Shown piece by piece: positions 1 through 64,000 of a stretch of 64,000 nt of DNA. Location: positions 1-64,000 of the forward strand of contig JAJYMY010000002.1 of assembly GCA_021786575.1 (NCBI GenBank), written 5' to 3'. The notes beneath the pieces were generated by a model. It ran no database searches. It was not told the DNA's origin and saw nothing but the letters and a program-made list of their open reading frames with translations. A program made the position numbers and the translations under genes. Positions within the stretch are counted from its first letter, which is position 1, and every line of letters begins with the position of its first letter. This DNA is from an archaeon (GTDB lineage: Archaea; Thermoproteota; Nitrososphaeria; Nitrososphaerales; Gagatemarchaeaceae).

Positions 1-494
1 GCGACTGCCAGGTTCGGGTCTCCAAGCCCTGGTGCAGGGCAGATGTCTATATCCAAGTTCACAAGCTTGACACCGCTTGAGTGTAGGTCGTCAATCACTC
101 CCTGTTGCAGCCTCCGCGAGACCAAGACTATTACGTCCAGACCAATCCTGCGGAGGGGGCCCAGCGCGATGCCGAAGTTACCCGACGTCGCCTCGAAGAC
201 GGCCTGACCTCTGACAAGCCTCCCAGATGCTATCGCGTCACGAAGTATTGCGACGGCGGGCCTGACTTTGACCGATCCTCCATTGAGCTTCGAGTCCATC
301 TTAGCGAAGACTCTTACACCCTTCTCTCCAAGTCTCACCCCATACTCCAAATCAGCGCAACGGATGAAGTCGTCCGTCACTTCAACCAAAGGGGTGGGAT
401 TGATCACAATCTCTTCCCTCAACTGAGGGACCATGACCATGACTTCTGAATCGAATGCGCGGAGGAGACCCATGTCGGCAGCCGAGCTCTGCAT
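1..494 (-). CDS. Cysteine synthase-like PLP enzyme, C-terminus cut by window edge
   Basis: The reverse strand is open from an ATG at 494 to the window edge (164 codons seen). The protein has a PTPLVEV segment near residues 33-39, the motif NGGSVKVRPA with the expected PLP lysine at residue 76, and TSGNFG at 103-108, which matches the phosphate-binding SGNxG loop of fold-type II PLP enzymes of the cysteine synthase/cystathionine beta-synthase family. Members join sulfide or another nucleophile to an activated serine. The usual IKDR after the loop is VKVRPA here, as in some SbnA-like divergent members, so the exact substrate is open. A TATA element lies 26-33 nt upstream. Family call is firm; reaction is inferred. 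Confidence 0.85.
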   Translation of the reverse strand, partial: MQSSAADMGLLRAFDSEVMVMVPQLREEIVINPTPLVEVTDDFIRCADLEYGVRLGEKGVRVFAKMDSKLNGGSVKVRPAVAILRDAIASGRLVRGQAVFEATSGNFGIALGPLRRIGLDVIVLVSRRLQQGVIDDLHSSGVKLVNLDIDICPAPGLGDPNLAV

Positions 495-519
495 CATTCA
501 GTTCGCCCTCCCCAACTGG

Positions 520-527
520 TATAAATT
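520..527 (-). promoter_or_regulatory. TATA box of the cysteine synthase-like gene
   Basis: The reverse strand reads TTTATACC within an AT-rich patch, 26-33 nt before the ATG at 494. This spacing is that of an archaeal promoter driving a leaderless mRNA. Confidence 0.6.
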
Positions 528-616
528 ACACGCGCCGCCGTGATACATAAGCCGTCTCACCATGGCTTGTCTCTTGCCGCCATAAGCCCAACGTCTCAGG
601 TGGAGACACCGCTCCG

Positions 617-1075
617 TTAGGTGCGTTCGGAACTCTCGTGCTCTCTCCTGAACCTTTCGGGAGGGCCAAGGTACAAGTTGGTCGGAGGGTCTTTGGGGAG
701 CACGTATCTGATGTGCGAGTATCCCCTTTTGTCATGGTACATGTCAGAGCCCACTTCGCCCTTCCTGAACGCTTCCTCGAACCGCCGCCAGTCCTGGTCA
801 TGGATTGCCTGGAAGATCGGGAGGAGAAACTCGCTGTCGAACGTCGCGAGGTCTTCCGCATACTTCGGACGCGTCACCTTCGCGGTCCTAAAGGATGCCC
901 TCACCTGGTTCAAGTGATGGGCGGCCAGCTTCCAATTGCCTCCCTTTGCCGCATAGTAAGCCTGCGTGAACCTGTCTCCTGCTTCCTTCATGAGGACAGC
1001 CATCCCAGGCTGGATTGATGCGAGTTGGTCGACCGAGATTTCGCCGTGGGGCGTCTTCGCCTTGATTTCGCTCAC
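617..1075 (-). CDS. Conserved hypothetical soluble protein, 152 aa
   Basis: A 152-residue predicted cytoplasmic protein without signal peptide, membrane segment or metal-binding motif. The GTG start at 1075 is supported by a GGAGGT Shine-Dalgarno sequence about 7 nt upstream and a TATA-like GATTTAGG near 1102-1109. The middle is helical and rich in aromatic and basic residues (YYAAKGGNW, AAHHLNQVR), and the C-terminal part is polar and aromatic (YHDKRGYSHIRYV). I do not recognise the family and assign no function. Codon usage matches its neighbours, so it is probably a real gene. Confidence 0.7.
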   Translation of the reverse strand: MSEIKAKTPHGEISVDQLASIQPGMAVLMKEAGDRFTQAYYAAKGGNWKLAAHHLNQVRASFRTAKVTRPKYAEDLATFDSEFLLPIFQAIHDQDWRRFEEAFRKGEVGSDMYHDKRGYSHIRYVLPKDPPTNLYLGPPERFRREHESSERT

Positions 1076-1221
1076 AGGGAGACCTCCCCTACTACGCCCC
1101 TAAATCAACCCAGCTAAATCTGTCTAGAGTGGTGGCTGGAGCGGAGGGAGAGGCTCCATCGGGACCCCAGGCCGAGGGAAACTTGGTTCCCTCGGGATCG
1201 ACGCCTGGAAACCACGGCGCT

Positions 1222-2148
1222 TCACGCCTCAGCCTCCCTAGGAGTCGCCTGCATCTCGATGACCTTCTCGGCCCTCAGAATCCTCAACCTGACACTCTTC
1301 CCCACCACGTCTTCTCCGAGCGCTCTGTACAGAGAATGCCCGTCAGTGGTCTTCTTCCCGCCGACGCCAAGTATGACGTCCCCCAAGGCTACCCCCGAAG
1401 CTCTTGCAGGAGAACCAGGCTCCACAGATCTCACGAAGAGCGCCCCATCTTGGCCGACCCCCTGCATCTTCGACAGGTCTCGCGGGAGCTCTATGGGCTC
1501 GACCACGACCCCCAAGTAGCCCCTCTTGCCGTTCTTCGACAGCCTCGCCACTTCCTCCTCTAGGGAGTCTACCGGCACAGCAATTCCTCTCCCAGAGAAG
1601 TAGGCGACATTCAGGCCTAAGAGGCGCCCAGACGAATCTACCAGTGGTCCACCCAAATACCCTGGGTTAAGCCTTGTATCCGTCACCACGGCGCCTTCTA
1701 TCTCAACGCCCCAGAATCCCCGCGCTCTCTGCCTGGCACTTGTGACGACACCTGGGGTGACTGAGATTCCCTTGCCGTTACCACTCGCCAGCGCAAGGAC
1801 GAATTCCCCCGTGCGGACTCTCCTCGCGGATCCCCGTGCCAAAGGGGCTAACCCGGCCGAGTCTGTCTTCAGGACCGCCATGTCGAGGTAGGGGTCCCTC
1901 CCCACCAACCTTGCCTGCCTTTCCATCCCTCCGTGCAGAGTCACTAAGAGTGAGGGGGACTTGCCTACCACATGGCTTGCGGTCACTACCAGGCCATCTT
2001 CGGTCCAAACGACGCCGCTCCCATTACCCATTCCTGCGTCAACGTTCACTACCGATGGCGATACCCGTTCTGCCAGCCTTGCCACCACGTCCGAGAACGA
2101 ATGCAACAGTTGTTCTCCCCTGCTCTTTTCCATAGTGTCTTGGTTCAT
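1222..2148 (-). CDS. HtrA/DegP-like trypsin-fold protein with PDZ domain, catalytic Ser missing
   Basis: The order is trypsin-like domain (about 20-205) and a C-terminal PDZ domain (about 212-305). The catalytic His is in TASHV (H59) and the Asp in DPYLDMAV (D89). The serine motif, normally NPGNSGGPL, reads NPGYLGGPL, so the nucleophile position (165) is Leu, encoded by TTG, one base from TCG. There is no signal peptide or membrane anchor, unlike most HtrA proteins, so it probably acts in the cytosol. I infer a non-proteolytic chaperone or PDZ-based binding protein. A miscalled base or recent loss mutation is the alternative. Start could be Met1 or Met6. Confidence 0.85.
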   Translation of the reverse strand: MNQDTMEKSRGEQLLHSFSDVVARLAERVSPSVVNVDAGMGNGSGVVWTEDGLVVTASHVVGKSPSLLVTLHGGMERQARLVGRDPYLDMAVLKTDSAGLAPLARGSARRVRTGEFVLALASGNGKGISVTPGVVTSARQRARGFWGVEIEGAVVTDTRLNPGYLGGPLVDSSGRLLGLNVAYFSGRGIAVPVDSLEEEVARLSKNGKRGYLGVVVEPIELPRDLSKMQGVGQDGALFVRSVEPGSPARASGVALGDVILGVGGKKTTDGHSLYRALGEDVVGKSVRLRILRAEKVIEMQATPREAEA

Positions 2149-2201
2149 CGCACATGACCGGGAGAAGAGCTACTTGTTGAGGGGGTTCTGAAGATACCCA
2201 G

Positions 2202-2819
2202 TCACATTGCGAAGGGGGTAACGCAGCATAAGCGCGCGAACGCAGCCTTATTCGCTGGTCGTGCGCCGCCATAGAGCCTTGAAATCCTCCCCACCAATTG
2301 ATGCGCCGCTCGCACTGCCTTGGGGAGGTCAGAGTCGCTTGAGACTTTGGCTTCAATATCGAGTTGACCTGAGGAGAATCTCGCGTCGATCAAAGCAGTC
2401 CCGTCTTCAGTAACCCACTTCATGACGAATCCATCCTCTTCCTCGGCCATTCCTACCCATCTAACATTGTCGAACCAACGCCCCTTCAGGGCGTCGGCAA
2501 TCCTCCTAGAGTGCGCCGGGTACGGCAGAAAGGTGTGCAGCACAGACGTGCCCTTCGAGCCCGGGGCCGTGCGTCGGACTGGGAGCGTCCCCTTTGTTCT
2601 CTCTGCGAGGCTATACCCCTCGGGGGACCTGACGACCGCCCCGCTCTCCTCCAATCTTTCCAGTGCCCTTGAGAGAGTTTCCGGATGCGTCCTAGTGATT
2701 CGCCTCAGCCCGTCGAAAGTGAAGACCGTGAGCCTTTCGCCCTCTATTGTCCTCAGCACTTCAGCATCTCTTGGGTTCTCGACTAAGACATCGACGGGAC
2801 CGTCCTCACGAGCTGACAA
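2202..2819 (-). CDS. Winged-helix transcriptional regulator, 205 aa
   Basis: Residues 15-75 look like a winged helix-turn-helix (VLRTIEGERLTVFTFDGLRR followed by a recognition-helix-like segment with ALERLEESGAVV and a wing ending YSLAER). The C-terminal 120 residues form an alpha/beta region without a recognised motif. TTG start at 2819, with a TATA element (TTTAAATGA) 30-38 nt upstream in the region shared with the divergent DUF192 gene. Probably a DNA-binding regulator of the wHTH type widespread in Thaumarchaeota; the target is unknown. Confidence 0.7.
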   Translation of the reverse strand: MSAREDGPVDVLVENPRDAEVLRTIEGERLTVFTFDGLRRITRTHPETLSRALERLEESGAVVRSPEGYSLAERTKGTLPVRRTAPGSKGTSVLHTFLPYPAHSRRIADALKGRWFDNVRWVGMAEEEDGFVMKWVTEDGTALIDARFSSGQLDIEAKVSSDSDLPKAVRAAHQLVGRISRLYGGARPANKAAFARLCCVTPFAM

Positions 2820-2938
2820 GGGGTTTCTTTGGCCATTTCCCCTTGCTCATTTAAAAAACAAGCGTATGAAGACCTTCCCAGAAGGTAACTCTTCCACTTC
2901 GCCAACGCCAGAAATAGCCCTCGCTCCGAACGTCTTCC

Positions 2939-3430
2939 ATGCCCCACGTGAAGGCAGTCTTATTCGTGACAGTGCTACTTGGAGTTTCCGGAGTCGCCCT
3001 CCTGGTCTACGACGTCAATTCGCTGTATTCTCAGCCGGGAAACGTCAGCGCCGCTGTACCTTCGGCTTTTACGTTCAACGGGAAGACGTTCGATTTCAAC
3101 TTCACAGCTACGACACAATCGGAAAGGGAGTCCGGGCTCATGAACAGAATGGTGACGGGTGCCACCACAATGCTCTTCGCGTTCCCCACATATGGCAAGT
3201 GGGCCTTCTGGATGTATGACACTAACACCAGCCTCGATATAATCTGGGTGAACGCTACAGGGGACTCAGGTCAGGTTGTCTATCTAGTGGCGTCCGTACC
3301 CCCATGCTATAACAGCGGTACTTGTGCGATTTACACTCCAACCGCCGAGGCAAACTATGTCATCGAAGCCAGAGGGGGTTTCGCTGCCGCCAACGGACTG
3401 ACCATAGGGTCGAAAATCCTATTCAGTTGA
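2939..3430 (+). CDS. Exported DUF192 family protein
   Basis: A 163-aa protein with an N-terminal hydrophobic segment (residues 5-24) that is a signal peptide or anchor. The rest is a DUF192 domain: RESGLMNRM, a hydrophobic strand ending in FAFP, WAFWMYDT, SLDIIWVN, and the closing YVIEARGG with AANGLTIG. DUF192 proteins are small periplasmic or extracellular beta proteins of unknown biochemical role. The central insert between the strands (CYNSGTCAIYTP) has two cysteines that could pair outside the cell. It is divergent from the winged-helix gene. Confidence 0.85.
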   Translation: MPHVKAVLFVTVLLGVSGVALLVYDVNSLYSQPGNVSAAVPSAFTFNGKTFDFNFTATTQSERESGLMNRMVTGATTMLFAFPTYGKWAFWMYDTNTSLDIIWVNATGDSGQVVYLVASVPPCYNSGTCAIYTPTAEANYVIEARGGFAAANGLTIGSKILFS

Positions 3431-3796
3431 CGCGACTCCTCTCCCTCCTAATCGCCTATCCAATTCGACATACTATATCCCTCCCATGTGATTCCTACAA
3501 GAGCTACAAAGGTACATGCAGGTAGCCCACGGTATCGACTGAGAAGCTCAAAGGCTCAGCTGGTAGCCACGCCGCCTGATTTCTGACCCTGAAGCGGCCG
3601 AGAAGGCAGAGGATTGGAAAACCACGGTAGCTCACTTTCACGAGGTCCTGGAAATCCTGCCGTCGCTCGCTAGGATGGAGTCTAGTTGCGCCGCCAGGAG
3701 GGATTACACCGACGAGGCGCCTCTCTTACCGCCCAGGTACATGGCTGCTCTGGACGTCAGAGCCTCACAAACGCTGCCGCTGGCACCCCCACGCTC
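3431..3796. other. Intergenic stretch, nothing recognised
   Basis: About 370 nt between the DUF192 gene and the promoter of the CBS gene. No ORF of convincing composition, no tRNA and no strong hairpin was seen. It could hold a decayed gene or a short RNA. Confidence 0.4.
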
Positions 3797-3806
3797 TTAA
3801 TATACC
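3797..3806 (+). promoter_or_regulatory. TATA box of the zinc-ribbon/CBS gene
   Basis: TTAATATACC lies 23-32 nt before the ATG at 3829, the spacing of a leaderless archaeal promoter. Confidence 0.6.
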
Positions 3807-3828
3807 ACGGTCCATACTTTTTTCAGGG

Positions 3829-4341
3829 ATGGCAAAGTGGCAATGCTATAGGTGCGGATATGTCTTCGAAGGAGAAAGAACCCCAGAGGAATGCCCGAGT
3901 TGCCAGTACTCGCTCACGTTCTGGATTGAAGCGGCGGAGACCAAACCCCCGACGGTTAGGAGCTTCGTGAAGACAGACCCCCTGACAATCGACGCTAACG
4001 AGTCGGTCTTAAGTGCGGCCCAGAAGATGCGTGACAAGGGTGCGGGAAACATACTTGTCCTCGTGAACGGAGAACCAAAGGGGATTATGACAGAACGAGA
4101 CATACTGAATCGTGTAGCCGCGGACGACCTGGTCGCATCCGCCGTGCCAGTGAGGAAGATAATGACCTCCCCAATGGTCTCCATCGAGGCGGACGAGCCG
4201 CTCTCTGAAGGGATCAAATTGATGGCGAAACGCAAGATACGGACACTATTCGTGACCGACCACGGTAAGCCGTTCGGCCTGCTCAACATGCGGTCGGTGG
4301 TCGGCGACCAGTTCAAAGTGGCCAAGAACCTAGATCCCTGA
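3829..4341 (+). CDS. Rubredoxin-like zinc ribbon fused to a CBS domain pair
   Basis: 170 aa. The N-terminus is a rubredoxin-like metal-binding knuckle pair (C6xxC9 and C22xxC25 in WQCYRCG and ECPSC). Two CBS domains follow (about 46-105 and 108-166) with the typical GIMTERDIL and FGLLNMRS segments. CBS pairs bind adenine nucleotides; a metal site plus a CBS module suggests a sensor that couples energy charge to redox or metal status, but the partner is not encoded next to it. Domain assignment is firm; role is inferred. Confidence 0.88.
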   Translation: MAKWQCYRCGYVFEGERTPEECPSCQYSLTFWIEAAETKPPTVRSFVKTDPLTIDANESVLSAAQKMRDKGAGNILVLVNGEPKGIMTERDILNRVAADDLVASAVPVRKIMTSPMVSIEADEPLSEGIKLMAKRKIRTLFVTDHGKPFGLLNMRSVVGDQFKVAKNLDP

Positions 4342-4616
4342 GCATCTCAGCGAGTCGTTAAGCCCGCCCAGCCGAGGACAACCCAGTGGACATCGCCCTC
4401 TTCGCGGGGGTCGAAGGCCCTTTCCAAGGCCCTGTTCGACTCGAGGGCCTCTGGGTTTGAAGCCGAGGTGCGCGAGTCAACCCTGATTCAACATGCAACG
4501 CTCACATAAGCTACCCATAGATGGACTGGGCGTAGAGCTCGCCTACAAAGACCCAAGAGTGTGATGTCTGAAACGATTGCGAGTACCGGACAGGTGGTCA
4601 CCCGCGGGCGCTCTGG

Positions 4617-5168
4617 TTGGTGCCTTACCCGCGGGAAGCAAAGGGTTTGGACCGGCCTGTGCCAGGCGCAACTTGTAAAACCCTGGAAGAGCTGAGGGAA
4701 GACTGCGATGAGTTATCGCGCAGGGTCAATGATATGACGGAGAGGTACTATGGCATTCCGACGCCGATGGGCGAAGAGCATGAATTGATGACTCCGCCTC
4801 GGGTGGAAGCGACTAGACTAGAGCTTCTCATGGCCGCCAGATCTCGTGGGACCGTCACCTACGGGCAGCTGATGAGGATAACCGAACTTTCAAGGGGAAA
4901 GCCGCTCTTCGACGTCATCGTCGCAGTGGACCGGGAGGAACACGCCAGGGGTGCTCCCGGGTTCGCTGCAATCATCGTCCGCAAGGACACCGGTTTTCCA
5001 GGCGGCGGCTTTTTCTGTGACGAGAGACTCCCTAAGTCTCTGAGACGTCCCTACGCAAGGGCTTCCGATCCGAAGCTCTCTGCGGCCGAGATGAACTACG
5101 TAAAGGAAGCCCAGAAGAGGATTTGGGACTACTATTCTTCTGAGGCCCAAATCCACCCATTACCCTAG
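4617..5168 (+). CDS. Conserved hypothetical protein, 183 aa
   Basis: Predicted soluble protein. The first 60 residues are polar and helical (TLEELREDCDELSRRVNDM); the rest reads like a compact alpha/beta domain (TRLELLMAARSRGTVTYGQL, LFDVIVAVD, GFAAIIVRKDTGFPGGGFF). I do not recognise the family. The annotated TTG start at 4617 has no convincing TATA or Shine-Dalgarno, so an internal ATG may be used. No operon partner: it is followed by the convergent pyrF. Confidence 0.6.
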   Translation: MVPYPREAKGLDRPVPGATCKTLEELREDCDELSRRVNDMTERYYGIPTPMGEEHELMTPPRVEATRLELLMAARSRGTVTYGQLMRITELSRGKPLFDVIVAVDREEHARGAPGFAAIIVRKDTGFPGGGFFCDERLPKSLRRPYARASDPKLSAAEMNYVKEAQKRIWDYYSSEAQIHPLP

Positions 5169-5297
5169 CCGCCCGTTTACCAATGTACAATGGAAACCAG
5201 GCAGGCCCCAGAGCGGACCGGGACTCTGACTCGAACAATCGGTCACCTGGCCGACATGTCGACGCGATTTCCAACGGCTGAAGAGAACGACTCGACT

Positions 5298-6044
5298 CTA
5301 TGACGATTGGAGTTGAGCCGCAATCTTCGCCGGGTCGTGAGATTCAGTGATGGCCCTCCCCACCAAGACGAAGTTCGCACCTGCCGAGATGCCTGAGGTT
5401 GCATCTCCTCCCTGCGCGCCGACCCCAGGCGAGAATATCAGGCACTTACTCCCTACAATCTGCCTGGTCTCAGCTATTCTTTCGGCAGACTTCGCTGATA
5501 CTATCACCCCGTCCGCACCCCATATCTTTGCTCTTTCGGCAAAAACCCTGTACAGCGGTTCGCCTCCTTCGAGGCGGAGTGAATACCCTTCATCTGCCCC
5601 TTTGTGGCTCATGTAGACTAACAGGAGTATCCCTCCCTTCTTGGAGTGGACTCGTTCAATCACCTTTCCTAGGCCCTCCTCCCTTCCTACGAAGGGATTC
5701 GCTATCACCGCGTCAAATCCATAGTCAAGGAGCGCGTCGACTATGTTCATGTTGGTAGACTCTATGTCGTTCATCTTCAAATCGGCGATTAGGGGGAGTC
5801 CTTCGTCTTTGCAGGTGTCGATGACAGCCTGTATACCCTGAAGGCCGAATGGGAGGAGCAGGTGGTGGTTCACCTTGACGGCGGCCAGGTACTCCTTTGT
5901 CTTGTCGAGCACTCGCACCGCCTTGTCTAGTCTTTCCCCGTAAGGACCGGCGAAGTCAAGTGCGAGGACGACCTTGGAGCCCCTCTTAAGTGAGGCTTCA
6001 ACTATTCGCTCGTTGAAACCTGAAGCCTTCCAATCAGAACTCAT
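5298..6044 (-). CDS. pyrF: Orotidine 5'-phosphate decarboxylase
   Basis: Converts OMP to UMP, the last step of de novo pyrimidine synthesis. 248 aa, the usual archaeal size. The catalytic set is visible: D30 in VLALDF, K57 in AAVKVNH, and the DLKMND motif (D88, K90, D93). A C-terminal phosphate-binding region contains SPGVGAQGG and FVLVGRAI. The start overlaps the pyrD stop by 4 nt (ATGA), so it is translated from the pyrE-pyrD-pyrF mRNA. Confidence 0.95.
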   Translation of the reverse strand: MSSDWKASGFNERIVEASLKRGSKVVLALDFAGPYGERLDKAVRVLDKTKEYLAAVKVNHHLLLPFGLQGIQAVIDTCKDEGLPLIADLKMNDIESTNMNIVDALLDYGFDAVIANPFVGREEGLGKVIERVHSKKGGILLLVYMSHKGADEGYSLRLEGGEPLYRVFAERAKIWGADGVIVSAKSAERIAETRQIVGSKCLIFSPGVGAQGGDATSGISAGANFVLVGRAITESHDPAKIAAQLQSS

Positions 6045-6955
6045 AGCATGTGCGCCCTCCCGACGAGGTCTTCAAGCTTCGCATATCTCTTTCTCTCCAA
6101 GTAAGAAATGATTCCAAGATTGACATCATTGAACCTGTCAAATTTCTTGATAGTCGAGGTACCAAGTTGCACCATATTGGCGCCCGCAAGGAAGAATTGC
6201 ACAGCGTCCTCCCAGGTCCCCACTCCACCGCATCCTACGATGGGGATATCGAGCTCCTTCCTCAGCTCATAGACACAACGCAGGGCTATGGGCTTGATCG
6301 CAGGCCCAGACAGACCACCGAAGCCATTGGAGAGGGCAGGCTTCCCTTTCTCCGCATCGATAGGAAACGACCTCACTGTGTTCACTGCTGTGAGTCCGTC
6401 GGCACCTGCGTCCACCGCCGCCTGGCCTACCTCGACAAGTCTCTCCGTGTTTGGGGACAGCTTGGCGAACACTGGTTTCCCTGTCGCTGCTTTTACGGCT
6501 TTTGTAATCCTACTCACCTCCTCGGGGAGATGCCCAACCTCGGCGCCGACACCTGACACGTGTGGGCAGCTGAGATTGAGCTCGTAGGCGACGAAATCAT
6601 TTCCATCCAGTGCGCTGACCACAGAGGTGAAATCAGCTTCATCTGCTCCGAAGACAGAGACTATAATCGGGAGGCCCTTTCCTTTGACCTCGGTCAGCTG
6701 TTCGGAGAACGTCGCAGCCCCTGGGTTGGGGAGTCCTGCCGCATTGACCATCCCTCCCTCTACCTCGACCATTGTCGGCTCAGGGTAACCTTCCCGTGGC
6801 GCAACTCCGATTGACTTTGTGACTGCAGCCCCTGCCCCGACCTTCAATGCCTGCAACACCTTCGAAAGGGAACTTCCATGCACGCCTGAGGCAAGCGCGG
6901 TGGGGTTGGCGAAGTGCAGGCTTCCGATTTGCGCCTCAATTGAACTTGCGTCCAT
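6041..6955 (-). CDS. pyrD: Dihydroorotate dehydrogenase, class 1-like
   Basis: Oxidises dihydroorotate to orotate with FMN. 304 aa, single TIM-barrel domain. The motif NLSCPHVSG places the general-base Cys at residue 130, as in class 1B enzymes. FMN-phosphate segments are seen at the C-terminus (VGCGGVGTWEDA and MVQLGTST). No PyrK-like electron-transfer subunit is next door, so the electron acceptor is open. It begins directly after pyrE and overlaps pyrF. Confidence 0.94.
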   Translation of the reverse strand: MDASSIEAQIGSLHFANPTALASGVHGSSLSKVLQALKVGAGAAVTKSIGVAPREGYPEPTMVEVEGGMVNAAGLPNPGAATFSEQLTEVKGKGLPIIVSVFGADEADFTSVVSALDGNDFVAYELNLSCPHVSGVGAEVGHLPEEVSRITKAVKAATGKPVFAKLSPNTERLVEVGQAAVDAGADGLTAVNTVRSFPIDAEKGKPALSNGFGGLSGPAIKPIALRCVYELRKELDIPIVGCGGVGTWEDAVQFFLAGANMVQLGTSTIKKFDRFNDVNLGIISYLERKRYAKLEDLVGRAHML

Positions 6956-7573
6956 TCACTTCCCTTCTATCTGGTTCAGCACAGCCTGGAGGTCCCTCAT
7001 TGTCATTCTCCCTTGGCCATGGAGGGTCTCGACAAGCTCTCTGACGTCTACGAAGGCGTTGAGTTTCACTCCTGACCGTGCCAGGTTAGCTCTCCCTCCT
7101 TCAAGTCTGTCCACCAGAACCAAGGCATCCCTGACCACGCATCCTCCATTTCTCAACGCTTCCACTGATGAGATTACACTCCCTCCCGTTGTAACCAGGT
7201 CATCTATGACCAGCGCACGCCATCCCGGGTTGACCGCGCCTTCGACAAGCTTCTCGAGGCCGTGCCCCTTCTGCTCCTTCCTTACGTACACCATCGGCTT
7301 CTTGAGAATATACGCGAGAGGGGATGATATGGTCACCCCGGCCGTAGCGACACCCGCCACTACGTCGAAACACGACTCTCCGATTTCCTTCGCCGCAGCA
7401 AGGTAGGCCGCTATGGTTATGCTGTACGCTTCAGGGTTGCTGGGGATGACCCTGAGGTCTAGGTAGTATGAACTGACCTTGCCGCTGGACAGCTTGAATT
7501 TCCCGAACCGGAGAGCGCCTATATTGAAAAGCGCGTCAGCTAAGGCGACCCTAATGCTCACCCGGTCCGACAT
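6956..7573 (-). CDS. pyrE: Orotate phosphoribosyltransferase
   Basis: Transfers phosphoribose from PRPP to orotate to form OMP. 205 aa with the PRPP motif ALVIDDLVTTGGS and an upstream KKPMVYVRKEQKGHG segment that matches the catalytic loop. The ATG at 7573 is preceded by AGGAGGAG with about 8 nt spacing, one of the clearest Shine-Dalgarno sites in the window. First gene of the pyrE-pyrD-pyrF operon; a TATA-like CTTAAATCC near 7656-7664 may be its promoter. Confidence 0.95.
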   Translation of the reverse strand: MSDRVSIRVALADALFNIGALRFGKFKLSSGKVSSYYLDLRVIPSNPEAYSITIAAYLAAAKEIGESCFDVVAGVATAGVTISSPLAYILKKPMVYVRKEQKGHGLEKLVEGAVNPGWRALVIDDLVTTGGSVISSVEALRNGGCVVRDALVLVDRLEGGRANLARSGVKLNAFVDVRELVETLHGQGRMTMRDLQAVLNQIEGK

Positions 7574-7585
7574 GAACCACTCCTC

Positions 7586-7930
7586 CTAAATCTGGGTCCT
7601 ATCAGTCTGCACGCGCTCGCGAAATTGAACCCACGCTGTGTTGCGTTTCAGCGTGGATTTAAGCGTTGGACGGTCCGATGACAATCCAGGACAGTCAGCG
7701 CCGCCTTGTTGTATGTCTCTGAGTATATTCCGCACGATTCCGGAGTCGACATCTATGATGTACACCATGTGACGCCTCGCTTGCATCAAATCGTCTATAG
7801 AAATCTCCGGCTTGTTGTATGTGACGTCGATCAGCTCTTTGATTCGCGGAGCTTCTTCATGGGTCCTATTCTGTGGATGCTTGATGGGGAAACCTGAGAG
7901 GTCTAGGATGTAAGACGAGGTTGTCCCCAT
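7586..7930 (-). CDS. Doubtful small ORF upstream of pyrE
   Basis: A 114-codon ORF ending 12 nt before pyrE. Its middle (IKELIDVTYNKPEI, HMVYIIDVDSGIV) reads like a protein, but the C-terminus does not, and a putative pyrE promoter lies inside it. I see no family and no TATA upstream of the ATG. It may be a decayed gene or chance ORF. Confidence 0.3.
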   Translation of the reverse strand: MGTTSSYILDLSGFPIKHPQNRTHEEAPRIKELIDVTYNKPEISIDDLMQARRHMVYIIDVDSGIVRNILRDIQQGGADCPGLSSDRPTLKSTLKRNTAWVQFRERVQTDRTQI

Positions 7931-8003
7931 GGCAAATTTCCCCGCCGTGCCTGCCGTATCTGGCTATCACACTGGCAATCCTGGTCGGTGCGTACGCAGA
8001 AGG

Positions 8004-8216
8004 TTACAGGGCTCCTTCGGGCGGTATGAACCATGTCTCTATCTCGACTATAGGGCGTCCGTCCTCTCTCGACTCAATCACGTCGCAGACCAGAATCTTG
8101 TCAAGCCTATGCTCTACTCCAACCATGTGCCCTTGTTTTATCAAGCTCTTGGGGCAAACCAACCCCAAAGCTGAATGATTAATCTTCACCAGGTTCTTCA
8201 TGTAGAGGCTGACCAT
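8004..8216 (-). CDS. Small hypothetical protein, 70 aa
   Basis: 70 residues with alternating hydrophobic strands (LVKINHSALGLVCP, KILVCDVIES, PIVEIETWFI) that suggest a small beta-rich fold. The ATG at 8216 has a TATA element GATATACG at 8244-8252, the leaderless spacing, which is the main reason to accept it. No recognised family; not in an obvious operon. Confidence 0.55.
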   Translation of the reverse strand: MVSLYMKNLVKINHSALGLVCPKSLIKQGHMVGVEHRLDKILVCDVIESREDGRPIVEIETWFIPPEGAL

Positions 8217-8243
8217 GATGTCGGCTATAGCAAGTACCCGAAT

Positions 8244-8252
8244 CGTATATCT
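8244..8252 (-). promoter_or_regulatory. TATA box of the 70-aa gene
   Basis: GATATACG on the reverse strand, 28-36 nt before the ATG at 8216. Confidence 0.5.
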
Positions 8253-8357
8253 TCGGTGTCATCGCGGCATGTCCTCCCCACCAGTTCGCAGAGGTCGTCC
8301 TTGAACCTGTGAGCGTCCAAACTTGGTCTCGCTCCTGTGCGTTATAGGTGCGGGCCT

Positions 8358-9002
8358 TCAGCGACACTTGGCGGCAGCGCCGCCAAGAATCCTCTGCACT
8401 TCGATGTCTTCCACCTGCCTGAAGTCTTCATAGAACTCTCCTATCGCAAGGAACGGTCCCGGGGTCGAAATGCAAACGACTTTTGTTCCATCCTCAGAAA
8501 GGGCCTGCACCGCATCCACTGGCGCCACCGGAACTGCCACGATTACTTCCTTAGGTCCCCGCTTCTTCACCGACATCACAGCCGCGCTCACCGAGCTCCC
8601 GGTGGCAATGCCGTCGTCCACTATGACCACCACTCTACCCTCAAGTCTAGGGTAGGGGGTTGACCCACGCAGCTTCTCCATCCTGTCCTTGATCTCTTCT
8701 CGCTTAAGACGAATCTGGTCATCGAGATACGCTGGGCTGGCTCCGAGTGACTCGGCCGCCTGCCTGTCCATCATCACATCGCCTTCTTGTGTAACCGCTC
8801 CGAGGGCATACTCAGGTTCCCCTGGCGCTTCGATTTTCCTGGTTACCACGACGTCCAGCGGGGCGTCCAGCGCCTTGGCCACTTCGTTCGCCACCACCAC
8901 CCCTCCCCTCGGTATCCCAAGCACGACCAAATCTTCGCCCCTCAGGTTCAGGAGGGCGCGCGCGAGTTTTTTCCCTGCATCCACCCTGTCCTTGTAGAGC
9001 AA
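8358..9002 (-). CDS. Phosphoribosyltransferase family protein
   Basis: 214 aa, type I phosphoribosyltransferase fold. The PRPP motif VVVIVDDGIATGSS is near residues 125-138, and VLGIPRGGVVVA near the N-terminus matches the family group that also includes stand-alone bacterial PRTases annotated with hydrolase neighbours. The substrate base cannot be read from the sequence. A TATA-like CAAATATC lies near 9033-9040, about 30 nt before the ATG at 9002. The structured RNA candidate ends just upstream of that promoter. Confidence 0.88.
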   Translation of the reverse strand: MLYKDRVDAGKKLARALLNLRGEDLVVLGIPRGGVVVANEVAKALDAPLDVVVTRKIEAPGEPEYALGAVTQEGDVMMDRQAAESLGASPAYLDDQIRLKREEIKDRMEKLRGSTPYPRLEGRVVVIVDDGIATGSSVSAAVMSVKKRGPKEVIVAVPVAPVDAVQALSEDGTKVVCISTPGPFLAIGEFYEDFRQVEDIEVQRILGGAAAKCR

Positions 9003-9046
9003 CCAAACTCCCCGCTTTAGGTAGGAACCTACTGATATTTGGTTGC

Positions 9047-9266
9047 CTCGCCCGGCTCTCAGGAGGGATGTGGCTTTCCTTCGACGGCGGCCTCGTAGCG
9101 TTCCTTCAGCGCCGCCGTCCCGGTTCGCCCTCGGTTTGGCCTTCGTGAAGTCCAGGTTTCCCCGGCTCTACGCGCCACCATCCCGCTCGCGGATGGTACC
9201 AGGCGCTAAGGCTTTCCCTGGCGCCTCTTCTTCTCCGCGAATCCATCCTTCTCCTGGCCGGACGAG
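9047..9266 (-). ncRNA. Candidate structured non-coding RNA with paired ends
   Basis: The 10 nt at 9257-9266 pair with those at 9047-9056 over their full length (one G-U), closing a 220-nt region; a second closing helix pairs GGATG/CATCC and GGAG/CTCC just inside. Between them I find four hairpins: 9202-9225 and 9152-9165 (both with GAAA-type tips when read on the minus strand), 9177-9197 (ACCATCC/GGGATGGT) and 9083-9119 (9-bp GACGGCGGC stem). The GNRA-like loops favour the minus strand. A TATA-like AATTAATATGC at 9288-9297 fits transcription from about 9266. I find no SRP helix-8, RNase P or B12-box signature. It could be a stand-alone RNA or a leader of the phosphoribosyltransferase gene. 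Confidence 0.55.
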
Positions 9267-9297
9267 TAAAATATAGAATACACGGTGCATATTAATT

Positions 9298-10340
9298 GCT
9301 TGACTCGATTCTCGATTTTGAGAAATGTGGCTCGCGAGCGGTCGTCACCTGGGCGCCAAAGAACTTTGTTATTGCCGCGTTACGGCCAGGTCTCTGACAC
9401 CCATACCACGCCAGATAATCGCTTCGGACCGGCGGAAATTACTAAGGTACAACTGTCTCTTCATGCGTGTACCACTACAGCAGATGCGCGGCTGAAACCA
9501 CCAGTTGGGCATTTTGCTTCAATCAGTGAATCTGGGTGCAATCTGTACAGTTCACGAAGATGATCGCATGGCTCTAGTCAATCGACCTATACACAAGACG
9601 GCCCGAGTGGTAGGCTGTAAAAGGCGCTCCGCGCTGGGGAATTGTCTCCTCCCCCACCACGAGTCGCGCTCAAACTCGCTGTACGAGTCATTCATAGACG
9701 AGACGTAGATTCAGTCATGAGGACTGGCCTAGAGAGAGACGTCATCCTTGGGCTCAAGCGCACTCCACCTAAGTTCACCGCTCCATTGGCCAGCCCAGAA
9801 GGAGATTCACACCTTCGGGAAACTCCGACGCCTAATGCCGGAGATCGCTGGTCAACAGAATATTCGCTCTTTGTCAGCAACAAGAGTCAAACTAGGATAA
9901 CAGCGACGCGCGACAGGAGAATGCCAGCTCTCTCGCTGTCGGCTCTGCCGATGGCCTGGGGTGCAGCTCGAGTCGACGCTGGTTACGCGCGAGGCTGGGA
10001 ATATTCCGGGCTGCCCTTAGGTCAGGGGCGGAGCCTTGTGCTCGCCAGAGCCCGGTGCGGTCAGGCGACCGCGCCCAGGGAAAGTGGAGGGGCGCAGGCA
10101 GGGTTGAGATGCTCGAAGGAGGAGGCACGCAGGAGGGCGGAAGGCCCTTCTTCGACCGAGCGGGGTGTGGAGCTCCATGCTTAGCACCACCTCGACCGAA
10201 GAGGAGCCTGAATCCCGAGCGCGGGCGGAATCTGGAGGGCTGATCGGCCACTGCTTTGCGGTCTGAAGCTGGAACAGGGCGTGGAAGGTTGACCTCATCT
10301 GGCACTGAACGGGCAGACGAAGGCAGCGAGGGGCGGCTTA
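9298..10340. other. Long intergenic region, no gene recognised
   Basis: About 1 kb without an ORF of convincing composition. The part 10010-10250 is GC-rich with several short hairpins (for example GCGGTC/GACCGC near 10070 and CCCG/CGGG near 10220), preceded by the palindrome GGAATATTCC at 9998-10007. I looked for SRP RNA (GGAA tip plus AGCAG strand) and did not find it. Confidence 0.4.
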
Positions 10341-10370
10341 GTCCTTAATTACATCCTACAACAACACATC

Positions 10371-10709
10371 ATGTTCATGAGCGTCACGAGGGCCCAGAAC
10401 GGGGACGCAGTCTCCGTCCACTATGTCGGAAAGTTCCTTGGCGGGAAGGTCTTTGATACGAGTATGAGGGCCGAAGCAATCAAGTCGGGCCTGTTCAGTC
10501 CGGCACGAGACTACAAGCCCCTCCAAGTTGTGCTCGGCCAGCACCAGGTGATAAGCGGCTTCGAGGAGGCTCTCATAGGCATGCAGGTGAACGAGACGAA
10601 GGAGATAACGCTCCCACCAGAAAAGGCATACGGAAAGACAGGCAGGCATCCCATGTCGGGGAAGACACTCCAGTTCAAGCTCCTCGTGACGAACATCAAG
10701 AGACCCTGA
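10371..10709 (+). CDS. Short FKBP-type peptidyl-prolyl isomerase
   Basis: Catalyses cis-trans isomerisation of prolyl bonds and acts as a folding helper in the cytosol. 112 aa with VSVHYVGKF, GKVFDTS, VISGFEEALIGM and LPPEKAYG, all typical of FKBP. The SlyD-type insert-in-flap chaperone domain, normally about 50 residues after PEKAYG, is replaced by a short loop, so this is a minimal FKBP with a longer bulge segment (SGLFSPARDYKP). TATA at 10344-10353; the start is ATG 10371 or ATG 10377. Confidence 0.92.
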   Translation: MFMSVTRAQNGDAVSVHYVGKFLGGKVFDTSMRAEAIKSGLFSPARDYKPLQVVLGQHQVISGFEEALIGMQVNETKEITLPPEKAYGKTGRHPMSGKTLQFKLLVTNIKRP

Positions 10710-10809
10710 CACCGCCTGCGATCAGGATTCTAGCACTAATGTCTCATTATGCATTTCCGCTTGACCATGAAACTATTTACCACCGAGGGCACCGCCCAGG
10801 CGCTTAGAG

Positions 10810-11091
10810 ATGGCAAAAAGATCGTTCATTATAGACACCGGCACCGAGCAGATTCCCGTGGAAGGGCACGCTCACCAGAACGTGGCGGTGAAGTACCTCA
10901 TGAAGCGCCGGCGGAGCCTGATATTCACCAAGGATCAGGCCAAGGTCGAGAAACTGTTCTCTGAGGTTCCGAAGCAGATAAGCATCATCGGTGCGAACGT
11001 CACCAAGACGTACAAAATCACTTGGGAGAGAGTGAGTACAGGGGAGTTTGCCGGCGCTAGGTTCACTTTCACGCTGGACGAGGTCAAGTAG
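10810..11091 (+). CDS. Conserved hypothetical protein, 93 aa
   Basis: Small soluble protein rich in basic residues and short strands (SFIIDTGTEQIPVEGHAH, KYLMKRRRSLIF, ARFTFTLDEVK). No recognised family. ATTTACC 30-39 nt before the ATG may be its TATA element. Codon use looks genuine. Confidence 0.6.
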   Translation: MAKRSFIIDTGTEQIPVEGHAHQNVAVKYLMKRRRSLIFTKDQAKVEKLFSEVPKQISIIGANVTKTYKITWERVSTGEFAGARFTFTLDEVK

Positions 11092-11127
11092 GATAACCTT
11101 TAGTCCAGGACCGTCTAAGAATCTCCC

Positions 11128-11322
11128 ATGGCGCCCGGTTCCAAACGTGACGCGTACAGCGACGCCATAGACAAGGTTCGTTCGCAGCACCTAGGGTCTG
11201 TGAAGCAAGCGAAATTGACCGTCGAATGCCCCAGATGCGGTACCAGGCAAATCATCATAGATGCACCCGGCATGAGGGTGTGTGGTAAATGCGGGTTTGA
11301 ATTCAGACCATTGCGCCGCTGA
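11128..11322 (+). CDS. Small zinc-ribbon protein, 64 aa
   Basis: The C-terminal half is a CxxC ... CxxC zinc ribbon (ECPRCGT and VCGKCGF) after a basic N-terminal tail. Such ribbons bind nucleic acid or protein partners. No further function can be read. It follows the 93-aa gene in the same direction, 36 nt apart. Confidence 0.65.
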   Translation: MAPGSKRDAYSDAIDKVRSQHLGSVKQAKLTVECPRCGTRQIIIDAPGMRVCGKCGFEFRPLRR

Positions 11323-11369
11323 ATGGGTTGCCAACCGCATAACCTGGCGCTTAGGCTTATGTATCTGCG

Positions 11370-11831
11370 ATGTCAAGCACTGGTGTCTTGACAAAGCCTC
11401 CCAGGCCTGCGGGAATCGCAATCCTAGCGATTTTAGAGATTCTCGGGGGCTTGATCGTGCTTCTCCTCGGCGTAGGAGTGGCGGTGATAAGTGGGTCGCT
11501 CTTCTCGGCCCTCGGTCTCGCTCTCCCAGCAGGGATAGGGGTAGCTCTCGGGGGGATAGTGGCCGTATTCGGGATTCTGGGGTTGCTTGTGGGCTGGGGT
11601 CTTTGGACCGGAAGGGGCTGGGCGAGGGTACTAGCTATCATTCTGTCTGGCATCGGCGTCCTAGCCAGCTTAGCGAGCCTCGCATTGGGCTCTGTCGCAA
11701 GTATATTGGGTTTAGTCATCGACGGCGCCATACTATGGTATCTGTTCCGTCCGAACGTGAAGGCCTTCTTCGGGGGCGCCCAGACCACGCCTCTCCAGCA
11801 AACCTCGTCTCCTCCAACCACGACAACCTGA
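11370..11831 (+). CDS. Small integral membrane protein, 153 aa
   Basis: Four hydrophobic segments (about 14-38, 45-80, 89-110, 112-128) separated by very short loops, glycine-rich, with a Ser/Thr/Pro-rich C-terminal tail. The pattern suits a small multi-pass membrane protein of the DUF2127-like or Tic20-like kind, but I do not recognise a family motif. Confidence 0.65.
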   Translation: MSSTGVLTKPPRPAGIAILAILEILGGLIVLLLGVGVAVISGSLFSALGLALPAGIGVALGGIVAVFGILGLLVGWGLWTGRGWARVLAIILSGIGVLASLASLALGSVASILGLVIDGAILWYLFRPNVKAFFGGAQTTPLQQTSSPPTTTT

Positions 11832-11909
11832 TCCGGAAACGCTCTCCTGCCAGAATGACCCGTTACAAGTAGCCGTGGGTGCGTCTTCACTCTCCGGCGT
11901 CGCCTTAAG

Positions 11910-12131
11910 CTACTTCTTTCTCTTCCAGGCCTGGGCCCTCTTGCAGAACTCCTCGGCTTCGTTCGCTGCCTTGTCGCAGTGCTCATAATGCTGCACTATC
12001 TCTCGGAGGAGCTCCTCAATGGGCGTCGGTGCTCCAGGGCACTCTGAGTCCAACTGGGACCTTATCTCCATCAAAGGCTGCCAGACTCCGCTCGGGATGA
12101 CGACGGGAACCCCCTGCTTGCTCGCGGTCAT
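11910..12131 (-). CDS. Small hypothetical protein downstream of the zinc-ribbon gene
   Basis: 73 aa from the ATG at 12131 (an upstream start at 12218 would overlap the previous gene). The sequence reads VPVVIPSGVWQPLMEIRSQL followed by an acidic helix and a Lys-rich end. Last gene of the reverse-strand cluster 11910-14850. No recognised family. Confidence 0.5.
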   Translation of the reverse strand: MTASKQGVPVVIPSGVWQPLMEIRSQLDSECPGAPTPIEELLREIVQHYEHCDKAANEAEEFCKRAQAWKRKK

Positions 12132-12174
12132 GGCTGGCGGGTTGCTCCCCTCGTATTTCTGGGTTAGGCGCACC

Positions 12175-13194
12175 CTAGAGTCCAATGCTGTTGATGACGC
12201 CGCCCGAGTTCGCGTCAATCACCAGCACGATCTTCCCGTTCTTGTGCTGGTACCTCGCGAACCAGACAGGGGCGTGCAGCAGTTCGGCTTCACCAACATC
12301 AGACTCTGTCGTAAGCTTTTGGATCATGTGGTGCGCGGCGTGGGCCTTCTGTGACTGCAGCTGGTCCACCAAGGTCTTGGCTTGAATCTTGGCTACCTCC
12401 TCCCCGACATCCCCGTTGAGAACCTTAATCCCCTTCACCTTCGTCTCGTCGAACACCACCCTGTCGGCCAAGTTGAACTGATAGTCTTTGGGCTGGTAAT
12501 CCGTGAGGGCCTTCAGGCCAACTATGGGGAAGTTGTAGTCGTTGTCCATCTGGTAGGCCCTGCTGTTCCCCTGGCCGCCCCCTCCGCCGAACCCCCCTCC
12601 TCCCATCATCGTCCCCAGCATCATACCAGTGAACAAACCCCCTCCGCCGAACCCTCTGTCCCTCCCACCTCCTAGGGCTCCACCCATTATCCCTGCCAAG
12701 GCCGCTGTGGTAGCTATCTGGCCGGCTTCGGCCGCCATGTCGACCGCTACCAGCGAGGTCCTGGCAGAGACAGGCAACAGCCAATATGGGACAAGAGCTA
12801 GGTTGACTTCTTCCACAGTAGACGACTCCTGAAGATGACGGTGGAGGAGTCCCCTGTCCATGAGCCCATGGAGCTCCTTCATCAACTCGTCCTGTTGAGA
12901 TATCTTGACGGGGAGCATCGTGTGCTTATCAATGCTCTTCCACCCTTGGTTCCCCAGGGAGACACTGCTCCCGCAATACTCACAGGTAATGAACATCTCG
13001 CCGAACTTGGGGGCTATCGGCGCCCCACAGCTGGGACACTTCAGTGAGGTTGCGCTGGTGGGAGCTATGATATCTTGTCGAGCGGGTGTGGTCTGTGACA
13101 CCACCTGTGACGTCTGGCTGACCTTCGTGCCACACTTAGAACAGAACTCAGCGTCGTCAGGTACCTGAGCCCCGCACTTTTGACAAAACATCAA
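12175..13194 (-). CDS. Double zinc-ribbon protein with Gly-rich linker
   Basis: 339 aa. First zinc ribbon at residues 4-24 (FCQKCG ... FCSKCG), a second at 50-80 (CPSCGAP ... CEYCGSS). A middle domain is followed by a glycine-rich stretch (about 195-225) and a C-terminal alpha/beta region with LLHAPVWFARY. This resembles zinc-ribbon proteins of the YdjG type that accompany SPFH proteins in bacteria. It starts 7 nt after the SPFH gene, so the two are co-transcribed. Function is unknown; a membrane-associated adaptor is my inference. Confidence 0.8.
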   Translation of the reverse strand: MMFCQKCGAQVPDDAEFCSKCGTKVSQTSQVVSQTTPARQDIIAPTSATSLKCPSCGAPIAPKFGEMFITCEYCGSSVSLGNQGWKSIDKHTMLPVKISQQDELMKELHGLMDRGLLHRHLQESSTVEEVNLALVPYWLLPVSARTSLVAVDMAAEAGQIATTAALAGIMGGALGGGRDRGFGGGGLFTGMMLGTMMGGGGFGGGGGQGNSRAYQMDNDYNFPIVGLKALTDYQPKDYQFNLADRVVFDETKVKGIKVLNGDVGEEVAKIQAKTLVDQLQSQKAHAAHHMIQKLTTESDVGEAELLHAPVWFARYQHKNGKIVLVIDANSGGVINSIGL

Positions 13195-13201
13195 GATTCA
13201 C

Positions 13202-14296
13202 CTAAAGCTTTGTCCCACAGTTGTTGCAGAACTTGGCTCCGGCTGCTGTCGGGCTACCGCAGTTCGGGCAGAATTTGCTCGTCCCCGCCGCGGCCGGTGG
13301 GCCCTGTGGCCCGGGTATGGTGGCTCCGCAGTTCGGACAGAACTTCGCTGCAGCTGAAATCAGAGAACCACAGTTAGGACAGCTCCTCTGATTCATGGCT
13401 TGACCCATCCCTTGAGCCATCTGTCCTCCAATCGCCCCTCCTGCGCCGATTCCCGCGCCGAGACCAGCGAACATCCCTGCCCCACCACTCGTGTTCTTCG
13501 CCGCATCATCGATGGCCCTTCCAGTCTGGTATTGCATGAAGTTGACTCCGAGAACCTGCATCTCTGACCTAGTGTCAATCGCCTTCTGGACCTCATCGGG
13601 GAGGCTGATGGTTAGCCCCGAAACCTTGTTGATCTCTATCCCATACTGGCCGAGGTGGTCAGGTCCTGACGCGAGCACCTCCTGCTCTATGTTCATGAGG
13701 TTTGCCGCAAGGTCAGTGACCTTCAACCCCTGCTGCTTCATCTTCCCCAAGGCGTTGTACACGAGGATGACCAACTGCTCTTTCACCCTCCCTTCAACGT
13801 CGTCTGAAGTGTCCGCGCCGAAGGTTCCCACGAACTGGTTGATAAAAAGCTCGGGGGACGAGATCTTCCATCTGTATTCACCAAACACCCTTAGGTTGAT
13901 TATCCCAAAGGTCGGGTCGGTAAACTGGTAAGGCTGGGTGCTCCCGAACTTCCCATCAAGGTATCTCTTCGGGATGAAGTAGACCTCGGCCCACTGAGTG
14001 ACTCCAGTGAAGAACTTCAGGAGGTTACCCACCACTGGTGCGTTGAAGTCGGTCAGCGCGTACCTGTTGGGCTGGTCGAAGTATGCCAGCGCCTTCCCGT
14101 CCCGGTAGAACACCGCAATCTCATCCTCCCTCACCACGACGTTGTCATTGAGCCTTATCTGGCGGGGTGCCTTCCAGAGGACGTTATACACCCCTGGCGC
14201 GGGCTGCTTGTCCTTGTCGTCCCAAGCAAACGTAGTGGATCCGAATACGCTTCCTCCTGTCGCGGGGACCGCTTCGCTCTTCTTCCCGAACACCAT
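13202..14296 (-). CDS. SPFH (band 7) domain protein with two C-terminal zinc ribbons
   Basis: 364 aa from the ATG at 14296; the longer frame would overlap the upstream gene. Residues 20-260 form an SPFH domain of the YdjI group (bacterial members sit in Psp-type operons). A Gly/Ala-rich linker leads to two CxxC-CxxC ribbons (CPNCGSL ... CPNCGAT and CPNCGSP ... CNNCGTK). There is no transmembrane helix, so membrane contact would be peripheral. Second gene of a three- or four-gene operon. Confidence 0.85.
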   Translation of the reverse strand: MVFGKKSEAVPATGGSVFGSTTFAWDDKDKQPAPGVYNVLWKAPRQIRLNDNVVVREDEIAVFYRDGKALAYFDQPNRYALTDFNAPVVGNLLKFFTGVTQWAEVYFIPKRYLDGKFGSTQPYQFTDPTFGIINLRVFGEYRWKISSPELFINQFVGTFGADTSDDVEGRVKEQLVILVYNALGKMKQQGLKVTDLAANLMNIEQEVLASGPDHLGQYGIEINKVSGLTISLPDEVQKAIDTRSEMQVLGVNFMQYQTGRAIDDAAKNTSGGAGMFAGLGAGIGAGGAIGGQMAQGMGQAMNQRSCPNCGSLISAAAKFCPNCGATIPGPQGPPAAAGTSKFCPNCGSPTAAGAKFCNNCGTKL

Positions 14297-14301
14297 GATG
14301 C

Positions 14302-14850
14302 TCACCGGCCGAGGGCTATGCCCTCTATCGTCTCCATCCTCTGAGCCCACTTCTGCCTGATATCAGCCACTTCCCGGACTAACCCGCCCGTCGTCGCTTG
14401 TATTGCGTTGGGGGCGGCGCCGTCATACACCAACTTCTCTGGCGACGTCGCCTCATCCAGTCGGAGCACCGCAGTAACGAACGAGTAATCATAGTCGTAA
14501 AGCTTGTTCAGCTTGTCGTCGGTGATTTGAATCGGAGCTACCCAGCCTGCGTACCCCTGCCCAGCGTGCCGCACTTCACCGCTGAGCGTCTGCACTTGAG
14601 TGATAAGTGACCCGACATTCGTCAAGTTGGTGAAGTCACCGCTAGAAGCAATCTGCTTTCTTAGTTGCTGAAGATTGTCCCTCACCTTATCGAGTCTGTC
14701 GGCCACCTGGTTCCTAAGTAACTCGTCTGAGACCCTGATGTCCTCCTTGTTCCTGTATCCCCTGAGGCCAGGTATGAGTAGCTCCAATTTCTTCGCTATG
14801 CCCCTGTTGGCTTCCACCTGCTGCCTGACGTCCGGGCTACCCTGAGACAA
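14302..14850 (-). CDS. Helical protein heading the SPFH operon
   Basis: Predicted all-helical, about 182 aa from a TTG at 14850 (a GTG at 14871 is too close to the TATA element at 14880-14889). The segment GLRGYRNKEDIRVSDELLR matches a widespread short domain with the pattern GYxxKE..R..D..LR that occurs beside SPFH genes. It lies 5 nt upstream of the SPFH gene and occupies the place that PspA has in the Bacillus ydjFGHI operon, but it is not PspA. Role inferred: partner of the SPFH protein. Confidence 0.7.
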   Translation of the reverse strand: MSQGSPDVRQQVEANRGIAKKLELLIPGLRGYRNKEDIRVSDELLRNQVADRLDKVRDNLQQLRKQIASSGDFTNLTNVGSLITQVQTLSGEVRHAGQGYAGWVAPIQITDDKLNKLYDYDYSFVTAVLRLDEATSPEKLVYDGAAPNAIQATTGGLVREVADIRQKWAQRMETIEGIALGR

Positions 14851-14879
14851 AGACCTACAGGTCTTGACCACTCTTCCAT

Positions 14880-14890
14880 CTAAATAAATA
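14880..14890. promoter_or_regulatory. Shared TATA element between SPFH operon and DUF72 gene
   Basis: CTAAATAAATA is TATA-like in both directions. It lies 30-40 nt before the TTG at 14850 on the minus strand and about 40 nt before the ATG at 14929 on the plus strand. Its overlap with the ATG at 14890 argues that this upstream ATG is not used. Confidence 0.45.
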
Positions 14891-14928
14891 TGGCGAACGT
14901 TTACCGTCCGTGGGAGCAGTCTACTCTC

Positions 14929-15732
14929 ATGGACCTAGGTAAAATCAGGGTCGGATGCAGCGGATGGTCCTACAAAGACTGGGACGGTATATTCTATCCA
15001 CATGGGATGGCTACCAAGGACTACCTCTCCTTCTACTCCAACGTCTTCGATTGCGTCGAGGTCGACTCCAGTTTCTACAGGATTCCAAACCAGTTCATGG
15101 TCAGCCAATGGAGGAGCAACACGCCCGCAGGATTCGGCTTCTCGCCCAAGCTCCCAAAGAAGATAACCCACGAGAAGAAGCTCAAGGACTCCGAGTCCAC
15201 GCTCGTCTACTTCTATAGCGTAATGAGAAAGCTGAAAGACAAGCTTGGCCCGATAGCAATACAACTCCCGCCCTCCGTCAAGCTCAGTACTCACCAGGAA
15301 GTTATGAAGGAATTCCTCTCTCAGCTCAGTCCCGAGTTCAAGCACGCCATAGAATTCCGCCACAAATCTTGGTTCACCCCGGAGGTCTACTCGCTTCTGA
15401 CGAAGAACAACGTCGCTATGGTATGGACGCTGAACCAGTATGTCGAGAGCCCCCCTGTGGTGACCGCAGACTTCGCCTATCTCAGGATGGTTGGGGACAG
15501 GGAGATTACTGAGTTCACAGGGGTGCAGAAGGACAGGTCGGGGGACCTGGCTCGATGGGCGGAAGCGGTCAAGGACAACGCCGGGAAGTTCGAATCAGGT
15601 TACGTCTTCTTCAACAACCATTTCGCAGGCTTTAGCCCTGAATCAGCCAACGAATTCCGCAGGCTCCTTGGATTGATGGAGCTCGACTGGAATGCCCAGG
15701 GGCACGAGCAGCAGACGCTGTTCGGGCAGTAG
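14929..15732 (+). CDS. DUF72 family protein
   Basis: 267 aa from the ATG at 14929 (MDLGKIRVGCSGWSYKDW); DUF72 proteins start just before the GxSGWSY motif, and the upstream ATG at 14890 falls in the TATA element. Typical later motifs are VDSSFYRIP, FSPKLPKKITHEKKL, IQLPPS, EFRHKSW and YVFFNNHFAG. The fold is a TIM barrel; the biochemical role is unknown, though some members neighbour DNA-repair genes. Here it sits 7 nt upstream of dinB, which suggests co-transcription. Confidence 0.9.
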   Translation: MDLGKIRVGCSGWSYKDWDGIFYPHGMATKDYLSFYSNVFDCVEVDSSFYRIPNQFMVSQWRSNTPAGFGFSPKLPKKITHEKKLKDSESTLVYFYSVMRKLKDKLGPIAIQLPPSVKLSTHQEVMKEFLSQLSPEFKHAIEFRHKSWFTPEVYSLLTKNNVAMVWTLNQYVESPPVVTADFAYLRMVGDREITEFTGVQKDRSGDLARWAEAVKDNAGKFESGYVFFNNHFAGFSPESANEFRRLLGLMELDWNAQGHEQQTLFGQ

Positions 15733-15739
15733 CTGACAC

Positions 15740-16831
15740 ATGCAGTCTCAACGCCGGACCATACTTCACGTCGACTTGGACGCATTCTACGTCTCCGTGG
15801 AGGCGAGGGGACGTCCAGATCTGAAGGGACTCCCAATGGTCGTCGGGGCTGACCCAGAGGGTGGCAAGGGGAGAGGCGTAGTCATCGCCTGCTCCTACGA
15901 GGCCAGGAAGTTTGGGCTTCGTTCAGGGATGCCTATCACCCAAGCCTACAGGTTATGCCCGCAGGCGATATACGTCCGGCCGAATTGGGGGCTCTATGAG
16001 CGCGCATCGGAAGAAGTGATGGCTACTCTGAGGGTCTTCGCCGACAGGTTCGAGCAGGCCAGTATAGACGAGGCGTATCTCGACGTCACCAGCAGGGCGG
16101 TAGACGAACGCGCAGCTACCTTCCTCGGCGCAGAGGTCAAGAAGGCAGTAATGGAGAAGCATGGCCTCAGCTGTTCTATAGGGATAGCGCCAAACAAGTC
16201 TTCTGCAAAGATCGCCTCAGACAGTAGCAAACCTGACGGCATGACGATTGTCCCCCTCGGAGGTGTGCGGGGGTTTCTTGCCCCATTCCCAGTGGGGGCC
16301 GTCCCCGGCATCGGTCCCAAGACTCGCGAATTCTTGAGTGAAAAGGGCATCACGACCATCGCCCAACTCCAGCAGCTTGAGGGGCGACAGCTTCTCTCTT
16401 GGTTTGGTAAGAACGGCGTTTGGCTCTGGGGGGTCATCCACGGAGAGGAGGCTGTGGAGGTAAGGCAGCAAGACCTTCCGAAATCGCTCAGCGTGGAGCG
16501 GACGTTCAAGGAGGACGTCAGCGACTTCAAAGAAGTGAGGAGAGAGGCAGCAGACGGCGCAGCAGAGCTTATGCGGAGGGTGAAGTCTGCGGGCTACTCC
16601 TACCGAGTGGCCGGCATAAAAATCAGGTTCCACGGGTTCGAGACACACACCAGGGAACGGACCCTAGTAAGCCATACCGACAGTGAAGACCCCTTACTCG
16701 AGAACGTTGACAGGTTACTGGACGAGTTTGAGACGAAGGGGAAGCGAATACGTCTGGTAGGGGTCAGGGTGGCAGACATTCGACGCTCTTCTTCAGGTCG
16801 CTATAGCCTGGATGACTGGGTCGAAACGTGA
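15740..16831 (+). CDS. dinB: DNA polymerase IV (Y-family, Dpo4/DinB)
   Basis: Translesion polymerase of 363 aa. The palm has LHVDLDAFYVSVE with the first metal Asp, and SIDEAYLDV with the second Asp and Glu. The YEARKFGLRSGM segment and the helix-hairpin-helix thumb (VGAVPGIGPKT) are present, and the little-finger domain follows. It binds damaged templates and the sliding clamp. It follows the DUF72 gene by 7 nt, so the two are probably one operon. Confidence 0.96.
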   Translation: MQSQRRTILHVDLDAFYVSVEARGRPDLKGLPMVVGADPEGGKGRGVVIACSYEARKFGLRSGMPITQAYRLCPQAIYVRPNWGLYERASEEVMATLRVFADRFEQASIDEAYLDVTSRAVDERAATFLGAEVKKAVMEKHGLSCSIGIAPNKSSAKIASDSSKPDGMTIVPLGGVRGFLAPFPVGAVPGIGPKTREFLSEKGITTIAQLQQLEGRQLLSWFGKNGVWLWGVIHGEEAVEVRQQDLPKSLSVERTFKEDVSDFKEVRREAADGAAELMRRVKSAGYSYRVAGIKIRFHGFETHTRERTLVSHTDSEDPLLENVDRLLDEFETKGKRIRLVGVRVADIRRSSSGRYSLDDWVET

Positions 16832-16844
16832 GTTGTCTCTGTCC

Positions 16845-17554
16845 CTCTGGGGTTCCGCGGTCCTGAACACGACCCAATACGCGTGGATATCCAAACCATA
16901 CACATAGCCGTCGGGATGTAGGACGGGGCGGATTGGGGTCCGGCAGATATGAGGCTGTCGCTGGGGAGCCCCTCCAAAGAGACGCTCCGCACCTAGCCCC
17001 GATTCCTTCCAGCACGTTGTAGGCGCTTCCAATATCGCTTCGGACCTTCCGAGGGCGCATATTCATCTCCCCTCCGAGGACGCACTCCTCAGCGGGAAAG
17101 TATGGGTTGACTACAAGGTTGAGCAGCCACACGGTCACGAAAGGGACAGCGTGACCTGGCCGAAAGTCGAAGTACTCCAACTCATAGACTGACGAAATGA
17201 CAAAGCTCCCATGATCTCGTGAAAGCCCAAGGATGGGAGGTGCGAGAACGCCACAGCCCATCCTGGTCACCGGCCATATCAGCGATAAGCACATGGATGA
17301 CACCCCATGAAGCCTCGTCTCCCTCGATGAGAGCGCAGCTTGGGCTAGTGTCCGGCTGGTGTCGGGCCGGAGCCAGCCAGGGTGAGGCTCAGGCAGCCGT
17401 TGCACACGATAAGCACCATCCTGCCGTACCTGTAGGCTGCGACATTGAATGAAGTATTCAGGGTGAAGAGAGCGATTCCCATCGCAGCGACGAGGAGGCC
17501 GGTTCGCATCCTCAGGACATCATGAAGTAGGAGGGGTCCGTATAGACGAAACAT
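16845..17554 (-). pseudogene. Possible decayed membrane-protein gene
   Basis: No intact gene is found in 16832-17755. Protein-like pieces occur in different reverse frames: a hydrophobic stretch at 17345-17554 (TGLLVAAMGIALFTLN), another within 17070-17200 (AVPFVTVWLLNLVV) and a polar piece near 16850-17000 (GYVYGLDIHAYWVVFRTA). They could be remnants of one frameshifted gene or chance. I cannot name a family. Confidence 0.25.
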
Positions 17555-17755
17555 TCCGCATCGCTCTGGACGAGCCGCTGTGAGCCAGTGGCTTCGCCTC
17601 TCTCTGATTCCCCTATCTGCCTAGCAGGCAGTCTCATTCAGTGTCGAAGTTACTAAACACAGATTGTGCACGAGAAACCCGCTGCCTGACCTACGCGGTC
17701 CTCTTCTCAACGCGCTAGCCTCAACCTAAAGTATGTCCGAAGCTCCGGTCGCAGC

Positions 17756-18316
17756 ATGAAGCCCCTTACAGGCGTCATCTCGGAGGCATTCCTACTAGTC
17801 GTCCTCCTGGCGGCTTCCAGGACTGTTCCACCTGGTGTTCTCTTTGGGCTCTATGTCGTCGTAGTCCAACTCCTGTCGACCTACCTAATCCACTGCCCCG
17901 CTCATTACGTAGTGGGAACCATCGGAGGCATAAAGTTCAGGGAGATCCGGCTCGGGCGAACATCCTTGGTCCAGGCTCTCCCTGCTAGGCTAGGGAAGGT
18001 CGCCAGTGCCATACCAATCCTCACGCTCTCAACAGAGAAGCGCACGCTTTCGCGGGCTTCCCGGAGGAGGGCGGCAGCAATGTTCGCTGCTGGCGCCGTA
18101 GCATCCACCAGCTCGCCCCTGCTAATAGCGGCGGCGTTGACGCTTACCGAGCCGATCGCCTACTCCATTTTAGCGTGGATCATTGCCTTCGCGTACCTCT
18201 CATTCAATGTGATCTTCTCACCTAAGGCTGGAGATTTGAGGCGAGCGAGAGAGGTGCTGAAGTCTTCGCGACAAAGCAGCCAAAGCACGACGACTTCCGC
18301 TCCTCCAACGATGTAA
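17756..18316 (+). CDS. Integral membrane protein, 186 aa
   Basis: Four hydrophobic segments (about 8-22, 28-45, 105-127, 132-152) with a basic loop between the second and third and a Ser/Thr-rich C-terminal tail. The loop begins HCPAHYVVGTIGGIKFREI. TATA-like CCTAAAGTA lies about 27-33 nt before the ATG. No recognised family. Confidence 0.65.
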   Translation: MKPLTGVISEAFLLVVLLAASRTVPPGVLFGLYVVVVQLLSTYLIHCPAHYVVGTIGGIKFREIRLGRTSLVQALPARLGKVASAIPILTLSTEKRTLSRASRRRAAAMFAAGAVASTSSPLLIAAALTLTEPIAYSILAWIIAFAYLSFNVIFSPKAGDLRRAREVLKSSRQSSQSTTTSAPPTM

Positions 18317-18439
18317 CACCGTCTAGGGGGTGCAGGCTCTGCCCCAAAGTTGCAGTCGGCAGCGCCTTCTAACCCGCGCCCTTCTGTCCCATCTGTATAC
18401 CTGTCGGAGTCAACAATCCTCGGACAGCGCCGGGCTCGG

Positions 18440-19276
18440 TTAAGCCTTGACCCTCTCCTCAGCCAGCTCAAGCTTTGCCGCCAGCCATGGGACTGCATCG
18501 GTGATGAAGGAGGGTCCGTGGTGCGCCAGGAAGTCCAAAGGCCCCGGTGTCACGAAGATGTTCCCCATTGTCGCCGCCCTGAGCTTATCCCACCTCCTTG
18601 AGCGGATTAGCCTGATTAGGTCACTTTCTCCAAACCCGGAGTACATCTTGGGTTCATAGAATATGGCGTCGGGGTCATTGGACGACACCGTCTCCATGTC
18701 TGGGGCCAGCCATTCGCAGGGGGCTACTCCGTAGAGCAATGAACTTCCAAGTAACTGGAATGCATCGGTGATGTAGCTATAGGAGCCGAAGCTCACAGGG
18801 CCTCCTAGGTCGATTTCGACGTAAGATACGAGCTTTCGGACTCTTCGCAGGCTCCCCATGGATTTGAGGAGGAAAGCTTCCAGGTCACGGCCTTTTTCAG
18901 GAGCGCCTGCTACCAGGCCCACCTTCACCACGAAGTCTACGATGCCTGCAACAGACACCGGGAGTTCTAGTGGATATACCGGATACTTCTTCGACAGCCT
19001 CGCAGCAAATTCTCTCTGATATCCTGTGACTGTAAGGATTAGGTCGGGGTCAAGTTCGTCAAGGACCTCTTCTCTAACTGTGTTGTAGCTCCCCAGTTTC
19101 CTTTTCGACCGCGCCTCCGACGGTCTAGCGCAGAATGCCGTGACTCCAACGACACGCTCGCCGAGCCCGAGCTGGAAAAGCGTCTCAGTGACAGCGGGAC
19201 TGAAACTCGCTATTCTTTCAGGCCGGTCGGGAATATTCACCTCGGTCCCGAGTACCTCACTGAAGACCTTCACCAT
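18440..19276 (-). CDS. BtuF-like substrate-binding protein without signal peptide
   Basis: 278 aa of the periplasmic-binding type III fold: RIASFSPAVTETLFQLGLGERVVGVT, an ELDPDLILTV hinge and a C-terminal GPLDFLAHHGPSF helix region. Family members bind cobalamin or ferric chelates for ABC importers. The protein starts directly with VKVFSEVLG and has no signal peptide or lipobox, and no permease or ATPase gene is adjacent, so it appears to be cytosolic. Start supported by AAAGGAG 5 nt upstream. I infer a B12 or metal-chelate binding role inside the cell. Confidence 0.82.
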   Translation of the reverse strand: MVKVFSEVLGTEVNIPDRPERIASFSPAVTETLFQLGLGERVVGVTAFCARPSEARSKRKLGSYNTVREEVLDELDPDLILTVTGYQREFAARLSKKYPVYPLELPVSVAGIVDFVVKVGLVAGAPEKGRDLEAFLLKSMGSLRRVRKLVSYVEIDLGGPVSFGSYSYITDAFQLLGSSLLYGVAPCEWLAPDMETVSSNDPDAIFYEPKMYSGFGESDLIRLIRSRRWDKLRAATMGNIFVTPGPLDFLAHHGPSFITDAVPWLAAKLELAEERVKA

Positions 19277-19380
19277 CGCACTCCTTTACATCTGTCCCCG
19301 CGATATCTGTTTCCCGGATCCGTCAGCACGGTATAACTGACGTTAAATACACTGGCTTGCGACCCACCCGCCAGCCGGGT

Positions 19381-19914
19381 TTGGTAGACTCAAAGAAAAT
19401 CGTCACGGCCACGTTATTCGGGGTCACGATAGGTGTCATATACGGTGCCCTGCCTTTCGAAATCGGCGACTCACTGATAGTCTTTGAAGCCATCCTCCTC
19501 TCCCTTAGTTTCATCCTTCTCGGGCCCGGGGGTGCGACCTACACAGGTATCATCAACGGAATGGTCGAGACTCCGTTGCAGCTCTCCTTTGGTCCATTCG
19601 CCTTCGGGGTAGCGCTGCTGTACGGGATTCTCGTAGACTTGTTTTGCACGATTTTCAAGGTGACCTACGAAGGGAAAGTCCGTCCGAAGAGGTTGGTGGC
19701 TTCCCTGACTTTGAGTACCATCATTGTAGGGGTGGTCGCGACCTACGCGTTCATAGCCTTCGGTTTCGGTACGACGGCGCCGTTCGTGGAAGTGTATCTA
19801 CCCATCCTGGCCGTGGGTGCAGTAAGCGGGACCGTAGGAGGAATCTTAGGGGCCAGATTATGGGACAGAAACCTGAAGCACAGGTTCACCCCCGTCCAGC
19901 ACTCTTCGGACTAG
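19381..19914 (+). CDS. Membrane protein resembling ECF transporter S components
   Basis: About 178 aa from a TTG at 19381 (the TATA-like GTTAAATAC at 19342-19350 argues against the TTG at 19357). Five to six hydrophobic segments with glycine-rich turns (GVIYGALPFEIGDS, LLGPGGATYTGIINGMVE, GAVSGTVGGILGA) resemble vitamin-specific S components of ECF importers. No EcfA or EcfT gene is adjacent. It is divergent from the BtuF-like gene. The specificity is unknown. Confidence 0.62.
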   Translation: MVDSKKIVTATLFGVTIGVIYGALPFEIGDSLIVFEAILLSLSFILLGPGGATYTGIINGMVETPLQLSFGPFAFGVALLYGILVDLFCTIFKVTYEGKVRPKRLVASLTLSTIIVGVVATYAFIAFGFGTTAPFVEVYLPILAVGAVSGTVGGILGARLWDRNLKHRFTPVQHSSD

Positions 19915-20119
19915 TCGGACCTCCCCGGACTTCTTCTCCCAATTTCTTGGTGAACCTCCTGAGGAGGCCATAGAGCGCTAGCCCGAGGACGATGAACGCA
20001 ATCCCTTCGACCTCGCTCGCAATCACCCGTGCAAGGAGTCCGGCGAACAAGACGAATATCCCAACGACAACTATCAAGATAGCGGCAGTCTTCGATATCG
20101 GGCTAGCTCGAACGACCAA
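19886..20119 (-). CDS. Small two-helix membrane protein, 77 aa
   Basis: Two transmembrane helices (AAILIVVVGIFVLFAGLLA and GIAFIVLGLALYGLL) and a basic C-terminal tail. The 3' end overlaps the convergent ECF-S-like gene by 29 nt. No recognised family. Confidence 0.55.
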   Translation of the reverse strand: MVVRASPISKTAAILIVVVGIFVLFAGLLARVIASEVEGIAFIVLGLALYGLLRRFTKKLGEEVRGGPTSPKSAGRG

Positions 20120-20190
20120 CCCGCGGGTGCTACGAAAACCAGATTAAACGGTTATTGTGACTCTGCGAGAAATGAGGTCGGTCATCGTCT

Positions 20191-20376
20191 TCAGGGATTC
20201 TTGCGACGCTCCGGCCTCTTCTCTTCTTCCTTGAGGATTTTATAGAGCCTGAACCGGTCTCCTTCCCCCGGTGAGAGGGTGTAGCCACACACCCTGCAGG
20301 AGATGCCCTGGTCGGTCTCCTTCAAGTCGAAGCGTCCGCATTTCGGGCACTTCATCTGGTCGCTCTGGGCCTTCAT
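20191..20376 (-). CDS. Small zinc-ribbon protein
   Basis: 61 aa or 54 aa if the internal ATG before KCPKCG is used. CPKCGRF and CRVCGYT give a four-cysteine ribbon followed by a basic tail (KILKEEEKRPERRK). Looks like a nucleic-acid or ribosome-binding accessory protein, but no family is recognised. Confidence 0.62.
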   Translation of the reverse strand: MKAQSDQMKCPKCGRFDLKETDQGISCRVCGYTLSPGEGDRFRLYKILKEEEKRPERRKNP

Positions 20377-20419
20377 CCTCTGCCTCCGGCATAGACCTGA
20401 TTGAAAAGCATTGGCACTG

Positions 20420-21139
20420 TCACCACATCTTCACAATGGGTCTTCTATGGAAGATTCCGGTCTCCTGAGAGTAGAAACGGTAGACCTTAGGTGGGAAGGA
20501 GATGTCAGCCAAGTAAAGGTCTCCGAGGACCGCCGTAGCCTTCGGGTTGAGGAACCCGGTTTTTGGAAAGCCGAAGGTCAAAGTCGCGTCGGCGTCGACG
20601 CATGGGTTTCCGGGCTCCCCAGATGTGGCGTTCAGCCCCGATGGCACATCCACGGCGAGTGTCATGATCGCTGACTTGTTCGCCTTGGCGATAAGGGTCG
20701 CCAAAGGTTCCCTTGGGTCTCCTTTGGATCCGTAGCCCAGCAGCGCGTCTATCAAGAGGTCTTCCCTCTGTAAGAAGTCCCAATCAGGTCCCACTATTTC
20801 GACCCCAATCTTTTCGACCGCTGCGAGCTGCTTCGCTGGAACGTCGCGGATTTCTCCCTTCGCTCCTCCGAGCACCACTCTCACTCGCCCTCCCCAGTTG
20901 TGTAGGTGCCTCGCAGCGACAAGGCCGTCGCCTCCGTTGTTCCCCACCCCAATCAGGCAGCATATCTCCTTTCCGTCAACTCCTCCAAGCATATCCCTCG
21001 CCAACTCGGCGGTCCTGAGACCGGCGTTCTCCATCAGGGACAGCACATCTATCCCGCAGGCCTCGACGGCCATCCTGTCGGCTCCGGTCATTTCTTCCGC
21101 TGAGAGGAATACGAAACCACGCTCCAATCTCATTCTCAT
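20420..21139 (-). CDS. nnrE: NAD(P)H-hydrate epimerase
   Basis: Repairs the R epimer of hydrated NAD(P)H so that the dehydratase can act. 239 aa YjeF N-terminal domain with GVGNNGGDGLVAARHL and DALLGYGSKGD, and VDVPSGLNA near 175-183. In many archaea this domain is fused to the NnrD dehydratase; here it stands alone and no NnrD is found in the window. TATA-like element near 21153-21160, close to the ATG at 21139. Confidence 0.92.
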   Translation of the reverse strand: MRMRLERGFVFLSAEEMTGADRMAVEACGIDVLSLMENAGLRTAELARDMLGGVDGKEICCLIGVGNNGGDGLVAARHLHNWGGRVRVVLGGAKGEIRDVPAKQLAAVEKIGVEIVGPDWDFLQREDLLIDALLGYGSKGDPREPLATLIAKANKSAIMTLAVDVPSGLNATSGEPGNPCVDADATLTFGFPKTGFLNPKATAVLGDLYLADISFPPKVYRFYSQETGIFHRRPIVKMW

Positions 21140-21287
21140 CTCTCCTCCACTGGATTATAATTCAAGGTAGACCGCATCGGTTCGCGCGCCTCGCGCGCTG
21201 CGGCGCCTGTCAATTAAATTTCTTCAAACTGGCACGCGGTTTAGAGCCCGAGGTATATCCGAACCCTGGGTGATCACTGAATCAAGA

Positions 21288-21935
21288 ATGAGCTTTTCAT
21301 CCAAGTGGCAGAGGAAAGACCAGGGCCCCGGTCTGGTAGGTCGGCTCAGGGGCACAGTCCGTCCTCCCACGCCCTTGAAATCTCAGATTGAGCAGGCCAA
21401 CAGGCAGATTAGGATATTGATTTCTCAACTAGATGGCACGGTCAACAGAATCAAGCAGCGAGACTCGGCGATCTTCAAGAACGTGGTCTCTTCTCTCGCG
21501 AAGCATGACATGCAACATGCCGCAGTCTATGCTAACGAGCTATCAGAAGTGCGGAAGATGGGGAAGATGGTGACGCAAGCACAACTGGCCATGGAGCAGA
21601 TCTCTCTAAGGCTAGGAACTATCACAGACATGGGCGAAATCGCCAACACCCTGGCTCCGGCGGTCTCTGTCATCAAGAACATGAAAGACGGTCTGAGCAA
21701 CGCCCTCCCAGACGCTGACAGGGAGATTAACGAGATTTCAGGGCTCCTCAGCAGCGTCCTAGTGGACGCAAGCGCTTCAGGTGGGATTTCCTTGAACTTC
21801 GACGCTGCCAACGAAGACGCACAGAGAGTCCTTGAGGAGGCCGCAGCCGTCGCGGAACAGAGAATGAAGGACAGCTTCCCTGAGATACCAGCTGGGGCCT
21901 TCAGCCAAGACGAGAGTGAAAGTCTCACCGCATAA
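21288..21935 (+). CDS. cdvB: ESCRT-III family cell-division protein CdvB (paralog)
   Basis: 215 aa from the ATG at 21288 (FSSKWQRKD). The Snf7-like core is clear: PPTPLKSQIEQANRQI, a basic helix, NVVSSLAKHDMQHAAVYANEL, EVRKMGKMV and LAMEQISLRLGTI, followed by the acidic autoinhibitory helix region. ESCRT-III proteins polymerise on membranes for division or vesicle scission. The N-terminus lacks the CdvA-binding broken-winged-helix partner region, and CdvA and CdvC are not nearby, so this may be a stand-alone paralog. An EESE-type acidic C-terminus replaces a clear MIM2 motif. Confidence 0.88.
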   Translation: MSFSSKWQRKDQGPGLVGRLRGTVRPPTPLKSQIEQANRQIRILISQLDGTVNRIKQRDSAIFKNVVSSLAKHDMQHAAVYANELSEVRKMGKMVTQAQLAMEQISLRLGTITDMGEIANTLAPAVSVIKNMKDGLSNALPDADREINEISGLLSSVLVDASASGGISLNFDAANEDAQRVLEEAAAVAEQRMKDSFPEIPAGAFSQDESESLTA

Positions 21936-22039
21936 GCCGCGACTAGGCAGAGGCATCGCCCTCCGTTCCACGCTTCGATTCTGTTCCGCCAACTAAGCTC
22001 TATTCGCTTAATATCGAGGATGTCAAATCTGGTCCCGAA

Positions 22040-23209
22040 TTGAAGATTGGCAGGAGACACGCCCGCTCGCTGCGAGCCGGCGAGTCTACTCCTCCGGCTC
22101 CCACCAATCGGCGGAGGAGGGCAGCGGCGCTGATCACGGTGGCACTTGTGCTGTTGGCCGCATACATGGCGACCACCCCATCATTATCCGCGGTGTTCAG
22201 GAGTGCCTATTCGACGCTCTCCGATATAGTCTCTGGAGGGAAATCAATCTCAATCTCCTCGATGGGAACTAGCACTGGGGGCTGCTCAAATGCAGTCACA
22301 ATCCAGCCTCTGAGCAGCCCTATCATAGTGAACGGATCAGCAGTCGTCGCATATCCATATGACTACTGCACACTCGCGGAATTCGCCCTGGCACAGATTA
22401 ACTCCGACAGGGCAGCTAACGGCACGGGGCCAGTTTCGTTGAGCTTCAATCAAGCAGCCCAGCAGCATGCCGACTCGATGCTCTACTACTCGTACTTCAG
22501 TCACTTCGACACGCAGGGATACAAGCCTTACATGCGGTACACCATCCTCGGAGGGCGTGGGGCCGATTTCGAGAACGTCGCATACTCAGAGTACACAGCG
22601 GGCCTGCTGGGCCGGACGACAGCGATAGAGGACGCAATCAGAAACCTCGAACACCTCATGGTCTACGACGACGCAGTCTGCTGCAACAACGGGCACAGGT
22701 ACAACATCCTCAATCCCCTCCATAACTACGTGTCGATCGGCGTGGCTTACAACAGCACCTACATCTTCTTCGACGAGGAGTTCCAGAATGAGTATCTCAA
22801 TCTGAACCTATCGGTGGCGGCATCATCGCCGTCGGGTCCCTATCACGTGACCATGCAGGGTAGTCCGATTCCGGGGACCCCGACTCCGACCGCTATCTAT
22901 GTAGCCTTCGACGGCACCCCCGCCCCGGAGACGAGGGCCCAGCTTGACAGCGGACCGCACGAGTATGGGCCTGGCACTCTATTGGGAGGGGTCCTGCCTC
23001 CTATAGGGCCTTCCAGAGGCTGCAACCAATTCACAACCGGTATCACAGTCTGCGCCGGCCGGTGGGTGTTCAACGCCAGCACCGTATACATATCATTCTC
23101 TTTAGACGCGTTCGTCAGGGATTACGGGCCGGGGGTATACACCCTATACCTGGTCACCGGCCCGAGCACCGACACCGCCCTGACTACGCTGTCTGTCTTC
23201 GTAAGTTAA
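22040..23209 (+). CDS. Membrane-anchored or secreted CAP (SCP/PR-1) domain protein
   Basis: 389 aa. After a basic N-terminus there is one hydrophobic segment (about 31-48) acting as uncleaved signal or anchor. The CAP domain covers about 112-260 with NSDRAANGTGPVSL, QQHADSMLYYSYFSHFD and HRYNILNPLHNYVSIGVAY; a CC pair (CCNNGH) and other cysteines could form disulfides. A beta-rich C-terminal domain follows. Extracellular role inferred. TTG start with the TATA element TTAATATCG at 22006-22014. It converges with and overlaps the HIT gene by 4 nt. Confidence 0.85.
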   Translation: MKIGRRHARSLRAGESTPPAPTNRRRRAAALITVALVLLAAYMATTPSLSAVFRSAYSTLSDIVSGGKSISISSMGTSTGGCSNAVTIQPLSSPIIVNGSAVVAYPYDYCTLAEFALAQINSDRAANGTGPVSLSFNQAAQQHADSMLYYSYFSHFDTQGYKPYMRYTILGGRGADFENVAYSEYTAGLLGRTTAIEDAIRNLEHLMVYDDAVCCNNGHRYNILNPLHNYVSIGVAYNSTYIFFDEEFQNEYLNLNLSVAASSPSGPYHVTMQGSPIPGTPTPTAIYVAFDGTPAPETRAQLDSGPHEYGPGTLLGGVLPPIGPSRGCNQFTTGITVCAGRWVFNASTVYISFSLDAFVRDYGPGVYTLYLVTGPSTDTALTTLSVFVS

Positions 23210-23706
23210 GCCAGGTCCATCTCCGCCCTAATAGCGCGGGCAGTCTCCTCCATCTCCTTCTGAGTGAACTTCTTCCTATCTGTGAACTTTCCTTTGTCCT
23301 CCAACTTCACTGGTATGACATGCACGTGAACATGAGCCACGACTTGATTGGCAGCTTCGCCATTGTTCTGGACGAACCTGAATCCATCCGCTCCCACTGC
23401 CGCTACGACGGCCCTCGACACCTTGGACGCGACCCGGAAGAGACCCGCGATATCCTTCTCCTCCATGTCCCATATGGTCTCTCCATGCTCCTTGGGGCAG
23501 ACCAGAGTGTGGCCCTTCGAGAATGGAAAGATGTCCAAAAATGCGACGTACTTCTCGTCTTCATAGACAACATCCGAGTGGGACTTTCCTGAGACAATCT
23601 GACAGAATATGCAGCTCCCACTCCCCCTGATGGAAGGGTCGAACGCTATCCGCCTCGTTGGGGTTACCGATATCTTATCGCGTCGGGTCACACTTCGACC
23701 TTCCAC
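23206..23706 (-). CDS. HIT family nucleotide hydrolase/transferase
   Basis: About 161-166 aa. CIFCQIVSG near the N-terminus, DIFPFSKGHTLVCPKEH and the catalytic triad HVHVHVIP are those of HINT/Fhit-branch HIT proteins that hydrolyse nucleoside phosphoramidates or dinucleotides. The TATA-like element at 23713-23722 suits a GTG start at 23691 better than the ATG at 23706. Confidence 0.92.
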   Translation of the reverse strand: MEGRSVTRRDKISVTPTRRIAFDPSIRGSGSCIFCQIVSGKSHSDVVYEDEKYVAFLDIFPFSKGHTLVCPKEHGETIWDMEEKDIAGLFRVASKVSRAVVAAVGADGFRFVQNNGEAANQVVAHVHVHVIPVKLEDKGKFTDRKKFTQKEMEETARAIRAEMDLA

Positions 23707-23712
23707 AGCCGT

Positions 23713-23722
23713 CCTTAATACG
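23713..23722. promoter_or_regulatory. Bidirectional TATA-like element between HIT and a 52-aa gene
   Basis: CCTTAATACG. On the plus strand it is 23-32 nt before the TTG at 23745; on the minus strand 22-31 nt before the GTG at 23691. Confidence 0.45.
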
Positions 23723-23744
23723 CACTCGGCGTCAACCTGAGCGA

Positions 23745-23903
23745 TTGACCTACGAGAGGTGCCACGCTGGTCAGCTGACGGAATACGAGCGCGAAATCGA
23801 GAGAGCAGGGAGGAATGCCACGATAAGAGGGATTAGATGTGCTTTGTTCGGTTACATCGAACTCACCGACGATGAGGCGATCTGGTCCGCGGTCGGGCTC
23901 TAA
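23745..23903 (+). CDS. Small hypothetical protein, 52 aa
   Basis: TTG start at 23745 with a TATA element at leaderless spacing. The sequence has a helical acidic/basic middle (LTEYEREIERAGRNA) and an aliphatic end (CALFGYIELTDDEAIWSAV). It overlaps the 3' end of the convergent HExxH gene by 41 nt. No family recognised. Confidence 0.42.
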   Translation: MTYERCHAGQLTEYEREIERAGRNATIRGIRCALFGYIELTDDEAIWSAVGL

Positions 23904-24252
23904 CCTCGCTCAGAGCTACTCGCCGGTAGGCGGCAATGAACTCGAGCGCGAACTTGTCTGCTTGTTTCTCGGTCCCACGATGCTTCCCACTTACTGACCT
24001 CAGATGGTGGTAGAACTCATGAACCATCACGAAGGGATTATAGAGATATTCACGTCGGGCCGCAAGTATCTCCTTTCTCCTCTGCGAGTAGACCGCCGCA
24101 ACACCCTTGGTCTTTCCTTCGATCACGCCTACCCCCAGCTTCGGCTCTGAGACCTTGTACCACTTTGAAAGGAACACTATGGCCTCCTCAGGCTTTGAGT
24201 CTAAAATCAAAGCGACCACACGAGCCTGCATCTCCTCCAGTGAGGGTAACAT
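23863..24252 (-). CDS. Small HExxH metallopeptidase-like protein
   Basis: 129 aa. VMVHEFYHHLRS carries the zinc motif HExxH, and about 20 residues later EKQADKFALEFI provides an E-x-x-AD-x-FA segment like the third-ligand helix of ImmA/IrrE-type peptidases. No signal peptide, so cytosolic. A protease of regulatory type is inferred; no helix-turn-helix partner is adjacent. Confidence 0.7.
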   Translation of the reverse strand: MLPSLEEMQARVVALILDSKPEEAIVFLSKWYKVSEPKLGVGVIEGKTKGVAAVYSQRRKEILAARREYLYNPFVMVHEFYHHLRSVSGKHRGTEKQADKFALEFIAAYRRVALSEVRARPRTRSPHRR

Positions 24253-24581
24253 TAGAAGTCAGTGGTTCTTAGTCACACTTAAGCAATCAGCCCTGTCGTT
24301 GTCAATTGAGCCATTGGTCAGCGATCTTTGATTTGTCCGTTCAACTGGGATTCAGGCGGCTACATCTGCTATGAACAGGCGAAGGCACATAAGACTTGAT
24401 GGCCCGAAGGGAACAAGGTTCAGGGGACCGCCCTCTCTCTTCTCCATCGGGTAAACTGGATAAGAATCTAGGATGACCTAGGGCAAGGGGCGTTTCCGTT
24501 CCAGCACGTCAGGCCCATGGCTGGAGGTCACAGGGATGAGGCTCCCAGTTGGATTGTCACGTTTAAGCAGCAATCGAAACA
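24253..24581. other. Intergenic stretch, nothing recognised
   Basis: About 330 nt between divergent genes. No ORF, tRNA or clear RNA was recognised. A CACGTTTAAGC element at 24559-24569 is a possible TATA for dph6. Confidence 0.35.
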
Positions 24582-25271
24582 ATGGGGGGTGGTTTGACAG
24601 AAACAAAGGCGGCTATTTCATGGAGCGGAGGGAAGGACAGTTCGCTTGCTTTGCAGGAAGTGTCAAGGGCAGGAGACTTGAAGGTCGCATGCCTTCTAAC
24701 CACTCTGACGAGAGACTTCAACAGGATCAGCATGCATGGGGTGCGGAGGGACCTGCTCATGAAGCAGGCGCTGAGCCTTCGGCTTTCCATCGACGAGGTC
24801 TGGATTAAGCAGGGCGCGTCCAATGATGAGTACTCCGCGGCGATGGACCTGGCCATGCTCAGGCAGCGCGACAATGGCGTAACCCACGTGGTCTTTGGAG
24901 ACATCTTCCTCGAAGACATACGCCGCTTCAGGGAAGAGAGGCTGTCAAAGGCGGGAATGCAGGGGGTATTCCCACTGTGGAAGAAGGACACGCGGAAGCT
25001 CGCCACCCGATTCGTCAAGGATGGTTTCAAAGCGGTCGTATGTGCCGTAGACCCCAAGGCTCTCGGCGCGGGCTACTGTGGCAGGGAGTTCGATGAGTCA
25101 TTCCTCTCTGACCTCCCACCTTCGGTGGACCCATGTGGGGAGAACGGCGAATTCCACACTTTCGTATATGGTGGGCCTATATTCGAGGAGGAGATATCCG
25201 TCCAGAAGGGGGAAGCTGTATTCAGAGATGGGTTCTGCTTCACTGACCTCTCCCTGGTTGACTACAGATGA
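24582..25271 (+). CDS. dph6: Diphthine-ammonia ligase
   Basis: Amidates diphthine on elongation factor 2 using ATP, the last step of diphthamide synthesis. 229 aa PP-loop ATPase of the MJ0570 family with SWSGGKDSSLAL near the N-terminus, FGDIFLEDIRRFRE, and the typical end DPCGENGEFHTFVYGGPIF. Complete and single-domain, as in other archaea. Confidence 0.93.
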   Translation: MGGGLTETKAAISWSGGKDSSLALQEVSRAGDLKVACLLTTLTRDFNRISMHGVRRDLLMKQALSLRLSIDEVWIKQGASNDEYSAAMDLAMLRQRDNGVTHVVFGDIFLEDIRRFREERLSKAGMQGVFPLWKKDTRKLATRFVKDGFKAVVCAVDPKALGAGYCGREFDESFLSDLPPSVDPCGENGEFHTFVYGGPIFEEEISVQKGEAVFRDGFCFTDLSLVDYR

Positions 25272-25713
25272 CAAGAACGGGCAAGCAACGTTCACACGAG
25301 ACAGGGATCCTAGCTCTCTCAGAAAAAGAAAGGCCTTGGCAGCCCTTACGTCTAGACCGAAGTCAAAGGCAGACACGAAGATTACGTCTTTTACGAGACT
25401 GGCGTCGACGAGCGGTGAGAGGTGGAGTCAGACGTGATTGCCAACGACGTGATTGCAACCGACCGCGGCAGTATGCCCACGCCCCATGGCAGATCAAGTC
25501 ACATCGGATTAGGCGTGCCCGTTACACGACTCGCATAAAGGACCGGTCATGGGAACCAAGGGTTGAGTCAAGCTAGTTGACCGCGGTTTCGACGCATCTC
25601 GGACTTAGGGCAGAGCCATTCGCTCTTGCACAGCAAGAGCACGCCCAACCGACGTTTCTACCTGGCGGCTTCCCGTAAGGAACCGGATTGCAGGCCCTGG
25701 CGAAAAGCTCGAG
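25272..25713. other. Intergenic stretch with one strong hairpin
   Basis: No convincing ORF. A perfect inverted repeat GCTCTTGC/GCAAGAGC with a 3-nt loop at 25622-25640 lies about 75 nt downstream of the 58-aa reverse-strand ORF and might end its transcript. Confidence 0.35.
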
Positions 25714-25890
25714 TCAGAGCGAAGGACAGACCCAGGCCGTTCTGAAGCAGTCCCCGCAAGAAGCATCGTAGATGCTGATAACTTTGGTTGGCACCTCGCA
25801 CCTTTCGCGGAGATGTTTGTACGTCTCTAAATCAAAAGCCGTCCCGTATATCGTCTCGGCGAGAGAATCGCAAACGGTTCGGCAGGTCAT
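25714..25890 (-). CDS. Candidate Cys-rich microprotein, 58 aa
   Basis: Intact ATG-TGA frame overlapping the upstream small ORF by 4 nt. Six cysteines, including CGDC near residue 45 and a pair at residues 3 and 7 (MTCRTVCDSL), and a middle (YGTAFDLETYKHLRERC) of natural composition. Too short for family assignment. The overlap suggests translational coupling, but the pair could also be a broken longer gene. Confidence 0.4.
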   Translation of the reverse strand: MTCRTVCDSLAETIYGTAFDLETYKHLRERCEVPTKVISIYDASCGDCFRTAWVCPSL

Positions 25891-26018
25891 AAGTCGCGGC
25901 CCCGGCGCAGTCCTATAGCTGTCACGCCTGCAACGGGCTTGAACAATGCGTCACCGCAGTCGGTACAGAGGCGATGTGGGCCGCCGCACGCATAAAGCGT
26001 GCGAAGCTTACGACTCAT
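25887..26018 (-). CDS. Candidate zinc-finger microprotein, 43 aa
   Basis: ATG at 26018 to TGA at 25887. Contains YACGGPHRLCTDCGDALF, a possible C..H..CxxC knuckle, and a basic end. TATA-like GTTATATCC about 100 nt upstream (near 26121-26130) is the nearest promoter candidate. Function unknown. Confidence 0.35.
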   Translation of the reverse strand: MSRKLRTLYACGGPHRLCTDCGDALFKPVAGVTAIGLRRGRDL

Positions 26019-26175
26019 AGAAGCTACCTGGCTGCGGGAGTGCCCTCCCGGGCTCTGCCTGGCGGGTCTCCGGGTCCGATGTATCAGGTGACGGGGGTGC
26101 GTTTATGCTTTGCGCGCGGTGGATATAACCACGGTTTGATTTACTGCTTTATCGGCCGCCCCAACACTTCTTTGA

Positions 26176-26514
26176 CTAGGTTCCCTGCTCGGCAGGGACA
26201 GCCTCGGTGCCAGATTGCGTTTTGTTCACTTGCCTGTTGATCGCATCGGCGAAGTAGTGTCCAGTCACTATCACTTTCACCGACTTGACTCCCCTCACCT
26301 GGGTGAGGTTGTCCTTCAAATCTTGGGATATCTTCAACGCGAACACAGGTGGACAGAACTGGGTAGTCGCGTGGTACTCGACATTCACGTTCCCATCTTC
26401 GACGTCAAGCTTGTCGATGAGATTCATCTCAACGATCGGCATTCCGATTTCAGGGTCGACTATTTTCGAAACCTGCCTCTGCACCTCCTTCACGTCAACT
26501 TGCTCTGACACCAT
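26176..26514 (-). CDS. MIP18/DUF59 family iron-sulfur assembly factor
   Basis: 112 aa with KIVDPEIGMPIVEMNLID, a beta strand NVNVEYHATT, CPPVFALKISQDLKDNL and a VKVIVTGHYFADAIN end, the usual SufT/PaaD-like DUF59 pattern. Family members help assemble or transfer Fe-S clusters; the single Cys in FCPP is the conserved one. It stands alone here, with a TATA-like TTTTTATTGG near 26546-26556. Confidence 0.88.
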   Translation of the reverse strand: MVSEQVDVKEVQRQVSKIVDPEIGMPIVEMNLIDKLDVEDGNVNVEYHATTQFCPPVFALKISQDLKDNLTQVRGVKSVKVIVTGHYFADAINRQVNKTQSGTEAVPAEQGT

Positions 26515-26669
26515 GAGAACCAGGGAAAAACTGCCGACTCCACCAATAAAAACTTGTCCTACACAGGATGGGCTCCGTTCCCATTGCTACTAAACCGGCA
26601 CCCGACGTGCGACAGAGCTCCAGCGTTGTCGAGCCATGAACTGATGCAAGGGCGCTGTCGAGTTTAGCG

Positions 26670-27677
26670 TCAGGCTCTGAATCCGCGCGGTACGTCCGCC
26701 CATCTAGGATTTCCATCGAAGGGCAGGTACACTCTCGCCCTATCTAGGATTCCGCGATACTTGTCTTGGATTCGCCCTCCCACCTCCTTCCATGTCCCTT
26801 CTACAACAAACTCAGCCAATATGTCGTCCCCCACCTCGGAGGCCATCCTGTGCCATTCTCCGTTCACGGATAGGGCATGAAGCCTTTCGGCAACATCTTC
26901 CCAGTGGTGGAGCTCCATTACTTTCCTATAGCTCCGGGTAGATGCGTAGAACGCTATCTGACCCCTGTAGGTTTCCCTTACAGCGGCAATCTCCTGTTCA
27001 GTGTCTCCCACTGCGGCGAACACGGAAGCCGCTACCTGCACTTCTTTCCTGCTCCTCCCTGCCCTGGCCAGCCCCGCTGACAGCGCCGGCTCGACGACTT
27101 CACGGAGATACCTAACCGTGTGCAACGGATGCACGTGTAGGCCTTCTGCGACCACTCCTGCCGCCTTACACATCATCCTGTTGACCCCGGCCACGAGTAC
27201 CGGGATGGCAGGGTTCTTAATCGGATCCGGAGTGAAGAACGGGGTCATGAGGTCGAGCGTATAGTATCTGCCCCTGAAATCCAGGTTGGTCCCATCTTGC
27301 CAACTCTTCCACACAGACTTCAGTGCCGACACATACTCCATCATCTTCGGGGCAGCTGGATCCCACTTCATCCCGAACCGGCGCTCAACGTGGCCCTTGA
27401 CCTGGCTCCCCAACCCCAGCATGAATCTGCCTCCCGAGGTGCTCTGAAGGTCCCATGACGTGTATGCCATCGTCGTGGGGCTCCTGGTGAACGCCAGGGC
27501 AATCGACGTTCCCAGCTCTATTCGTGTGGTGGCAGTGGCTGCGAGGGCTATCTGCACGAATGGGTCGTGTTTCGTCTCGTTCACCCAGAACGCATCGAAG
27601 CCGTATCCCTCGGCTTTCTTCGACAGCTCGACCACCTCTATCGGTTCGCCCACCGCCACCTCGGTGTCTATCTTCAA
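26670..27677 (-). CDS. LLM-class (luciferase-like) F420-dependent oxidoreductase
   Basis: 335 aa bacterial-luciferase-like TIM barrel: GYGFDAFWVNETKHDPF, TRIELGTSIALAF, RFMLGLGSQVKGHVERRFGM and VPVLVAGVNRMM are typical of F420-dependent LLM enzymes. Hydride transfer to F420 or reduced-F420 chemistry is inferred; substrate unknown. TTG start at 27677 with a TATA element at 27703-27711 shared with the divergent exporter gene. Confidence 0.88.
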   Translation of the reverse strand: MKIDTEVAVGEPIEVVELSKKAEGYGFDAFWVNETKHDPFVQIALAATATTRIELGTSIALAFTRSPTTMAYTSWDLQSTSGGRFMLGLGSQVKGHVERRFGMKWDPAAPKMMEYVSALKSVWKSWQDGTNLDFRGRYYTLDLMTPFFTPDPIKNPAIPVLVAGVNRMMCKAAGVVAEGLHVHPLHTVRYLREVVEPALSAGLARAGRSRKEVQVAASVFAAVGDTEQEIAAVRETYRGQIAFYASTRSYRKVMELHHWEDVAERLHALSVNGEWHRMASEVGDDILAEFVVEGTWKEVGGRIQDKYRGILDRARVYLPFDGNPRWADVPRGFRA

Positions 27678-27702
27678 CCTGGATTGCCACCAAAGGCGCG
27701 TC

Positions 27703-27711
27703 TCTTAAAGC
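27703..27711. promoter_or_regulatory. Shared TATA element of divergent LLM and EamA genes
   Basis: TCTTAAAGC reads as TATA in both directions, 26-34 nt from the TTG of each gene (27677 minus and 27738 plus). Confidence 0.5.
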
Positions 27712-27737
27712 CAGACCAGTGGGACCTTCCGCATCAC

Positions 27738-28625
27738 TTGCCGAATCTATCGGTCATCGCGGGCCTGGCAACAGCACTGTGTTGGGGGACTGGCGACTAC
27801 TTGTCTAGAGGCCAGTCGGAAAGAATCGGCTACTACAGAACACTGGTGTATTCTATGTTGGTGACTTTCATCGTGCTCATTGCCATCACCCCTGTCCTCA
27901 GCCCCGACGTCAGGGCTCCGCTCATTCCCCTGACAGTACTCATAGTAGCCGGGATTCTAAACTTCATAGCGTTCACCTTCCTCTACCGCGCGTTCCACAA
28001 AGGAGTCGTCTCCGTCGTCGCGCCTGTGGCATACACTTACCCTGCCATCACAACTGTCCTTTCTATTCTCATCCTAGGCACGCTCCTTCAGCGCACGGAA
28101 ATCCTCGCCATCGCTGGGATAATCATAGGGGTGGTCTTGACATCGACGAGGTTTTCTGAGATAAGACGTTCCATCGCCGGAAAAGGGTCAGCAGGCCTCA
28201 CTGCCGGCTTCGTCCCAGCTGCCGCCGCTTCGCTGTTCTTCGGCTTCGTCTACGTGGGGGTTGGCTACGCCGCCCCATTAGTGAGCGTCATAGTCCCAGT
28301 CACAATCCTTCGTATCGTAGGCATATCGATGGGATTCGCGCTGGCGCCGACACTCAAGCAGACCGCCAGGCCCATAAGAGGCGTCTTCTCGAGAGGGATA
28401 ATCACAATGGGCGTCTTGGAGGCAATCGGCTTCCTTTCGTTGACATACGGTATCTCTGTTCCCGGAGGGTCACTCCCTGTGGTCACGGCGATATCAGGGA
28501 TGGGCGGGGCGGTCGCCGGAGGATATGGGCTCGCCTTCCTGAAGGAGAGACTCGAGCCTAACCAAATAATCGGGGTGGTCTTGTCCCTCTTGGGTGTCTT
28601 CACCCTACTATACCTGGGGGCCTAG
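27738..28625 (+). CDS. EamA/DMT superfamily transporter
   Basis: 295 aa from the TTG at 27738 (PNLSVIAGLATALCWGTGDYL); longer frames would run into the divergent gene. Ten transmembrane helices in two EamA repeats, the first with CWGTGDYLSRG and the second with EAIGFLSLTYGIS and VVTAISGMGGAVAGGYGLAFLKERL. Exports or imports small metabolites; substrate unknown. Shares its promoter region with the F420-type oxidoreductase. Confidence 0.88.
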   Translation: MPNLSVIAGLATALCWGTGDYLSRGQSERIGYYRTLVYSMLVTFIVLIAITPVLSPDVRAPLIPLTVLIVAGILNFIAFTFLYRAFHKGVVSVVAPVAYTYPAITTVLSILILGTLLQRTEILAIAGIIIGVVLTSTRFSEIRRSIAGKGSAGLTAGFVPAAAASLFFGFVYVGVGYAAPLVSVIVPVTILRIVGISMGFALAPTLKQTARPIRGVFSRGIITMGVLEAIGFLSLTYGISVPGGSLPVVTAISGMGGAVAGGYGLAFLKERLEPNQIIGVVLSLLGVFTLLYLGA

Positions 28626-28718
28626 TCGCTGGAGTACTTCGCCGCGGTCCAAGAGGGAAGACGGCGCGTCAATAGGGCGCTGACTTTGCTCCAGAGGGTC
28701 GCTGGACCCTCTTACCCA

Positions 28719-28949
28719 ATGCTCATCTTGAAGCTCGGCGTAGCGCAGTGGACCCCTGTAGGAGATGAAATGATGAAAAAAGTGGTCAGTGGAAAGAACG
28801 CCACCGCTGCCCTGGTCATATGCGACTCGGAAGGGAACTCTAAGGCGATGAGCGCATGGATTCCGTTGGAGAATGCGGAAAAGGCCTCTATGGAGCTTGA
28901 GGCGGAGGGGATACCTGTCTTTCCCGGAGAAGTCAAGCTCCCAATCTGA
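28719..28949 (+). CDS. Small hypothetical protein, 76 aa
   Basis: ATG at 28719. Compact alternating pattern (LILKLGVAQWTPVGDEMMKKV, ATAALVICDSEGN, AMSAWIPLENAEKASMELEAEG) suggests a small alpha/beta fold. No family recognised; follows the exporter in the same direction. Confidence 0.58.
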   Translation: MLILKLGVAQWTPVGDEMMKKVVSGKNATAALVICDSEGNSKAMSAWIPLENAEKASMELEAEGIPVFPGEVKLPI

Positions 28950-29084
28950 GCGTCCTGTTTATTAACCGGTCAAGTGTCTAATGCTCTGCGCCTGGCCCGC
29001 ATTTGCTTATAGCTCCGGGGTGTAACTTCCGACTCGAAGCTTGGGACATGCTTGTTGGGCGCAGAGAAATTTGGGGGTGAACGA

Positions 29085-29261
29085 ATGGCAAGATGCTCGG
29101 TTTGCAAGGGTCATGCTGTCGCATCATGTGCTGAGTGCGGAGCGCTAGTGTGCATGTCGCACTCAACCACAATCTTCGATGAGGGAAGTAGGGCGATGAA
29201 GACCTACTGCGGCAATTGTACGGCCAAGCGGATGCCCGTGTGGGTAGGGCGACGAAGGTAA
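29085..29261 (+). CDS. Small zinc-finger protein, 58 aa
   Basis: ATG at 29085. CSVCKGHA, CAECGALVCMSH and CGNC give a cross-brace-like arrangement of Cys/His pairs, similar to B-box or FYVE-like mini fingers, followed by a basic tail ending in GRRR. Probably a binding or adaptor protein. A GCTTATAGC element lies about 80 nt upstream. Confidence 0.6.
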   Translation: MARCSVCKGHAVASCAECGALVCMSHSTTIFDEGSRAMKTYCGNCTAKRMPVWVGRRR

Positions 29262-29909
29262 GGCCACGATGGGCTGGTAGCGCGACCCTCTATTGTGTAG
29301 CAGGGAGGGCGTCAGAGGAACCGGGGATGCATTAAGCACCCCTTAGGTTTTCACTGAAGTACTCCCAAGAAGAGGGTAATCTAGTCTGAGGGCCTGACGC
29401 GCTAGAGCCCACCCATCGCGCCCGCTTCTTGTCGAACCTTCCGCTCCAACTACCAACCTGGCAGGCCTCCTTCGCGAAGAAATCAGAATTTCCCAACTCG
29501 ACGCTCATCCAGCAATCCAGACCCGCTCGCAGGTCTCGTGAGGTCCCGGGGGCCTGCCTTAGTTGCCGTATCATCCAAAGTCGTACACTCGCAAAAATTC
29601 GTTGACTCCATCGAAGGTCAGGTATTGCCTGGCCGACCTTCTTCCTTATCGCGGCTACTTGCTCTCGCTTATGTTTCCTCCTTGCTGCAGAGGACTTCGT
29701 TCATCCCACAAAGAAGTCTAGAGCGCACTTTGGAAGTGGTTCTCTGTTTGCAGGTGTAAACCGTCGGGTCTGACGACGCCTTCGTCTCCGGAATCCTCTC
29801 CCAAATTCGAAACCACGACGAAAGCGCAGGCGGCGGGCCCTGTCCCCATGACGCGCTTTTCTCATCCTGCGTCGCCATGGTCAGGCGGGACCACGGTGGT
29901 ACGGGCATC
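29262..29909. other. Intergenic region, nothing recognised
   Basis: About 650 nt between convergent genes. No convincing ORF, tRNA or structured RNA was found on either strand. Confidence 0.35.
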
Positions 29910-31583
29910 TCAGTCAAAAATCTGTACCAAGGCATTGACGTATCCAGTCGCGCCATTCGGGTATGTGCCTTCCTTAGACGACGTCTCCACTCCCCCTGCA
30001 GCGTCGACGGCTCTGGCCAGCACCGAGTACTCTCCCGCCGACGGTGGGTTCCACTCATACGCCCAGAGCGCCCAAGTGATGTCGGAGATCGGGGGCTTGA
30101 TTTGAGCCTCTTCCCAAGTCCGGCCGTTGTCGAGGCTAACTTCCACTTTTGAAATCCCCCTGTCGCCAGCGAACGCGTATCCCGACAGGATTATCGACCC
30201 CCCGTACTTAGAGAGGCTCGCCTGGGCGGGAGGGAGGGGGACGATGAAGGCCTCGCTGTGCACCGTGGCTATGTTGGTCCACCCTCTGGTCTGCCAGTAT
30301 CCTTCATAGACCGAGCTAACGACCGAAATCCTGTTCACCCACTTCGCGCTCATCATTCCGTAAAGCCCAGGAATCAACCCCCTGAGAGGGTAACCATGTC
30401 TCACCGGCAGGCTCTGGCCGTTCATGCCGTAGGCGACGATGCTATCTGGCATCAGAGCCCTGGCCAGCGGGATTCCTACGCTGTATCCGTCGACCGAGTA
30501 GAAGACAACATATGTCGCTCCCACGCCGACCCCCCCTACATCAGCCAGCAGGTCCGATATCTTCACTCCTGTCCAATTCGCGTTCCCTATCAGATTCCCA
30601 TTCAACTCGTTGCTCACACATTCAAGGGTGGTGTACTGGCTAGTCTGAGGTAGCCCGGTAAGCTCTTGCATGGTGTATGACTTCGGGGCTTTCACGAGCC
30701 CGTCCACAACTAGGGACCAAGTAGACGCATCCACGGTAGGGTCTATCACGTCTATTGCCACCCTGTAGAAGTCGCTATCAGGAGTCACCTCGGAGTCTAC
30801 GAGTGAGGCGAGCCTTGGGTCTCTGAAGATTGAAGGCGCCTCCTGAAGATTCACGGGCTGGGTGGTCCCTGTTGGCTGCACACTAGATGAAAGGAACTGG
30901 TCCAACCCCATGAGCCCGGCGATACCCGCGACCACAGCAAGAACCACGACTGTGCCCTTCTCGATGAATTCCCTCCTCCCCATGTCTTGGACGCTTGGCT
31001 CTCCAATTGGCGTCTTCATAGCCGCCGCCGGCAGATACATCGCAGAGAGTAGAAGCGCGAACACCGCCTGGACTAAAAGCAGGCCGAGGGGGAAGACCCA
31101 GACCGCATTAACCTGGGCATATGGGGATGTCGACCCGAAGAGGGCGTCTCCGTCTAAGGGGAAGAGAATGAGGCCGAAGATTGCCCAGGAGATGAGGCCG
31201 ACCACCATCGTCCCCTCGAACCTCTTCAAACGGCCAAAGACTTTCTCGGCCAGGAGAGCGTCGAATAGAAGGACGACCAAGCCGTAGGTCGCCGCGGCGA
31301 TTAGAGTCGCAATGACGAGGCCCAGCTCCCCTGCCAGATCCCCGAACCGCTGTACCATGGGCTCCTCGATCGAAGCTGGAACTACCCTAAGAAATGTGCT
31401 CAGCGCTGACTCCGGGGGAAAAGGGGCGAGCCCGCCCAGCCTGAGTAGGAAGTTGAATCCAAGTCCTAAGAGACCAGCGAAGGAGCCGGTTAGGAAGAGC
31501 GAAATTGCTCGTCTTGAGTTCAAAGGAGTTCGTGCAACCCGAGCAGACGCTTTGGGCCGGTCTGCCTTCCCATACCGAACCAT
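29910..31583 (-). CDS. Membrane-anchored sulfite-oxidase-family molybdopterin enzyme
   Basis: 557 aa. The N-terminal 230 residues contain about five transmembrane helices. The sulfite-oxidase fold follows: LVVDGLVKAPKSYTMQEL, TTLECVSNELNGNLIGNANWTGV with the molybdenum-ligand Cys, RHGYPLRGLIPGLYG and WVNRISVV. The C-terminal Ig-like dimerisation domain has ISKVEVSLDNGRTWEEA. The catalytic domain is predicted to face outward. No twin-arginine signal is visible, and no cytochrome partner is adjacent. Substrate (sulfite, nitrate or other) is open. Confidence 0.9.
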   Translation of the reverse strand: MVRYGKADRPKASARVARTPLNSRRAISLFLTGSFAGLLGLGFNFLLRLGGLAPFPPESALSTFLRVVPASIEEPMVQRFGDLAGELGLVIATLIAAATYGLVVLLFDALLAEKVFGRLKRFEGTMVVGLISWAIFGLILFPLDGDALFGSTSPYAQVNAVWVFPLGLLLVQAVFALLLSAMYLPAAAMKTPIGEPSVQDMGRREFIEKGTVVVLAVVAGIAGLMGLDQFLSSSVQPTGTTQPVNLQEAPSIFRDPRLASLVDSEVTPDSDFYRVAIDVIDPTVDASTWSLVVDGLVKAPKSYTMQELTGLPQTSQYTTLECVSNELNGNLIGNANWTGVKISDLLADVGGVGVGATYVVFYSVDGYSVGIPLARALMPDSIVAYGMNGQSLPVRHGYPLRGLIPGLYGMMSAKWVNRISVVSSVYEGYWQTRGWTNIATVHSEAFIVPLPPAQASLSKYGGSIILSGYAFAGDRGISKVEVSLDNGRTWEEAQIKPPISDITWALWAYEWNPPSAGEYSVLARAVDAAGGVETSSKEGTYPNGATGYVNALVQIFD

Positions 31584-31744
31584 CGATACTGTTCTAATGC
31601 ATCACTAAACGTTGACCGAAAGGCGGCTCCAAGGTCAGGCGGAGGAATCTGACGACGGCCTACTTGTTCCCTTCTCTGCTCAGACCACCCGCTACCAGCA
31701 TAATCACACGTGCTAGGGAAACTCTCTTGCCTGACCGCGGCCCT

Positions 31745-31978
31745 TCACTTCGGCTGCGCCGGGTTGACCCCGCCTGACTTGCCCCGTGATGCAGAGACAA
31801 AGCCGAGGGCAATGAGTATCACGCCAATCACGGCTATGACTGAGCCTGCATATATCCAGAACGGCACTCCGGTCATCGACGACCCCCCGACAATCCCGTC
31901 CCCTTGGAGCGCGAAGACCGTCCCGGCAAGCAGCAGTAGTACGCCGACAATACCCAGACCCAGAGATGAACTCGGCAA
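31745..31978 (-). CDS. Small two-helix membrane protein, 77 aa
   Basis: Helices LGLGIVGVLLLLAGTVFAL and FWIYAGSVIAVIGVILIALGF separated by the loop QGDGIVGGSSMTGVP. This arrangement is seen in many archaeal and actinobacterial small membrane proteins of unknown function. Confidence 0.65.
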   Translation of the reverse strand: MPSSSLGLGIVGVLLLLAGTVFALQGDGIVGGSSMTGVPFWIYAGSVIAVIGVILIALGFVSASRGKSGGVNPAQPK

Positions 31979-32021
31979 CTTTATCCTTGATGGCGTCCGC
32001 CGGTTTAAGGGTTTCTAATGC

Positions 32022-32717
32022 TCACTCTACTGTGAAATAGAGGCGCCTGTTGCTCTTGCCTTTGTTCTCGGTCTTCACCCCAACCACCTTTCCTATCTCT
32101 CTCGTGTTGCTCACGTGGACCCCCCCGTCTGCCTGGATGTCTATGTCTCCTATCTGCACTATTCTAAGCACGTCCAACGTGGGAGGCATAGCGTTGGCTA
32201 GCTTAACGTAGCCCGGGTTTGCGAGCGCCTCTTCCCTTTTCATGAAGAATGACTTCACCTCTAATCCCCTCGCCACAGCTTCATTCACCCTATCGATGTA
32301 GTGCGACATCTTCGCCTTGTCGAAGTTCTCAAGATTGAAATCGACCCGCGAGCCATCCGGGCTGATTTGGTTCCCTGTGATGAGGGCACCGGTCTCTCCG
32401 TTGACGACCGCGCTTAGTATGTGGGCCGTAGTGTGCATCCGCATAATCCGATGGCGTTTATTCCAGTCCAAGGTTCCATGGACTCTGTCTCCAGGGGCGA
32501 GACCATCTACACTCTCCAAGACGTGGAAAATCTCCTCGCCTTCCTTCACAGCTTCAATCATTTTCGACCCTCCCAGTGAGCCCGTGTCCGAGACCAGCCC
32601 CCCTCCCCGAGGATTGAACGCCGTCTGGTCAAGCACGACCCTGTCCCCGTCAACCGACGCCACCTCGGCGTCGAACTCCCTCACATATGCGTCATCCCAA
32701 AAGATTCGTTTAGTCAA
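32022..32717 (-). CDS. alaX: Alanyl-tRNA editing protein AlaX (medium form)
   Basis: Hydrolyses Ser-tRNA-Ala in trans. 231 aa with an N-terminal glycine-rich barrel (NPRGGGLVSDTG) and the editing core: HTTAH zinc ligands near residue 95 and a GGVHVSNT motif near 200. The third zinc ligand, usually Cys in CGGTH, is Asp here (QADGGVH), a replacement that can still bind metal. TTG start at 32717 with both a GGAGGAGG sequence and a TATA element at 32743-32752. Confidence 0.92.
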   Translation of the reverse strand: MTKRIFWDDAYVREFDAEVASVDGDRVVLDQTAFNPRGGGLVSDTGSLGGSKMIEAVKEGEEIFHVLESVDGLAPGDRVHGTLDWNKRHRIMRMHTTAHILSAVVNGETGALITGNQISPDGSRVDFNLENFDKAKMSHYIDRVNEAVARGLEVKSFFMKREEALANPGYVKLANAMPPTLDVLRIVQIGDIDIQADGGVHVSNTREIGKVVGVKTENKGKSNRRLYFTVE

Positions 32718-32761
32718 ACTCTCCCTCCTCCCACAATCTCAGATTTAACGTTCAAAGGGCG

Positions 32762-34075
32762 TCAATACGCGTTAATCTTCATCTGTGTCAGCTCTCTTGA
32801 AATCAGGACGCTCTCCCTCTTCCATCTCGCCTTCGAAATCCTCATCTTCGACAGCGCCGAATCCAATGCGCTTCTGAATGTTTCATGCTTCTGGAAAGGC
32901 TGCCTGAGGAGCGTCCTGATGCTCTCTCTCACATTCCAAACGCCTAGCGGCATGATGAACCCGGGATAGGTCTCTCGCAAAACGATTGCCGCTGCCTGCC
33001 TCCTCTCCCTATCCAGTGCTTCCCCAACCGCCAGCCTGGTAGAGTAGTAGCAACCTCCGACCCGGGAATACTTGGTCCTCCCGAAGTATTCCTCGTAGTC
33101 CCCAATCACGTAAGGCTCACTGGTGAACTGGTTCCAGGTGGTGTTCGGGAACCACGCTTCGATCCACTCGAACCTCCAAGGCTCGGGCATCAATATGGCA
33201 ACGTACTGATTATCGTATACCCCGAAGCTGTAGACGCGATACTCATCGATGGTCGGGTGATGCTTCAGCCTCTCTATCAGGTCTAGGCTGATGGAGCTAT
33301 CGACAGCAGTGATGCTCCACCGCGTGGGCACGATTCTCCTTTTCGCCCCCACACCGAACATTCCGACGGAGAAGGCTTTCTGGATCCTTGTGACCAGCAC
33401 TCCTTTCCTATACAGCTCCCCCACCGCGGCCGCAGCGCTGAGGTTCCTATCGTAGTACGCTTTCTGCACCCTCCCGTCGACGGAGGGGTTGTCAATCCTG
33501 AACCTGTCAAGAGGGCCGGAAGGCCCATAGGGCTGGGTGTCTTCGCTCAACGTCAGCGTCCGCCTCGGCGCTCGCAGCAGCTTCAATTCGGCGTCGACCG
33601 GTTTTGCCGCCATGGCGAGTTCCTGCAGCGACAAAAGAGTCCTCCCCGGGTCGCGTGCGTCTTCAACGCTCGCCTTCGAGTTCCCCCTGATGAGTGAGTA
33701 TCTGTAGTCGACTATCTGGTCTATGGGCGTGCCTAGCCACTCTTCCGGCGTATCCAGGACGGACGTATCTCCAAAACTGGGCGGTACCATAGGTCCTATG
33801 GACACCTTGGGATATCCAAGTCTTCCCACGAACACGCCGGGAGGGGACGACCCTGAAATCTCGTTCGTCAGGTAGGTGCTCAGCCTCGCCATCGCCTGGG
33901 CTTTCACTATTATGGGGCACCTAGGCTTCCCGCAAAGGAGTTTCGCTCCACGACATGCGAGGCACATCCAAGCCGGAGGGCTATCAACGACTTCAATGGA
34001 CTTCGCTACATCTTCTCCGAGTCCGATGACCGATGCCGCCATCACATTCGAGAGCCAAGTGACACGCCGGGGCAC
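32762..34075 (-). CDS. nreA: DNA repair protein NreA
   Basis: 437 aa of the archaeal NreA family (DUF650/DUF651). N-terminal zinc knuckle CLACRGAKLLCGKPRCP, central VFVGRLGYPKVSIGPMVPP and C-terminal PLGVWNVRESIR are typical. The last residues QMKINAY match a PCNA-binding PIP-like pattern (Q..I..Y), as expected for NreA, which works with PCNA in DNA repair. GTG start with a TATA element (GTTTAAGAG) at 34099-34107. Downstream of rad50-mre11, which fits a repair island. Confidence 0.93.
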   Translation of the reverse strand: MPRRVTWLSNVMAASVIGLGEDVAKSIEVVDSPPAWMCLACRGAKLLCGKPRCPIIVKAQAMARLSTYLTNEISGSSPPGVFVGRLGYPKVSIGPMVPPSFGDTSVLDTPEEWLGTPIDQIVDYRYSLIRGNSKASVEDARDPGRTLLSLQELAMAAKPVDAELKLLRAPRRTLTLSEDTQPYGPSGPLDRFRIDNPSVDGRVQKAYYDRNLSAAAAVGELYRKGVLVTRIQKAFSVGMFGVGAKRRIVPTRWSITAVDSSISLDLIERLKHHPTIDEYRVYSFGVYDNQYVAILMPEPWRFEWIEAWFPNTTWNQFTSEPYVIGDYEEYFGRTKYSRVGGCYYSTRLAVGEALDRERRQAAAIVLRETYPGFIMPLGVWNVRESIRTLLRQPFQKHETFRSALDSALSKMRISKARWKRESVLISRELTQMKINAY

Positions 34076-34127
34076 GACGCTATCGTGGGAACTCTCCTCT
34101 TAAACTCGGCGTAGTCCTCGCGGGAGC

Positions 34128-36152
34128 TTAGGGGACCCTGACTGTCGACTCGCTCCCGGACTTCTCCACCCTGAATATCTGGTCGGCGAAACTTTCCAGC
34201 TCTTTGTCGTGCGACACGATGATAATCTGCGGGCACCCTACATCATCTAGAACCTCCCTCACCGTCCCTAGTTGTTCTTTGCTGAAGCCATCAGTGGGCT
34301 CGTCTAGTATCAGGAGATTGGACTTCATGCCGACCGATACCCTCTGGGTGATGACGTTCAGGGCGAGGCGGTAAGCAAGGGCGATACTCGTCCTCTCGCC
34401 TCCGCTAAGGTATCTCACGTCCTGTTCGTATCCGCCTTGTGTCACTACCGGAGAGAAGTCCTCGTCTACACCGACCTCCTTGTCCGGGTCGTTCACCAGC
34501 ATGCCGAACCACCTCTTGAAGAGCGAGTCGAACTCCTGATTGATGGTGGCAAGTACCGATTTCTCGATTAGCTTGACGGTGGGGACGAAGTAGTCTTCGA
34601 GCCAAATCTCCCTCGCCCTGAGTCTCTTGCTCTTGTTGGATGCCTCTTCTTTGGCGACTATCTCGATAGCTATCTCCGTCTGCCTCTTCTGGATTGATTC
34701 GACGATGCTCCTCGTCTTGATGAGCCTATCCCTGGTGGCCCTAAGCCTTTCCTCCGACTTGGCCAGCTTCTTGTCGGCTGTCTCCATCTCCTTGGCCAGC
34801 CCGCTCAACTCGTCAAGCTGCTTCCCGAGCTGTTGGAGCGTGCTCTTCGCGAAGGTCGCCCTCTTATCGAACTTGCGTTTCGACTGCTCTTTCCTCTCAA
34901 TTTCGACCCTCAGCCTCGCCCTTTCCACGCGCCGATGGGCTGCTTCCTTCACCGCGTACTTGTAGGACTCGTATTCCTCTATCTTCCCCCTCAGGGTTAG
35001 AATCTCTGCTTCCACCGCCGCCAGTTCTTCAGCCAGATGGCCCCTCTCAGCTTCCTTCCTCCCCCTCTTTTCCTCGAAGTCGTGAGTTCCCACCGGCCGG
35101 TCGCAGACGGGGCAGACGCCGTTCTTCATTATCGACTCGTAGTCCGAGAGCTTGGCCTCGGTAGCAGCCTTGAGTTCGGTGAGCTTCTTCGCCTTCGCCT
35201 CGAGAGCTCTCTCCCTCTTCTTAAGCTCGGGGAGGGAGCTGGCCGCAGATGGGCGTGCGATATCGGTACGAATAAGACTGTTTTCCAGTTCCCGAAGACT
35301 GAGGCGCAACTCAGCGACTTCGTCTCCGAGCTCGATTGCGTCCTTCGCGGCCTCCGCTTCAAGACGCTCATAGTATTCCTTCTCTGCTTTGACATTCTGC
35401 AGGCTAATCTCGCGCTTCTGAAGGGCTTCCTTCTCCGCCTTCGCGACCAGCAAATGACCCTCGTCCGCTGTCTCTGCGTCTTCCAGCTTGGTCAATTCGG
35501 CCTTCTGCTTCTCTTCGTCCGCCTGCAATTGATGCACTTGAGAGCGCAGTTCCCCCATGCCCGTAGCAATCCCATCTTGTTCCCGGGCCTCCTCTCTGAT
35601 GTACTTCGCAGACTCTTCTGCGTTGATGGCCGCGGTCTTGTAGTCTTCGACCCTGAACGCCCGCCTCAGAATCTGAAGCCTCTGCTCCGGCGCCAGGACC
35701 AGGATGCTTTTCATATCCTCCTGGGGCGTGTAGACCGCGTAGCGGTAAATCCAGCTCTGGGCCTTAGGGTCGGGGGCTTCGTTGAACTCGAGCGTCTCGA
35801 GCACCCTCTCCTTCAGTTCACTCGGCGACAACGCAATTGTCTCGCTTGGCATCTTCAGCTCTCCGTCAATCTGTTGAATCTTCCCTCCCTTCCTCTGAAG
35901 CCTCCTCCTGATTTGGTAGTCATACCCGTCGACCTCGAATACCATTCTTACCTCGCCACTGTCCTCCCCCAACTTCAGGATGGAGTTACCTGACTCCGGC
36001 CCCAAGCCGAAGAGGGCGAACTCGATTCCAATCAAGACGCTGGACTTGCCTGACCCTATGTCGCCCTCCAGTAGTGTCTTGCCGAGCGGAAAATCGATCA
36101 CCGAGTGCCCGTGACTTCTGATGTTTGTAAGCTCGAGTTCCTTGATTATCAA
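34128..36152 (-). CDS. rad50: DNA double-strand break repair ATPase Rad50
   Basis: SMC-like ATPase, 674 aa, shorter than the usual 850-900 because of reduced coiled coils. Walker A is GDIGSGKSS (30-38), the zinc hook CPVC is at 347-350 in the coiled coil, the ABC signature is LSGGERTSIALAYR, and Walker B is LLILDEPTDGFS. It forms the end-processing complex with Mre11; its start overlaps the mre11 stop by 4 nt. HerA and NurA, the usual archaeal partners, are not in the window. Confidence 0.95.
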   Translation of the reverse strand: MIIKELELTNIRSHGHSVIDFPLGKTLLEGDIGSGKSSVLIGIEFALFGLGPESGNSILKLGEDSGEVRMVFEVDGYDYQIRRRLQRKGGKIQQIDGELKMPSETIALSPSELKERVLETLEFNEAPDPKAQSWIYRYAVYTPQEDMKSILVLAPEQRLQILRRAFRVEDYKTAAINAEESAKYIREEAREQDGIATGMGELRSQVHQLQADEEKQKAELTKLEDAETADEGHLLVAKAEKEALQKREISLQNVKAEKEYYERLEAEAAKDAIELGDEVAELRLSLRELENSLIRTDIARPSAASSLPELKKRERALEAKAKKLTELKAATEAKLSDYESIMKNGVCPVCDRPVGTHDFEEKRGRKEAERGHLAEELAAVEAEILTLRGKIEEYESYKYAVKEAAHRRVERARLRVEIERKEQSKRKFDKRATFAKSTLQQLGKQLDELSGLAKEMETADKKLAKSEERLRATRDRLIKTRSIVESIQKRQTEIAIEIVAKEEASNKSKRLRAREIWLEDYFVPTVKLIEKSVLATINQEFDSLFKRWFGMLVNDPDKEVGVDEDFSPVVTQGGYEQDVRYLSGGERTSIALAYRLALNVITQRVSVGMKSNLLILDEPTDGFSKEQLGTVREVLDDVGCPQIIIVSHDKELESFADQIFRVEKSGSESTVRVP

Positions 36153-37402
36153 CCCTGTTTCTCTTTCTCCAGCGCATACACGCCCTCTCGGACCATCCTT
36201 CCAGTGTAATCCTTCTTCGTCTCTCCCAACTTTGGTGGCTGGCGCCAGAGCCTGAGGAGCTCGAGGCTGACTTCTGCGCCCTGCTGCCCTCGGAGGTGCT
36301 CTTCAGCCGCATCGATCTTCCCGGCTTCGCTCTCGAAGAGGCTCCTCTCAATGGAAGAAGGTTCTTCTCCAGAGAAGACATGGCCTGAAGGTTCTTTCGA
36401 CTTCAACGCGTTCCTGTTGAGATAGACATGGATGGCCCCGCGATCGGAGAGGCTGGAACGAAGTCCTGCCAGTCCTACTTCTGACACCCTCCCTCCAGCT
36501 AGCTCACCGAAGACCCTGATGACAACCAACTTCCCTGATACATCAGTCCCTTTGAAGTCCTCAGATATCATGAACCCTGAATCTGATGCGTTCCGCCCCG
36601 TCAGGTCGTATTCCCTGAAAACGCCCTCGAACGAGTTCATCGGGATGAACGTCTTGCTCCTGACGTGCTCGTCGAATTCGACGACGTAGAACCCGCGCTT
36701 CTCTCCCTTCGCCGTGGCTTCTAGGTCTTGACCATAGCCAATGAACAGCGGACCAGGGAACACTATGTCCTCCAACCCCGGCAGCCTGAACTCACCTCTC
36801 TCATGGATGTGTCCTCCTGCATAATAGTCGAATCCTTTGGGGAGCAGTGAGGAGTCCACAGACTCCATTGCACTGAGCTGCCTTGGCTTGAACTCAGTCA
36901 GCCCGCTGTGGAAAGCGAATATCTTGAACCCCTGTTCAGCTTCGAGCGCCTCCCTGTCAAGGGCCGCGAAGTATCTGCTTTCGAGCCCTATCTTTCGTGC
37001 CGAAATGCCTGCTATCTTCGCACCGGTCTTCGCGTCGACGGTAACTCCCAGTCTCAAACTATCGCCGTCGAAGGTGGGCTTGAATACGTTGTTCAGCACC
37101 CCTGCGGTGTTGAGGATGTCTATGACTGAGGTCCCATTGGGCGTGTAGTCGTGGCTACCATAGATAGCATAGATGGGTATCCCATGATGCTGGACCTCCA
37201 TCATGCTCTTCAGCGCCGCATTCACCACCCCAAGATCCGGGATTCCTACGTGGAAGAGGTCCCCCGATACAAGGATGAAATCCACGCCGAGTTCGATGCA
37301 CCTTTTTGTCGTCGAGTCGAACGTCTGCAGCTCGAACTTCTGGAGGCTCGGTTCTCTATGTGCCCCTAAGTGGACGTCTGCGAGATGTGCGAATTTGTGC
37401 AA
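36149..37402 (-). CDS. mre11: DNA repair exonuclease Mre11
   Basis: Mn-dependent nuclease, 417 aa. Phosphoesterase motifs are visible: LADVHLG (D9, H11), SGDLFH (47-51), GSHDY (82-86) and GGHIHERG. Motif III is GSHD rather than the common GNHD, placing Ser at a position that usually contributes Asn to metal binding. The capping domain follows, and a C-terminal helical region binds Rad50. TTG start with the TATA element GCTTAAAGTG at 37426-37435; first gene of mre11-rad50. Confidence 0.95.
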   Translation of the reverse strand: MHKFAHLADVHLGAHREPSLQKFELQTFDSTTKRCIELGVDFILVSGDLFHVGIPDLGVVNAALKSMMEVQHHGIPIYAIYGSHDYTPNGTSVIDILNTAGVLNNVFKPTFDGDSLRLGVTVDAKTGAKIAGISARKIGLESRYFAALDREALEAEQGFKIFAFHSGLTEFKPRQLSAMESVDSSLLPKGFDYYAGGHIHERGEFRLPGLEDIVFPGPLFIGYGQDLEATAKGEKRGFYVVEFDEHVRSKTFIPMNSFEGVFREYDLTGRNASDSGFMISEDFKGTDVSGKLVVIRVFGELAGGRVSEVGLAGLRSSLSDRGAIHVYLNRNALKSKEPSGHVFSGEEPSSIERSLFESEAGKIDAAEEHLRGQQGAEVSLELLRLWRQPPKLGETKKDYTGRMVREGVYALEKEKQG

Positions 37403-37435
37403 CTGGCGGCCTCAGGATAATATCACTTTAAGCAT

Positions 37436-37918
37436 CTTTCGGAGCCATGACCGCTCGAACATGGTTTCGCAGTTTCCGTTTCCAACGCTCGGCGTCTGAC
37501 TTTTTCGCAGCTCGACTTGAGTTTGGAGACTATGTCCCTACTCCCCTGTTAATCCCTGTAATGCTCGTGTGCTCGACCATCCGACTCGCGACATTTGCAG
37601 GGATAATGTTCTCTCACCACTAGTATACTATGGGGTGTTCCACATGGGCGGTTCCTATGTCCGTCGAACGGAAACTATGAGCTGAGGTGAAGCGCCAAGC
37701 TCCCTGGTTCCCATGATATCGTGACGCAGCTGCCTAATGTAAACTTCTCCAAAGCTTAGTCAGGCCTTCTTAGCCAGGTTGGACCTTCTCCACGTGTATT
37801 CGACCGCCCCGACTACTTGTCGCCCCCTGAGGCACCGGACCTATGGGTCCGCGCTCTCTGTCCTCTATCTGTGTGGAGGACTCCATGACATCTGCGTAGG
37901 GTGCAAGGGAATAATTCG
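37436..37918. other. Intergenic region, nothing recognised
   Basis: About 480 nt between the mre11 promoter and the RNase P RNA terminator hairpin. It contains the palindrome TAGTATACTA near 37621-37630 but no ORF or tRNA. Confidence 0.35.
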
Positions 37919-37950
37919 CCCTCGGCGGGGTTCTCTCCCCTCCGCCGAGG
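37919..37950 (-). terminator. Hairpin at the 3' end of the RNase P RNA gene
   Basis: Stem CTCGGCGG/CCGCCGAG with an 11-13-nt loop directly after the P1 3' strand, followed by an AT-rich GAATTATT. It may be a terminator or processing signal. Confidence 0.4.
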
Positions 37951-38257
37951 ATTCCGACGCGCGCCGGCTGTAGTCCTCCTTCTGTTCTAGACGGGATTCC
38001 GCTCAGCGGCCTACCCTGGCCTGTCACAGGCACTTCATCGGCCACGTTTGGCCTTGCTCCGCACGGGTCAGCCGTTTCACCCCGCATCCCACCGACCTCA
38101 AGGTCGCCCTATCACAGCTCATGGTGGGCCGGGTCTCGTTTCTGTTCTGGAGCCGACCGTCTCCGATCGCGCCTCCTGGCGCCGTGCGTCCTGTAGTGAG
38201 GGAGGAACTTCCCCAGGAGATCCCCGTGGCCCGTCCACCGGCTCACGTCGGTCCCAT
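37949..38257 (-). ncRNA. rnpB: RNase P RNA, archaeal type A-like
   Basis: Catalytic RNA for tRNA 5' maturation, about 309 nt. Conserved regions in order on the minus strand: CR I GGGGAAGTTCCTCC (38200-38214), GGGTGAAACGGC (38071-38083), GGAGCAAGGCC (38051-38061) and the CR V strand AGAACAGAAGGAGGACT ending near 37974-37990. CR I and CR V pair to form P4, including the conserved bulged U (AGT-T-CCTCC with GGAGG-ACT). The ends pair as P1 (CCGACG/CGTCGG). A TATA-like GTTAACTG at 38272-38281 fits a start near 38255. Confidence 0.9.
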
Positions 38258-38522
38258 GCCCTTCCCAATCACAGTTAACTCTTTCCTAGGTGTGAAGCTC
38301 GCGCGGTGCGGCGGTCCAGAAAGGCAGCTAGTTGGAAAGGTCGGACGAGTGAGCCATAAGATGTCGACTTCCGGCGCCCAAAGACCCCACAGAACAGGAA
38401 ACCTGCAGTCGATATTGAAGACGATACGTCATTCAGAAAGAGGTAGACATTACCCCATGGAGAGCGGCGCACGCCCTTTTCGTGGACGGCTTCACGAGTT
38501 GGCGTGTCGACTAGGTGCTTCA
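38258..38522. other. Spacer upstream of the RNase P RNA gene
   Basis: Holds the presumed RNase P RNA promoter (38272-38281); no ORF was accepted in the rest. Confidence 0.35.
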
Positions 38523-39131
38523 CTATTCCTGCGTGGGAGTATCTGGCGTGAAGAGGTGGGGGAAATACTCCCTCTCCGCCTGCCTGACCTTCCCTTCTGT
38601 CCTTGCCCTACGGTACGCTTCCAGCGGCTCATGGTTGAGGGTCAGGAAGGTTGGGCCCCACTTGTATATGCTGAGGTATCTCTCGGCCTCTTCGACTTCG
38701 CCTAGTATGTACATGGTGCCTGCTACTGCCTCCAACGAGCTGAGTATCCCGGCCCTGGAGTAGTTGGTTGGGTTCGCCGCCAAGAGCGCTGGGAGCCTTC
38801 GGTGCTTCCCCCCGAGTTTCCTGAAGAAGACTTCATGAGCCTGGTTCCAAGAACAGTCTACGGCGAGCACGGCCTTCGCCCCTCGGTCAGGCTGAGACAA
38901 CACCCTGTGGGCGAAGGGGTTCAGGACGATTATCCTGTCTGATGCGTGGAATTTACGGCTGACCCCCTTCGCCAGATCCATATTGACCATCTTCCTGGCG
39001 GTGCACTTTGTCGGGTCGTCCTGACCCATTTCCAGGGTGAATACACCTATCACAACGCGATTCCCTTGCGCCTCCCAGGCCGCTTCCTTATCTACTGTCT
39101 GCCGAGCGGCAACTTCGCCCCGTAGGGGCAA
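38523..39131 (-). CDS. tsr3: 16S rRNA aminocarboxypropyltransferase Tsr3
   Basis: Adds the acp group from SAM to a hypermodified rRNA nucleotide of the small subunit. DUF367 signatures are complete: DDPTKCTARKM, LNPFAHRVLSQPD, AVDCSWNQ and RRLPALLAANPTNYSRAGILSSLEA. The TTG at 39131 is too near the TATA-like element (39132-39143); a GTG at 39053 (IGVFTLEMGQDD) gives the usual N-terminus. Confidence 0.93.
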   Translation of the reverse strand: MPLRGEVAARQTVDKEAAWEAQGNRVVIGVFTLEMGQDDPTKCTARKMVNMDLAKGVSRKFHASDRIIVLNPFAHRVLSQPDRGAKAVLAVDCSWNQAHEVFFRKLGGKHRRLPALLAANPTNYSRAGILSSLEAVAGTMYILGEVEEAERYLSIYKWGPTFLTLNHEPLEAYRRARTEGKVRQAEREYFPHLFTPDTPTQE

Positions 39132-39178
39132 CGGTTATTACTGCAGGCTGCTAGAGAAGGAGGAGAGGTAGATCAGGT

Positions 39179-39412
39179 ATCCCTCAAGCTTTCGTCTTGG
39201 TGAACGCAGACCTCGGGGCTGAAGAGGATTTGCTCAAGAAGCTCCGTGAAATCCCCAATGTCAAGGAGGTCTACGTGGTCTATGGCGTCTATGACGTCGT
39301 CGCTAGGGTAGAAGCAGACACCATGGAGAAGGTCAAGGAGACAATCACTTGGAACATCAGGCGGCTCGACAAGGTGAGGAGCACCCTCACCATGATCGTG
39401 GTAGACGCTTAG
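39179..39412 (+). CDS. Stand-alone Lrp/AsnC ligand-binding (RAM) domain protein
   Basis: 71-77 aa ferredoxin-like ACT/RAM domain with LREIPNVKEVYVVYGVYDVVARVEA split across typical strands. It lacks the DNA-binding domain, so it probably binds amino acids or modulates full-length Lrp proteins. The family N-terminus is normally M-P-x-A-F/Y-V-L-V-N-A; here that frame begins at an ATC codon (39179) 9 nt after GAGGT, while the first standard codon is TTG at 39197, inside the first strand. Start therefore uncertain. Confidence 0.85.
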   Translation: MPQAFVLVNADLGAEEDLLKKLREIPNVKEVYVVYGVYDVVARVEADTMEKVKETITWNIRRLDKVRSTLTMIVVDA

Positions 39413-39458
39413 TCGTCGTTTCCATGCTTAAAACGCCCCTGGACCACTATCGCCCCTC

Positions 39459-40649
39459 GTGCGGTTCCTCGTAGGCATCGATGACACTGATTCCTCTCGC
39501 GGCTATTGCACCACCTACTTGGCGTACCGGATCGCCACCGACCTCAGCCAGACGATCAAGGTGTGCCCTTATCCGCGCCTCGTCAGGCTCAACCCCAACA
39601 TCCCGTTCAAGACGCGAGGAAACGCCGCGGTCTGCCTGACCCTCGAGGGGGACGACCCAGAGGCCGCCTTCCGCGCCCTTTCCTCCAAGGTCATGGAACT
39701 GGCTGATGTCGGGGGTGGAGCCAACTCTGGGATGGTCTTCCTCGAGGGCACCTCGAGGGCAACCGCCTTCGAGAGCCTCTATCAGGACGCACTCACGGCT
39801 GTCGTCAACCCACACAGGGCCCGAAGCATCGTCAAGGAGGAGGGGGGGAGGATTTTCGAGCTCGGAAACGGCATGGGGGTCGTGGGGGCCGCGGCTTCTA
39901 TCGGGTTCGGCGGAGCCTCAGACCACACCTACGAGCTCATCGCATACAGGAGTAAGGAGCACTGGGGCACAAGGCGGCTCATTGATAGCTCTTCAGTCAA
40001 GGAAATGGACGCCCGAATGTTTCCTCACACCTTCAACAGCTACGACTACCAGAAGAAGAAGGTCCTCGTAGCACCTCATGGGCCGGACCCGGTCTTTGTC
40101 GGAATCCGCGGAGATTCACCTTCCTCCGTCCTCAGTGCCTTCAGGATGCTGAACTATGATGAGCCTCTAGAGGGACACATGGTCTACCTTTCCAACCAGC
40201 ACACCGACGCTCATATTCAGAGGAAGCTTGATTGGAAGGTCTACTCTTCCGGCTGGGTGGACGGCGAGGTCGAAGGTGTTGAGGTGGGTGAAGGAGGGCA
40301 CGTCTACGTCACCATCGACCAAGGCGGGACAAGGCGTACCTTGGCCGCCTATGAGCCTACAGGGGACCTCAGGCGCGCCGCGAAGCTCCTGAAGAGGGGA
40401 GACTCAATTCGCGCTTCCGGTGGCGTAAGGAGAGCCACATCCCGCCACCCGAAGATTCTCAACATGGAAAGGCTTGAGGTGATGCGCGCGTACGGCGGTA
40501 GTCTGGAGGCTGGGGTCTACATCTCATCTGCGAGGTCAAACAGGCACCTGACCAAGCCCCTGATGAGATATGGCCTTGAGGTCTGTGAGGAGGCCGAGCC
40601 TGTCGAAGGCTGGCTCGAGCCTACTACATTGCCGCGAGAGCACGTCTGA
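39459..40649 (+). CDS. tiaS: tRNA(Ile2) 2-agmatinylcytidine synthetase
   Basis: Attaches agmatine to C34 of tRNA-Ile(CAU) so that it reads AUA. 396 aa: N-terminal VGIDDTDSSRGYCTTYLA, LVRLNPNIPFKTRGNAAV, central GASDHTYELIAYR and a C-terminal OB-fold with a short zinc-ribbon-like end lacking clear Cys pairs (only one Cys, LEVCEEA), so the C-terminal ribbon seen in some homologs is reduced. GTG start with the TATA element CTTAAAACG at 39427-39435. Confidence 0.94.
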   Translation: MRFLVGIDDTDSSRGYCTTYLAYRIATDLSQTIKVCPYPRLVRLNPNIPFKTRGNAAVCLTLEGDDPEAAFRALSSKVMELADVGGGANSGMVFLEGTSRATAFESLYQDALTAVVNPHRARSIVKEEGGRIFELGNGMGVVGAAASIGFGGASDHTYELIAYRSKEHWGTRRLIDSSSVKEMDARMFPHTFNSYDYQKKKVLVAPHGPDPVFVGIRGDSPSSVLSAFRMLNYDEPLEGHMVYLSNQHTDAHIQRKLDWKVYSSGWVDGEVEGVEVGEGGHVYVTIDQGGTRRTLAAYEPTGDLRRAAKLLKRGDSIRASGGVRRATSRHPKILNMERLEVMRAYGGSLEAGVYISSARSNRHLTKPLMRYGLEVCEEAEPVEGWLEPTTLPREHV

Positions 40650-41799
40650 AGTCTTCGATGAGGTCGTCAGTGTCTTCTATCCCTACCGAGACTCTCACGA
40701 GCGTCTCAGCGATTCCCGTCTTCTTCCTGTCATCGGCAGACATCTGTGTGTGGGTCATGTTATAGGGCTGCGACACCAGAGTCTCGACCCCGCCCAAGCT
40801 GGCGGCGAGCCTCGCGACTTTCACAGACTCCGTGAACCTCATGGCGTCCCTCGTCGTCCCCTTGATTTCGAAACTGAGCATGCCGCCGAAGCCCTTCATC
40901 TGCTTCTTCGCGAGCGAATGCTGCGGGTGGGTCTTGAGCCCAGGGTAGTGCACCGATGACACCCTCCTGTGTGTGGACAGGAACTCGGCGAGGGCCATGG
41001 CGCTGGCGTTCTGCTGTCTCACCCTGATTGCCATGGTCTTCATCCCACGGAGGACGAGCCAGGCGGGGAGCGGGTCCAGCGTCCCTCCGAGCTCTCTCCT
41101 CATCATCTTAATCTTCCTTATCCTCTCTTCGTCTGCCATTACCGCTCCCGCTATCACGTCCGCGTGCCCATTGAGGTACTTCGTCGCGCTGTGGAGGACG
41201 AGGTCGGCTCCGAGGTCCAGCGGGTTCTGGTTGATTGGCGACGCGAACGTATTATCCACGACGAGCTGGGCACCGTTTGAATGAGCGAGCTTAGCCGTCT
41301 TCCCTATGTCGACGAGCTTCAGGGTGGGGTTCGTGGGGCTCTCGACATAGATTATCCTGGTGTTCGTCTTCATGCCATTCTCCATGGCCCCAGAATCTCC
41401 CGTGTCCACCAAAGTGGTGTCGAAACCGAGCCCGGGGAGGATGTCATGGAGGAGCCCGAACGTCCCTCCATAGAGGTCTCTTATCGCCAACGCATGACAC
41501 CCCCTCTCCAAGAATGCGAAGACGGAAGTGGATATGGCCGCCATGCCAGACGAGAAGGCAGCGCTGGCCTCCGCGTGCTCGAAGGCTCCGAGCTTCTTCT
41601 CGAGCCTCACTACCGTTGGGTTGTCCCACCTGGAATATGTGTATCCCTTCGCCCCTGAGGCTGATACCGCGAGAGGGACGTCGGCGGCCCTGACGAACCC
41701 GAAAGTCGAGGTCTCGTAGATGGGAGCGATAAGGGAGCCGGTGCTGTCGTCTAAGGGTTCCGCTTCATGGACGGACTTCGTCGAGTCCCCTGGCAAGTC
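40624..41799 (-). CDS. Cystathionine gamma-synthase / Cys-Met metabolism PLP enzyme
   Basis: About 391 aa, fold-type I. GYTYSRWDNPTVVRLE, AAFSSGMAAISTSVFAFL, VDNTFASPINQNPLDLGADLVLHSATKYLNGHADV (PLP lysine in SATK) and VLRGMKTMAIRVR are family motifs. It could be cystathionine gamma-synthase, gamma-lyase or O-acetylhomoserine sulfhydrylase; sequence alone does not decide. TTG at 41799 fits the TATA element at 41822-41830 better than the TTG at 41814. The 3' end overlaps tiaS by 26 nt. Confidence 0.9.
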   Translation of the reverse strand, partial: DLPGDSTKSVHEAEPLDDSTGSLIAPIYETSTFGFVRAADVPLAVSASGAKGYTYSRWDNPTVVRLEKKLGAFEHAEASAAFSSGMAAISTSVFAFLERGCHALAIRDLYGGTFGLLHDILPGLGFDTTLVDTGDSGAMENGMKTNTRIIYVESPTNPTLKLVDIGKTAKLAHSNGAQLVVDNTFASPINQNPLDLGADLVLHSATKYLNGHADVIAGAVMADEERIRKIKMMRRELGGTLDPLPAWLVLRGMKTMAIRVRQQNASAMALAEFLSTHRRVSSVHYPGLKTHPQHSLAKKQMKGFGGMLSFEIKGTTRDAMRFTESVKVARLAASLGGVETLVSQPYNMTHTQMSADDRKKTGIAETLVRVSVGIEDTDDLIEDFRRALAAM

Positions 41800-41946
41800 C
41801 CCCACCTTCTGCAACGGAGTGTAAATACATGGCGGAGAAAACCCTGGGTGTAAGCGGTAGTGCTCTCGTCGGTCGGGTCAGGTCTGGAGGGGTGAGAGCG
41901 CGGCTATATCCAATTGGGTGAAGATGTCAGTTGCGTTCTGTCTTCT

Positions 41947-42414
41947 CTATGAGCTCCTGCACTTCTCGCAGCGTTTCTCATCGCTCTTGACCGGCTGGAC
42001 GAAAAACGAGTCTCGGTTGGCGCAGAAGAATAGGGCGGCCCTGTCTGGGTCATCATTTTTCGCCCTGCGATAGTTCTGCGTCCAATACATCTCCTTGAGA
42101 ATCAGGTCGTTGCTGTTCCTATCGAGTCCCAAATCCCAGGCATAGCGGCTGGCTATCCTGACATCTCCGCCCTCGACTACCTGCGTTCCCTGGACTGCGG
42201 TCTGCACAAATCTCATGAAGCCATCTGTGTCCGGATGGATTCCGTACCAGATTATCCTCGATACGTATCTCCCCGAGCAGACGTGGAGACCCATTGAGCC
42301 ACCTTCGAAGTACTCGATTGCCGCTTGGCCGCCACAATGCTGGCATTTCGTTGTGGTAGCCAAGAACGAACGAGCTATGTCAACGGCATTACTTTGCAGA
42401 TGTGCCACCTTCAA
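41947..42414 (-). CDS. Conserved hypothetical protein with two CxxC pairs
   Basis: 155 aa. CQHCGGQ near residue 24 and CEKCRSS at the very end could bind one zinc ion; a third Cys pair is absent. Middle: HPDTDGFMRFVQTAV and a WTQNYRRAKNDDPDRAALFF segment. No family recognised. Its start overlaps the end of the thioredoxin-like gene by 26 nt, so they are probably co-transcribed. Confidence 0.65.
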   Translation of the reverse strand: MKVAHLQSNAVDIARSFLATTTKCQHCGGQAAIEYFEGGSMGLHVCSGRYVSRIIWYGIHPDTDGFMRFVQTAVQGTQVVEGGDVRIASRYAWDLGLDRNSNDLILKEMYWTQNYRRAKNDDPDRAALFFCANRDSFFVQPVKSDEKRCEKCRSS

Positions 42415-42796
42415 AGTAAGGACTGTTCAGCAGGTTCTTGACAGCGCGTTTGGTGAGTTCTAATCCCTCTGAATACCCACTGAGCACATGTCGTAGCGTC
42501 CCGTCTCGCATCTCCACGAACACCTGTGGTATGATGTAGTCTTCTGCCCAGTCCCCGTGGTTTCTCACGAGCTCGTCAGCCTTCTTTACTTGCTCAGGGT
42601 TGTCTATGTCGTAGTCGAAGAAGCCAACGTTGAGCTCCAACGCCCTCTCCTTGATTGGTTCAACCGTGGTAGGGTGACAGTGGGGGCACCACGTCGCATG
42701 CACCACATGTATTGCCTTTATTTCGTTCGATCCAGTCCCCTCCTCTGTTTTTAGGTCAAAGCAGGATATAAAACTCGCCCTGGTCACCATCGCCAT
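42389..42796 (-). CDS. Thioredoxin-like protein with CPHC active site
   Basis: About 135 aa. IHVVHATWCPHCHPTT provides a thioredoxin-fold redox motif (WCPHC), followed by FFDYDIDNPEQVKKADELV and IIPQVFVEM with the expected cis-Pro. Redox partner or disulfide reductase in the cytosol. The start is unclear: an ATG at 42796 is possible, but a strong TATA (TTTTATATCC, 42766-42775) lies inside the frame and would need a start nearer the first strand. Confidence 0.82.
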   Translation of the reverse strand: MAMVTRASFISCFDLKTEEGTGSNEIKAIHVVHATWCPHCHPTTVEPIKERALELNVGFFDYDIDNPEQVKKADELVRNHGDWAEDYIIPQVFVEMRDGTLRHVLSGYSEGLELTKRAVKNLLNSPYFEGGTSAK

Positions 42797-42875
42797 CAAA
42801 AGCTTGGATGTCGGGGATGAAAGCGAAGTCACATATCAAGCGATGCCGTGGGAACGACGAGCTAAGTGACGGAAG

Positions 42876-43006
42876 TAGCGAGGGGAGGATTTGAACGTGC
42901 GGTCGGGCGTGTCCCCGATCTCCGCTCTGCGGGTATCCAAGCTTTCGCTTATGAGCCCGCCGGGATGATCCTTACCCCCACGGGGGTCTGGCTTCCCCAC
43001 CTCGCT
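42876..43006 (-). tRNA. Initiator tRNA-Met (CAT) with three predicted introns
   Basis: The 131-nt gene folds after removal of three introns. Acceptor AGCGAGG/CCTCGCT plus A73 gives the A1-U72 pair, and anticodon stem GCGGG/CCCGC has the three G-C pairs of initiators; anticodon loop CTCATAA. Intron 1 (17 nt, 42971-42987) is in the D loop, intron 2 (15 nt, 42934-42948) in the anticodon loop, intron 3 (23 nt, 42897-42919) splits the T stem (GGAG / G TTCAAAT CCTCC). The spliced tRNA is 76 nt with D stem GGGA/TCCC. Splice points may shift by 1-2 nt. A TATA element GACTTAAGGG lies at 43030-43039. Confidence 0.85.
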
Positions 43007-43049
43007 GCTGAGCCCTCCTCGCGGTTCTCCCTTAAGTCTTGCCCAAGCC

Positions 43050-43157
43050 CTAGCCTGTCGTCTGCATACAAGCCGCTCGTTGGTACCTACAGCAGTTACA
43101 CTTCGAACAGCTTTCGTAGTCTTTGTGCCTGCAGACCTTGCATATGCAGGAGGCCAT
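43050..43157 (-). CDS. Cys-rich microprotein, 35 aa
   Basis: ATG at 43157 to TAG at 43050, 22 nt after the HD gene. Of 35 residues nine are Cys: SCICKVCRHKD, then SCSKCNCCRY and a late AACM. The spacing suggests a compact zinc or cluster-binding knuckle. It lies between the HD gene and the initiator tRNA promoter and may be the last cistron of the trm56-tfe-HD operon. Confidence 0.55.
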   Translation of the reverse strand: MASCICKVCRHKDYESCSKCNCCRYQRAACMQTTG

Positions 43158-43179
43158 GGTCTGTTAGCCACATGCGTCG

Positions 43180-43722
43180 CTATTTCACGTTGTCGAAGAC
43201 CGCCTTCTCAGGGTCCTCCCCGAGTTCTTCACGGAGCCTTTCTTTGAGTGCGATGAGTCGGGCCACGTCGTGCTTCTTTGCCCTGAACCTCCTCACCTCT
43301 TCCTCGAAACTCCTCACCTTGACGCCGTCAACCATCTTGTCCGCGAAGCAGACTATTCTCTCTTCGAGAGTCTCAGGGACGTAGTCAAGGTCTGGGAGCC
43401 CGAGCGATTTCGCCTCCTCAGGCGAGATGCCCGCGCCAACATGTTTCTGGATTATTCCTGCGACCTTCTTCCCCGCCCCCTCTTTCTCTGCGATGCTAGC
43501 TCCCTCTACGCCGTGCCTAACAGTCTGGACTCGGGACCTTCCGATGTCATGGAGCGAGGCGGCGACGAGAATCGCCTTCTTGTCTACTTCGTGGCCGCGC
43601 CTTTCGAACTCTTCCGCTAGAACGAGGGCGACCTTGGCCACGGTCCGGCAGTGTTCGATAATCCGTTCGTCGCTGCCATACTTCCGATGGAGCGCCGTGG
43701 CATCTCCTTCGGAAACTATCAC
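43180..43722 (-). CDS. HD domain metal-dependent phosphohydrolase
   Basis: 180 aa with H at VIEHCRTVAKVA-type helix, the HD pair in AASLHDIGRSRV and a later HVGAGISPEEA segment, matching the TIGR00295-like archaeal HD family. Substrate unknown (nucleotide or tRNA-end phosphate are family options). Overlaps the tfe stop by 4 nt, so it is translated with tfe and trm56. Confidence 0.9.
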   Translation of the reverse strand: MIVSEGDATALHRKYGSDERIIEHCRTVAKVALVLAEEFERRGHEVDKKAILVAASLHDIGRSRVQTVRHGVEGASIAEKEGAGKKVAGIIQKHVGAGISPEEAKSLGLPDLDYVPETLEERIVCFADKMVDGVKVRSFEEEVRRFRAKKHDVARLIALKERLREELGEDPEKAVFDNVK

Positions 43723-44228
43723 TTTGCGAGTTCCTCTTCCAGCTGATTGATTTTCCAGCGGAGGGCGTCTTTCAGCTCGGCGTTGTCAAGGCGGTTCAAG
43801 GGTTTCCCGCAGACTGGGCATTTGAAGAAATTCTCCATCGCGTCCTCGAACGTCCTAGTGAGGCAAGTTGGTGTTCCACAATGGTAAAACTCGTGCACGT
43901 CTTCATATTCGAGGCGCTGCCTCAGCCTGTTCAGCACCTTCTTTCGCTGGGTCTGGATGAACCCATCAGTCTGGTCTCGTTGTGCCTTCCACCTATAAAC
44001 GAACCACCCTCTCTTGGGGTCCCTGACCCTCACCCCTGTGATGAGGCTCCTGCCGAACAAGTCGTAGAGGGCCTTCCTTACGGTTTTTATCTTGAGCCCG
44101 GTGGCGGAAGCGATCTCCTCATCGGTCGCATTCTCGTTGTTCAGAAGGGCTCTCGCTACCCTTACGTAATCGGGCCCGCCAATGAGTCCGGCTACCTTCA
44201 CAAACGTGTCTTCATATTCAATTTTCAA
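43719..44228 (-). CDS. tfe: Transcription factor E, alpha subunit
   Basis: Stabilises open promoter complexes with RNA polymerase, TBP and TFB. 169 aa: N-terminal winged helix (RVARALLNNENATDEEIA, TGLKIKTVRKALYDL) and a zinc ribbon at 115-147. The first cysteine pair is CGTPTC (CX4C) rather than the usual CX2C; the second is CPVC. Middle gene of trm56-tfe-HD with 4-nt overlaps on both sides. Confidence 0.94.
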   Translation of the reverse strand: MKIEYEDTFVKVAGLIGGPDYVRVARALLNNENATDEEIASATGLKIKTVRKALYDLFGRSLITGVRVRDPKRGWFVYRWKAQRDQTDGFIQTQRKKVLNRLRQRLEYEDVHEFYHCGTPTCLTRTFEDAMENFFKCPVCGKPLNRLDNAELKDALRWKINQLEEELAK

Positions 44229-44740
44229 TTTTCCACAACTCTCTTGCCCCGGGCGGATGGCAAGATACTTAGTCTACTTTTCGGAAACTTCCTCTTAAGC
44301 TCTTCCCCGCCATGGATTTCATGGAGCGCGATGGCCAGGGCAGCGACCTCCGAGTGAGGCTGCGAGGTGACCGCGACGTTGAAGTCCGCCTCGTGGTAGA
44401 CCTTTCCAGGAACCTTCGGTCCGCCCACCACTAAGAGAATCTTCTCGAGCCCTCGAAGGTCCTGTATCGTATCTTGGATGGGAATGCCGTACATGGTGAG
44501 GTGGACTACGATTCTCCCTTCCTTCTTCGCTTCCCTTATCACCCCCCTCCAGGACTCACCTAGAATCGCGCGGAAGTCCCCGCCCCAGGTCTTGTTCACT
44601 TCGTCCAGGGTGGCCGTGACATCGTTCTCGGCATCCTCGAGATAGATGCACTCCGCTCCAAGCGCCCTTGAGACCAGGCACAGATGTGTAAGGGTCCTTT
44701 CGTCCCTCACGTATCTCTGTCCCACCCTCAGCACCCTCAC
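44225..44740 (-). CDS. trm56: tRNA (cytidine(56)-2'-O)-methyltransferase
   Basis: SPOUT-class SAM enzyme that methylates C56 in the T loop. 171 aa: VLRVGQRYVRDERTLTHLCLVSRALGA at the N-terminus divided by a short loop, HLTMYGIPIQD and the knot region LLVVGGPKVPGKVY with VTSQPHSEVAALAI. First gene of the operon trm56-tfe-HD. Confidence 0.95.
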   Translation of the reverse strand: MRVLRVGQRYVRDERTLTHLCLVSRALGAECIYLEDAENDVTATLDEVNKTWGGDFRAILGESWRGVIREAKKEGRIVVHLTMYGIPIQDTIQDLRGLEKILLVVGGPKVPGKVYHEADFNVAVTSQPHSEVAALAIALHEIHGGEELKRKFPKSRLSILPSARGKRVVEN

Positions 44741-44912
44741 GCTCTTCGTGTCTGCTCTCTCTCGGCCGGCCTACCTGTGCCCCTGTAGATGAACAGTGCA
44801 GGGGGCTGACTGCGGCCTTTGCACAGTGTGTTCCTCCCCACGCGCTTATGGCATCAGACCGGCCAGGGCATGATCAGGGCTGCAACGTAGCCGGTAGAAA
44901 CAGCAAACTCAC

Positions 44913-44922
44913 AAATTTTATC
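44913..44922 (+). promoter_or_regulatory. TATA box of the PUA-nac operon
   Basis: AAATTTTATC, 22-31 nt before the start at 44944/44947. Confidence 0.6.
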
Positions 44923-44946
44923 GCCCCCTAATCCGCGCGCCTGGTG

Positions 44947-45414
44947 ATGACGTCTCCGGCTGACCGAAGGCAGGTCGCACTGATGGTCGATTATCTGTTC
45001 GGGAAGGGCGTGAGCAGAGCCCTGCCGAGGAAGGGTCTCCGACTCTTCCGTTCTAGGAGGTCCGGGAGGGTGAAACTAATCCGATTGGACGAGAAGCTCT
45101 TCGCCACCGTGAAACCGAACGGGACGATGGCCCTGTCCGTCTTCGGAGCCCAGACTCTCTCCCGGAGTCGCAGGTTCAGGGACAGCTGCGTACAAGTCTC
45201 CGAAGATGCCGCGCAGTTCGTCTTCGGAGGGAGGTCTGTCTTCTGCAAGTTCGTCACTTGGTCCGGGAAGAGCGTCTACCCCAAAGGCGAGGTGGCTATC
45301 GTAGACCAGAACTGGAATGTTCTGGGCGTGGGCATGGCGGTGCTGAATGGGGCCCACATGGAACAATTTAAGTCGGGGACGGCGGTAAAGGTCAGAGCAG
45401 GCAAAATGACATGA
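44947..45414 (+). CDS. PUA domain protein
   Basis: 155 aa (GTG at 44944 or ATG at 44947). The C-terminal 75 residues form a PUA RNA-binding domain (SGKSVYPKGEVAIVD, VLGVGMAVLNG, GTAVKVRAG), preceded by an alpha/beta N-terminal domain as in archaeal PUA proteins linked to ribosome or tRNA metabolism. The stop overlaps nac by 4 nt; the PUA-nac pairing is conserved in many archaea. Confidence 0.9.
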   Translation: MTSPADRRQVALMVDYLFGKGVSRALPRKGLRLFRSRRSGRVKLIRLDEKLFATVKPNGTMALSVFGAQTLSRSRRFRDSCVQVSEDAAQFVFGGRSVFCKFVTWSGKSVYPKGEVAIVDQNWNVLGVGMAVLNGAHMEQFKSGTAVKVRAGKMT

Positions 45415-45743
45415 AGATGGACAACAGGAACGCCCGAAGGATGATGGATCGTCTCGGGATAAATATGAAGGAGATTCCCAACGTCCAAGAGGTGGTGATC
45501 AAGACCCCTGATGTGGAGATGCACATCACCAACGCTTCAGTGTCGGAGGTCAACGCCCAGGGGCAGAGGATGTTCCAAGTCGTGGGCGAGATCGAGGAGG
45601 TGGAGGTAGAGCGGAAGACGTTCAGCGAGGAGGACATCCTGCTGGTACAGCAGCAGACTGGGACCTCTAGGGAGAAGGCTGTGGCGGCCCTTGAGCAGTC
45701 AGACGGCGAGGTCGCCAGAGCTATTCTGAAGCTCACCTCCTGA
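45411..45743 (+). CDS. nac: Nascent polypeptide-associated complex protein
   Basis: 110 aa homodimeric archaeal NAC. The NAC barrel (MKEIPNVQEVVIKTPD, VSEVNAQGQRMFQVVG) is followed by a UBA domain (SEEDILLVQQQTGTSREKA, AALEQSDGEVARAILKL). It binds nascent chains at the ribosome exit. Co-translated with the PUA gene. Confidence 0.95.
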   Translation: MKMDNRNARRMMDRLGINMKEIPNVQEVVIKTPDVEMHITNASVSEVNAQGQRMFQVVGEIEEVEVERKTFSEEDILLVQQQTGTSREKAVAALEQSDGEVARAILKLTS

Positions 45744-45853
45744 GTAGTTCAAGTGGATAGGCGTTATGGGCGTCACTGAAGCTTTCGAAGTCCTTTCTCT
45801 TTCGCTCCTCTTCGCTCCTCGCGCGCTCTGAGCGTGTCTTTGACTGTCATTGG

Positions 45854-46789
45854 TCATGCGGCTTCTTTCCTGAAGCGAGGGGGCGGGACGGCTGACCGCC
45901 GGAGTTCCTCGACCTCTTCCACGCGAGGGAGTGCCGGGATGACTTCCTCTTTGGTGACCGTCAGTGCTCCCGCGACGTTGGCGAACCAGACCGCTTCTTC
46001 CATATCCTCTCCCTCAGAGAGGGCGACCGCGAGGGCTCCGTTGAAGGCGTCCCCCGCCCCCGTCTCGTCCACTGAGGTAACTCGAGGTGCCGGGACTACA
46101 TACGACCTCTTTCGCGTTGCCACATAGGCACCTCGTTCCCCAAGGGTGACAATCACCGTCTGTGGACCCTTCTTCAAGAGGGCGGTGGAACCTCCTTCGA
46201 GGCTGTCCGTCCCCGCGAGCAGCCTGAATTCCTGTTCGTTAGGGGTGACCACGTCCACCTGCGTCAGGTCAAGTTCAGATGCGGGTAACGCGGGAGCTGG
46301 ATTCAGGATTATCAGTGCTCCTTCCTCCTTCCCGACCCTTGCCGCGGCCATAGCTGTCTCTGACGATATCTCAAGTTGTGTCAGTACCACGCCACAACCT
46401 ACGATGACCTCCCGAGATGCTGCTATGTCGCCTGGAGAGAGGTCCAGGTTGGCGCCAGGGTCAATGGTTATGATGTTAGCCCCAGTGTCCTCTTTTACCA
46501 CGATTAGGGCGGTCCCAGTGTGCCTTCCGACTCGCCTGACTCCTTTCACGACGACTTTCTCCGACCTCCAGAGCGAAAGCGCCTCATCTCCATCCTTGTC
46601 CTCCCCCACACAACCTACGAAGCGGACTTCGCCGTCCAACCGCCTAGCGGCCACCGCCTGGTTCGACCCCTTCCCTCCGGGCCCCCTGGAATAACCAGTT
46701 CCCATCACGGTCTCGCCGGGCCTAGGGATTCGGGACACCCGTATCGTTTCGCTCGCGTTGTAGCTCCCGACTACGGCGATGGGCTTCAC
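45854..46789 (-). CDS. rbsK: Ribokinase-like PfkB sugar kinase
   Basis: 311 aa. PGGKGSNQAVAARRL near residue 37 and ETGAGDAFNGALAVAL (anion hole and catalytic Asp) are PfkB signatures, with the ribokinase-like NPAPALP and PNEQEF segments. Phosphorylates ribose or a nucleoside; ribose is the best guess. Monocistronic. Confidence 0.88.
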   Translation of the reverse strand: MKPIAVVGSYNASETIRVSRIPRPGETVMGTGYSRGPGGKGSNQAVAARRLDGEVRFVGCVGEDKDGDEALSLWRSEKVVVKGVRRVGRHTGTALIVVKEDTGANIITIDPGANLDLSPGDIAASREVIVGCGVVLTQLEISSETAMAAARVGKEEGALIILNPAPALPASELDLTQVDVVTPNEQEFRLLAGTDSLEGGSTALLKKGPQTVIVTLGERGAYVATRKRSYVVPAPRVTSVDETGAGDAFNGALAVALSEGEDMEEAVWFANVAGALTVTKEEVIPALPRVEEVEELRRSAVPPPRFRKEAA

Positions 46790-47500
46790 TCTAGCACCCT
46801 GACCCCGTGGTCCCCCGCTTATGAGTTGGATGTTTGAGAATCTGCCGCACAGTCCAGGCCCGAGGTGTCTTCGTCCTCTTCTCCTGTTCAGACTTAGCCG
46901 CCGCAGTTGTCAGGGCGGTAGCCTAATCCTTTCTCGTATCCTATCAATAGAACCAGCGCCTTAAGGTGGTTACTGTTGCGGACGTCCACTCTCAGGACAT
47001 TCGCTTTGCGCAACGAGGCAAGGATTCGCAAGAGGAGTTGAGGTCAATGGCCAGTCGCAGAGTCTTACTATCCTATCCCATTCTACTTTATTGAAAGGAA
47101 CGCTACAATTTCCTACTCGAGGGGTTGTGTCAGAACCTGTCCGGGATTCAAAAATACTTTGAAAAGACATATCTCACGCGAGGTCCAACTATGTGTGGAC
47201 TTCTTATGCGTGTCTTGACAGCAGCCGCAGCGTAGTTTCAAGGTGCTTGTTACAAGTGATGAACCATATCAGTCAGCTTCAATGACTGACAGGCACCTCG
47301 TTCGAAGTCGCATGTTCTGGTGGTAACTTGAGAGCAAGGACGCATGGGCGCATTTAGTACAGCTTTGGACAGGCCCGCAAAACAGCGACGCTGTCGCCGA
47401 ATGTAACGCCGCCATTCCGCTTTGCAGGCTTGACGCAACCCGACGATACCCGACACCAGGCGGCTACGTCCAAACGGCACGGTAATTTGCTCGTTTGTTT
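46790..47500. other. Long intergenic region, no gene recognised
   Basis: About 710 nt, more AT-rich than its neighbours. No convincing ORF on either strand. It includes the string TTGTGTCAGAACCTGTCC (47123-47140) that resembles an insertion-element end, but no partner repeat was found. Confidence 0.35.
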
Positions 47501-49813
47501 TCACTCACACTTCGAGTAACCGCACGAGTTGCAGTGGTAGCAGCCGTTCTCGAACACGAGGGTGTTCTCGTGACAGTCGGGACAGGTACCTTTTCCTCCT
47601 CTAGATGTCGACTTCCCCTTTGCTTCATTCACGAAGCCTGACTCCTTGATTACATGGTTGAGAGTAAGGAGTTCCAAGGCTTTCGCGATGGCGTCCGGGA
47701 TGGACTGGAGTTGGGTCCCCTCATCCCAGGAGACGTACTTCCCCTTTATTCCCTTAAGGGTGGATATGACGCTCTTGATGTCTCCTCCGTGCTGGAGGTA
47801 CAGGCTGATTAGTCTGCCAAGCGCGGCTGCGTCAGCGTTCTCATCGGCCCCCGACTTGCCAAGGGTAACGAAGACCTCCTTAATCTCCCCTCCAATCAGG
47901 TTCGCAGTGAGGTAGATGCTCCCCTGGGGGAGTTTGAGCTTGAGTGTCCTTCCTTCCATCACCTTGGGTCGCTCGAAGCTTGCCGCTGGCTTGGCCTCAG
48001 TCTTCTTGGAAACCTTCTCCGTCTCAAGGATCCCCTCTCTGCTTCCCTCCCTGTAGACTGTTATCCCCTTGCACCCCATCCGCCAAGCGAGGAGGTAGAT
48101 TTTCTCGACCTCCTCCGGCGTTATGTCCTCCGGGAGGTTCACGGTGCTTGAGATGGCGGTGTCGATGTGCTTCTGGATGGTCGCCTGCATCTTTACCCTC
48201 TTCTCTGGTTTGATTTGGTGCGCGGTGACGAAGTAGTTGGGGAGTTGGCCTTCGTCTCTCGCCCCCGTTGCCGCCATGTATTCATTCACAAGCGGATGGA
48301 AGACCTTAAACTCGCCTTCGCTCAGCGACTTGCTCCTGCGCGTATAGAAGAGGGCGAAGACTGGTTCGACGCCACTGCTGGTCCCCGCGAGGATTGACCC
48401 TGACCCAACTGGAGGGATAGTGGTGACCGCGGCGTTCCTGATCCCCTGGGTCATGATTTTCTCCTTCACCTTCTCGTCCAGCCTCGAGATGAACGGTTGT
48501 GCGATGTGCTTGGTCGCATCGAACGCCGGGAAGCTTCCTTTCTCTTTCGCCAAATCGGTGGAGTAATCGTAGAAGACATTCTTGATTCTCTCAAAGAGGT
48601 GGTCTACGAACTCGATGGTCGAGTCGTCGTCATACTTCAGGCCTAGCTTGATGAGCATATCTCCCAGACCCGTAATCCCCACTCCTATCCTCCTGCTGTG
48701 GAGTGACGCCTCCTTCTGCTGCAAGAGTGGGTGCCGCTCGGCATTGTAGTCCAAAACGTTGTCTAGGAACCTGACGCCATACTGGGCGGCCCTCGTGAGC
48801 GAGTCCCAGTCAATGCTCGCCCTTTCTGTGAATGGGTCTTTCACGAACGCGCTCAGGTTCACCGAGCCGAGACAGCAACATCCGTAGCTCTCAAGTGTCT
48901 GTTCGCTGCAAGGGTTGACCCCTTGCACCTCCATGCCGTTGTATTCGGTGGTGGATTCGCGTTTGATTGCGTCCCAGAAGAGCACTCCTGGTTCTGCTGA
49001 CTGCCAAGCTCCCTTTATCAGCGACTTCCACACCTCCCTCGCCCTCACGGTGCGGTTCACTTCCACCTTCTCGTTCTTGAAGTGGAGCAGGAAGTCTCCG
49101 TCTGTCTCCACTGCTCTCATGAAGTCGTCTGTAATCTTCACCGAGATGTTAGCATAGTTGACCCTCTTCAGATCCCGTTTCACATTGATGAAGTCGATTA
49201 CGTCCGGATGGTCCACTCCTATGGTAATCATAAGGGCGCCGCGCCTTCCCGCCTGGCCGATTGTCCCTGTCGTCGTTGAAAGTAGTTCCATGAAAGACAC
49301 CGAACCGGAACTGTAAATGGCGGAGTTGTTGACCGGTGCCCCTCTTGGTCTTAGGACGGAGATATCAGTTCCAACCCCCCCACCAAAGCTGTATGTCCTA
49401 GCGGCCTCCTTGCACCAGTCGAATATCGCTTCAATCGAATCCTCTTTGATTTTGAAGAAGTAGCAGTTCAGGAGCGTCGACTTCCTTGTCTGCCCTGCGC
49501 CGAACAGAATCCTCCCTCCGGGGACGAAGCGGTAGTTCTCAAGGAGCCAGTAGAACCTGTTGGCCCACTCTTTCTTGTCTTCGTCCTTCTCGGGCGAAGC
49601 GAGCTCCTTCGCGACTCTGCGCCACATGTCCGCCGGGACCTTCTCAACCTGCTTGCCTGATGCGTCCCTCAATGCGTACTTCTCGTAGAAGACCCTGGCG
49701 CGCAGCTCGTCCCCTCCGAACGCCGCCAAAGTCTCCGCGGGGAGCCTGACCTCCGCCTTCATTTCCTCTCCTACATCCGGAGAGTCTCGTGGTTGTTCAA
49801 CTATCGACGTCAT
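47501..49813 (-). CDS. nrdJ: Class II (adenosylcobalamin-dependent) ribonucleotide reductase
   Basis: Makes deoxyribonucleotides using a B12-derived radical. 770 aa: STLLNCYFFKI, FGGGVGTDISVLRPRGAPV, the active-site loop NPCSEQTLESYGCCCLGSVNL, ATVTTIPPVGSGSILAGTSSGVEP region, a C-terminal TSCPD-like domain (LPQGSIYLTANLIGGEIKEVF) and a final zinc ribbon CPDCHENTLV ... CNSCGYSKC that relays electrons. No nrdAB or nrdDG is in the window. ATG at 49813 with a TATA element at 49842-49850. Confidence 0.95.
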   Translation of the reverse strand: MTSIVEQPRDSPDVGEEMKAEVRLPAETLAAFGGDELRARVFYEKYALRDASGKQVEKVPADMWRRVAKELASPEKDEDKKEWANRFYWLLENYRFVPGGRILFGAGQTRKSTLLNCYFFKIKEDSIEAIFDWCKEAARTYSFGGGVGTDISVLRPRGAPVNNSAIYSSGSVSFMELLSTTTGTIGQAGRRGALMITIGVDHPDVIDFINVKRDLKRVNYANISVKITDDFMRAVETDGDFLLHFKNEKVEVNRTVRAREVWKSLIKGAWQSAEPGVLFWDAIKRESTTEYNGMEVQGVNPCSEQTLESYGCCCLGSVNLSAFVKDPFTERASIDWDSLTRAAQYGVRFLDNVLDYNAERHPLLQQKEASLHSRRIGVGITGLGDMLIKLGLKYDDDSTIEFVDHLFERIKNVFYDYSTDLAKEKGSFPAFDATKHIAQPFISRLDEKVKEKIMTQGIRNAAVTTIPPVGSGSILAGTSSGVEPVFALFYTRRSKSLSEGEFKVFHPLVNEYMAATGARDEGQLPNYFVTAHQIKPEKRVKMQATIQKHIDTAISSTVNLPEDITPEEVEKIYLLAWRMGCKGITVYREGSREGILETEKVSKKTEAKPAASFERPKVMEGRTLKLKLPQGSIYLTANLIGGEIKEVFVTLGKSGADENADAAALGRLISLYLQHGGDIKSVISTLKGIKGKYVSWDEGTQLQSIPDAIAKALELLTLNHVIKESGFVNEAKGKSTSRGGKGTCPDCHENTLVFENGCYHCNSCGYSKCE

Positions 49814-49831
49814 AACCTTAGCCTACACCCT

Positions 49832-49879
49832 GTGGTTTGAGATATATAATTCCGACTCGGCTTATCGCGAGTTAACCAC
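49832..49879. promoter_or_regulatory. TATA box and possible operator of nrdJ
   Basis: On the reverse strand AATTATATATC (49841-49851) is the TATA box, 29-37 nt before the nrdJ ATG. It is flanked by an inverted repeat GTGGTT (49832-49837) and AACCAC (49874-49879), placed where a repressor could block TBP or polymerase. The repeat is short and may be chance. Confidence 0.4.
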
Positions 49880-49965
49880 CAAGGAGGGCGCTAACTCCTC
49901 TTTCTACGACATGAAACGTTCGGCTGTGAACTGATGTTGACAAAAAAGAAGGACGAGTTGATTAA

Positions 49966-52053
49966 CTAGCCTGCGGTCGAGTATTGTGTCATCGCGACGG
50001 ATTTGCATCTAGGGCACCTGCTCACGTTCTGTGGCAGCTTCGCGCCACAGTTTCTGCAAACCGATATAGTCCTGTCCACCTTGAAGTAGGATAGCTTGGG
50101 CGTCGCGTTAAGGACGAGGTTGTAAATCCCCCTTACCTCATCCGAAGACCCATCCAGCGTGACTGAGATTCCACCACGCAGCCCAGCGGAGAGCTTCGTC
50201 ATATAGTCCATCTTTTCTGGGTTCTCAAGGTCGGCGAGGAGGAGTCTGGGTGCCTGAGTGTATGCTCCTCTCATGAGAGGCTGGAGATTAGCCTTCCCAT
50301 ACTTCTCAGCGTCGAGGCTCGTGAGCCTAAGCGCACCGTCCAAGTCCAACATCGCCACGCCGAGTCTGTCAATCTTGGTCGACTTGTCGTCTGCTACTTG
50401 GGTGGCTGTCCCAATTATCTTGTCTGCGAGCTCGTACCGCGAGGACGTCGTTGGGTCTCGTATCAAACTGGCAAGGGTCTCTTCGAGCCCGACAAGGTTC
50501 ATGATGAGCGGCATCGTGTCAGAGGTCACTGCGTCCGAACCGGAAGCGAGAGAGGGGAGGAGTCCCCTCTTCAAAGCTCTCTCAATCAGCCTTCTTCGCG
50601 TAGAGAGGGCGTCCGCAGCCACCCCGATGAGAAGGGCCAGTTTGGCCCTGAAGTAGGTCTCGTCTTGGTTGGAGTCGTAGGCGAGCCTGGGGAGGTTGAG
50701 GCTGAGCCCGTGGAGAACGCTTACGTTGTCCGCCTGTGACTCCTGAGATAGCACATTCGCATTCAGCCCGAGGAAGCTCCTCCGCTGGTCAGAGGAGAAG
50801 AACGCTATCCTCCCACCATTGAAGATAATCGAGGCTGCGTCTTTCAACGTTTTCGTGTCATCCACTCTGCTGGGCTTCGCTAAGAGAATCCTGATGTCTG
50901 GCCTCGGGGTCTCTTCGACGTAGCTCCTGTAGGCGCCGAGGGCTGCGTCCAAGGTCTTGTCTAGGACTTCTCGGTCGATGTCGTCGTGCTTGTATGGGTT
51001 GAGGTCAATTCCAATGGCCGGACCGGATGTCCCAGCAATGGGCGACCCGATCGTCTCGTAGAACCTTAGGAAGAGCGACTCGAGTTCCCTCTTCCCCTTA
51101 GATTTGCAATAGGGACCAACATACTGGAGGAAGTTTCGAAAAGTTACTTCGTCAGAGGTTTCCCTTGTAAGCATGGAAGCCATGTTGAGCATGATACTGA
51201 GCGCCCTTTCGGCATTCTCGGGACTCGGTATCATTGATGTGTTGAGTATTCTCCCTCTAGGGTTGAGCCCTGCGGACCTGATGGACAGAAGGTCGACGAA
51301 AACAGCGTCAGGTGAGAGCCCCCAGGAACCTGCGTTCGTTATATGGATGTCTCCGGAGAGGTGGGCATCAGCCACGTCTCTCGGAAGTTGTTCCAGAAGG
51401 AGATATTCAGAGAAAACCTGCTTCCCAGTCTGGTGAATCAACGACTCAACGTTCACACCGTCGTCTCCTGCCTTTCCTAACAGTTGGGTGACGTCATAGA
51501 TTGGCATCCCAAGCCTGGTGAGCTTGTGTCTATACTCTTCCATGCTGTGTTCGACGAGGAGTGCGTTGACTATCTCGCGTATGAGTGGGGCGGTCAGATA
51601 TTGGGTCTGGAACTTGTATAGTCTGGACTCGGTCTCGCTAGTAATCTTCTGGGCAAGCTCCACTGGCATCCCCGCCTCCTTCACAAGCGACTGGAGTATC
51701 TTGTTGGCATTGAATTCTTCCATCGTCTGATGAGAAGTTCGGACGTAGAGTTTGCCGCTCTCTACGAGAGACTGCTCCTCAATCTGCCTGGTGAGGTTAA
51801 GCACGAGCCTCCCAAGGTTGGTTACTGTATACTTCCTCTCTTGCCTGTTGAGCTGGATGAGGAGCTGCTTCACGAGCTTTCGCAGGTGATAGGCAAACTT
51901 ACCAGATTCCTTCTTCGACTTGAACCCGGCCAGGGTCTTGAGAGCACTGTAAGTCAGGGGCCCTTTGATATTCAGTATCCTCAGAATCTCGAGCCTCTGC
52001 GGAGACGCAATCACACTATAAATCGTCTTGACCCTACGAGGAGCGGCCTGCAA
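49966..52053 (-). CDS. Winged-helix / ATP-cone / inactive NrdD-like fusion
   Basis: 695 aa from a TTG at 52053 (TATA GTTAAATAC at 52078-52086). Residues 8-90 form an ArsR-like winged helix (IYSVIASPQRLEILRIL, GPLTYSALKTL). Residues 101-190 are an ATP-cone (TMEEFNANKILQSLV, AQKITSETE). From about 200 the chain follows anaerobic ribonucleotide reductase: AHLSGDIHITNAG, LSLNLPRLAYDS, RRRLIERALKRGLLPSL. It ends in a CxxC-CxxC ribbon (CRNCG, CPRC) but lacks the glycyl-radical loop and has only one other Cys (C316), so it cannot be a reductase. Next to nrdJ; a nucleotide-sensing transcription regulator is inferred. Confidence 0.85.
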   Translation of the reverse strand: MQAAPRRVKTIYSVIASPQRLEILRILNIKGPLTYSALKTLAGFKSKKESGKFAYHLRKLVKQLLIQLNRQERKYTVTNLGRLVLNLTRQIEEQSLVESGKLYVRTSHQTMEEFNANKILQSLVKEAGMPVELAQKITSETESRLYKFQTQYLTAPLIREIVNALLVEHSMEEYRHKLTRLGMPIYDVTQLLGKAGDDGVNVESLIHQTGKQVFSEYLLLEQLPRDVADAHLSGDIHITNAGSWGLSPDAVFVDLLSIRSAGLNPRGRILNTSMIPSPENAERALSIMLNMASMLTRETSDEVTFRNFLQYVGPYCKSKGKRELESLFLRFYETIGSPIAGTSGPAIGIDLNPYKHDDIDREVLDKTLDAALGAYRSYVEETPRPDIRILLAKPSRVDDTKTLKDAASIIFNGGRIAFFSSDQRRSFLGLNANVLSQESQADNVSVLHGLSLNLPRLAYDSNQDETYFRAKLALLIGVAADALSTRRRLIERALKRGLLPSLASGSDAVTSDTMPLIMNLVGLEETLASLIRDPTTSSRYELADKIIGTATQVADDKSTKIDRLGVAMLDLDGALRLTSLDAEKYGKANLQPLMRGAYTQAPRLLLADLENPEKMDYMTKLSAGLRGGISVTLDGSSDEVRGIYNLVLNATPKLSYFKVDRTISVCRNCGAKLPQNVSRCPRCKSVAMTQYSTAG

Positions 52054-52119
52054 TCCGACAGCACGTCGAGGTCAAAAGTATTTAACGCTATGATAACTCG
52101 ATTTCATTCGAATTTTGGA

Positions 52120-52227
52120 TGGGGTCGCCCGGATTTGAACCGGGGATCTCAAGCGGACTCAGCCCTTCAGCCATGACTGATGGAGCACCCAAGGCTTGAA
52201 GCCTGGACCAGACTAGCCGACGACCCC
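52120..52227 (-). tRNA. tRNA-Pro (TGG) with one intron
   Basis: Acceptor GGGGTCG/CGACCCC with A73; D arm GGCT-loop-GGCT with A14, G18G19 and A21; anticodon stem CAAGC/GCTTG; loop CTTGGG with anticodon TGG; T arm CCCGG TTCAAAT CCGGG. A 32-nt intron (about 52156-52187) sits after position 37, the canonical archaeal site. The mature tRNA is 76 nt. TATA-like CATAACTATC near 52250-52260. Confidence 0.92.
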
Positions 52228-52255
52228 GCTGTCCCTCGGTCGAATCTTGAGATAG

Positions 52256-52861
52256 TTATGGGTTCTGGGGAAAAGATGGTCTTCCCCTTGAGACAAATGG
52301 GTTACTCTGTTCGAAGAACCGCCACCTGCTAGACCTTCCAGCCGACACACCTACCCTGGGACTTGTCCCAACTTCTCCGGTCACGCGACCGCGTTCAAGG
52401 AAGACCCTCTCTGACGTCACCAAGTCTTCTCTATCCAATTCCTTGCCAATGTTTAGGGCTTTCGTCAGGTTTCCCGGTCCCGAGGCCAGCCTGCCGACTG
52501 CGACTGGCCCTCTGTTCCTCACCATCACCTCGATTCCCTCCTCAGGTTCAATCGCCCTCAACAGCACCGCGCCCGGCGTCCCTATGGGCTCGGTGGTGAC
52601 GTTAAGACAATAGTGCATTCCCATTGTGAAGTAGACATATGCGTGTCCAGGCGGTCCGAACATCACGCTGTTCCGGGGCGTTTTACCCCTGTAAGCATGG
52701 CTTGCAGGATCCCTCGGACCCCTGTATGCCTCCGTCTCTACGACTATCCCTGATAACCTCTTACCCCCTACCATCCTGACAAGGCGGCACCCGAGCAAAT
52801 CTCGCGCTACCTCAGGGGTGTACCTATTGAAGAACTCCCTCGGGATGATTCTCCGCTTCAA
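52256..52861 (-). CDS. DNA-3-methyladenine glycosylase (AAG/MPG family)
   Basis: Removes alkylated purines. 201 aa with ARDLLGCRLVR, VETEAYRGPRDPASHAYRGK, MFGPPGHAYVYFTMGMHYCLNV and ASGPGNLTKAL, the complete AAG set including the Tyr/His active-site region. TTG start with GGAGGGGAG and a TATA element near 52887-52896. Confidence 0.94.
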   Translation of the reverse strand: MKRRIIPREFFNRYTPEVARDLLGCRLVRMVGGKRLSGIVVETEAYRGPRDPASHAYRGKTPRNSVMFGPPGHAYVYFTMGMHYCLNVTTEPIGTPGAVLLRAIEPEEGIEVMVRNRGPVAVGRLASGPGNLTKALNIGKELDREDLVTSERVFLERGRVTGEVGTSPRVGVSAGRSSRWRFFEQSNPFVSRGRPSFPQNP

Positions 52862-53018
52862 CCTTGTCTTTGTTCTCCCCTCCTCAGCTAATTAACTAAT
52901 GTGGGTGTCGGAGGGCCGCAGAGTCCCAGTGACATTCAGCTTCACTTGAAGCTCGCGATGGCCACGGTAAGATGCAGTTCGTGGGCGCGCCGAGCTGGGA
53001 AGTGACCATCAATGATGG

Positions 53019-53918
53019 TTATGATTGCGCGTAAGCCGCCCCAGAGATGGCATAGCCGCCAATCCTGCTCCTTCCCATCCTGGTGTAGACTGGGAGGGCC
53101 GCCAGGTAGAATCCAAGAAAGAGTGCGTAGCCTATCCAGTTGTGAACCCCCCAGAACGCTGATGCTCCGTCAACGTATCCTACCCACATAAGAAGCAGTA
53201 TTCTGATGGAGTTGAGTAGTGTAAGGATGGCTATTCCGGAGGCTGCCAGTATGGCCGTAGACCGTAAATCCTTCTTCAGGTCCATGTGCATTAGTGCGAG
53301 GAGACCGACGAAGGTGGTTATCGAGATGATGCTCGAGCAGCCTGGAGCAACGTAGCCGGCTATGACGTCTCCGGTCCTTGAAAACAACTGGAACTGGGTT
53401 CCTTGCCAAGCCACTGGCATCCCAACCAGGCTGACGAACCTCGAGGCGAGGACCGCCGATGCGTAGGCCAAGGGCTCACCGAAGGCCCACTGGAGTGCAA
53501 ATGGGGCCCCTATACCAACTGCGTATATGGCGGCGTAAGGGAGCAGAATCCTCTTCGTCTGTGGGTTGACTACCAGAGATGCAGCGTAGAATGTCAGAAC
53601 AACCGAGATGCCGGCCGTTTCGACGGCCTTGCTAGTCAGGGACTCAATCAGCCATAGCGATGTCAGGACCCCCACTCCGATGACTCGTGTCGTGAGATGT
53701 GTGGTGACCCCCCCTTCGACCGCAAGCACGCCGTGGAACTCGTTCCACCTCATTGCGAAAATGAGGGTTAGCAGCGCAGCGAAGGGGATCGCTGGAAATA
53801 CGCTGCCAAATGTGTCTCCAAGCGACTGATTCAGAAGAGCGAGAAAGTTTGGTGCGGTTGTCAGGCAGAGGGCAGATCCTGTCACAATCCAGACGAGCAG
53901 CCTGACTGCGACCTTCAA
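53019..53918 (-). CDS. Archaeosortase/exosortase family transpeptidase
   Basis: 299 aa from a TTG at 53918 (starts earlier would overlap the upstream gene). Eight or so transmembrane helices carry the archaeosortase catalytic set: Cys in APGCSSI, Arg in LLNSIRIL and His in WGVHNWIGY. Such enzymes cleave a C-terminal sorting signal and probably attach the protein to a lipid. It lies 13 nt downstream of a gene whose product carries a PEFPF-type signal, so the two form a dedicated enzyme-substrate pair. Confidence 0.9.
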   Translation of the reverse strand: MKVAVRLLVWIVTGSALCLTTAPNFLALLNQSLGDTFGSVFPAIPFAALLTLIFAMRWNEFHGVLAVEGGVTTHLTTRVIGVGVLTSLWLIESLTSKAVETAGISVVLTFYAASLVVNPQTKRILLPYAAIYAVGIGAPFALQWAFGEPLAYASAVLASRFVSLVGMPVAWQGTQFQLFSRTGDVIAGYVAPGCSSIISITTFVGLLALMHMDLKKDLRSTAILAASGIAILTLLNSIRILLLMWVGYVDGASAFWGVHNWIGYALFLGFYLAALPVYTRMGRSRIGGYAISGAAYAQS

Positions 53919-53931
53919 CGGTCCGCCACTT

Positions 53932-54594
53932 TCACGTGGTGACAGCGGGCAAGGTCCGGGCGGATGCCTTCTTTGCAATCAGATATGCCGATGCTATCAC
54001 AAAGACGAAAAAAGCTGCCAGAGCCGCTTGGAACGGGAATTCAGGTATCCCTCCCCCTCCTTTGGTGGAGCTGGTGCTGGAAGCCGAGATGGCAGTGCTG
54101 GAAGAGGTCGAGAAGGTAGTCGATGTGCTCGAAGTCGATGCGCTCGAAGTGCTCTGGGCGGTCGAGAAGGTAGTCGATGCGCTCGAAGTGCTGGTCGTGA
54201 CTGTGGTTGGCGCATATTGGAATGTGGTTCCAGCATAGATTTGCGGAGGGTATGCTCCCCAAGTCGCGTTCACCTCATATGTACCGGAGGTCCAACCCGA
54301 GGTCCCCCCGGCGACGAATGTGTAGTTGTAGAGGCCGGTGGAAGCCCCGACCGGAGCCTCACCCGGTGCAACGATAGATCCGTGCGGGTTGATGATCTCC
54401 AAGAACACAGCGGTGTTCGGGCCGGGGGGCGGCGACACCTTCCCCGTGACATGAATTGCCTGCCCGTTCACATACGAAGGCTTGTCAGTCGAGATGGTCA
54501 GAGTAAAGGAAGTCTGGGCCACCGCCCAAGGGGCGACTAGGATCAGCGCCAAAAGGGCCAGCGAGATGGAGGCAGCACGGCTCCTGTAGGGCAC
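53932..54594 (-). CDS. Secreted protein with C-terminal PEF-type sorting signal
   Basis: 220 aa. Signal peptide (about 1-26, ending WAVAQ), an Ig-like domain with ISTDKPSYVNGQAIHVTGKV (27-125), a Ser/Thr-rich stalk (about 131-180) likely to be O-glycosylated, then GIPEFPF, one transmembrane helix and a basic KKASAR end. This tripartite tail is the recognition signal of archaeosortases. GTG start with TATA GATTATATACG at 54617-54627. Substrate of the next gene by inference. Confidence 0.9.
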   Translation of the reverse strand: MPYRSRAASISLALLALILVAPWAVAQTSFTLTISTDKPSYVNGQAIHVTGKVSPPPGPNTAVFLEIINPHGSIVAPGEAPVGASTGLYNYTFVAGGTSGWTSGTYEVNATWGAYPPQIYAGTTFQYAPTTVTTSTSSASTTFSTAQSTSSASTSSTSTTFSTSSSTAISASSTSSTKGGGGIPEFPFQAALAAFFVFVIASAYLIAKKASARTLPAVTT

Positions 54595-54678
54595 GATTGC
54601 ACTCGGCTGCCGCTATCGTATATAATCATAACAAGCTTGGCACCTAGTGCGGGTCCAATCCCGGCACGATTAAGGTGG

Positions 54679-54809
54679 TGGGGGTAGTCGGATTTGAACC
54701 GACGGTCTACAGGTTTCTTAGGCAGCTCCAATGTCAATTCATCCACGTTTCCGTGTCAGCCATTGGTGTCACTGGAGCCTGTCGCCCTGCCTGGCTGGGC
54801 TATACCCCC
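54679..54809 (-). tRNA. tRNA-Trp (CCA) with a 57-nt intron
   Basis: Acceptor GGGGGTA/TACCCCC with A73, D arm GCCC/GGGC, anticodon stem ACAGG/CCTGT, loop CTCCAG with anticodon CCA, T arm GTCGG TTCAAAT CCGAC. The intron (about 54715-54771) follows position 37. It contains CTGA and GATGA strings like box D' and C', but at 57 nt it is shorter than the guide-RNA introns of euryarchaeal tRNA-Trp. Mature length 74 nt. Confidence 0.92.
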
Positions 54810-54855
54810 AACACGGCCGCCGGGGCCACTACAGGTGCCTTTAGAGTTTCCCAGT

Positions 54856-55134
54856 TCACCCGGCGAGGCTCCATGGCTTCCCCCCATGGACCACATTCTG
54901 AGGCAACTTGTCACTCCACTTCTCGAGGAAGGTGATATCCTCCTTTCTGTTTCTCAGGTTATCAGGGAGCATGACCGGGATTTCGTCGATGATAGGATAG
55001 TACCTCCCACACTGAGAGCATAGCAGGACTCCGTCCACCACTATGTCCGGCCCACGCACACTAAACTCGAACATCTCCAGCGGATGGTGCTTATCTATGG
55101 GGCAGGCGAGAATGTCGAGGAGCCTCTTCCGCAT
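54856..55134 (-). CDS. trm112: Trm112-like zinc-ribbon protein
   Basis: 92 aa. MRKRLLDILACPIDKHHPLEMF, LLCSQCGRYYPIIDEIPVML: two Cys pairs and the PIIDEIP motif of Trm112/UPF0434. Trm112 is the obligate partner that stabilises several SAM methyltransferases acting on tRNA, rRNA and release factor. TATA-like TTTTTTACACG 24-33 nt before the ATG. Confidence 0.88.
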   Translation of the reverse strand: MRKRLLDILACPIDKHHPLEMFEFSVRGPDIVVDGVLLCSQCGRYYPIIDEIPVMLPDNLRNRKEDITFLEKWSDKLPQNVVHGGKPWSLAG

Positions 55135-55377
55135 GCACCTGCACGCTTAAAGTCGTGTAAAAAACGCTTGGCTAGCCAGGAAACGTTAATCTACCACGGA
55201 GAGACCCCTTGTTTCAGCCGGCCATAGCGTGCGGGTCCGACCCAGACTCGTTCCGAACCTGGCAGTCAAACCGCGCGTCGCCCCGGTGCTACTGACTTCC
55301 GAGAGGAGTCGGGAAGCCGAGGTGCCGGCGCCTATCTTCCAAAAACTACCGTTTTCACTGGAGATATCCTCCAGAAC

Positions 55378-55386
55378 ATTTAAGTC
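55378..55386 (+). promoter_or_regulatory. TATA box of the DUF1512 gene
   Basis: CATTTAAGT, 31-39 nt before the ATG at 55417. Confidence 0.5.
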
Positions 55387-55416
55387 CGGGTTTACGGCGT
55401 CAAACATCGTAATTTC

Positions 55417-56541
55417 ATGTCCATTCTTGAAGGCGGAGTCCTTCAATTGTTCGGAGGTGCAAACGTATCAGATCTCGTCACACTCGTCTGGATTGCCTTC
55501 TTCGCGCTCACCTTCCTCTATCAGACCAGGATACAGTCTTACTTGGCCCTGAGCGAGATAAGCCGGGGCCTCAACAAGCTCAAGGTGATGAAAGACAAGG
55601 CGAGAAAGGATGCGATAGACTACCTAGTCGATGTCGGTAAGGCATCAAACGATCCAACACCGAGGGTTGACCAATTCCTCGACTATGTCACCATCATGCC
55701 TGTTGACATGGATCCAAATGGAATTGTGGGGAAGCTCGACCACATAGTGACGACCAACAATGACAGAGTCAGGGCCGAAGTCGGCGCACTGCTCAACCAA
55801 AACAATCCGGTCACCGTCTCGATAAGCGAGAACCTACTCGAAGTCGCCACTTCCCTGAACCAGATTCACAAGATTGTCCGACACTACTATCTCTTAGGGA
55901 AGAAGACGAATTCTTACTTCACGCTCGTCCAATTGCAGATGCTCATGCCCATGATAATCCAGGAAGCAGACGCCCTCCTCAACGCGGTCGATTCATTCAA
56001 GCTGGGGCAGCCTGTAGGGGACGGAATCGGTCCGGTCGTGGTCTCCAGATTGATGGCAGGGAACGAGAAGCGTGTAATAGCCAAAGACACCGTGATGGCG
56101 ATTACCGAGTATAAGGGACGGAAACTCTACGTCCTGAAGGCTGACGGTCCCATGGCTTACGTGGGGCAGCCGGGGGTGGCTATCCAGAAGATTGTCGGGG
56201 AAATGGGCATCAAGCCGAGCGCCATAGTGATGATTGATGCGGCCCTGAAACTTGAAGGAGAGAAGACTGGGGAGATAGCGGAGGGGGTCGGCGCGGCGAT
56301 TGGTGGCATCGGCGTGGAGAAATTCCAAATTGAAGAGGCTGCCACCAAGGCTAAAGTCCCACTATACGCCATTCTGGTGAAGCAGAGCATCCTCGAGGCA
56401 ATCACAGTGATGAGGAAGGAGATAGCCGAGGCGGCGGACAAGGTCACACAGGTGCTGAACAGGGTCATAGAAGAGAAGACAAAGGAAGGGGATGACGTGG
56501 TGGTCGCCGGAATAGGCAACACGCTTGGCGTAGCGCAATGA
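55417..56541 (+). CDS. DUF1512 family membrane-anchored protein
   Basis: 374 aa. One N-terminal transmembrane helix (LVTLVWIAFFALTFLY) and a large soluble part with NKLKVMKDKARKDAIDYLV, MLMPMIIQEADALLNAV, PVGDGIGPVVVSRLM and VGAAIGGIGVEKFQIE, the DUF1512 pattern restricted to Thaumarchaeota and relatives. Function unknown. The stop overlaps the next zinc-ribbon gene by 4 nt. Confidence 0.88.
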   Translation: MSILEGGVLQLFGGANVSDLVTLVWIAFFALTFLYQTRIQSYLALSEISRGLNKLKVMKDKARKDAIDYLVDVGKASNDPTPRVDQFLDYVTIMPVDMDPNGIVGKLDHIVTTNNDRVRAEVGALLNQNNPVTVSISENLLEVATSLNQIHKIVRHYYLLGKKTNSYFTLVQLQMLMPMIIQEADALLNAVDSFKLGQPVGDGIGPVVVSRLMAGNEKRVIAKDTVMAITEYKGRKLYVLKADGPMAYVGQPGVAIQKIVGEMGIKPSAIVMIDAALKLEGEKTGEIAEGVGAAIGGIGVEKFQIEEAATKAKVPLYAILVKQSILEAITVMRKEIAEAADKVTQVLNRVIEEKTKEGDDVVVAGIGNTLGVAQ

Positions 56542-56741
56542 TGAGCTCTGTCCCTGGGCCAGACAAGAAGACGAAGCTGCTCGTCTACACGATTGAGGAA
56601 TGCCCCGCGTGCGGACAGAAGACCAAGCGTGCGTTCGCTGTCGGCGACTACGTGACAAAGGAGGCGGCGAAGTGCGCGAAATGCGGAAACCCTACGCGGA
56701 TAGGCCTGGTATACGCCGAGAACACCAAGCCATCAGGTTAG
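56538..56741 (+). CDS. Small zinc-ribbon protein paired with DUF1512
   Basis: 67 aa with ECPACGQK and KCAKCGNP forming a four-Cys ribbon. It overlaps the DUF1512 stop by 4 nt and so is co-translated with it; the pairing suggests a joint function. It converges with map, overlapping by 9 nt. Confidence 0.7.
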   Translation: MMSSVPGPDKKTKLLVYTIEECPACGQKTKRAFAVGDYVTKEAAKCAKCGNPTRIGLVYAENTKPSG

Positions 56742-57635
56742 TACGACGAGGCCACCCTCGTCTAGTGCCATTGTATGCTCGAATTGAGCCACGGGGCTCC
56801 CAGATGCTTCCACCAACGTAGGGTACGCCCTAACAATTTTCTTGGCGACAAGTCGCTCGACCATCCTAGAAACACTCCTGGTGCCCAGCTCCGCCGTATA
56901 CCACCGAGGAGTGAACGGGAGAGTCTTTCGTTCGGCCCATATCCTATCGGCGAACGCATCTAGCTCGTGATCGCCGGTCTTCTTCCTAGACACGATCGAG
57001 AAAATTGTCTTCGTCGGGGCGTCAATGACGTAACCAGCCGCGGTCCCTGGGGTGAGGAACGGTTCAATGGCGAACACATCTCCCCTCTTGAGGGACTGCG
57101 CGCCTGGCATGAACAGGTTTGGTATGCTTTTCCCTGCATGGACGACATATCTGTCCACGGTGTGCCCGGTCAGGTTCTCTATCGTCTTGAATCCCAGTCG
57201 GGTTGCTTCTCTGTGAATCTCCCTTCCGATCTCACCTGCACGCTGGTCCCTCCTTGCGGTCGCAATCGCTGCCTCCAACGACCTCTCAGTCGCCTCAAGG
57301 AGGATGTTGTACTCCGGGTTGTAGGTGACGCTCACCGAAGTATCGGTGACATATCCGTCGACATGGACTCCGAAATCCACCTTCACCAGGTCCTCCTCTC
57401 GAATGACCGATTCGTCTCCTTCTTGAGGGGAGTAGTGGGCGGTCACCTCGTTGACCCCAATCCCAGTGGGAAAGGCCAGCCGACCTCCACGTGACTCCAC
57501 TTCTCGCCTCACCAAGTCGCAAATCTCAATGTAGCCTACGCCAGGCTTGACTGCGGATTTCACCACGGATTTCACTTCGCCAGTAATCTTCCCTGATTTT
57601 CTGTACTCATCCGGAATCAGCCCCAAATCACTCAC
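56733..57635 (-). CDS. map: Methionine aminopeptidase, type II
   Basis: Removes N-terminal Met. 300 aa, archaeal type II with the helical insert. Metal ligands are visible: Asp in KVDFGVHVDG and TDTSVSV, His in TVDRYVVHAGKS, Glu in FAIEPFLTPG and in AQFEHTMAL. Divergent from coaD with a compact AT-rich promoter region at 57636-57690. Confidence 0.95.
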   Translation of the reverse strand: MSDLGLIPDEYRKSGKITGEVKSVVKSAVKPGVGYIEICDLVRREVESRGGRLAFPTGIGVNEVTAHYSPQEGDESVIREEDLVKVDFGVHVDGYVTDTSVSVTYNPEYNILLEATERSLEAAIATARRDQRAGEIGREIHREATRLGFKTIENLTGHTVDRYVVHAGKSIPNLFMPGAQSLKRGDVFAIEPFLTPGTAAGYVIDAPTKTIFSIVSRKKTGDHELDAFADRIWAERKTLPFTPRWYTAELGTRSVSRMVERLVAKKIVRAYPTLVEASGSPVAQFEHTMALDEGGLVVLT

Positions 57636-57711
57636 AAATCCTTTATTCAGTTATGAACTCAGCGGGAGCGCACGTGGTATTTCAACTGATTTGCTTGACG
57701 GTGCTCCACTC

Positions 57712-58212
57712 TTGAAGTTCAGGACCGTCGCGACAGGGGGCACATTCGACCACATCCACCGGGGACATCTCGCCTTACTCACTAGGAGTTTCGAGGTGGG
57801 GGATCGCGTGGTGATTGGTGTCACATCCGACGCTTTCGCACTGAAAGAAGGCAAGCGCATAGACCAGGATTATGAAACACGAGTCCGTGCACTGAAGGAG
57901 CTGATCGCGAGGAGCTTCCCAGGAAGGGACTACCTGATTGCTAAGCTCGACGACTACTTCGGCCCTGGCATAGCTTCTCCGGAGGTGGAAGCGATTGTAG
58001 TCAGCCGGGAGACCGCGAAGCGCGTGCCTATCGCGAATGGGCTCAGGGAGGCAAACGGCTACCCTCCGCTCGAAGTGGTCATCGTGGATTACGTCCTGGC
58101 TGACGACTCGAGACCAATCTCATCCACCAGGATAAGGCTGGGGGAGATAGACACCGAGGGGAGACTGAAGAGGAGAAGCACGGGCGGGGGTAAAAGGACC
58201 TCTCCCGAGTAG
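57712..58212 (+). CDS. coaD: Phosphopantetheine adenylyltransferase
   Basis: Archaeal PPAT of the coenzyme A pathway. KFRTVATGGTFDHIHRGHLALL carries the TxGxFDxxHxGH nucleotidyltransferase motif, and ADDSRPISSTRIR is the second signature. The TTG at 57712 places the first strand right at the start, as in homologs; a TTG at 57691 is the alternative, and longer frames overlap map. Ends with a Lys/Arg-rich tail. Confidence 0.92.
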   Translation: MKFRTVATGGTFDHIHRGHLALLTRSFEVGDRVVIGVTSDAFALKEGKRIDQDYETRVRALKELIARSFPGRDYLIAKLDDYFGPGIASPEVEAIVVSRETAKRVPIANGLREANGYPPLEVVIVDYVLADDSRPISSTRIRLGEIDTEGRLKRRSTGGGKRTSPE

Positions 58213-58242
58213 TTAAATCAGAACAACTGCAGGCGAGTCAGT

Positions 58243-59370
58243 GTGGATAAAGACAGGCTAGACCCGTGGGGGACAAGCGTAGTCAAGGATTACGCCCGCC
58301 TGCAGTCCGAGTTCGGGATTGAGCCTCTCGCTCCCCTCATCTCTCGCTTCAAGACGCCAAGTCATCATATCAGCAGGGGGATCGACTTTGGGCAGAGGGA
58401 CTTGGCCAGGGTCCTAGACGCAGTCGATAACCATAAACCCTACGCTGTGATGAGCGGCATCAAGCCCGACGGGGTATTCCATCTTGGGAACAAGATGACC
58501 GCAGATGACATGATTTATTTCCAGTCTCTCTCGAAAAAAGGGACGGTCTACTATTCCATCGCCGACGTGGAGGCATACGCAGACAACGGCCTTTCGTTCA
58601 ACGAATCTTCTAAGACTGCGGTCAGAAACGTGGCCGACATCCTCGCTCTGGGACTCGATCCTGACCGCGCAGTCGTGTACAAGCAGAGCGAAGAGATGAG
58701 GGTGATGAGGATGTCGACGATTTTCTCTCGTGCTGTGACAAACAATATGATGAAAGCCATCTACGGCGAACGACAGTTAGGGCTCTACATATCGGCTCTT
58801 ATACAGGCAGGGGACATCCTTATGCCTCAACTCCCGGAGTTCGGCGGGCCAAAGCCTGTACTCGTCCCGGTTGGGGCTGACCAGGATCCACACATCAGGC
58901 TAACCCGAGACATCGCTAACCGTTTTCAATCTGAGTTCGGATTCATCCCCCCGTCTGCTATCTATCATAGACTTGAATTGGCCCTCACCGGGGGGCAGAA
59001 GATGTCAAAGCGGGACCCCGAGTCTGGCTTCACCTTGGACGACACCCCTGCGGATGCGTCGAGGCGAATCAGGGCTGCTTACACTGGGGGGAGGGACACC
59101 ATCGAAGAGCAGCGCAGGCTCGGAGGACGGCCTGCCATATGCCCGATCTACGACCTGTACCGATTCCACTTCGCCAAAGACGACGAACACGTCCAGAAGG
59201 TCTACCATGAGTGCACCAAGGGCATACGTCTATGCGGCGAATGCAAGCAAGAGGTGATAGTGACCGTCAAAACCTTCTTGGATGAACACAATCGAAGGCG
59301 AGATTCCATGATGAAGGATGCCGAGGAACTACTAGCCAAGAACAGAAATTACCTCTCCTCTAGGGGGTAA
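58243..59370 (+). CDS. trpS: Tryptophanyl-tRNA synthetase
   Basis: Class I synthetase, 375 aa. SGIKPDGVFHLGNKMTADD includes the HIGH-like motif HLGN, and GGQKMSKRD is KMSKS. The archaeal/eukaryotic-type N-terminal extension and an AxSxS-free catalytic core are present. GTG start with a TATA element GTTAAATCA at 58212-58220. Confidence 0.95.
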   Translation: MDKDRLDPWGTSVVKDYARLQSEFGIEPLAPLISRFKTPSHHISRGIDFGQRDLARVLDAVDNHKPYAVMSGIKPDGVFHLGNKMTADDMIYFQSLSKKGTVYYSIADVEAYADNGLSFNESSKTAVRNVADILALGLDPDRAVVYKQSEEMRVMRMSTIFSRAVTNNMMKAIYGERQLGLYISALIQAGDILMPQLPEFGGPKPVLVPVGADQDPHIRLTRDIANRFQSEFGFIPPSAIYHRLELALTGGQKMSKRDPESGFTLDDTPADASRRIRAAYTGGRDTIEEQRRLGGRPAICPIYDLYRFHFAKDDEHVQKVYHECTKGIRLCGECKQEVIVTVKTFLDEHNRRRDSMMKDAEELLAKNRNYLSSRG

Positions 59371-59380
59371 TGAGTCTAGA

Positions 59381-60862
59381 ATGTCGGGCGCCCTGCATCC
59401 AATTGAACGGAAGATACTTTCGGCCCTGGCGCCATTGGGGTCCGCGCCCTTCGAGGCGTTGGTCGCAGCCACTTCACTAAACGAGGACCAGGTCAGGCGG
59501 GCCCTCCAGTGGCTCGCGTCGAAGCGGCTCGTCACGATAGGCAGCTCTGTAGAAGACAAGCTGGAACTTGTCAGGGAGCCCCCAGAGTTAGGGCTGCTCC
59601 TCAAAGTCAGCCAGTCGAAGGCGCCACCCACGATAGGCCAGCTGCGGGGGGAGTACGAATCACCGGAAGAATTCTCGGCCGCCTTCGGCAGGGCAAGGAG
59701 GTCGGGGTGGATATCACTGGAGGGGGGGTCGACCCCTGTCATACGAATAATCGATGCCACGAAATCCGAGCCCCTCCGATCACTTGTGCGGTCAATCGCC
59801 TCGGGCAAGTCTGAGCGTGACCTCACCAAAGAGGAGTCCGGTCTCGTCGCAGATCTGTTGAAACGCGGGATTGTAAGACATACTGATACACGCACAAGCA
59901 CAATCGCAATCACCGACGAAGGGAGGCGCTTTTCCTCGCCGCAGGAGAGCGAGACCCTCATCGACAAGCTGACCCCCAACATTCTAGCTACTGGGGCCTG
60001 GCGGGGGAGAAAGCTGCGTCCAATCGACGTCGAAGCGAAAGCTCCCACCTACTTCCCCGGTCGTCGCCATCCGGTCCGCGACTTCATCAGGGAGGTCAGG
60101 GAAGTCTATATCTCAATGGGCTTCACCGAACTCCAAGGGGGGAGCGTCCATCCAGCATTCTGGAACTTCGACGCCCTGTTCATACCCCAGGATCATCCAG
60201 GGAGGGAAATGCAGGACACCTTCTACTTGGAGGGACTGTCAGACAGGGCGCTCAGCCGTTCCGGAGTTGTCGCTAAGGTGGCCTCGACCCACGAAGACGG
60301 GTGGGAGACCGGGAGCAGGGGGTGGGGGTATCATTGGCGCATCGAGGAGGCGAGGCGACTGGTGCTCAGGACGCACAACACCGTACTTTCGGTACGGGCG
60401 CTGTCCGAGTCAAAGGAAAGTGAAACGCGCGTCTTCGCAGTGTCAAAGGTTTACAGGAATGAAAATCTGGATTACAAGCATCTCGCCGAGTTCTATCAGA
60501 TGGACGGGATAATGGTGGGAGAGGGCCTAAACACAAGGCACCTCATGGGGTTCCTGACTGAGTTCTACAAGAAGTTAGGGATGGCGGATGTGAAGCTATG
60601 GCCCACCTACTTCCCCTACACCGAGCCATCGTTACAAGTTGTAGGCTATTCCAAGGCGTTCAAGAGTTGGATTGAGCTCGGTGGGTCCGGCGTGTTCCGC
60701 CCCGAAGTTACGCGGCCGCTGGGGGTCAAGGTCCCAGTCCTCGCCTGGGGTCCAGGAATCGAGAGGCTGATGCTAATGAGGTACGGTTTGGAGGACATGC
60801 GTACCTTGTACGGTTCGGACATCTCATGGCTCAGGAACAGGGGAGAGCTTGCCGGTAGTTAG
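59381..60862 (+). CDS. pheS: Phenylalanyl-tRNA synthetase alpha subunit
   Basis: 493 aa, archaeal PheS with N-terminal helix-turn-helix-like domains (1-80 and later) and the class II core: HPVRDFIREVREVYISMGF, DALFIPQDHPGREMQDTFYL, VFAVSKVYRNENLDYKH, TEPSLQV and WGPGIERLMLMRYG (motif 3). Starts 11 nt after trpS and overlaps pheT by 14 nt, so the three form one unit. Confidence 0.96.
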   Translation: MSGALHPIERKILSALAPLGSAPFEALVAATSLNEDQVRRALQWLASKRLVTIGSSVEDKLELVREPPELGLLLKVSQSKAPPTIGQLRGEYESPEEFSAAFGRARRSGWISLEGGSTPVIRIIDATKSEPLRSLVRSIASGKSERDLTKEESGLVADLLKRGIVRHTDTRTSTIAITDEGRRFSSPQESETLIDKLTPNILATGAWRGRKLRPIDVEAKAPTYFPGRRHPVRDFIREVREVYISMGFTELQGGSVHPAFWNFDALFIPQDHPGREMQDTFYLEGLSDRALSRSGVVAKVASTHEDGWETGSRGWGYHWRIEEARRLVLRTHNTVLSVRALSESKESETRVFAVSKVYRNENLDYKHLAEFYQMDGIMVGEGLNTRHLMGFLTEFYKKLGMADVKLWPTYFPYTEPSLQVVGYSKAFKSWIELGGSGVFRPEVTRPLGVKVPVLAWGPGIERLMLMRYGLEDMRTLYGSDISWLRNRGELAGS

Positions 60863-62531
60863 ACTGGAGTTCGCGCGCTTCGCCAAGATGGTGGGAGCAA
60901 GTCGGAAGGAAATACTTGACCGCCTCCCATACATCGGTCTCGACATAGAGAGCGCAGACAACAGGTCGGTGCGGGTGGAGTATAGCCCCAACAGGCCAGA
61001 CCTCGGGACAGACTTCGGGATTGCGCGCGCCCTCAAGGGGCTGCTCGGGACGGAGACGGGGCCCCCCGAGTTCAGGACGAAGCCCACAGGTATGACAGTC
61101 ACGGTGGATCCGAGACTTTCCAATGTCAGGCCGTATATTGCCTGCTGCGTGGCAACAGGGCTCGACCTCGACGACGAAGATGTCCGACAGATAATCTCGC
61201 TCCAGGAAGACCTTCACAATGGTCTAGGGCGGAAACGGCGAACCGCAGCGGTCGGACTTCACGACTTCGACATGGTGTCGTCCCCGCTCTCATATCGGGG
61301 GGTCCCGTCAACGTTCGAGTTCGTCCCCCTGGGAGGCGACAGGCCGTCCTCCATCCACTCCATCCTATCCGACACCTATGAAGGGAAGACTTACGGACAT
61401 ATCCTTGGCGACAGCGATGTTTTCCCAGTGATTACCGACTCAAGGGGAACGGTGCTCTCTTTCCCACCGATAATCAACGGGGACGCAACTAGGGTTACGA
61501 CAAAGACCAAGAGGATATTGATCGACGTCACAAGCACCAGCCAGAAAACAGGGGACGACGTGCTCGCGATTTTGGCTACGACCATCTCCGAGGCGGGGGC
61601 GAAAATGGGGACGGTCGCCGTGAAGTACCCAGACAAGACAAGGGCTACCCCAGACCTGTCGCCTACCACGCTTCCTCTCGACTTTGAACTGGTGAAGTCC
61701 GTCATCGGGCTCGACCTTCCGCGCCGGGAGATGATTGCTTGCCTCGCCAGGAGCCGGATTGGAGTGAGAGGGAACTATGCCGTTGGGCCTCGGTACAGGG
61801 TCGACTTGCTGCACCCGGTGGACATCGCCGAAGAGGTAGCCTTGGGGTACGGGATTGATCGCATCAAGCCGATCTACCCACCAAGCAAGACTCCAGGGGG
61901 GTTCAACCCGTTCGAAGAGTTCCTTGATTCAGTGTCTACTGTCATGGCTGGAGAGGGGATGATAGAAACGATGACCTATGAATTGACAGACCGCAGGACT
62001 CTCTATGACCATTTCAAGCGGCCTTCCTCGAAGAAAGTGACGGTCCAGAACCCGAAGAGCCTCGATCACTCCATACTCAGAGACACTCTCCTGCCGTCCT
62101 TGATGGATGTCCTTTCTCGAAATGTGAAGTCTGATTATCCCCAGCGGGTCTTCGAGATAGGCAGGACGTACACTAGGACGCACGACGGCGTCAAAGAATC
62201 CTGGCATCTCGGCTGCCTAGTGGCCCATTCGCAGTCCACCTACACAGAGGGGAAGATGTACCTGGAAGCGGTCCTCAGGGTGGTGGCCGGGCTGGAGGCG
62301 ACCACTCGGGCGACTGAGCACTGGGCATTCTCAGCCGGTAGGTGTGCGTCTATCACTGTAAAAGATGAAATGCTGGGATACATTGGGGAGTTGAAGCCTG
62401 ACACCATAAGCGCCTTCCGGGTCGGGGTGCCTGTGTCGGGGTTCGAAATCGACCTGTCGAAGCTCTACGAATTGCTAAAACAGAGTGGGCCACCCTCCGG
62501 TGCAGACGGCCTTCGTTCTAAAGCGCATTAG
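60849..62531 (+). CDS. pheT: Phenylalanyl-tRNA synthetase beta subunit
   Basis: 560 aa, archaeal PheT. N-terminal B1-like domain (EYSPNRPDLGTDFGIAR), B3/B4 editing domain (GLGRKRRTAAVGLHDFD), B5 region LHPVDIAEEVALGYGIDRI and the catalytically inactive class II module with VQNPKSLDHSILRDTLLPSL. Pairs with PheS as an alpha2-beta2 enzyme. Confidence 0.96.
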   Translation: MPVVRLEFARFAKMVGASRKEILDRLPYIGLDIESADNRSVRVEYSPNRPDLGTDFGIARALKGLLGTETGPPEFRTKPTGMTVTVDPRLSNVRPYIACCVATGLDLDDEDVRQIISLQEDLHNGLGRKRRTAAVGLHDFDMVSSPLSYRGVPSTFEFVPLGGDRPSSIHSILSDTYEGKTYGHILGDSDVFPVITDSRGTVLSFPPIINGDATRVTTKTKRILIDVTSTSQKTGDDVLAILATTISEAGAKMGTVAVKYPDKTRATPDLSPTTLPLDFELVKSVIGLDLPRREMIACLARSRIGVRGNYAVGPRYRVDLLHPVDIAEEVALGYGIDRIKPIYPPSKTPGGFNPFEEFLDSVSTVMAGEGMIETMTYELTDRRTLYDHFKRPSSKKVTVQNPKSLDHSILRDTLLPSLMDVLSRNVKSDYPQRVFEIGRTYTRTHDGVKESWHLGCLVAHSQSTYTEGKMYLEAVLRVVAGLEATTRATEHWAFSAGRCASITVKDEMLGYIGELKPDTISAFRVGVPVSGFEIDLSKLYELLKQSGPPSGADGLRSKAH

Positions 62532-62597
62532 TAGCCTTGTGCATCTAACAACTCGCAAGCTAGGTGCCGTGGGTCGGATGTTCACTCACAATATCCC

Positions 62598-63533
62598 GTG
62601 AACGAGCTCGAACAGGCAGGACCCGGGTGCGGTAGGTTATTCAGCCCCGACCAGTCAGCTCAGGTGTTGCCTCGCGGACAGAAAACTAACGACGGGTACA
62701 GGAGGGCAAACGTCTCCCTGTGGGACGAGTGGGCGGAATTGCACAGGGGCTCCGCGATGTACGACTTGGTCGGGTTCAAGAAGGGGAGGACGTCTCTTAA
62801 CGGTATAGAGCTCGACGAGGTCGGGGACGTAAGGGGGAAGACTCTCCTCCATCTTCAGTGCCACTTCGGCCTCGATACCCTCTCGTTCGCCAGGTTGGGC
62901 GCGAAGGTGACCGGGGTGGACTTCTCTGACAGGGCCACTAGCCTCGCCTGCTCGGTTAGGTCAGAGGTCGGGATCAAAGAAAGCGATGCGAGGTTTGTCT
63001 GCTCCGACGTGTACGACTTGGAGGGGAAGCTGGACGGTCGCTTCGACATTGTTTACACCTCGTATGGAGTCCTGGCATGGCTCCGAGACCTCGACGAGTG
63101 GAGCAGGCTCGTCACCCGGTTCCTGAGTCCCAAGGGATTCTTCTACATGGTAGAGCTGCACCCCTTCCTGAATTGCTTCGATCAGGACTCTCCAGACCCT
63201 TCTCTCCTGAGGGTGAGATTCCCCTACTTTCCCGAGAGCGGCCGCCCCCTCAGAGTGAGGACACACGGCTCCTACGCCGATAGGACCGCCCACGTCAAAG
63301 AGCCGTTCAGCTACCAGTATGACCACCCTTTGTCGGAGGTAGTCAGCGCTCTCACGAAGCATGGGTTACGGGTCGAGTTCCTGCACGAATTCCCCTTCTG
63401 CTACCACCGGATCTTTCCCTGGCTCGTGCAGAAGAAGGGGGACAACAGGTGGGTCTTCCCGAGAAGGGTCCCGTCATTTCCTTTGTTGTTCTCCATCAAA
63501 GCGAGCCGTCCCCTGGGAAAGGGACGAACATGA
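62598..63533 (+). CDS. Class I SAM-dependent methyltransferase
   Basis: About 311 aa from a GTG at 62598. The Rossmann core shows GKTLLHLQCHFGLDTLSFA (motif I), VTGVDFSD, DARFVCSDVYDLEG and FDIVYTSYGVLAWLRDL, then GFFYMVELHPFL. An N-terminal LWDEWAELH segment precedes it. Substrate unknown; similar proteins act on small molecules. It follows pheT but with its own spacing of 66 nt. Confidence 0.85.
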   Translation: MNELEQAGPGCGRLFSPDQSAQVLPRGQKTNDGYRRANVSLWDEWAELHRGSAMYDLVGFKKGRTSLNGIELDEVGDVRGKTLLHLQCHFGLDTLSFARLGAKVTGVDFSDRATSLACSVRSEVGIKESDARFVCSDVYDLEGKLDGRFDIVYTSYGVLAWLRDLDEWSRLVTRFLSPKGFFYMVELHPFLNCFDQDSPDPSLLRVRFPYFPESGRPLRVRTHGSYADRTAHVKEPFSYQYDHPLSEVVSALTKHGLRVEFLHEFPFCYHRIFPWLVQKKGDNRWVFPRRVPSFPLLFSIKASRPLGKGRT

Positions 63534-64000
63534 TGGCCTATTGTTCCCTTACGAGCCTCGCGTCACTTCTTTGGTTCCGACCAACTTCCGAGTCCGTCGG
63601 TAGCCCAGTAGACCACTCGAATCAGACCGTCGACGTCGCCAATTGGTCCCAACTTGCAACCCCGAGCAGGCTTGGTTTCGCGTGGTAAACCCATCGAACC
63701 CAGGCGACCCCACGTTTGCCTTCAGTTCAGTTCAGGCTAGACGGACTTCGAGCTTCATGGGCATCCACGAAAGCTCTCCCTGAAGACTGAGTCTCCCTGC
63801 TCAGGGTCAAGGCCGCAGCACGCAACCTGCTTCCACTTGGCAGCCCGGCAAGAATGGTGATTCTCGCAGAAGGCGATACACTCCCCTTGAGGAGGCCCTG
63901 GCCAAGTTCGCGGTCTTCGACCGGCTCCTTACCATGGAGCTGGCTCCGTCGACAGCCCGAGGTAGCCGCACGGGCCCGACGCCTTCGGGGCAGGAACCGG
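63534..64000. other. Intergenic tail of the window, nothing recognised
   Basis: About 470 nt after the methyltransferase without a convincing ORF, tRNA or strong hairpin. Confidence 0.35.

Follow-up and report, generated by a model that had tools for sequence, protein, structure and literature searches.

Introduction

To our knowledge, few large structured RNA classes have come from archaea, and most orphan RNAs have no partner. What, then, is encoded by the 220 nt on the minus strand at positions 9047–9266 of the 64,000-nt stretch of archaeal DNA analysed here (the whole of which we call the window)? An initial annotation, made from the letters alone, proposed a multibranched structured RNA outside the known families and suggested that it might be a PRPP- or purine-related leader of the adjacent phosphoribosyltransferase gene. 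Is there truly an RNA here; is it a leader or a gene in its own right; and does it act with a protein? We find that the element founds an RNA class that matches no described family and has not been described before. Our preferred reading, to which we assign a probability of roughly 0.4, is that it is a standalone noncoding RNA and part of a ribonucleoprotein in which a linked PD-(D/E)XK-fold protein is the likeliest partner. The new RNA offers both a tight structural model and a candidate protein partner, and the existence of an RNA-dependent PD-(D/E)XK machine in archaea becomes a directly testable question. Its hosts include soil ammonia oxidisers, with cultured Nitrososphaera among them if the following identities are right: we take genomes G087, G109 and G111 to be those of Nitrososphaera gargensis, viennensis and evergladensis, respectively.

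A conserved RNA with a four-way junction

Read from the minus strand, the founding element folds at −120.2 kcal/mol, compared with −85.0 ± 4.0 kcal/mol for 200 dinucleotide shuffles, none of which equals it (z −8.87), whereas the plus strand folds more weakly (z −3.22). The strand is also given by the homologues, in whose paired columns G-U cells outnumber A-C cells (349 versus 88 of 3,406 cells), and we therefore read the RNA from the minus strand. Its edges are marked by a drop in conservation: across 11 loci of the source genus, identity averages 0.90 within the RNA but falls to 0.47 over the 220 nt before it and to 0.56 over the 45 nt after it. The broader of our two covariance models, R2, scores the founder at 208 bits. 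Together with the covariation described below, the fold energy and the G-U excess bear out the structured RNA that was first proposed.

The predicted fold is a four-way junction, in which a closing stem, P1/P2, is joined to three arms. P1 pairs its 5′ strand (9257–9266) with its 3′ strand (9047–9056) over 10 bp, and P2, set off by a 3-nt bulge (9057–9059), pairs 9251–9256 with 9060–9065 over 6 bp; both the terminal stem and the second closing helix of the initial annotation are thus recovered. The multibranched form that it described also stands, but not its four or more internal hairpins, since the fold has three arms. Arm 1 (9186–9241) consists of an outer helix, an internal loop and an apical helix, with the conserved loop GGGAAAGCC at 9210–9218. 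Arm 2 (9132–9185) is the most variable and bears a GNRA cap in most homologues. Arm 3 (9072–9129) carries a symmetric internal loop, GGC-NAA-CC / GG-AAA-GCC, below a covarying helix. A near-invariant core strand, GAAAGCCACAU, occupies 9068–9078, and its partner GAGGGC lies at 9127–9132. GNRA-like loops had been described throughout; in the founder the loops are AAAG in arm 1, GAAA in arm 2 and GAACG in arm 3, and only that of arm 2 is a true GNRA loop.

How well do the homologues support this fold? Pairs were counted on model-fitted alignments, with plain MAFFT alignments of 16 and 31 relatives serving as checks. In the model-fitted alignment, which holds 60 loci of which 59 are distinct (L069 and L133 being one locus), 92.0% of cells in paired columns are standard pairs, as against 65.1% when shuffled and 30.4–40.1% when the partners are slid. 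Changes on both sides are seen at 53 of 59 pairs, and at 10 of 10 in P1. The covariation score is 0.751 versus 0.262 for shuffled and at most 0.098 for slid partners, and among the 39 column pairs, out of 22,508, that covary most strongly, 38 belong to the model. The plain alignment of 16 relatives has both-sided changes at 21 of 73 predicted pairs, and that of 31 divergent relatives, fitted to no model, has compensatory changes at 37 of 43, the very test that had been named in advance for this RNA. Covariation of this strength implies that selection acts on the folded RNA, and we regard the class as real with near certainty. A protein-coding gene at this site is rejected, as reading frames are mostly interrupted among the 60 homologues: each sense frame is open throughout in only 2–3 of them, and each antisense frame in 5–16.

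Conservation of sequence is concentrated in two places. The core of arm 3 (GAGGGC-NAAC with RGAAAGCCACAU) is nearly invariant, its GGC/GCC and first C-G pair being unchanged in 37 of 37 sequences, and the arm-1 loop is nearly invariant together with its surround, GGRAAGCC. In the f32 members, which belong to another class and are only ∼35% identical to the remaining members, P1, P2 and the arm-1 loop are kept and the arm-3 core is absent.

Probably a gene of its own rather than a leader

The TATA-like element that had been noted ahead of the stem is present: read from the sequence, a box A, TTAATA, lies at 9290–9295 on the minus strand, −29 to −24 from the stem. Among the 59 loci whose flanks are long enough, exact hexamers of TATA type are most frequent at −31 to −29, with counts of 7, 9 and 7 versus 0–2 elsewhere (one locus may be counted more than once in this peak), and A+T content is maximal at −30 to −26 and at −10 to −6. 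On the 3′ side of the same loci, T makes up 46–48% of the first 15 nt versus ∼30% further on, and 30 of 59 loci have a run of at least four T within 30 nt of the RNA, versus 10 of 59 at +60–90. As judged from these sequences, the RNA has a putative promoter signature of its own, a predicted start at P1 and, at roughly half of these loci, a T-rich, terminator-like tract.

Could the RNA nevertheless regulate the phosphoribosyltransferase (PRT) gene in cis, as a leader or riboswitch that senses PRPP or purines? This gene (PF00156; 8358–9002, minus strand) appears to be a neighbour and not a target. In the source genus, where both lie on the same strand, only 44 nt separate the RNA 3′ end from the start codon of PRT, which speaks for a leader. 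However, PRT lies directly 3′ of the RNA only in that genus and in its close relative G033 (together family f1), and in other families the RNA is followed by an unrelated gene or by one that runs the other way; no one gene family is found downstream, on the same strand, across the homologues. Conversely, G016, G012 and G002 have PRT without the RNA. A putative PRT promoter element, GCAACCAAATATC (9034–9046, minus strand), is kept in RNA-less relatives. The promoter-like CCAAATATC, which here separates the RNA from PRT, is kept beside PRT in the RNA-less, same-genus G016 and G012, so PRT probably has a promoter of its own; the position of this element between the two also argues against co-transcription. 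The T tracts that follow the RNA in 30 of the 59 loci are a further point against a leader. This explanation, which the original proposal called conceivable, is already largely refuted, and we hold it to be very improbable. The PRPP riboswitch of the ykkC group, which the PRT neighbour might suggest, is unlike the founder, which has no Rfam match and is not a leader. Given that the genes flanking the RNA vary widely between families and that relatives have PRT without the RNA, we read the RNA as most probably a gene upstream of PRT and separate from it, and we judge standalone action likely.

Comparison with known RNAs

Is the RNA a diverged form of something familiar? A search of Rfam 15 (4227 families) at curated or permissive thresholds gives no match over the RNA in the window, in agreement with the earlier view that no known family fits, and none over the RNA in 24 diverse homologous loci. 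In size and complexity the RNA resembles the large archaeal RNAs, and there is an ACA just past the arm-3 stem (GCC-ACA), as might be expected of a diverged RNase P RNA, SRP RNA or H/ACA guide. We reject each identity. An RNase P RNA (RF00373, 189.6 bits) is found elsewhere in the window, at 37959–38246, and not at 9047–9266; a separate SRP RNA (RF01857) is present in 10 of 10 genomes, the source genome among them. Archaeal H/ACA guides place the ACA ∼14 nt from the pocket and have a lower stem of at least 5 bp and a k-turn, whereas the lower stem of arm 3 has 3 bp and its loop lies 7 nt from the ACA. With this geometry, the separate RNase P and SRP RNAs and the absence of an Rfam match, we give a diverged known archaeal RNA almost no credence. 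Although the 64-kb window holds the RNase P RNA and a 5S rRNA, ARAGORN detects no tRNA gene there.

Several known systems come close all the same. Archaeal SRP RNA and RNase P RNA are likewise standalone structured RNAs, of 220–320 nt, that reside in ribonucleoproteins; they are near-universal, whereas the new RNA is patchy. The bacterial orphans OLE, GOLLD, ROOL and raiA are also large, highly structured, trans-acting and patchy, and were long without known function; the new RNA differs in being archaeal, in having no Rfam match and in being linked to a different protein. The omega-RNAs of TnpB and IscB are also structured RNAs beside a nuclease gene, with a RuvC protein where here it is PD-(D/E)XK; identity with a TnpB omega-RNA is rejected, a TnpB-like neighbour (named by eye) being found at one copy only, L095.

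The nearest described RNA is Tan1 (Thalassoarchaea ncRNA 1), which is also orphan, archaeal and of similar length, a comparison made by description only. Tan1 is reported as a 229-nt orphan noncoding RNA with a complex conserved structure, highly abundant in metatranscriptomes and known from marine group II Euryarchaeota through six homologues only (PMC5069720). The two RNAs, set side by side in this way, may be related. A conserved noncoding RNA of N. limnia and N. maritimus is mentioned without detail in PMC3043068. The new RNA is not described in the literature searched, which covers few subscription journals or preprints and includes PMC2864571, PMC5069720, PMC3486863 and PMC3043068.

Distribution, gain and loss

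By blastn, the RNA is in 18 of 61 close genomes (the source genome counted) and in 15 of 31 of its own genus. Two covariance models carried the survey through the order Nitrososphaerales: R1, built from 16 relatives, detects the RNA in 37 of 250 genomes, and R2, built from 37, in 66 of 366. The R2 matches include 45 of the 209 good genomes and are spread over 20 of 65 genera. When R2 is applied to the class, 52 of 300 genomes are positive, 1 of them outside the order, and when applied to the phylum, 13 of 300, of which 4 are outside the order, namely G440 and three f32 members. The RNA is seen in 3 of 44 genomes in the class of G533 and in 1 of 61 in that of G440. These counts are lower bounds because the strict filters used in scans of more than 40 genomes miss members: the RNA of G431 (43.2 bits) was overlooked by the genome scan and recovered beside the linked protein gene with filters off. 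A pattern scan of named genomes yields 30 stretches, 28 of them in records labelled Thaumarchaeota, Nitrososphaerales, Nitrososphaeria, Nitrososphaerota, Nitrosocaldus or archaeon, and the remaining two are due to chance. Outside archaea, the pattern matches L061 (Amylibacter), L083 (Chloroflexota) and the viral L087 are put down to chance, having neither a model match nor a matching fold. Absences also occur close to home. Loosening the filters does not bring out the RNA in the same-genus G016, G002, G008, G024 and G022 (88–97% complete) or in 12 Nitrosopumilaceae; it is present in G112, G144 and G170 of that family, whose RNA members fall in genera g45 and g64 only.

Paralogues lie at scattered sites, with a maximum of six copies in one genome, G178 (L154, L125, L126, L089, L090 and L127). 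Identity among these copies is 77–93%, and for 8 of the 15 pairs the similarity sets in no more than 4 nt from the RNA 5′ end. The outer helix of arm 1 is broken in L127, which has one insertion and one deletion there and may be decaying. The counterpart of the G087 locus in G109 has the same flanking genes and what looks like a degenerate remnant of the promoter and arm 1 only; G109 has an intact copy at another site.

Might the RNA then be a self-spreading element, with copies that move as a unit bounded by the RNA ends and serve no host function? Patchiness at the level of a single genus (where blastn detects the RNA in 15 of 31 genomes), the single match in the 61 genomes of G440's class, the sharp 5′ boundary of the diverged G178 copies, and the decayed-looking copy in G109 with an intact one elsewhere could all be read in this way. 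Sharp edges, however, are also produced by ordinary duplication, as flanks diverge faster than a constrained RNA, and the covariation points to selection on the fold. Neither a target-site duplication nor an encoded mobility gene is seen. Plasmids and phages (by blastn) and viral contigs (by two patterns) hold no match to the RNA bar the one chance pattern. A self-spreading element therefore seems improbable. In the reading that we prefer, the RNA and the linked protein would be an accessory pair, often lost or relocated, and not a housekeeping one.

A linked PD-(D/E)XK-fold protein

At a distance of 0–1.3 kb from the RNA, seven families from two classes (f1, f2, f3, f7, f8, f9 and f32) have a gene whose product, of ∼220 aa, bears the motif VKINHS. 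It is downstream and convergent in f7, f9 and f32, upstream and in tandem in f2 and f3, and behind PRT in f1; in G087, the f8 case, it is 1.3 kb from the RNA across a FadB-like gene (named by eye). The copy in the source genome (7730–8231, minus strand) is disrupted, with an in-frame stop codon as well as a change of frame, and is either a pseudogene or an assembly error; same-genus relatives have an intact gene.

Searches of Pfam, NCBIfam and PADLOC give nothing convincing for this protein, the only PHROGs matches are short and weak (best E 0.0006), their function unknown, and a sequence search of the PDB gives none. The AlphaFold2 model is confident (mean pLDDT 93.1), and its predicted element order, alpha-beta-beta-beta-alpha-beta, is that of the PD-(D/E)XK core. 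Foldseek assigns probabilities of 0.94–1.0 to SPO1766, XisH and HJC, with no match at E ≤ 0.001, and VIA aligns 106 positions to 3dnx with a modest Z of 8.4 and an rmsd of 2.8, its top rows agreeing. The best structural matches are SPO1766, XisH, Holliday junction resolvase and EndoMS, all of which we take to be members of the PD-(D/E)XK superfamily, and the assignment is based on topology, Foldseek probability and VIA Z. E55, D82, E95-x-E97 and K120 are invariant among homologues and suggest a putative active site with a shifted lysine: the E-I-E-T motif lacks the canonical Lys, for which K120, in the next helix, may stand in.

Are the RNA and the protein partners?

Among 40 genomes that we chose, which are phylogenetically non-independent, the protein is found in 20 of 21 RNA-positive (the disrupted source copy counted) versus 8 of 19 RNA-negative genomes (Fisher p 3.5e-4, a value that ignores phylogeny); a second table that counts G431 as RNA-positive is biased, because the presence of the protein was the reason for looking at that genome. 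Distances between the RNAs correlate with those between the proteins (r 0.82, 20 genomes), as common descent alone would also bring about. Our preferred reading runs as follows. The RNA would be a standalone, trans-acting structured RNA with its own promoter and a four-way junction; its rigid fold and near-invariant internal loops could be protein-binding surfaces, making it the RNA part of a ribonucleoprotein; and its most likely partner would be the linked PD-(D/E)XK-fold protein, which it might scaffold, direct or restrain.

The same RNA could well be standalone and trans-acting but independent of that protein, whether as a ribozyme, a regulator that another protein binds or the RNA of a ribonucleoprotein with an unlinked partner, and the linkage could be inherited synteny. 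All of the RNA, promoter and terminator evidence fits such independence. RNA and protein gene are unlinked in eight RNA-positive genomes (G109, G111, G112, G170, G240, G070, G387 and G440), the RNA is present and the protein absent in G052, and Nitrosopumilaceae retain the protein with no RNA alongside its loci, even with filters off. Moreover, the source genome keeps the RNA beside a broken candidate partner, unless this is an assembly error. On the other side, the pair is close in two classes despite changes in gene order and strand around it, and RNA and protein gene are jointly missing from four same-genus genomes, G016, G002, G008 and G024. The partnership is our best single guess, and the eight unlinked genomes, G052, the Nitrosopumilaceae and the broken source copy are why we hold it only tentatively. 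A bolder extension, in which RNA and protein form a two-part, phylum-wide system of archaea (a nuclease that depends on the RNA or is restrained by it) whose parts come and go together, with dispersed RNA paralogues in some lineages, we consider rather unlikely.

Other genes around the RNA and the protein

A block of TIGR00725-like, FadB-like and linked-protein genes (named by eye) is common to Nitrososphaera and Nitrosopumilaceae (L134, L187 and L197); the RNA lies within the block in G087 and not in the Nitrosopumilaceae examined. In G056, the SRP RNA gene (L044 2616–2925, minus strand) is ∼0.9 kb from the RNA. Near the Nitrososphaeraceae copies L143, L144 and L135 there is a gene for a small zinc-ribbon-like protein of ∼91–96 aa with a CxxC...CxxC arrangement.

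Follow-up and report, generated by a model that had tools for sequence, protein, structure and literature searches.

The closest described counterpart of the protein reported here is NrdR, a regulator of about 150 amino acids in which an N-terminal zinc ribbon is followed by an ATP-cone (TIGR00244). Regulators derived from enzymes are also known, for example the ROK repressors related to sugar kinases, which join an enzyme fold to a DNA-binding domain, have lost catalysis, and possibly reuse the old ligand pocket, as may be the case here. We know of no enzyme-derived regulator built on a ribonucleotide reductase (RNR), and the open-access papers searched describe no protein of this kind. To our knowledge, the control of dNTP supply in archaea without NrdR is likewise undescribed, and no account of it was found in those papers; a protein, a likely operator, and a testable mechanism can now be named.

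The window, a 64,000-nucleotide stretch of archaeal DNA, contains a gene 152 nt upstream of nrdJ that encodes a fusion protein with an NrdD-like barrel. The protein is probably an autoregulated transcription regulator of nrdJ, made from a duplicated NrdD, that would sense ATP or dATP and act through the inverted repeat GTCAA-N6-TTNAC. Like NrdR, it would control an RNR gene and its own gene according to the dATP/ATP balance, through an ATP-cone and specific promoter boxes, but its DNA-binding part is a winged helix rather than a zinc ribbon and it contains a whole NrdD-fold barrel, making it about 4.5 times longer. With the class III NrdD enzymes that have an ATP-cone (PDB IDs 9d3x, 9dca, and 8p28) it shares the cone, the barrel, and the C-terminal zinc ribbon, and it is homologous to them by sequence and fold; it differs in its extra N-terminal winged helix, its separate clade, the lack of NrdG, and the loss of both catalytic cysteines, the glycyl loop, and the NxN, HxHD, and PAE motifs. 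The N-terminal domain is of the type found in ArsR-like DUF7347/HTH_20 regulators, and DNA binding is predicted, but here an ATP-cone and a reductase fold are attached to this domain, and the gene is linked to one for an RNR. A nucleotide-responsive RNR regulator is a known kind of protein; the architecture is new. The features of the locus are as follows.

47501..49813, minus strand: nrdJ, class II (adenosylcobalamin) RNR, 770 amino acids (NrdJ_Z, E 8e-167)
49842..49849, minus strand: probable nrdJ TATA box TTATATAT, 29-36 nt before the start codon
49859..49876, minus strand: second element GTTAACTCGCGATAAGCC, containing a single GTYAA half-site and located shortly before the nrdJ TATA box; recognized by conservation only
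49926..49941, minus strand: putative operator GTCAACATCAGTTCAC upstream of nrdJ, repeat GTCAA-N6-TTNAC
49966..52053, minus strand: gene of the putative regulator, 695 amino acids, TTG start; winged helix, ATP-cone, NrdD-like barrel, zinc ribbon
50005..50058, minus strand: C-terminal zinc ribbon (C666/C669/C680/C683); the chain ends before the glycyl-radical loop
50074..51477, minus strand: NrdD-like barrel, about residues 193-660, without C79, C290, and the HxHD, NxN, and PAE motifs
51532..51747, minus strand: ATP-cone (Pfam), residues 103-174, hairpin VRTS instead of VxKRDG
51799..52023, minus strand: winged helix (Pfam DUF7347/HTH_20), residues 11-85, recognition region GFKSKKESGKFAYHLRKL
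52071..52086, minus strand: putative operator GTTAAATACTTTTGAC in the gene's own promoter, covering the TATA-like TTAAATAC

Architecture, conservation, and likely ligand

The first-pass annotation had described an ArsR-like winged helix, an ATP-cone, an NrdD-like barrel, and a zinc ribbon joined in one protein, and this arrangement was confirmed by Pfam, AlphaFold2, and Foldseek. The winged helix scored above the Pfam cut-off for DUF7347 (38.4 bits versus 27.6, E 1.5e-9) and below that for HTH_20 (24.2 bits versus 27), the ATP-cone was over its cut-off (E 8.5e-7), and the barrel matched NRDD (E 5.8e-27). When the AlphaFold2 model (mean pLDDT 86.5, pTM 0.73) was searched with Foldseek, class III RNRs came first, with 9d3x among the best PDB matches (E 2.6e-22) and further matches to 4coj (TM 0.66) and 1h79 (TM 0.70 by target length), indicating that the protein has both the fold of NrdD and the sequence homology by which class III RNRs are recognized. 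As the annotation had also noted, C316 is the only cysteine outside the ribbon (the others being C666, C669, C680, and C683) and nrdJ follows the gene on the same strand, which is the minus strand, a detail the annotation had not given. The TTG start is supported by relatives that have ATG at the same place (for example, loci L028, L030, and L084).

The named relatives come from Nitrososphaerales/Thaumarchaeota MAGs. The 61 relatives include 32 good genomes, and 31 of these have a match at an E value of 0.001 or better, so that the protein is almost universal in the order, whose members include ammonia-oxidizing archaea; in a draw from the phylum, 95 of 135 good genomes had a match at the same threshold, a figure in which genuine NrdD and some weak matches are counted. 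A tree of 82 sequences placed the 69 fusion proteins in a single clade (SH-aLRT 100), separate from the 13 genuine NrdD; only this main split was used, because the tree came from a short search and has several long branches. Two members from family f45 (L122 and L123, in genomes G150 and G168) are very divergent, with 570-600 residues and a branch length above 3. They comprise a winged helix and what is left of the other parts, and may have decayed further or serve another purpose. Searches of viral contigs yielded no more than two distant matches, both at about 30% identity and neither covering the winged helix.

The gene is under strong purifying selection, with the winged helix and the cone almost frozen while the barrel drifts. 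Against 22 relatives, median identity was 100% for the winged helix, 100% for the cone, and 87% for the barrel, and the contrast between domains is clear from these values alone. Median dN/dS was 0.003, 0.003, and 0.04, respectively, values that are rough because synonymous sites are near saturation (median dS 1.7-2.0). The recognition region GFKSKKESGKFAYHLRKL of the winged helix is nearly invariant across the order, and the zinc cysteines are nearly invariant too.

The centres of the two half-sites of the inverted repeat are separated by 11 bp, a spacing that would suit a dimer of winged helices. In StNrdD the cone domains are dimerized by dATP and separated by ATP (PMC12662201), the cones of PcNrdD likewise pair with dATP (PMC11226230), and the dATP/ATP-loaded form of NrdR is a DNA-binding tetramer (PMC9110341). 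Because the winged helix is joined to the cone, and because of the half-site spacing and these precedents, we propose by analogy that DNA binding is favored by dATP. With dATP, the two cones of a dimer would pair up, and with ATP they would separate, as in class III RNR; since a winged helix is joined to each cone, pairing would position both winged helices on the repeat with a spacing of one helical turn, and at high dATP the protein's own promoter and nrdJ would be shut. We infer that the ligand is ATP or dATP. The Lys-Arg pair of the cone hairpin, which contacts the phosphates in other cones (K9/R10 in E. coli and K19/R20 in StNrdD; PMC12662201), reads Thr-Ser in the fusion protein, and this could mean altered nucleotide binding.

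The changed hairpin is also the first of several features in keeping with a different signal, where the protein would regulate nrdJ and itself in response to a specificity-site dNTP, a pyrimidine nucleotide, zinc or redox state via the ribbon, or contact with NrdJ, and the cone would only dimerize. The specificity-effector lysine is retained in 30 of the 69 fusions (the window protein has Glu there), many relatives have pyrB or pyrI as a neighbor, and the near invariance of the zinc cysteines would fit as well. We nevertheless consider such a signal unlikely, as the cone is among the most conserved parts of the protein and above the Pfam cut-off, and a hairpin of the VRTS type also occurs in some genuine, catalytically intact archaeal NrdDs of the phylum. 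A more far-reaching version of the (d)ATP-sensing regulator is possible, although we hold it only tentatively. The protein would then be the first transcription factor made from a whole ribonucleotide reductase, in which the pairing of cones by dATP/ATP, possibly together with a specificity-site dNTP at the dimer interface, decides on the docking of two winged helices at the nrdJ operator, so that both the amount and the balance of dNTPs are read; it would be an ancient archaeal counterpart of NrdR, kept with the RNR gene through several replacements.

Linkage to ribonucleotide reductase genes

The association with RNR genes was found throughout the order. At all loci where both genes could be read, they share a strand and the gene of the putative regulator is the upstream one, in most cases separated from nrdJ by 39-530 nt; in this reading, L015 and L042 overlap through an extended ORF call, and the nrdJ frame of L050 is broken. 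Four genomes (G019, G210, G215, and G248) have neither gene, the pattern that would result if the assemblies had missed the linked pair. The nrdJ genes themselves are of at least three architectures with 27-40% identity between types, namely without an ATP-cone (as in the window), with an ATP-cone (L087, L094, L101, and L102), and with Ribonuc_red_2_N (L088 and L091). The retention of the linkage across replacements of nrdJ argues for a functional tie. A further nrdJ type, in L085, contains an intein, for which Pfam shows a LAGLIDADG domain. The nrdJ frames of L085, L046, and L053 are much longer than usual (1113-1503 amino acids), and inteins may be frequent in nrdJ of the order.

Such a tie could also be explained at the protein level, with the fusion protein acting as an allosteric subunit that lends its ATP-cone to a cone-less NrdJ and the winged helix being structural. 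The window NrdJ indeed has no ATP-cone of its own by Pfam, and the two genes are always adjacent. This arrangement is, however, improbable, given that many linked NrdJs have their own ATP-cone, that relatives of the fusion adjoin an NrdD that also has its own cone, that the winged helix is conserved as much as the cone, and that an inverted repeat is common to both promoters.

Outside the order, at least seven of the loci sampled have the fusion beside an nrdD or nrdJ gene (L107, L108/L109, L111, L112, L178, L181, and L183), and in many other loci its neighbor is pyrB or pyrI. The targets of the putative regulator would be its own gene and the neighboring RNR gene, which is nrdJ in the order and nrdD in several relatives. 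The gene order is regulator, nrdD, pyrB in L112 and L183 and regulator, glutaredoxin, nrdD, pyrB in L178, which suggests that the fusion arose through tandem duplication of nrdD and acquisition of a winged helix, pyrB being a bystander. The winged helix would have been added at the N terminus of the duplicated class III reductase, and its catalytic cysteines, together with the glycyl radical and most of its substrate site, would have disappeared. Pyrimidine genes were considered as targets and rejected, since loss of nrdD from between the regulator and pyrB is the simpler explanation in view of L112, L178, and L183. In two loci of family f14 (L195 and L197, genomes G246 and G218), nrdJ adjoins pyrB-like and pyrI-like genes, as judged from sequence starts only, an adjacency that echoes the pyrB neighbors of the regulator in other lineages.

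An inverted repeat in two promoters

When the gap sequences preceding nrdJ were aligned across the genus, GTCAA-N6-TTNAC proved to be conserved, with the second GTYAA element and then the TATA box downstream of it. Exact matches to this repeat occur in the window only at 49926-49941 and 52071-52086. The pattern was fixed on the genus alignment and evaluated elsewhere against dinucleotide shuffles; some sequences of other families had been inspected beforehand, which makes the comparison less than fully blind, although the excess over shuffles is large. Upstream of nrdJ, exact matches were found in 7 of 20 sequences from families other than f1 and f10 (0.06 in shuffles). Upstream of the putative regulator, they were found in 20 of 28 sequences of its own family (0.02 in shuffles) and 6 of 22 from other families (0.02). 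The repeat is degenerate in the nrdJ promoters of f10, with no exact match in 21 and at most one mismatch in 6 of 21 (1.55 expected). No repeat site is present in the 67-nt gap of L102/L103, and a different element precedes the regulator gene in L008, L014, L017, L019, L020, and L028.

Two genomes with nrdJ and without the regulator provide a comparison for loss, although one of them (G233) is 6% contaminated; in both G042 and G233 the best match before nrdJ has three mismatches, whereas G056, of the same genus as G042, has both the regulator and an exact site. That the protein regulates nrdJ, as the annotation had proposed, is well supported, though indirectly, by its linkage across the order to non-orthologous nrdJ genes, the shared repeat, the near-frozen winged helix, and the absence of the site in these two genomes. 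Binding of the protein to the repeat is itself predicted from sequence. It is very improbable that the repeat belongs to another, general regulator and that the fusion simply shares its regulation with nrdJ: genomes of the order do encode other proteins matching the winged helix, about 310-340 amino acids long, but among 30 distinct sites of the strict pattern GTYAA-N6-TTGAC in 13 genomes, 11 lie at the regulator/nrdJ locus (in 10 genomes), with no other recurring neighbor among the loci examined, and the two regulator-less genomes have no close match before nrdJ.

The TATA-like TTAAATAC lies 25-32 nt before the start codon of the putative regulator, and as the site covers it, autorepression is predicted. 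The nrdJ-side repeat lies about 75 nt upstream of the nrdJ TATA box, and for this reason repression at nrdJ is a guess, which we judge slightly likelier than activation. Outside the order, TGTCAA half-sites are enriched in three gaps between regulator and nrdD (6 versus 1.2 expected; 2 of 500 shuffles as high) and absent in four other gaps before nrdD or nrdJ, and a count of 4-mer dyads in these families gave no single dominant palindrome; the same operator is not claimed there.

Probable loss of reductase function

The annotation had called the protein a dead reductase, and this is strongly supported by the alignment. Cysteine is found in none of the 69 fusions at the position of T4 C79 (the second catalytic cysteine, on the first barrel strand) or of T4 C290 (the thiyl-radical cysteine, in the finger loop), compared with 14 of 14 genuine NrdD rows with a residue at the former position and 14 of 15 at the latter. 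The NxN substrate flap is likewise absent from all 69 and present in 14 of 15 NrdD rows. Glycine occupies the radical position in two fusions (L106 and L114, both without the cysteines) versus 14 of 15 NrdD rows, and no fusion combines an active-site cysteine with a glycyl motif. The chain of the window protein stops, as annotated, where aligned NrdDs have the glycyl loop SRVTGYY, and no RVxGY loop is present; several members outside the order have an eroded loop in which the glycine is replaced, such as SRVSAKHLP in L081/L178. The PAE loop, found in 15 of 15 NrdD rows, is lost in the window protein, and HxHD reads HITN. Loss of HxHD and PAE extends to the clade, whereas genuine NrdDs in the alignment retain both. 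The annotation's further proposal that the substrate site serves as a sensor is not supported, because the HxHD, NxN, and PAE motifs are eroded.

None of the 101 genomes of the order has NrdG over the TIGR02491 cut-off, with the home assembly being only 49% complete. The NrdD fold and the matches in Pfam and TIGRFAM would suggest a functional anaerobic ribonucleotide reductase, but this reading can be dismissed for a protein that lacks the thiyl cysteine, glycyl loop, NxN flap, and NrdG and scores 86 bits against a cut-off of 326 for the NrdD equivalog TIGR02487. Because it matches NrdD in general HMM libraries, the protein may nevertheless be read as an anaerobic reductase in organisms without one. 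Genuine NrdD was found in 1 of the 101 genomes (G050:C30, L124/L177), on a short contig, and represents contamination or recent transfer. NrdR was also rare, with no TIGR00244 match in the fusion protein or in genome G000 and a single genome of 61 over the cut-off (G220, possibly contamination).

Other features of the window lie upstream of the locus. A tRNA-like sequence at about 52121-52228 on the minus strand (GGGGTCG...GGTTCAAATCC...CGACCCC), whose anticodon arm contains an insert, lies directly upstream of the gene of the putative regulator and is present there in many relatives too; no tRNA was called at this position by ARAGORN or Rfam, and the sequence is possibly an intron-containing tRNA gene. 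A 5S rRNA gene is located at 55214-55333 on the plus strand (RF00001, E 3.8e-11), and the ORFs overlapping it are probably spurious. The adjacent minus-strand genes at 53019-53978 and 53932-54594 encode a membrane protein resembling exosortases/archaeosortases and its likely substrate, a protein that has a hydrophobic segment at the C terminus and a Ser/Thr stalk of low complexity.
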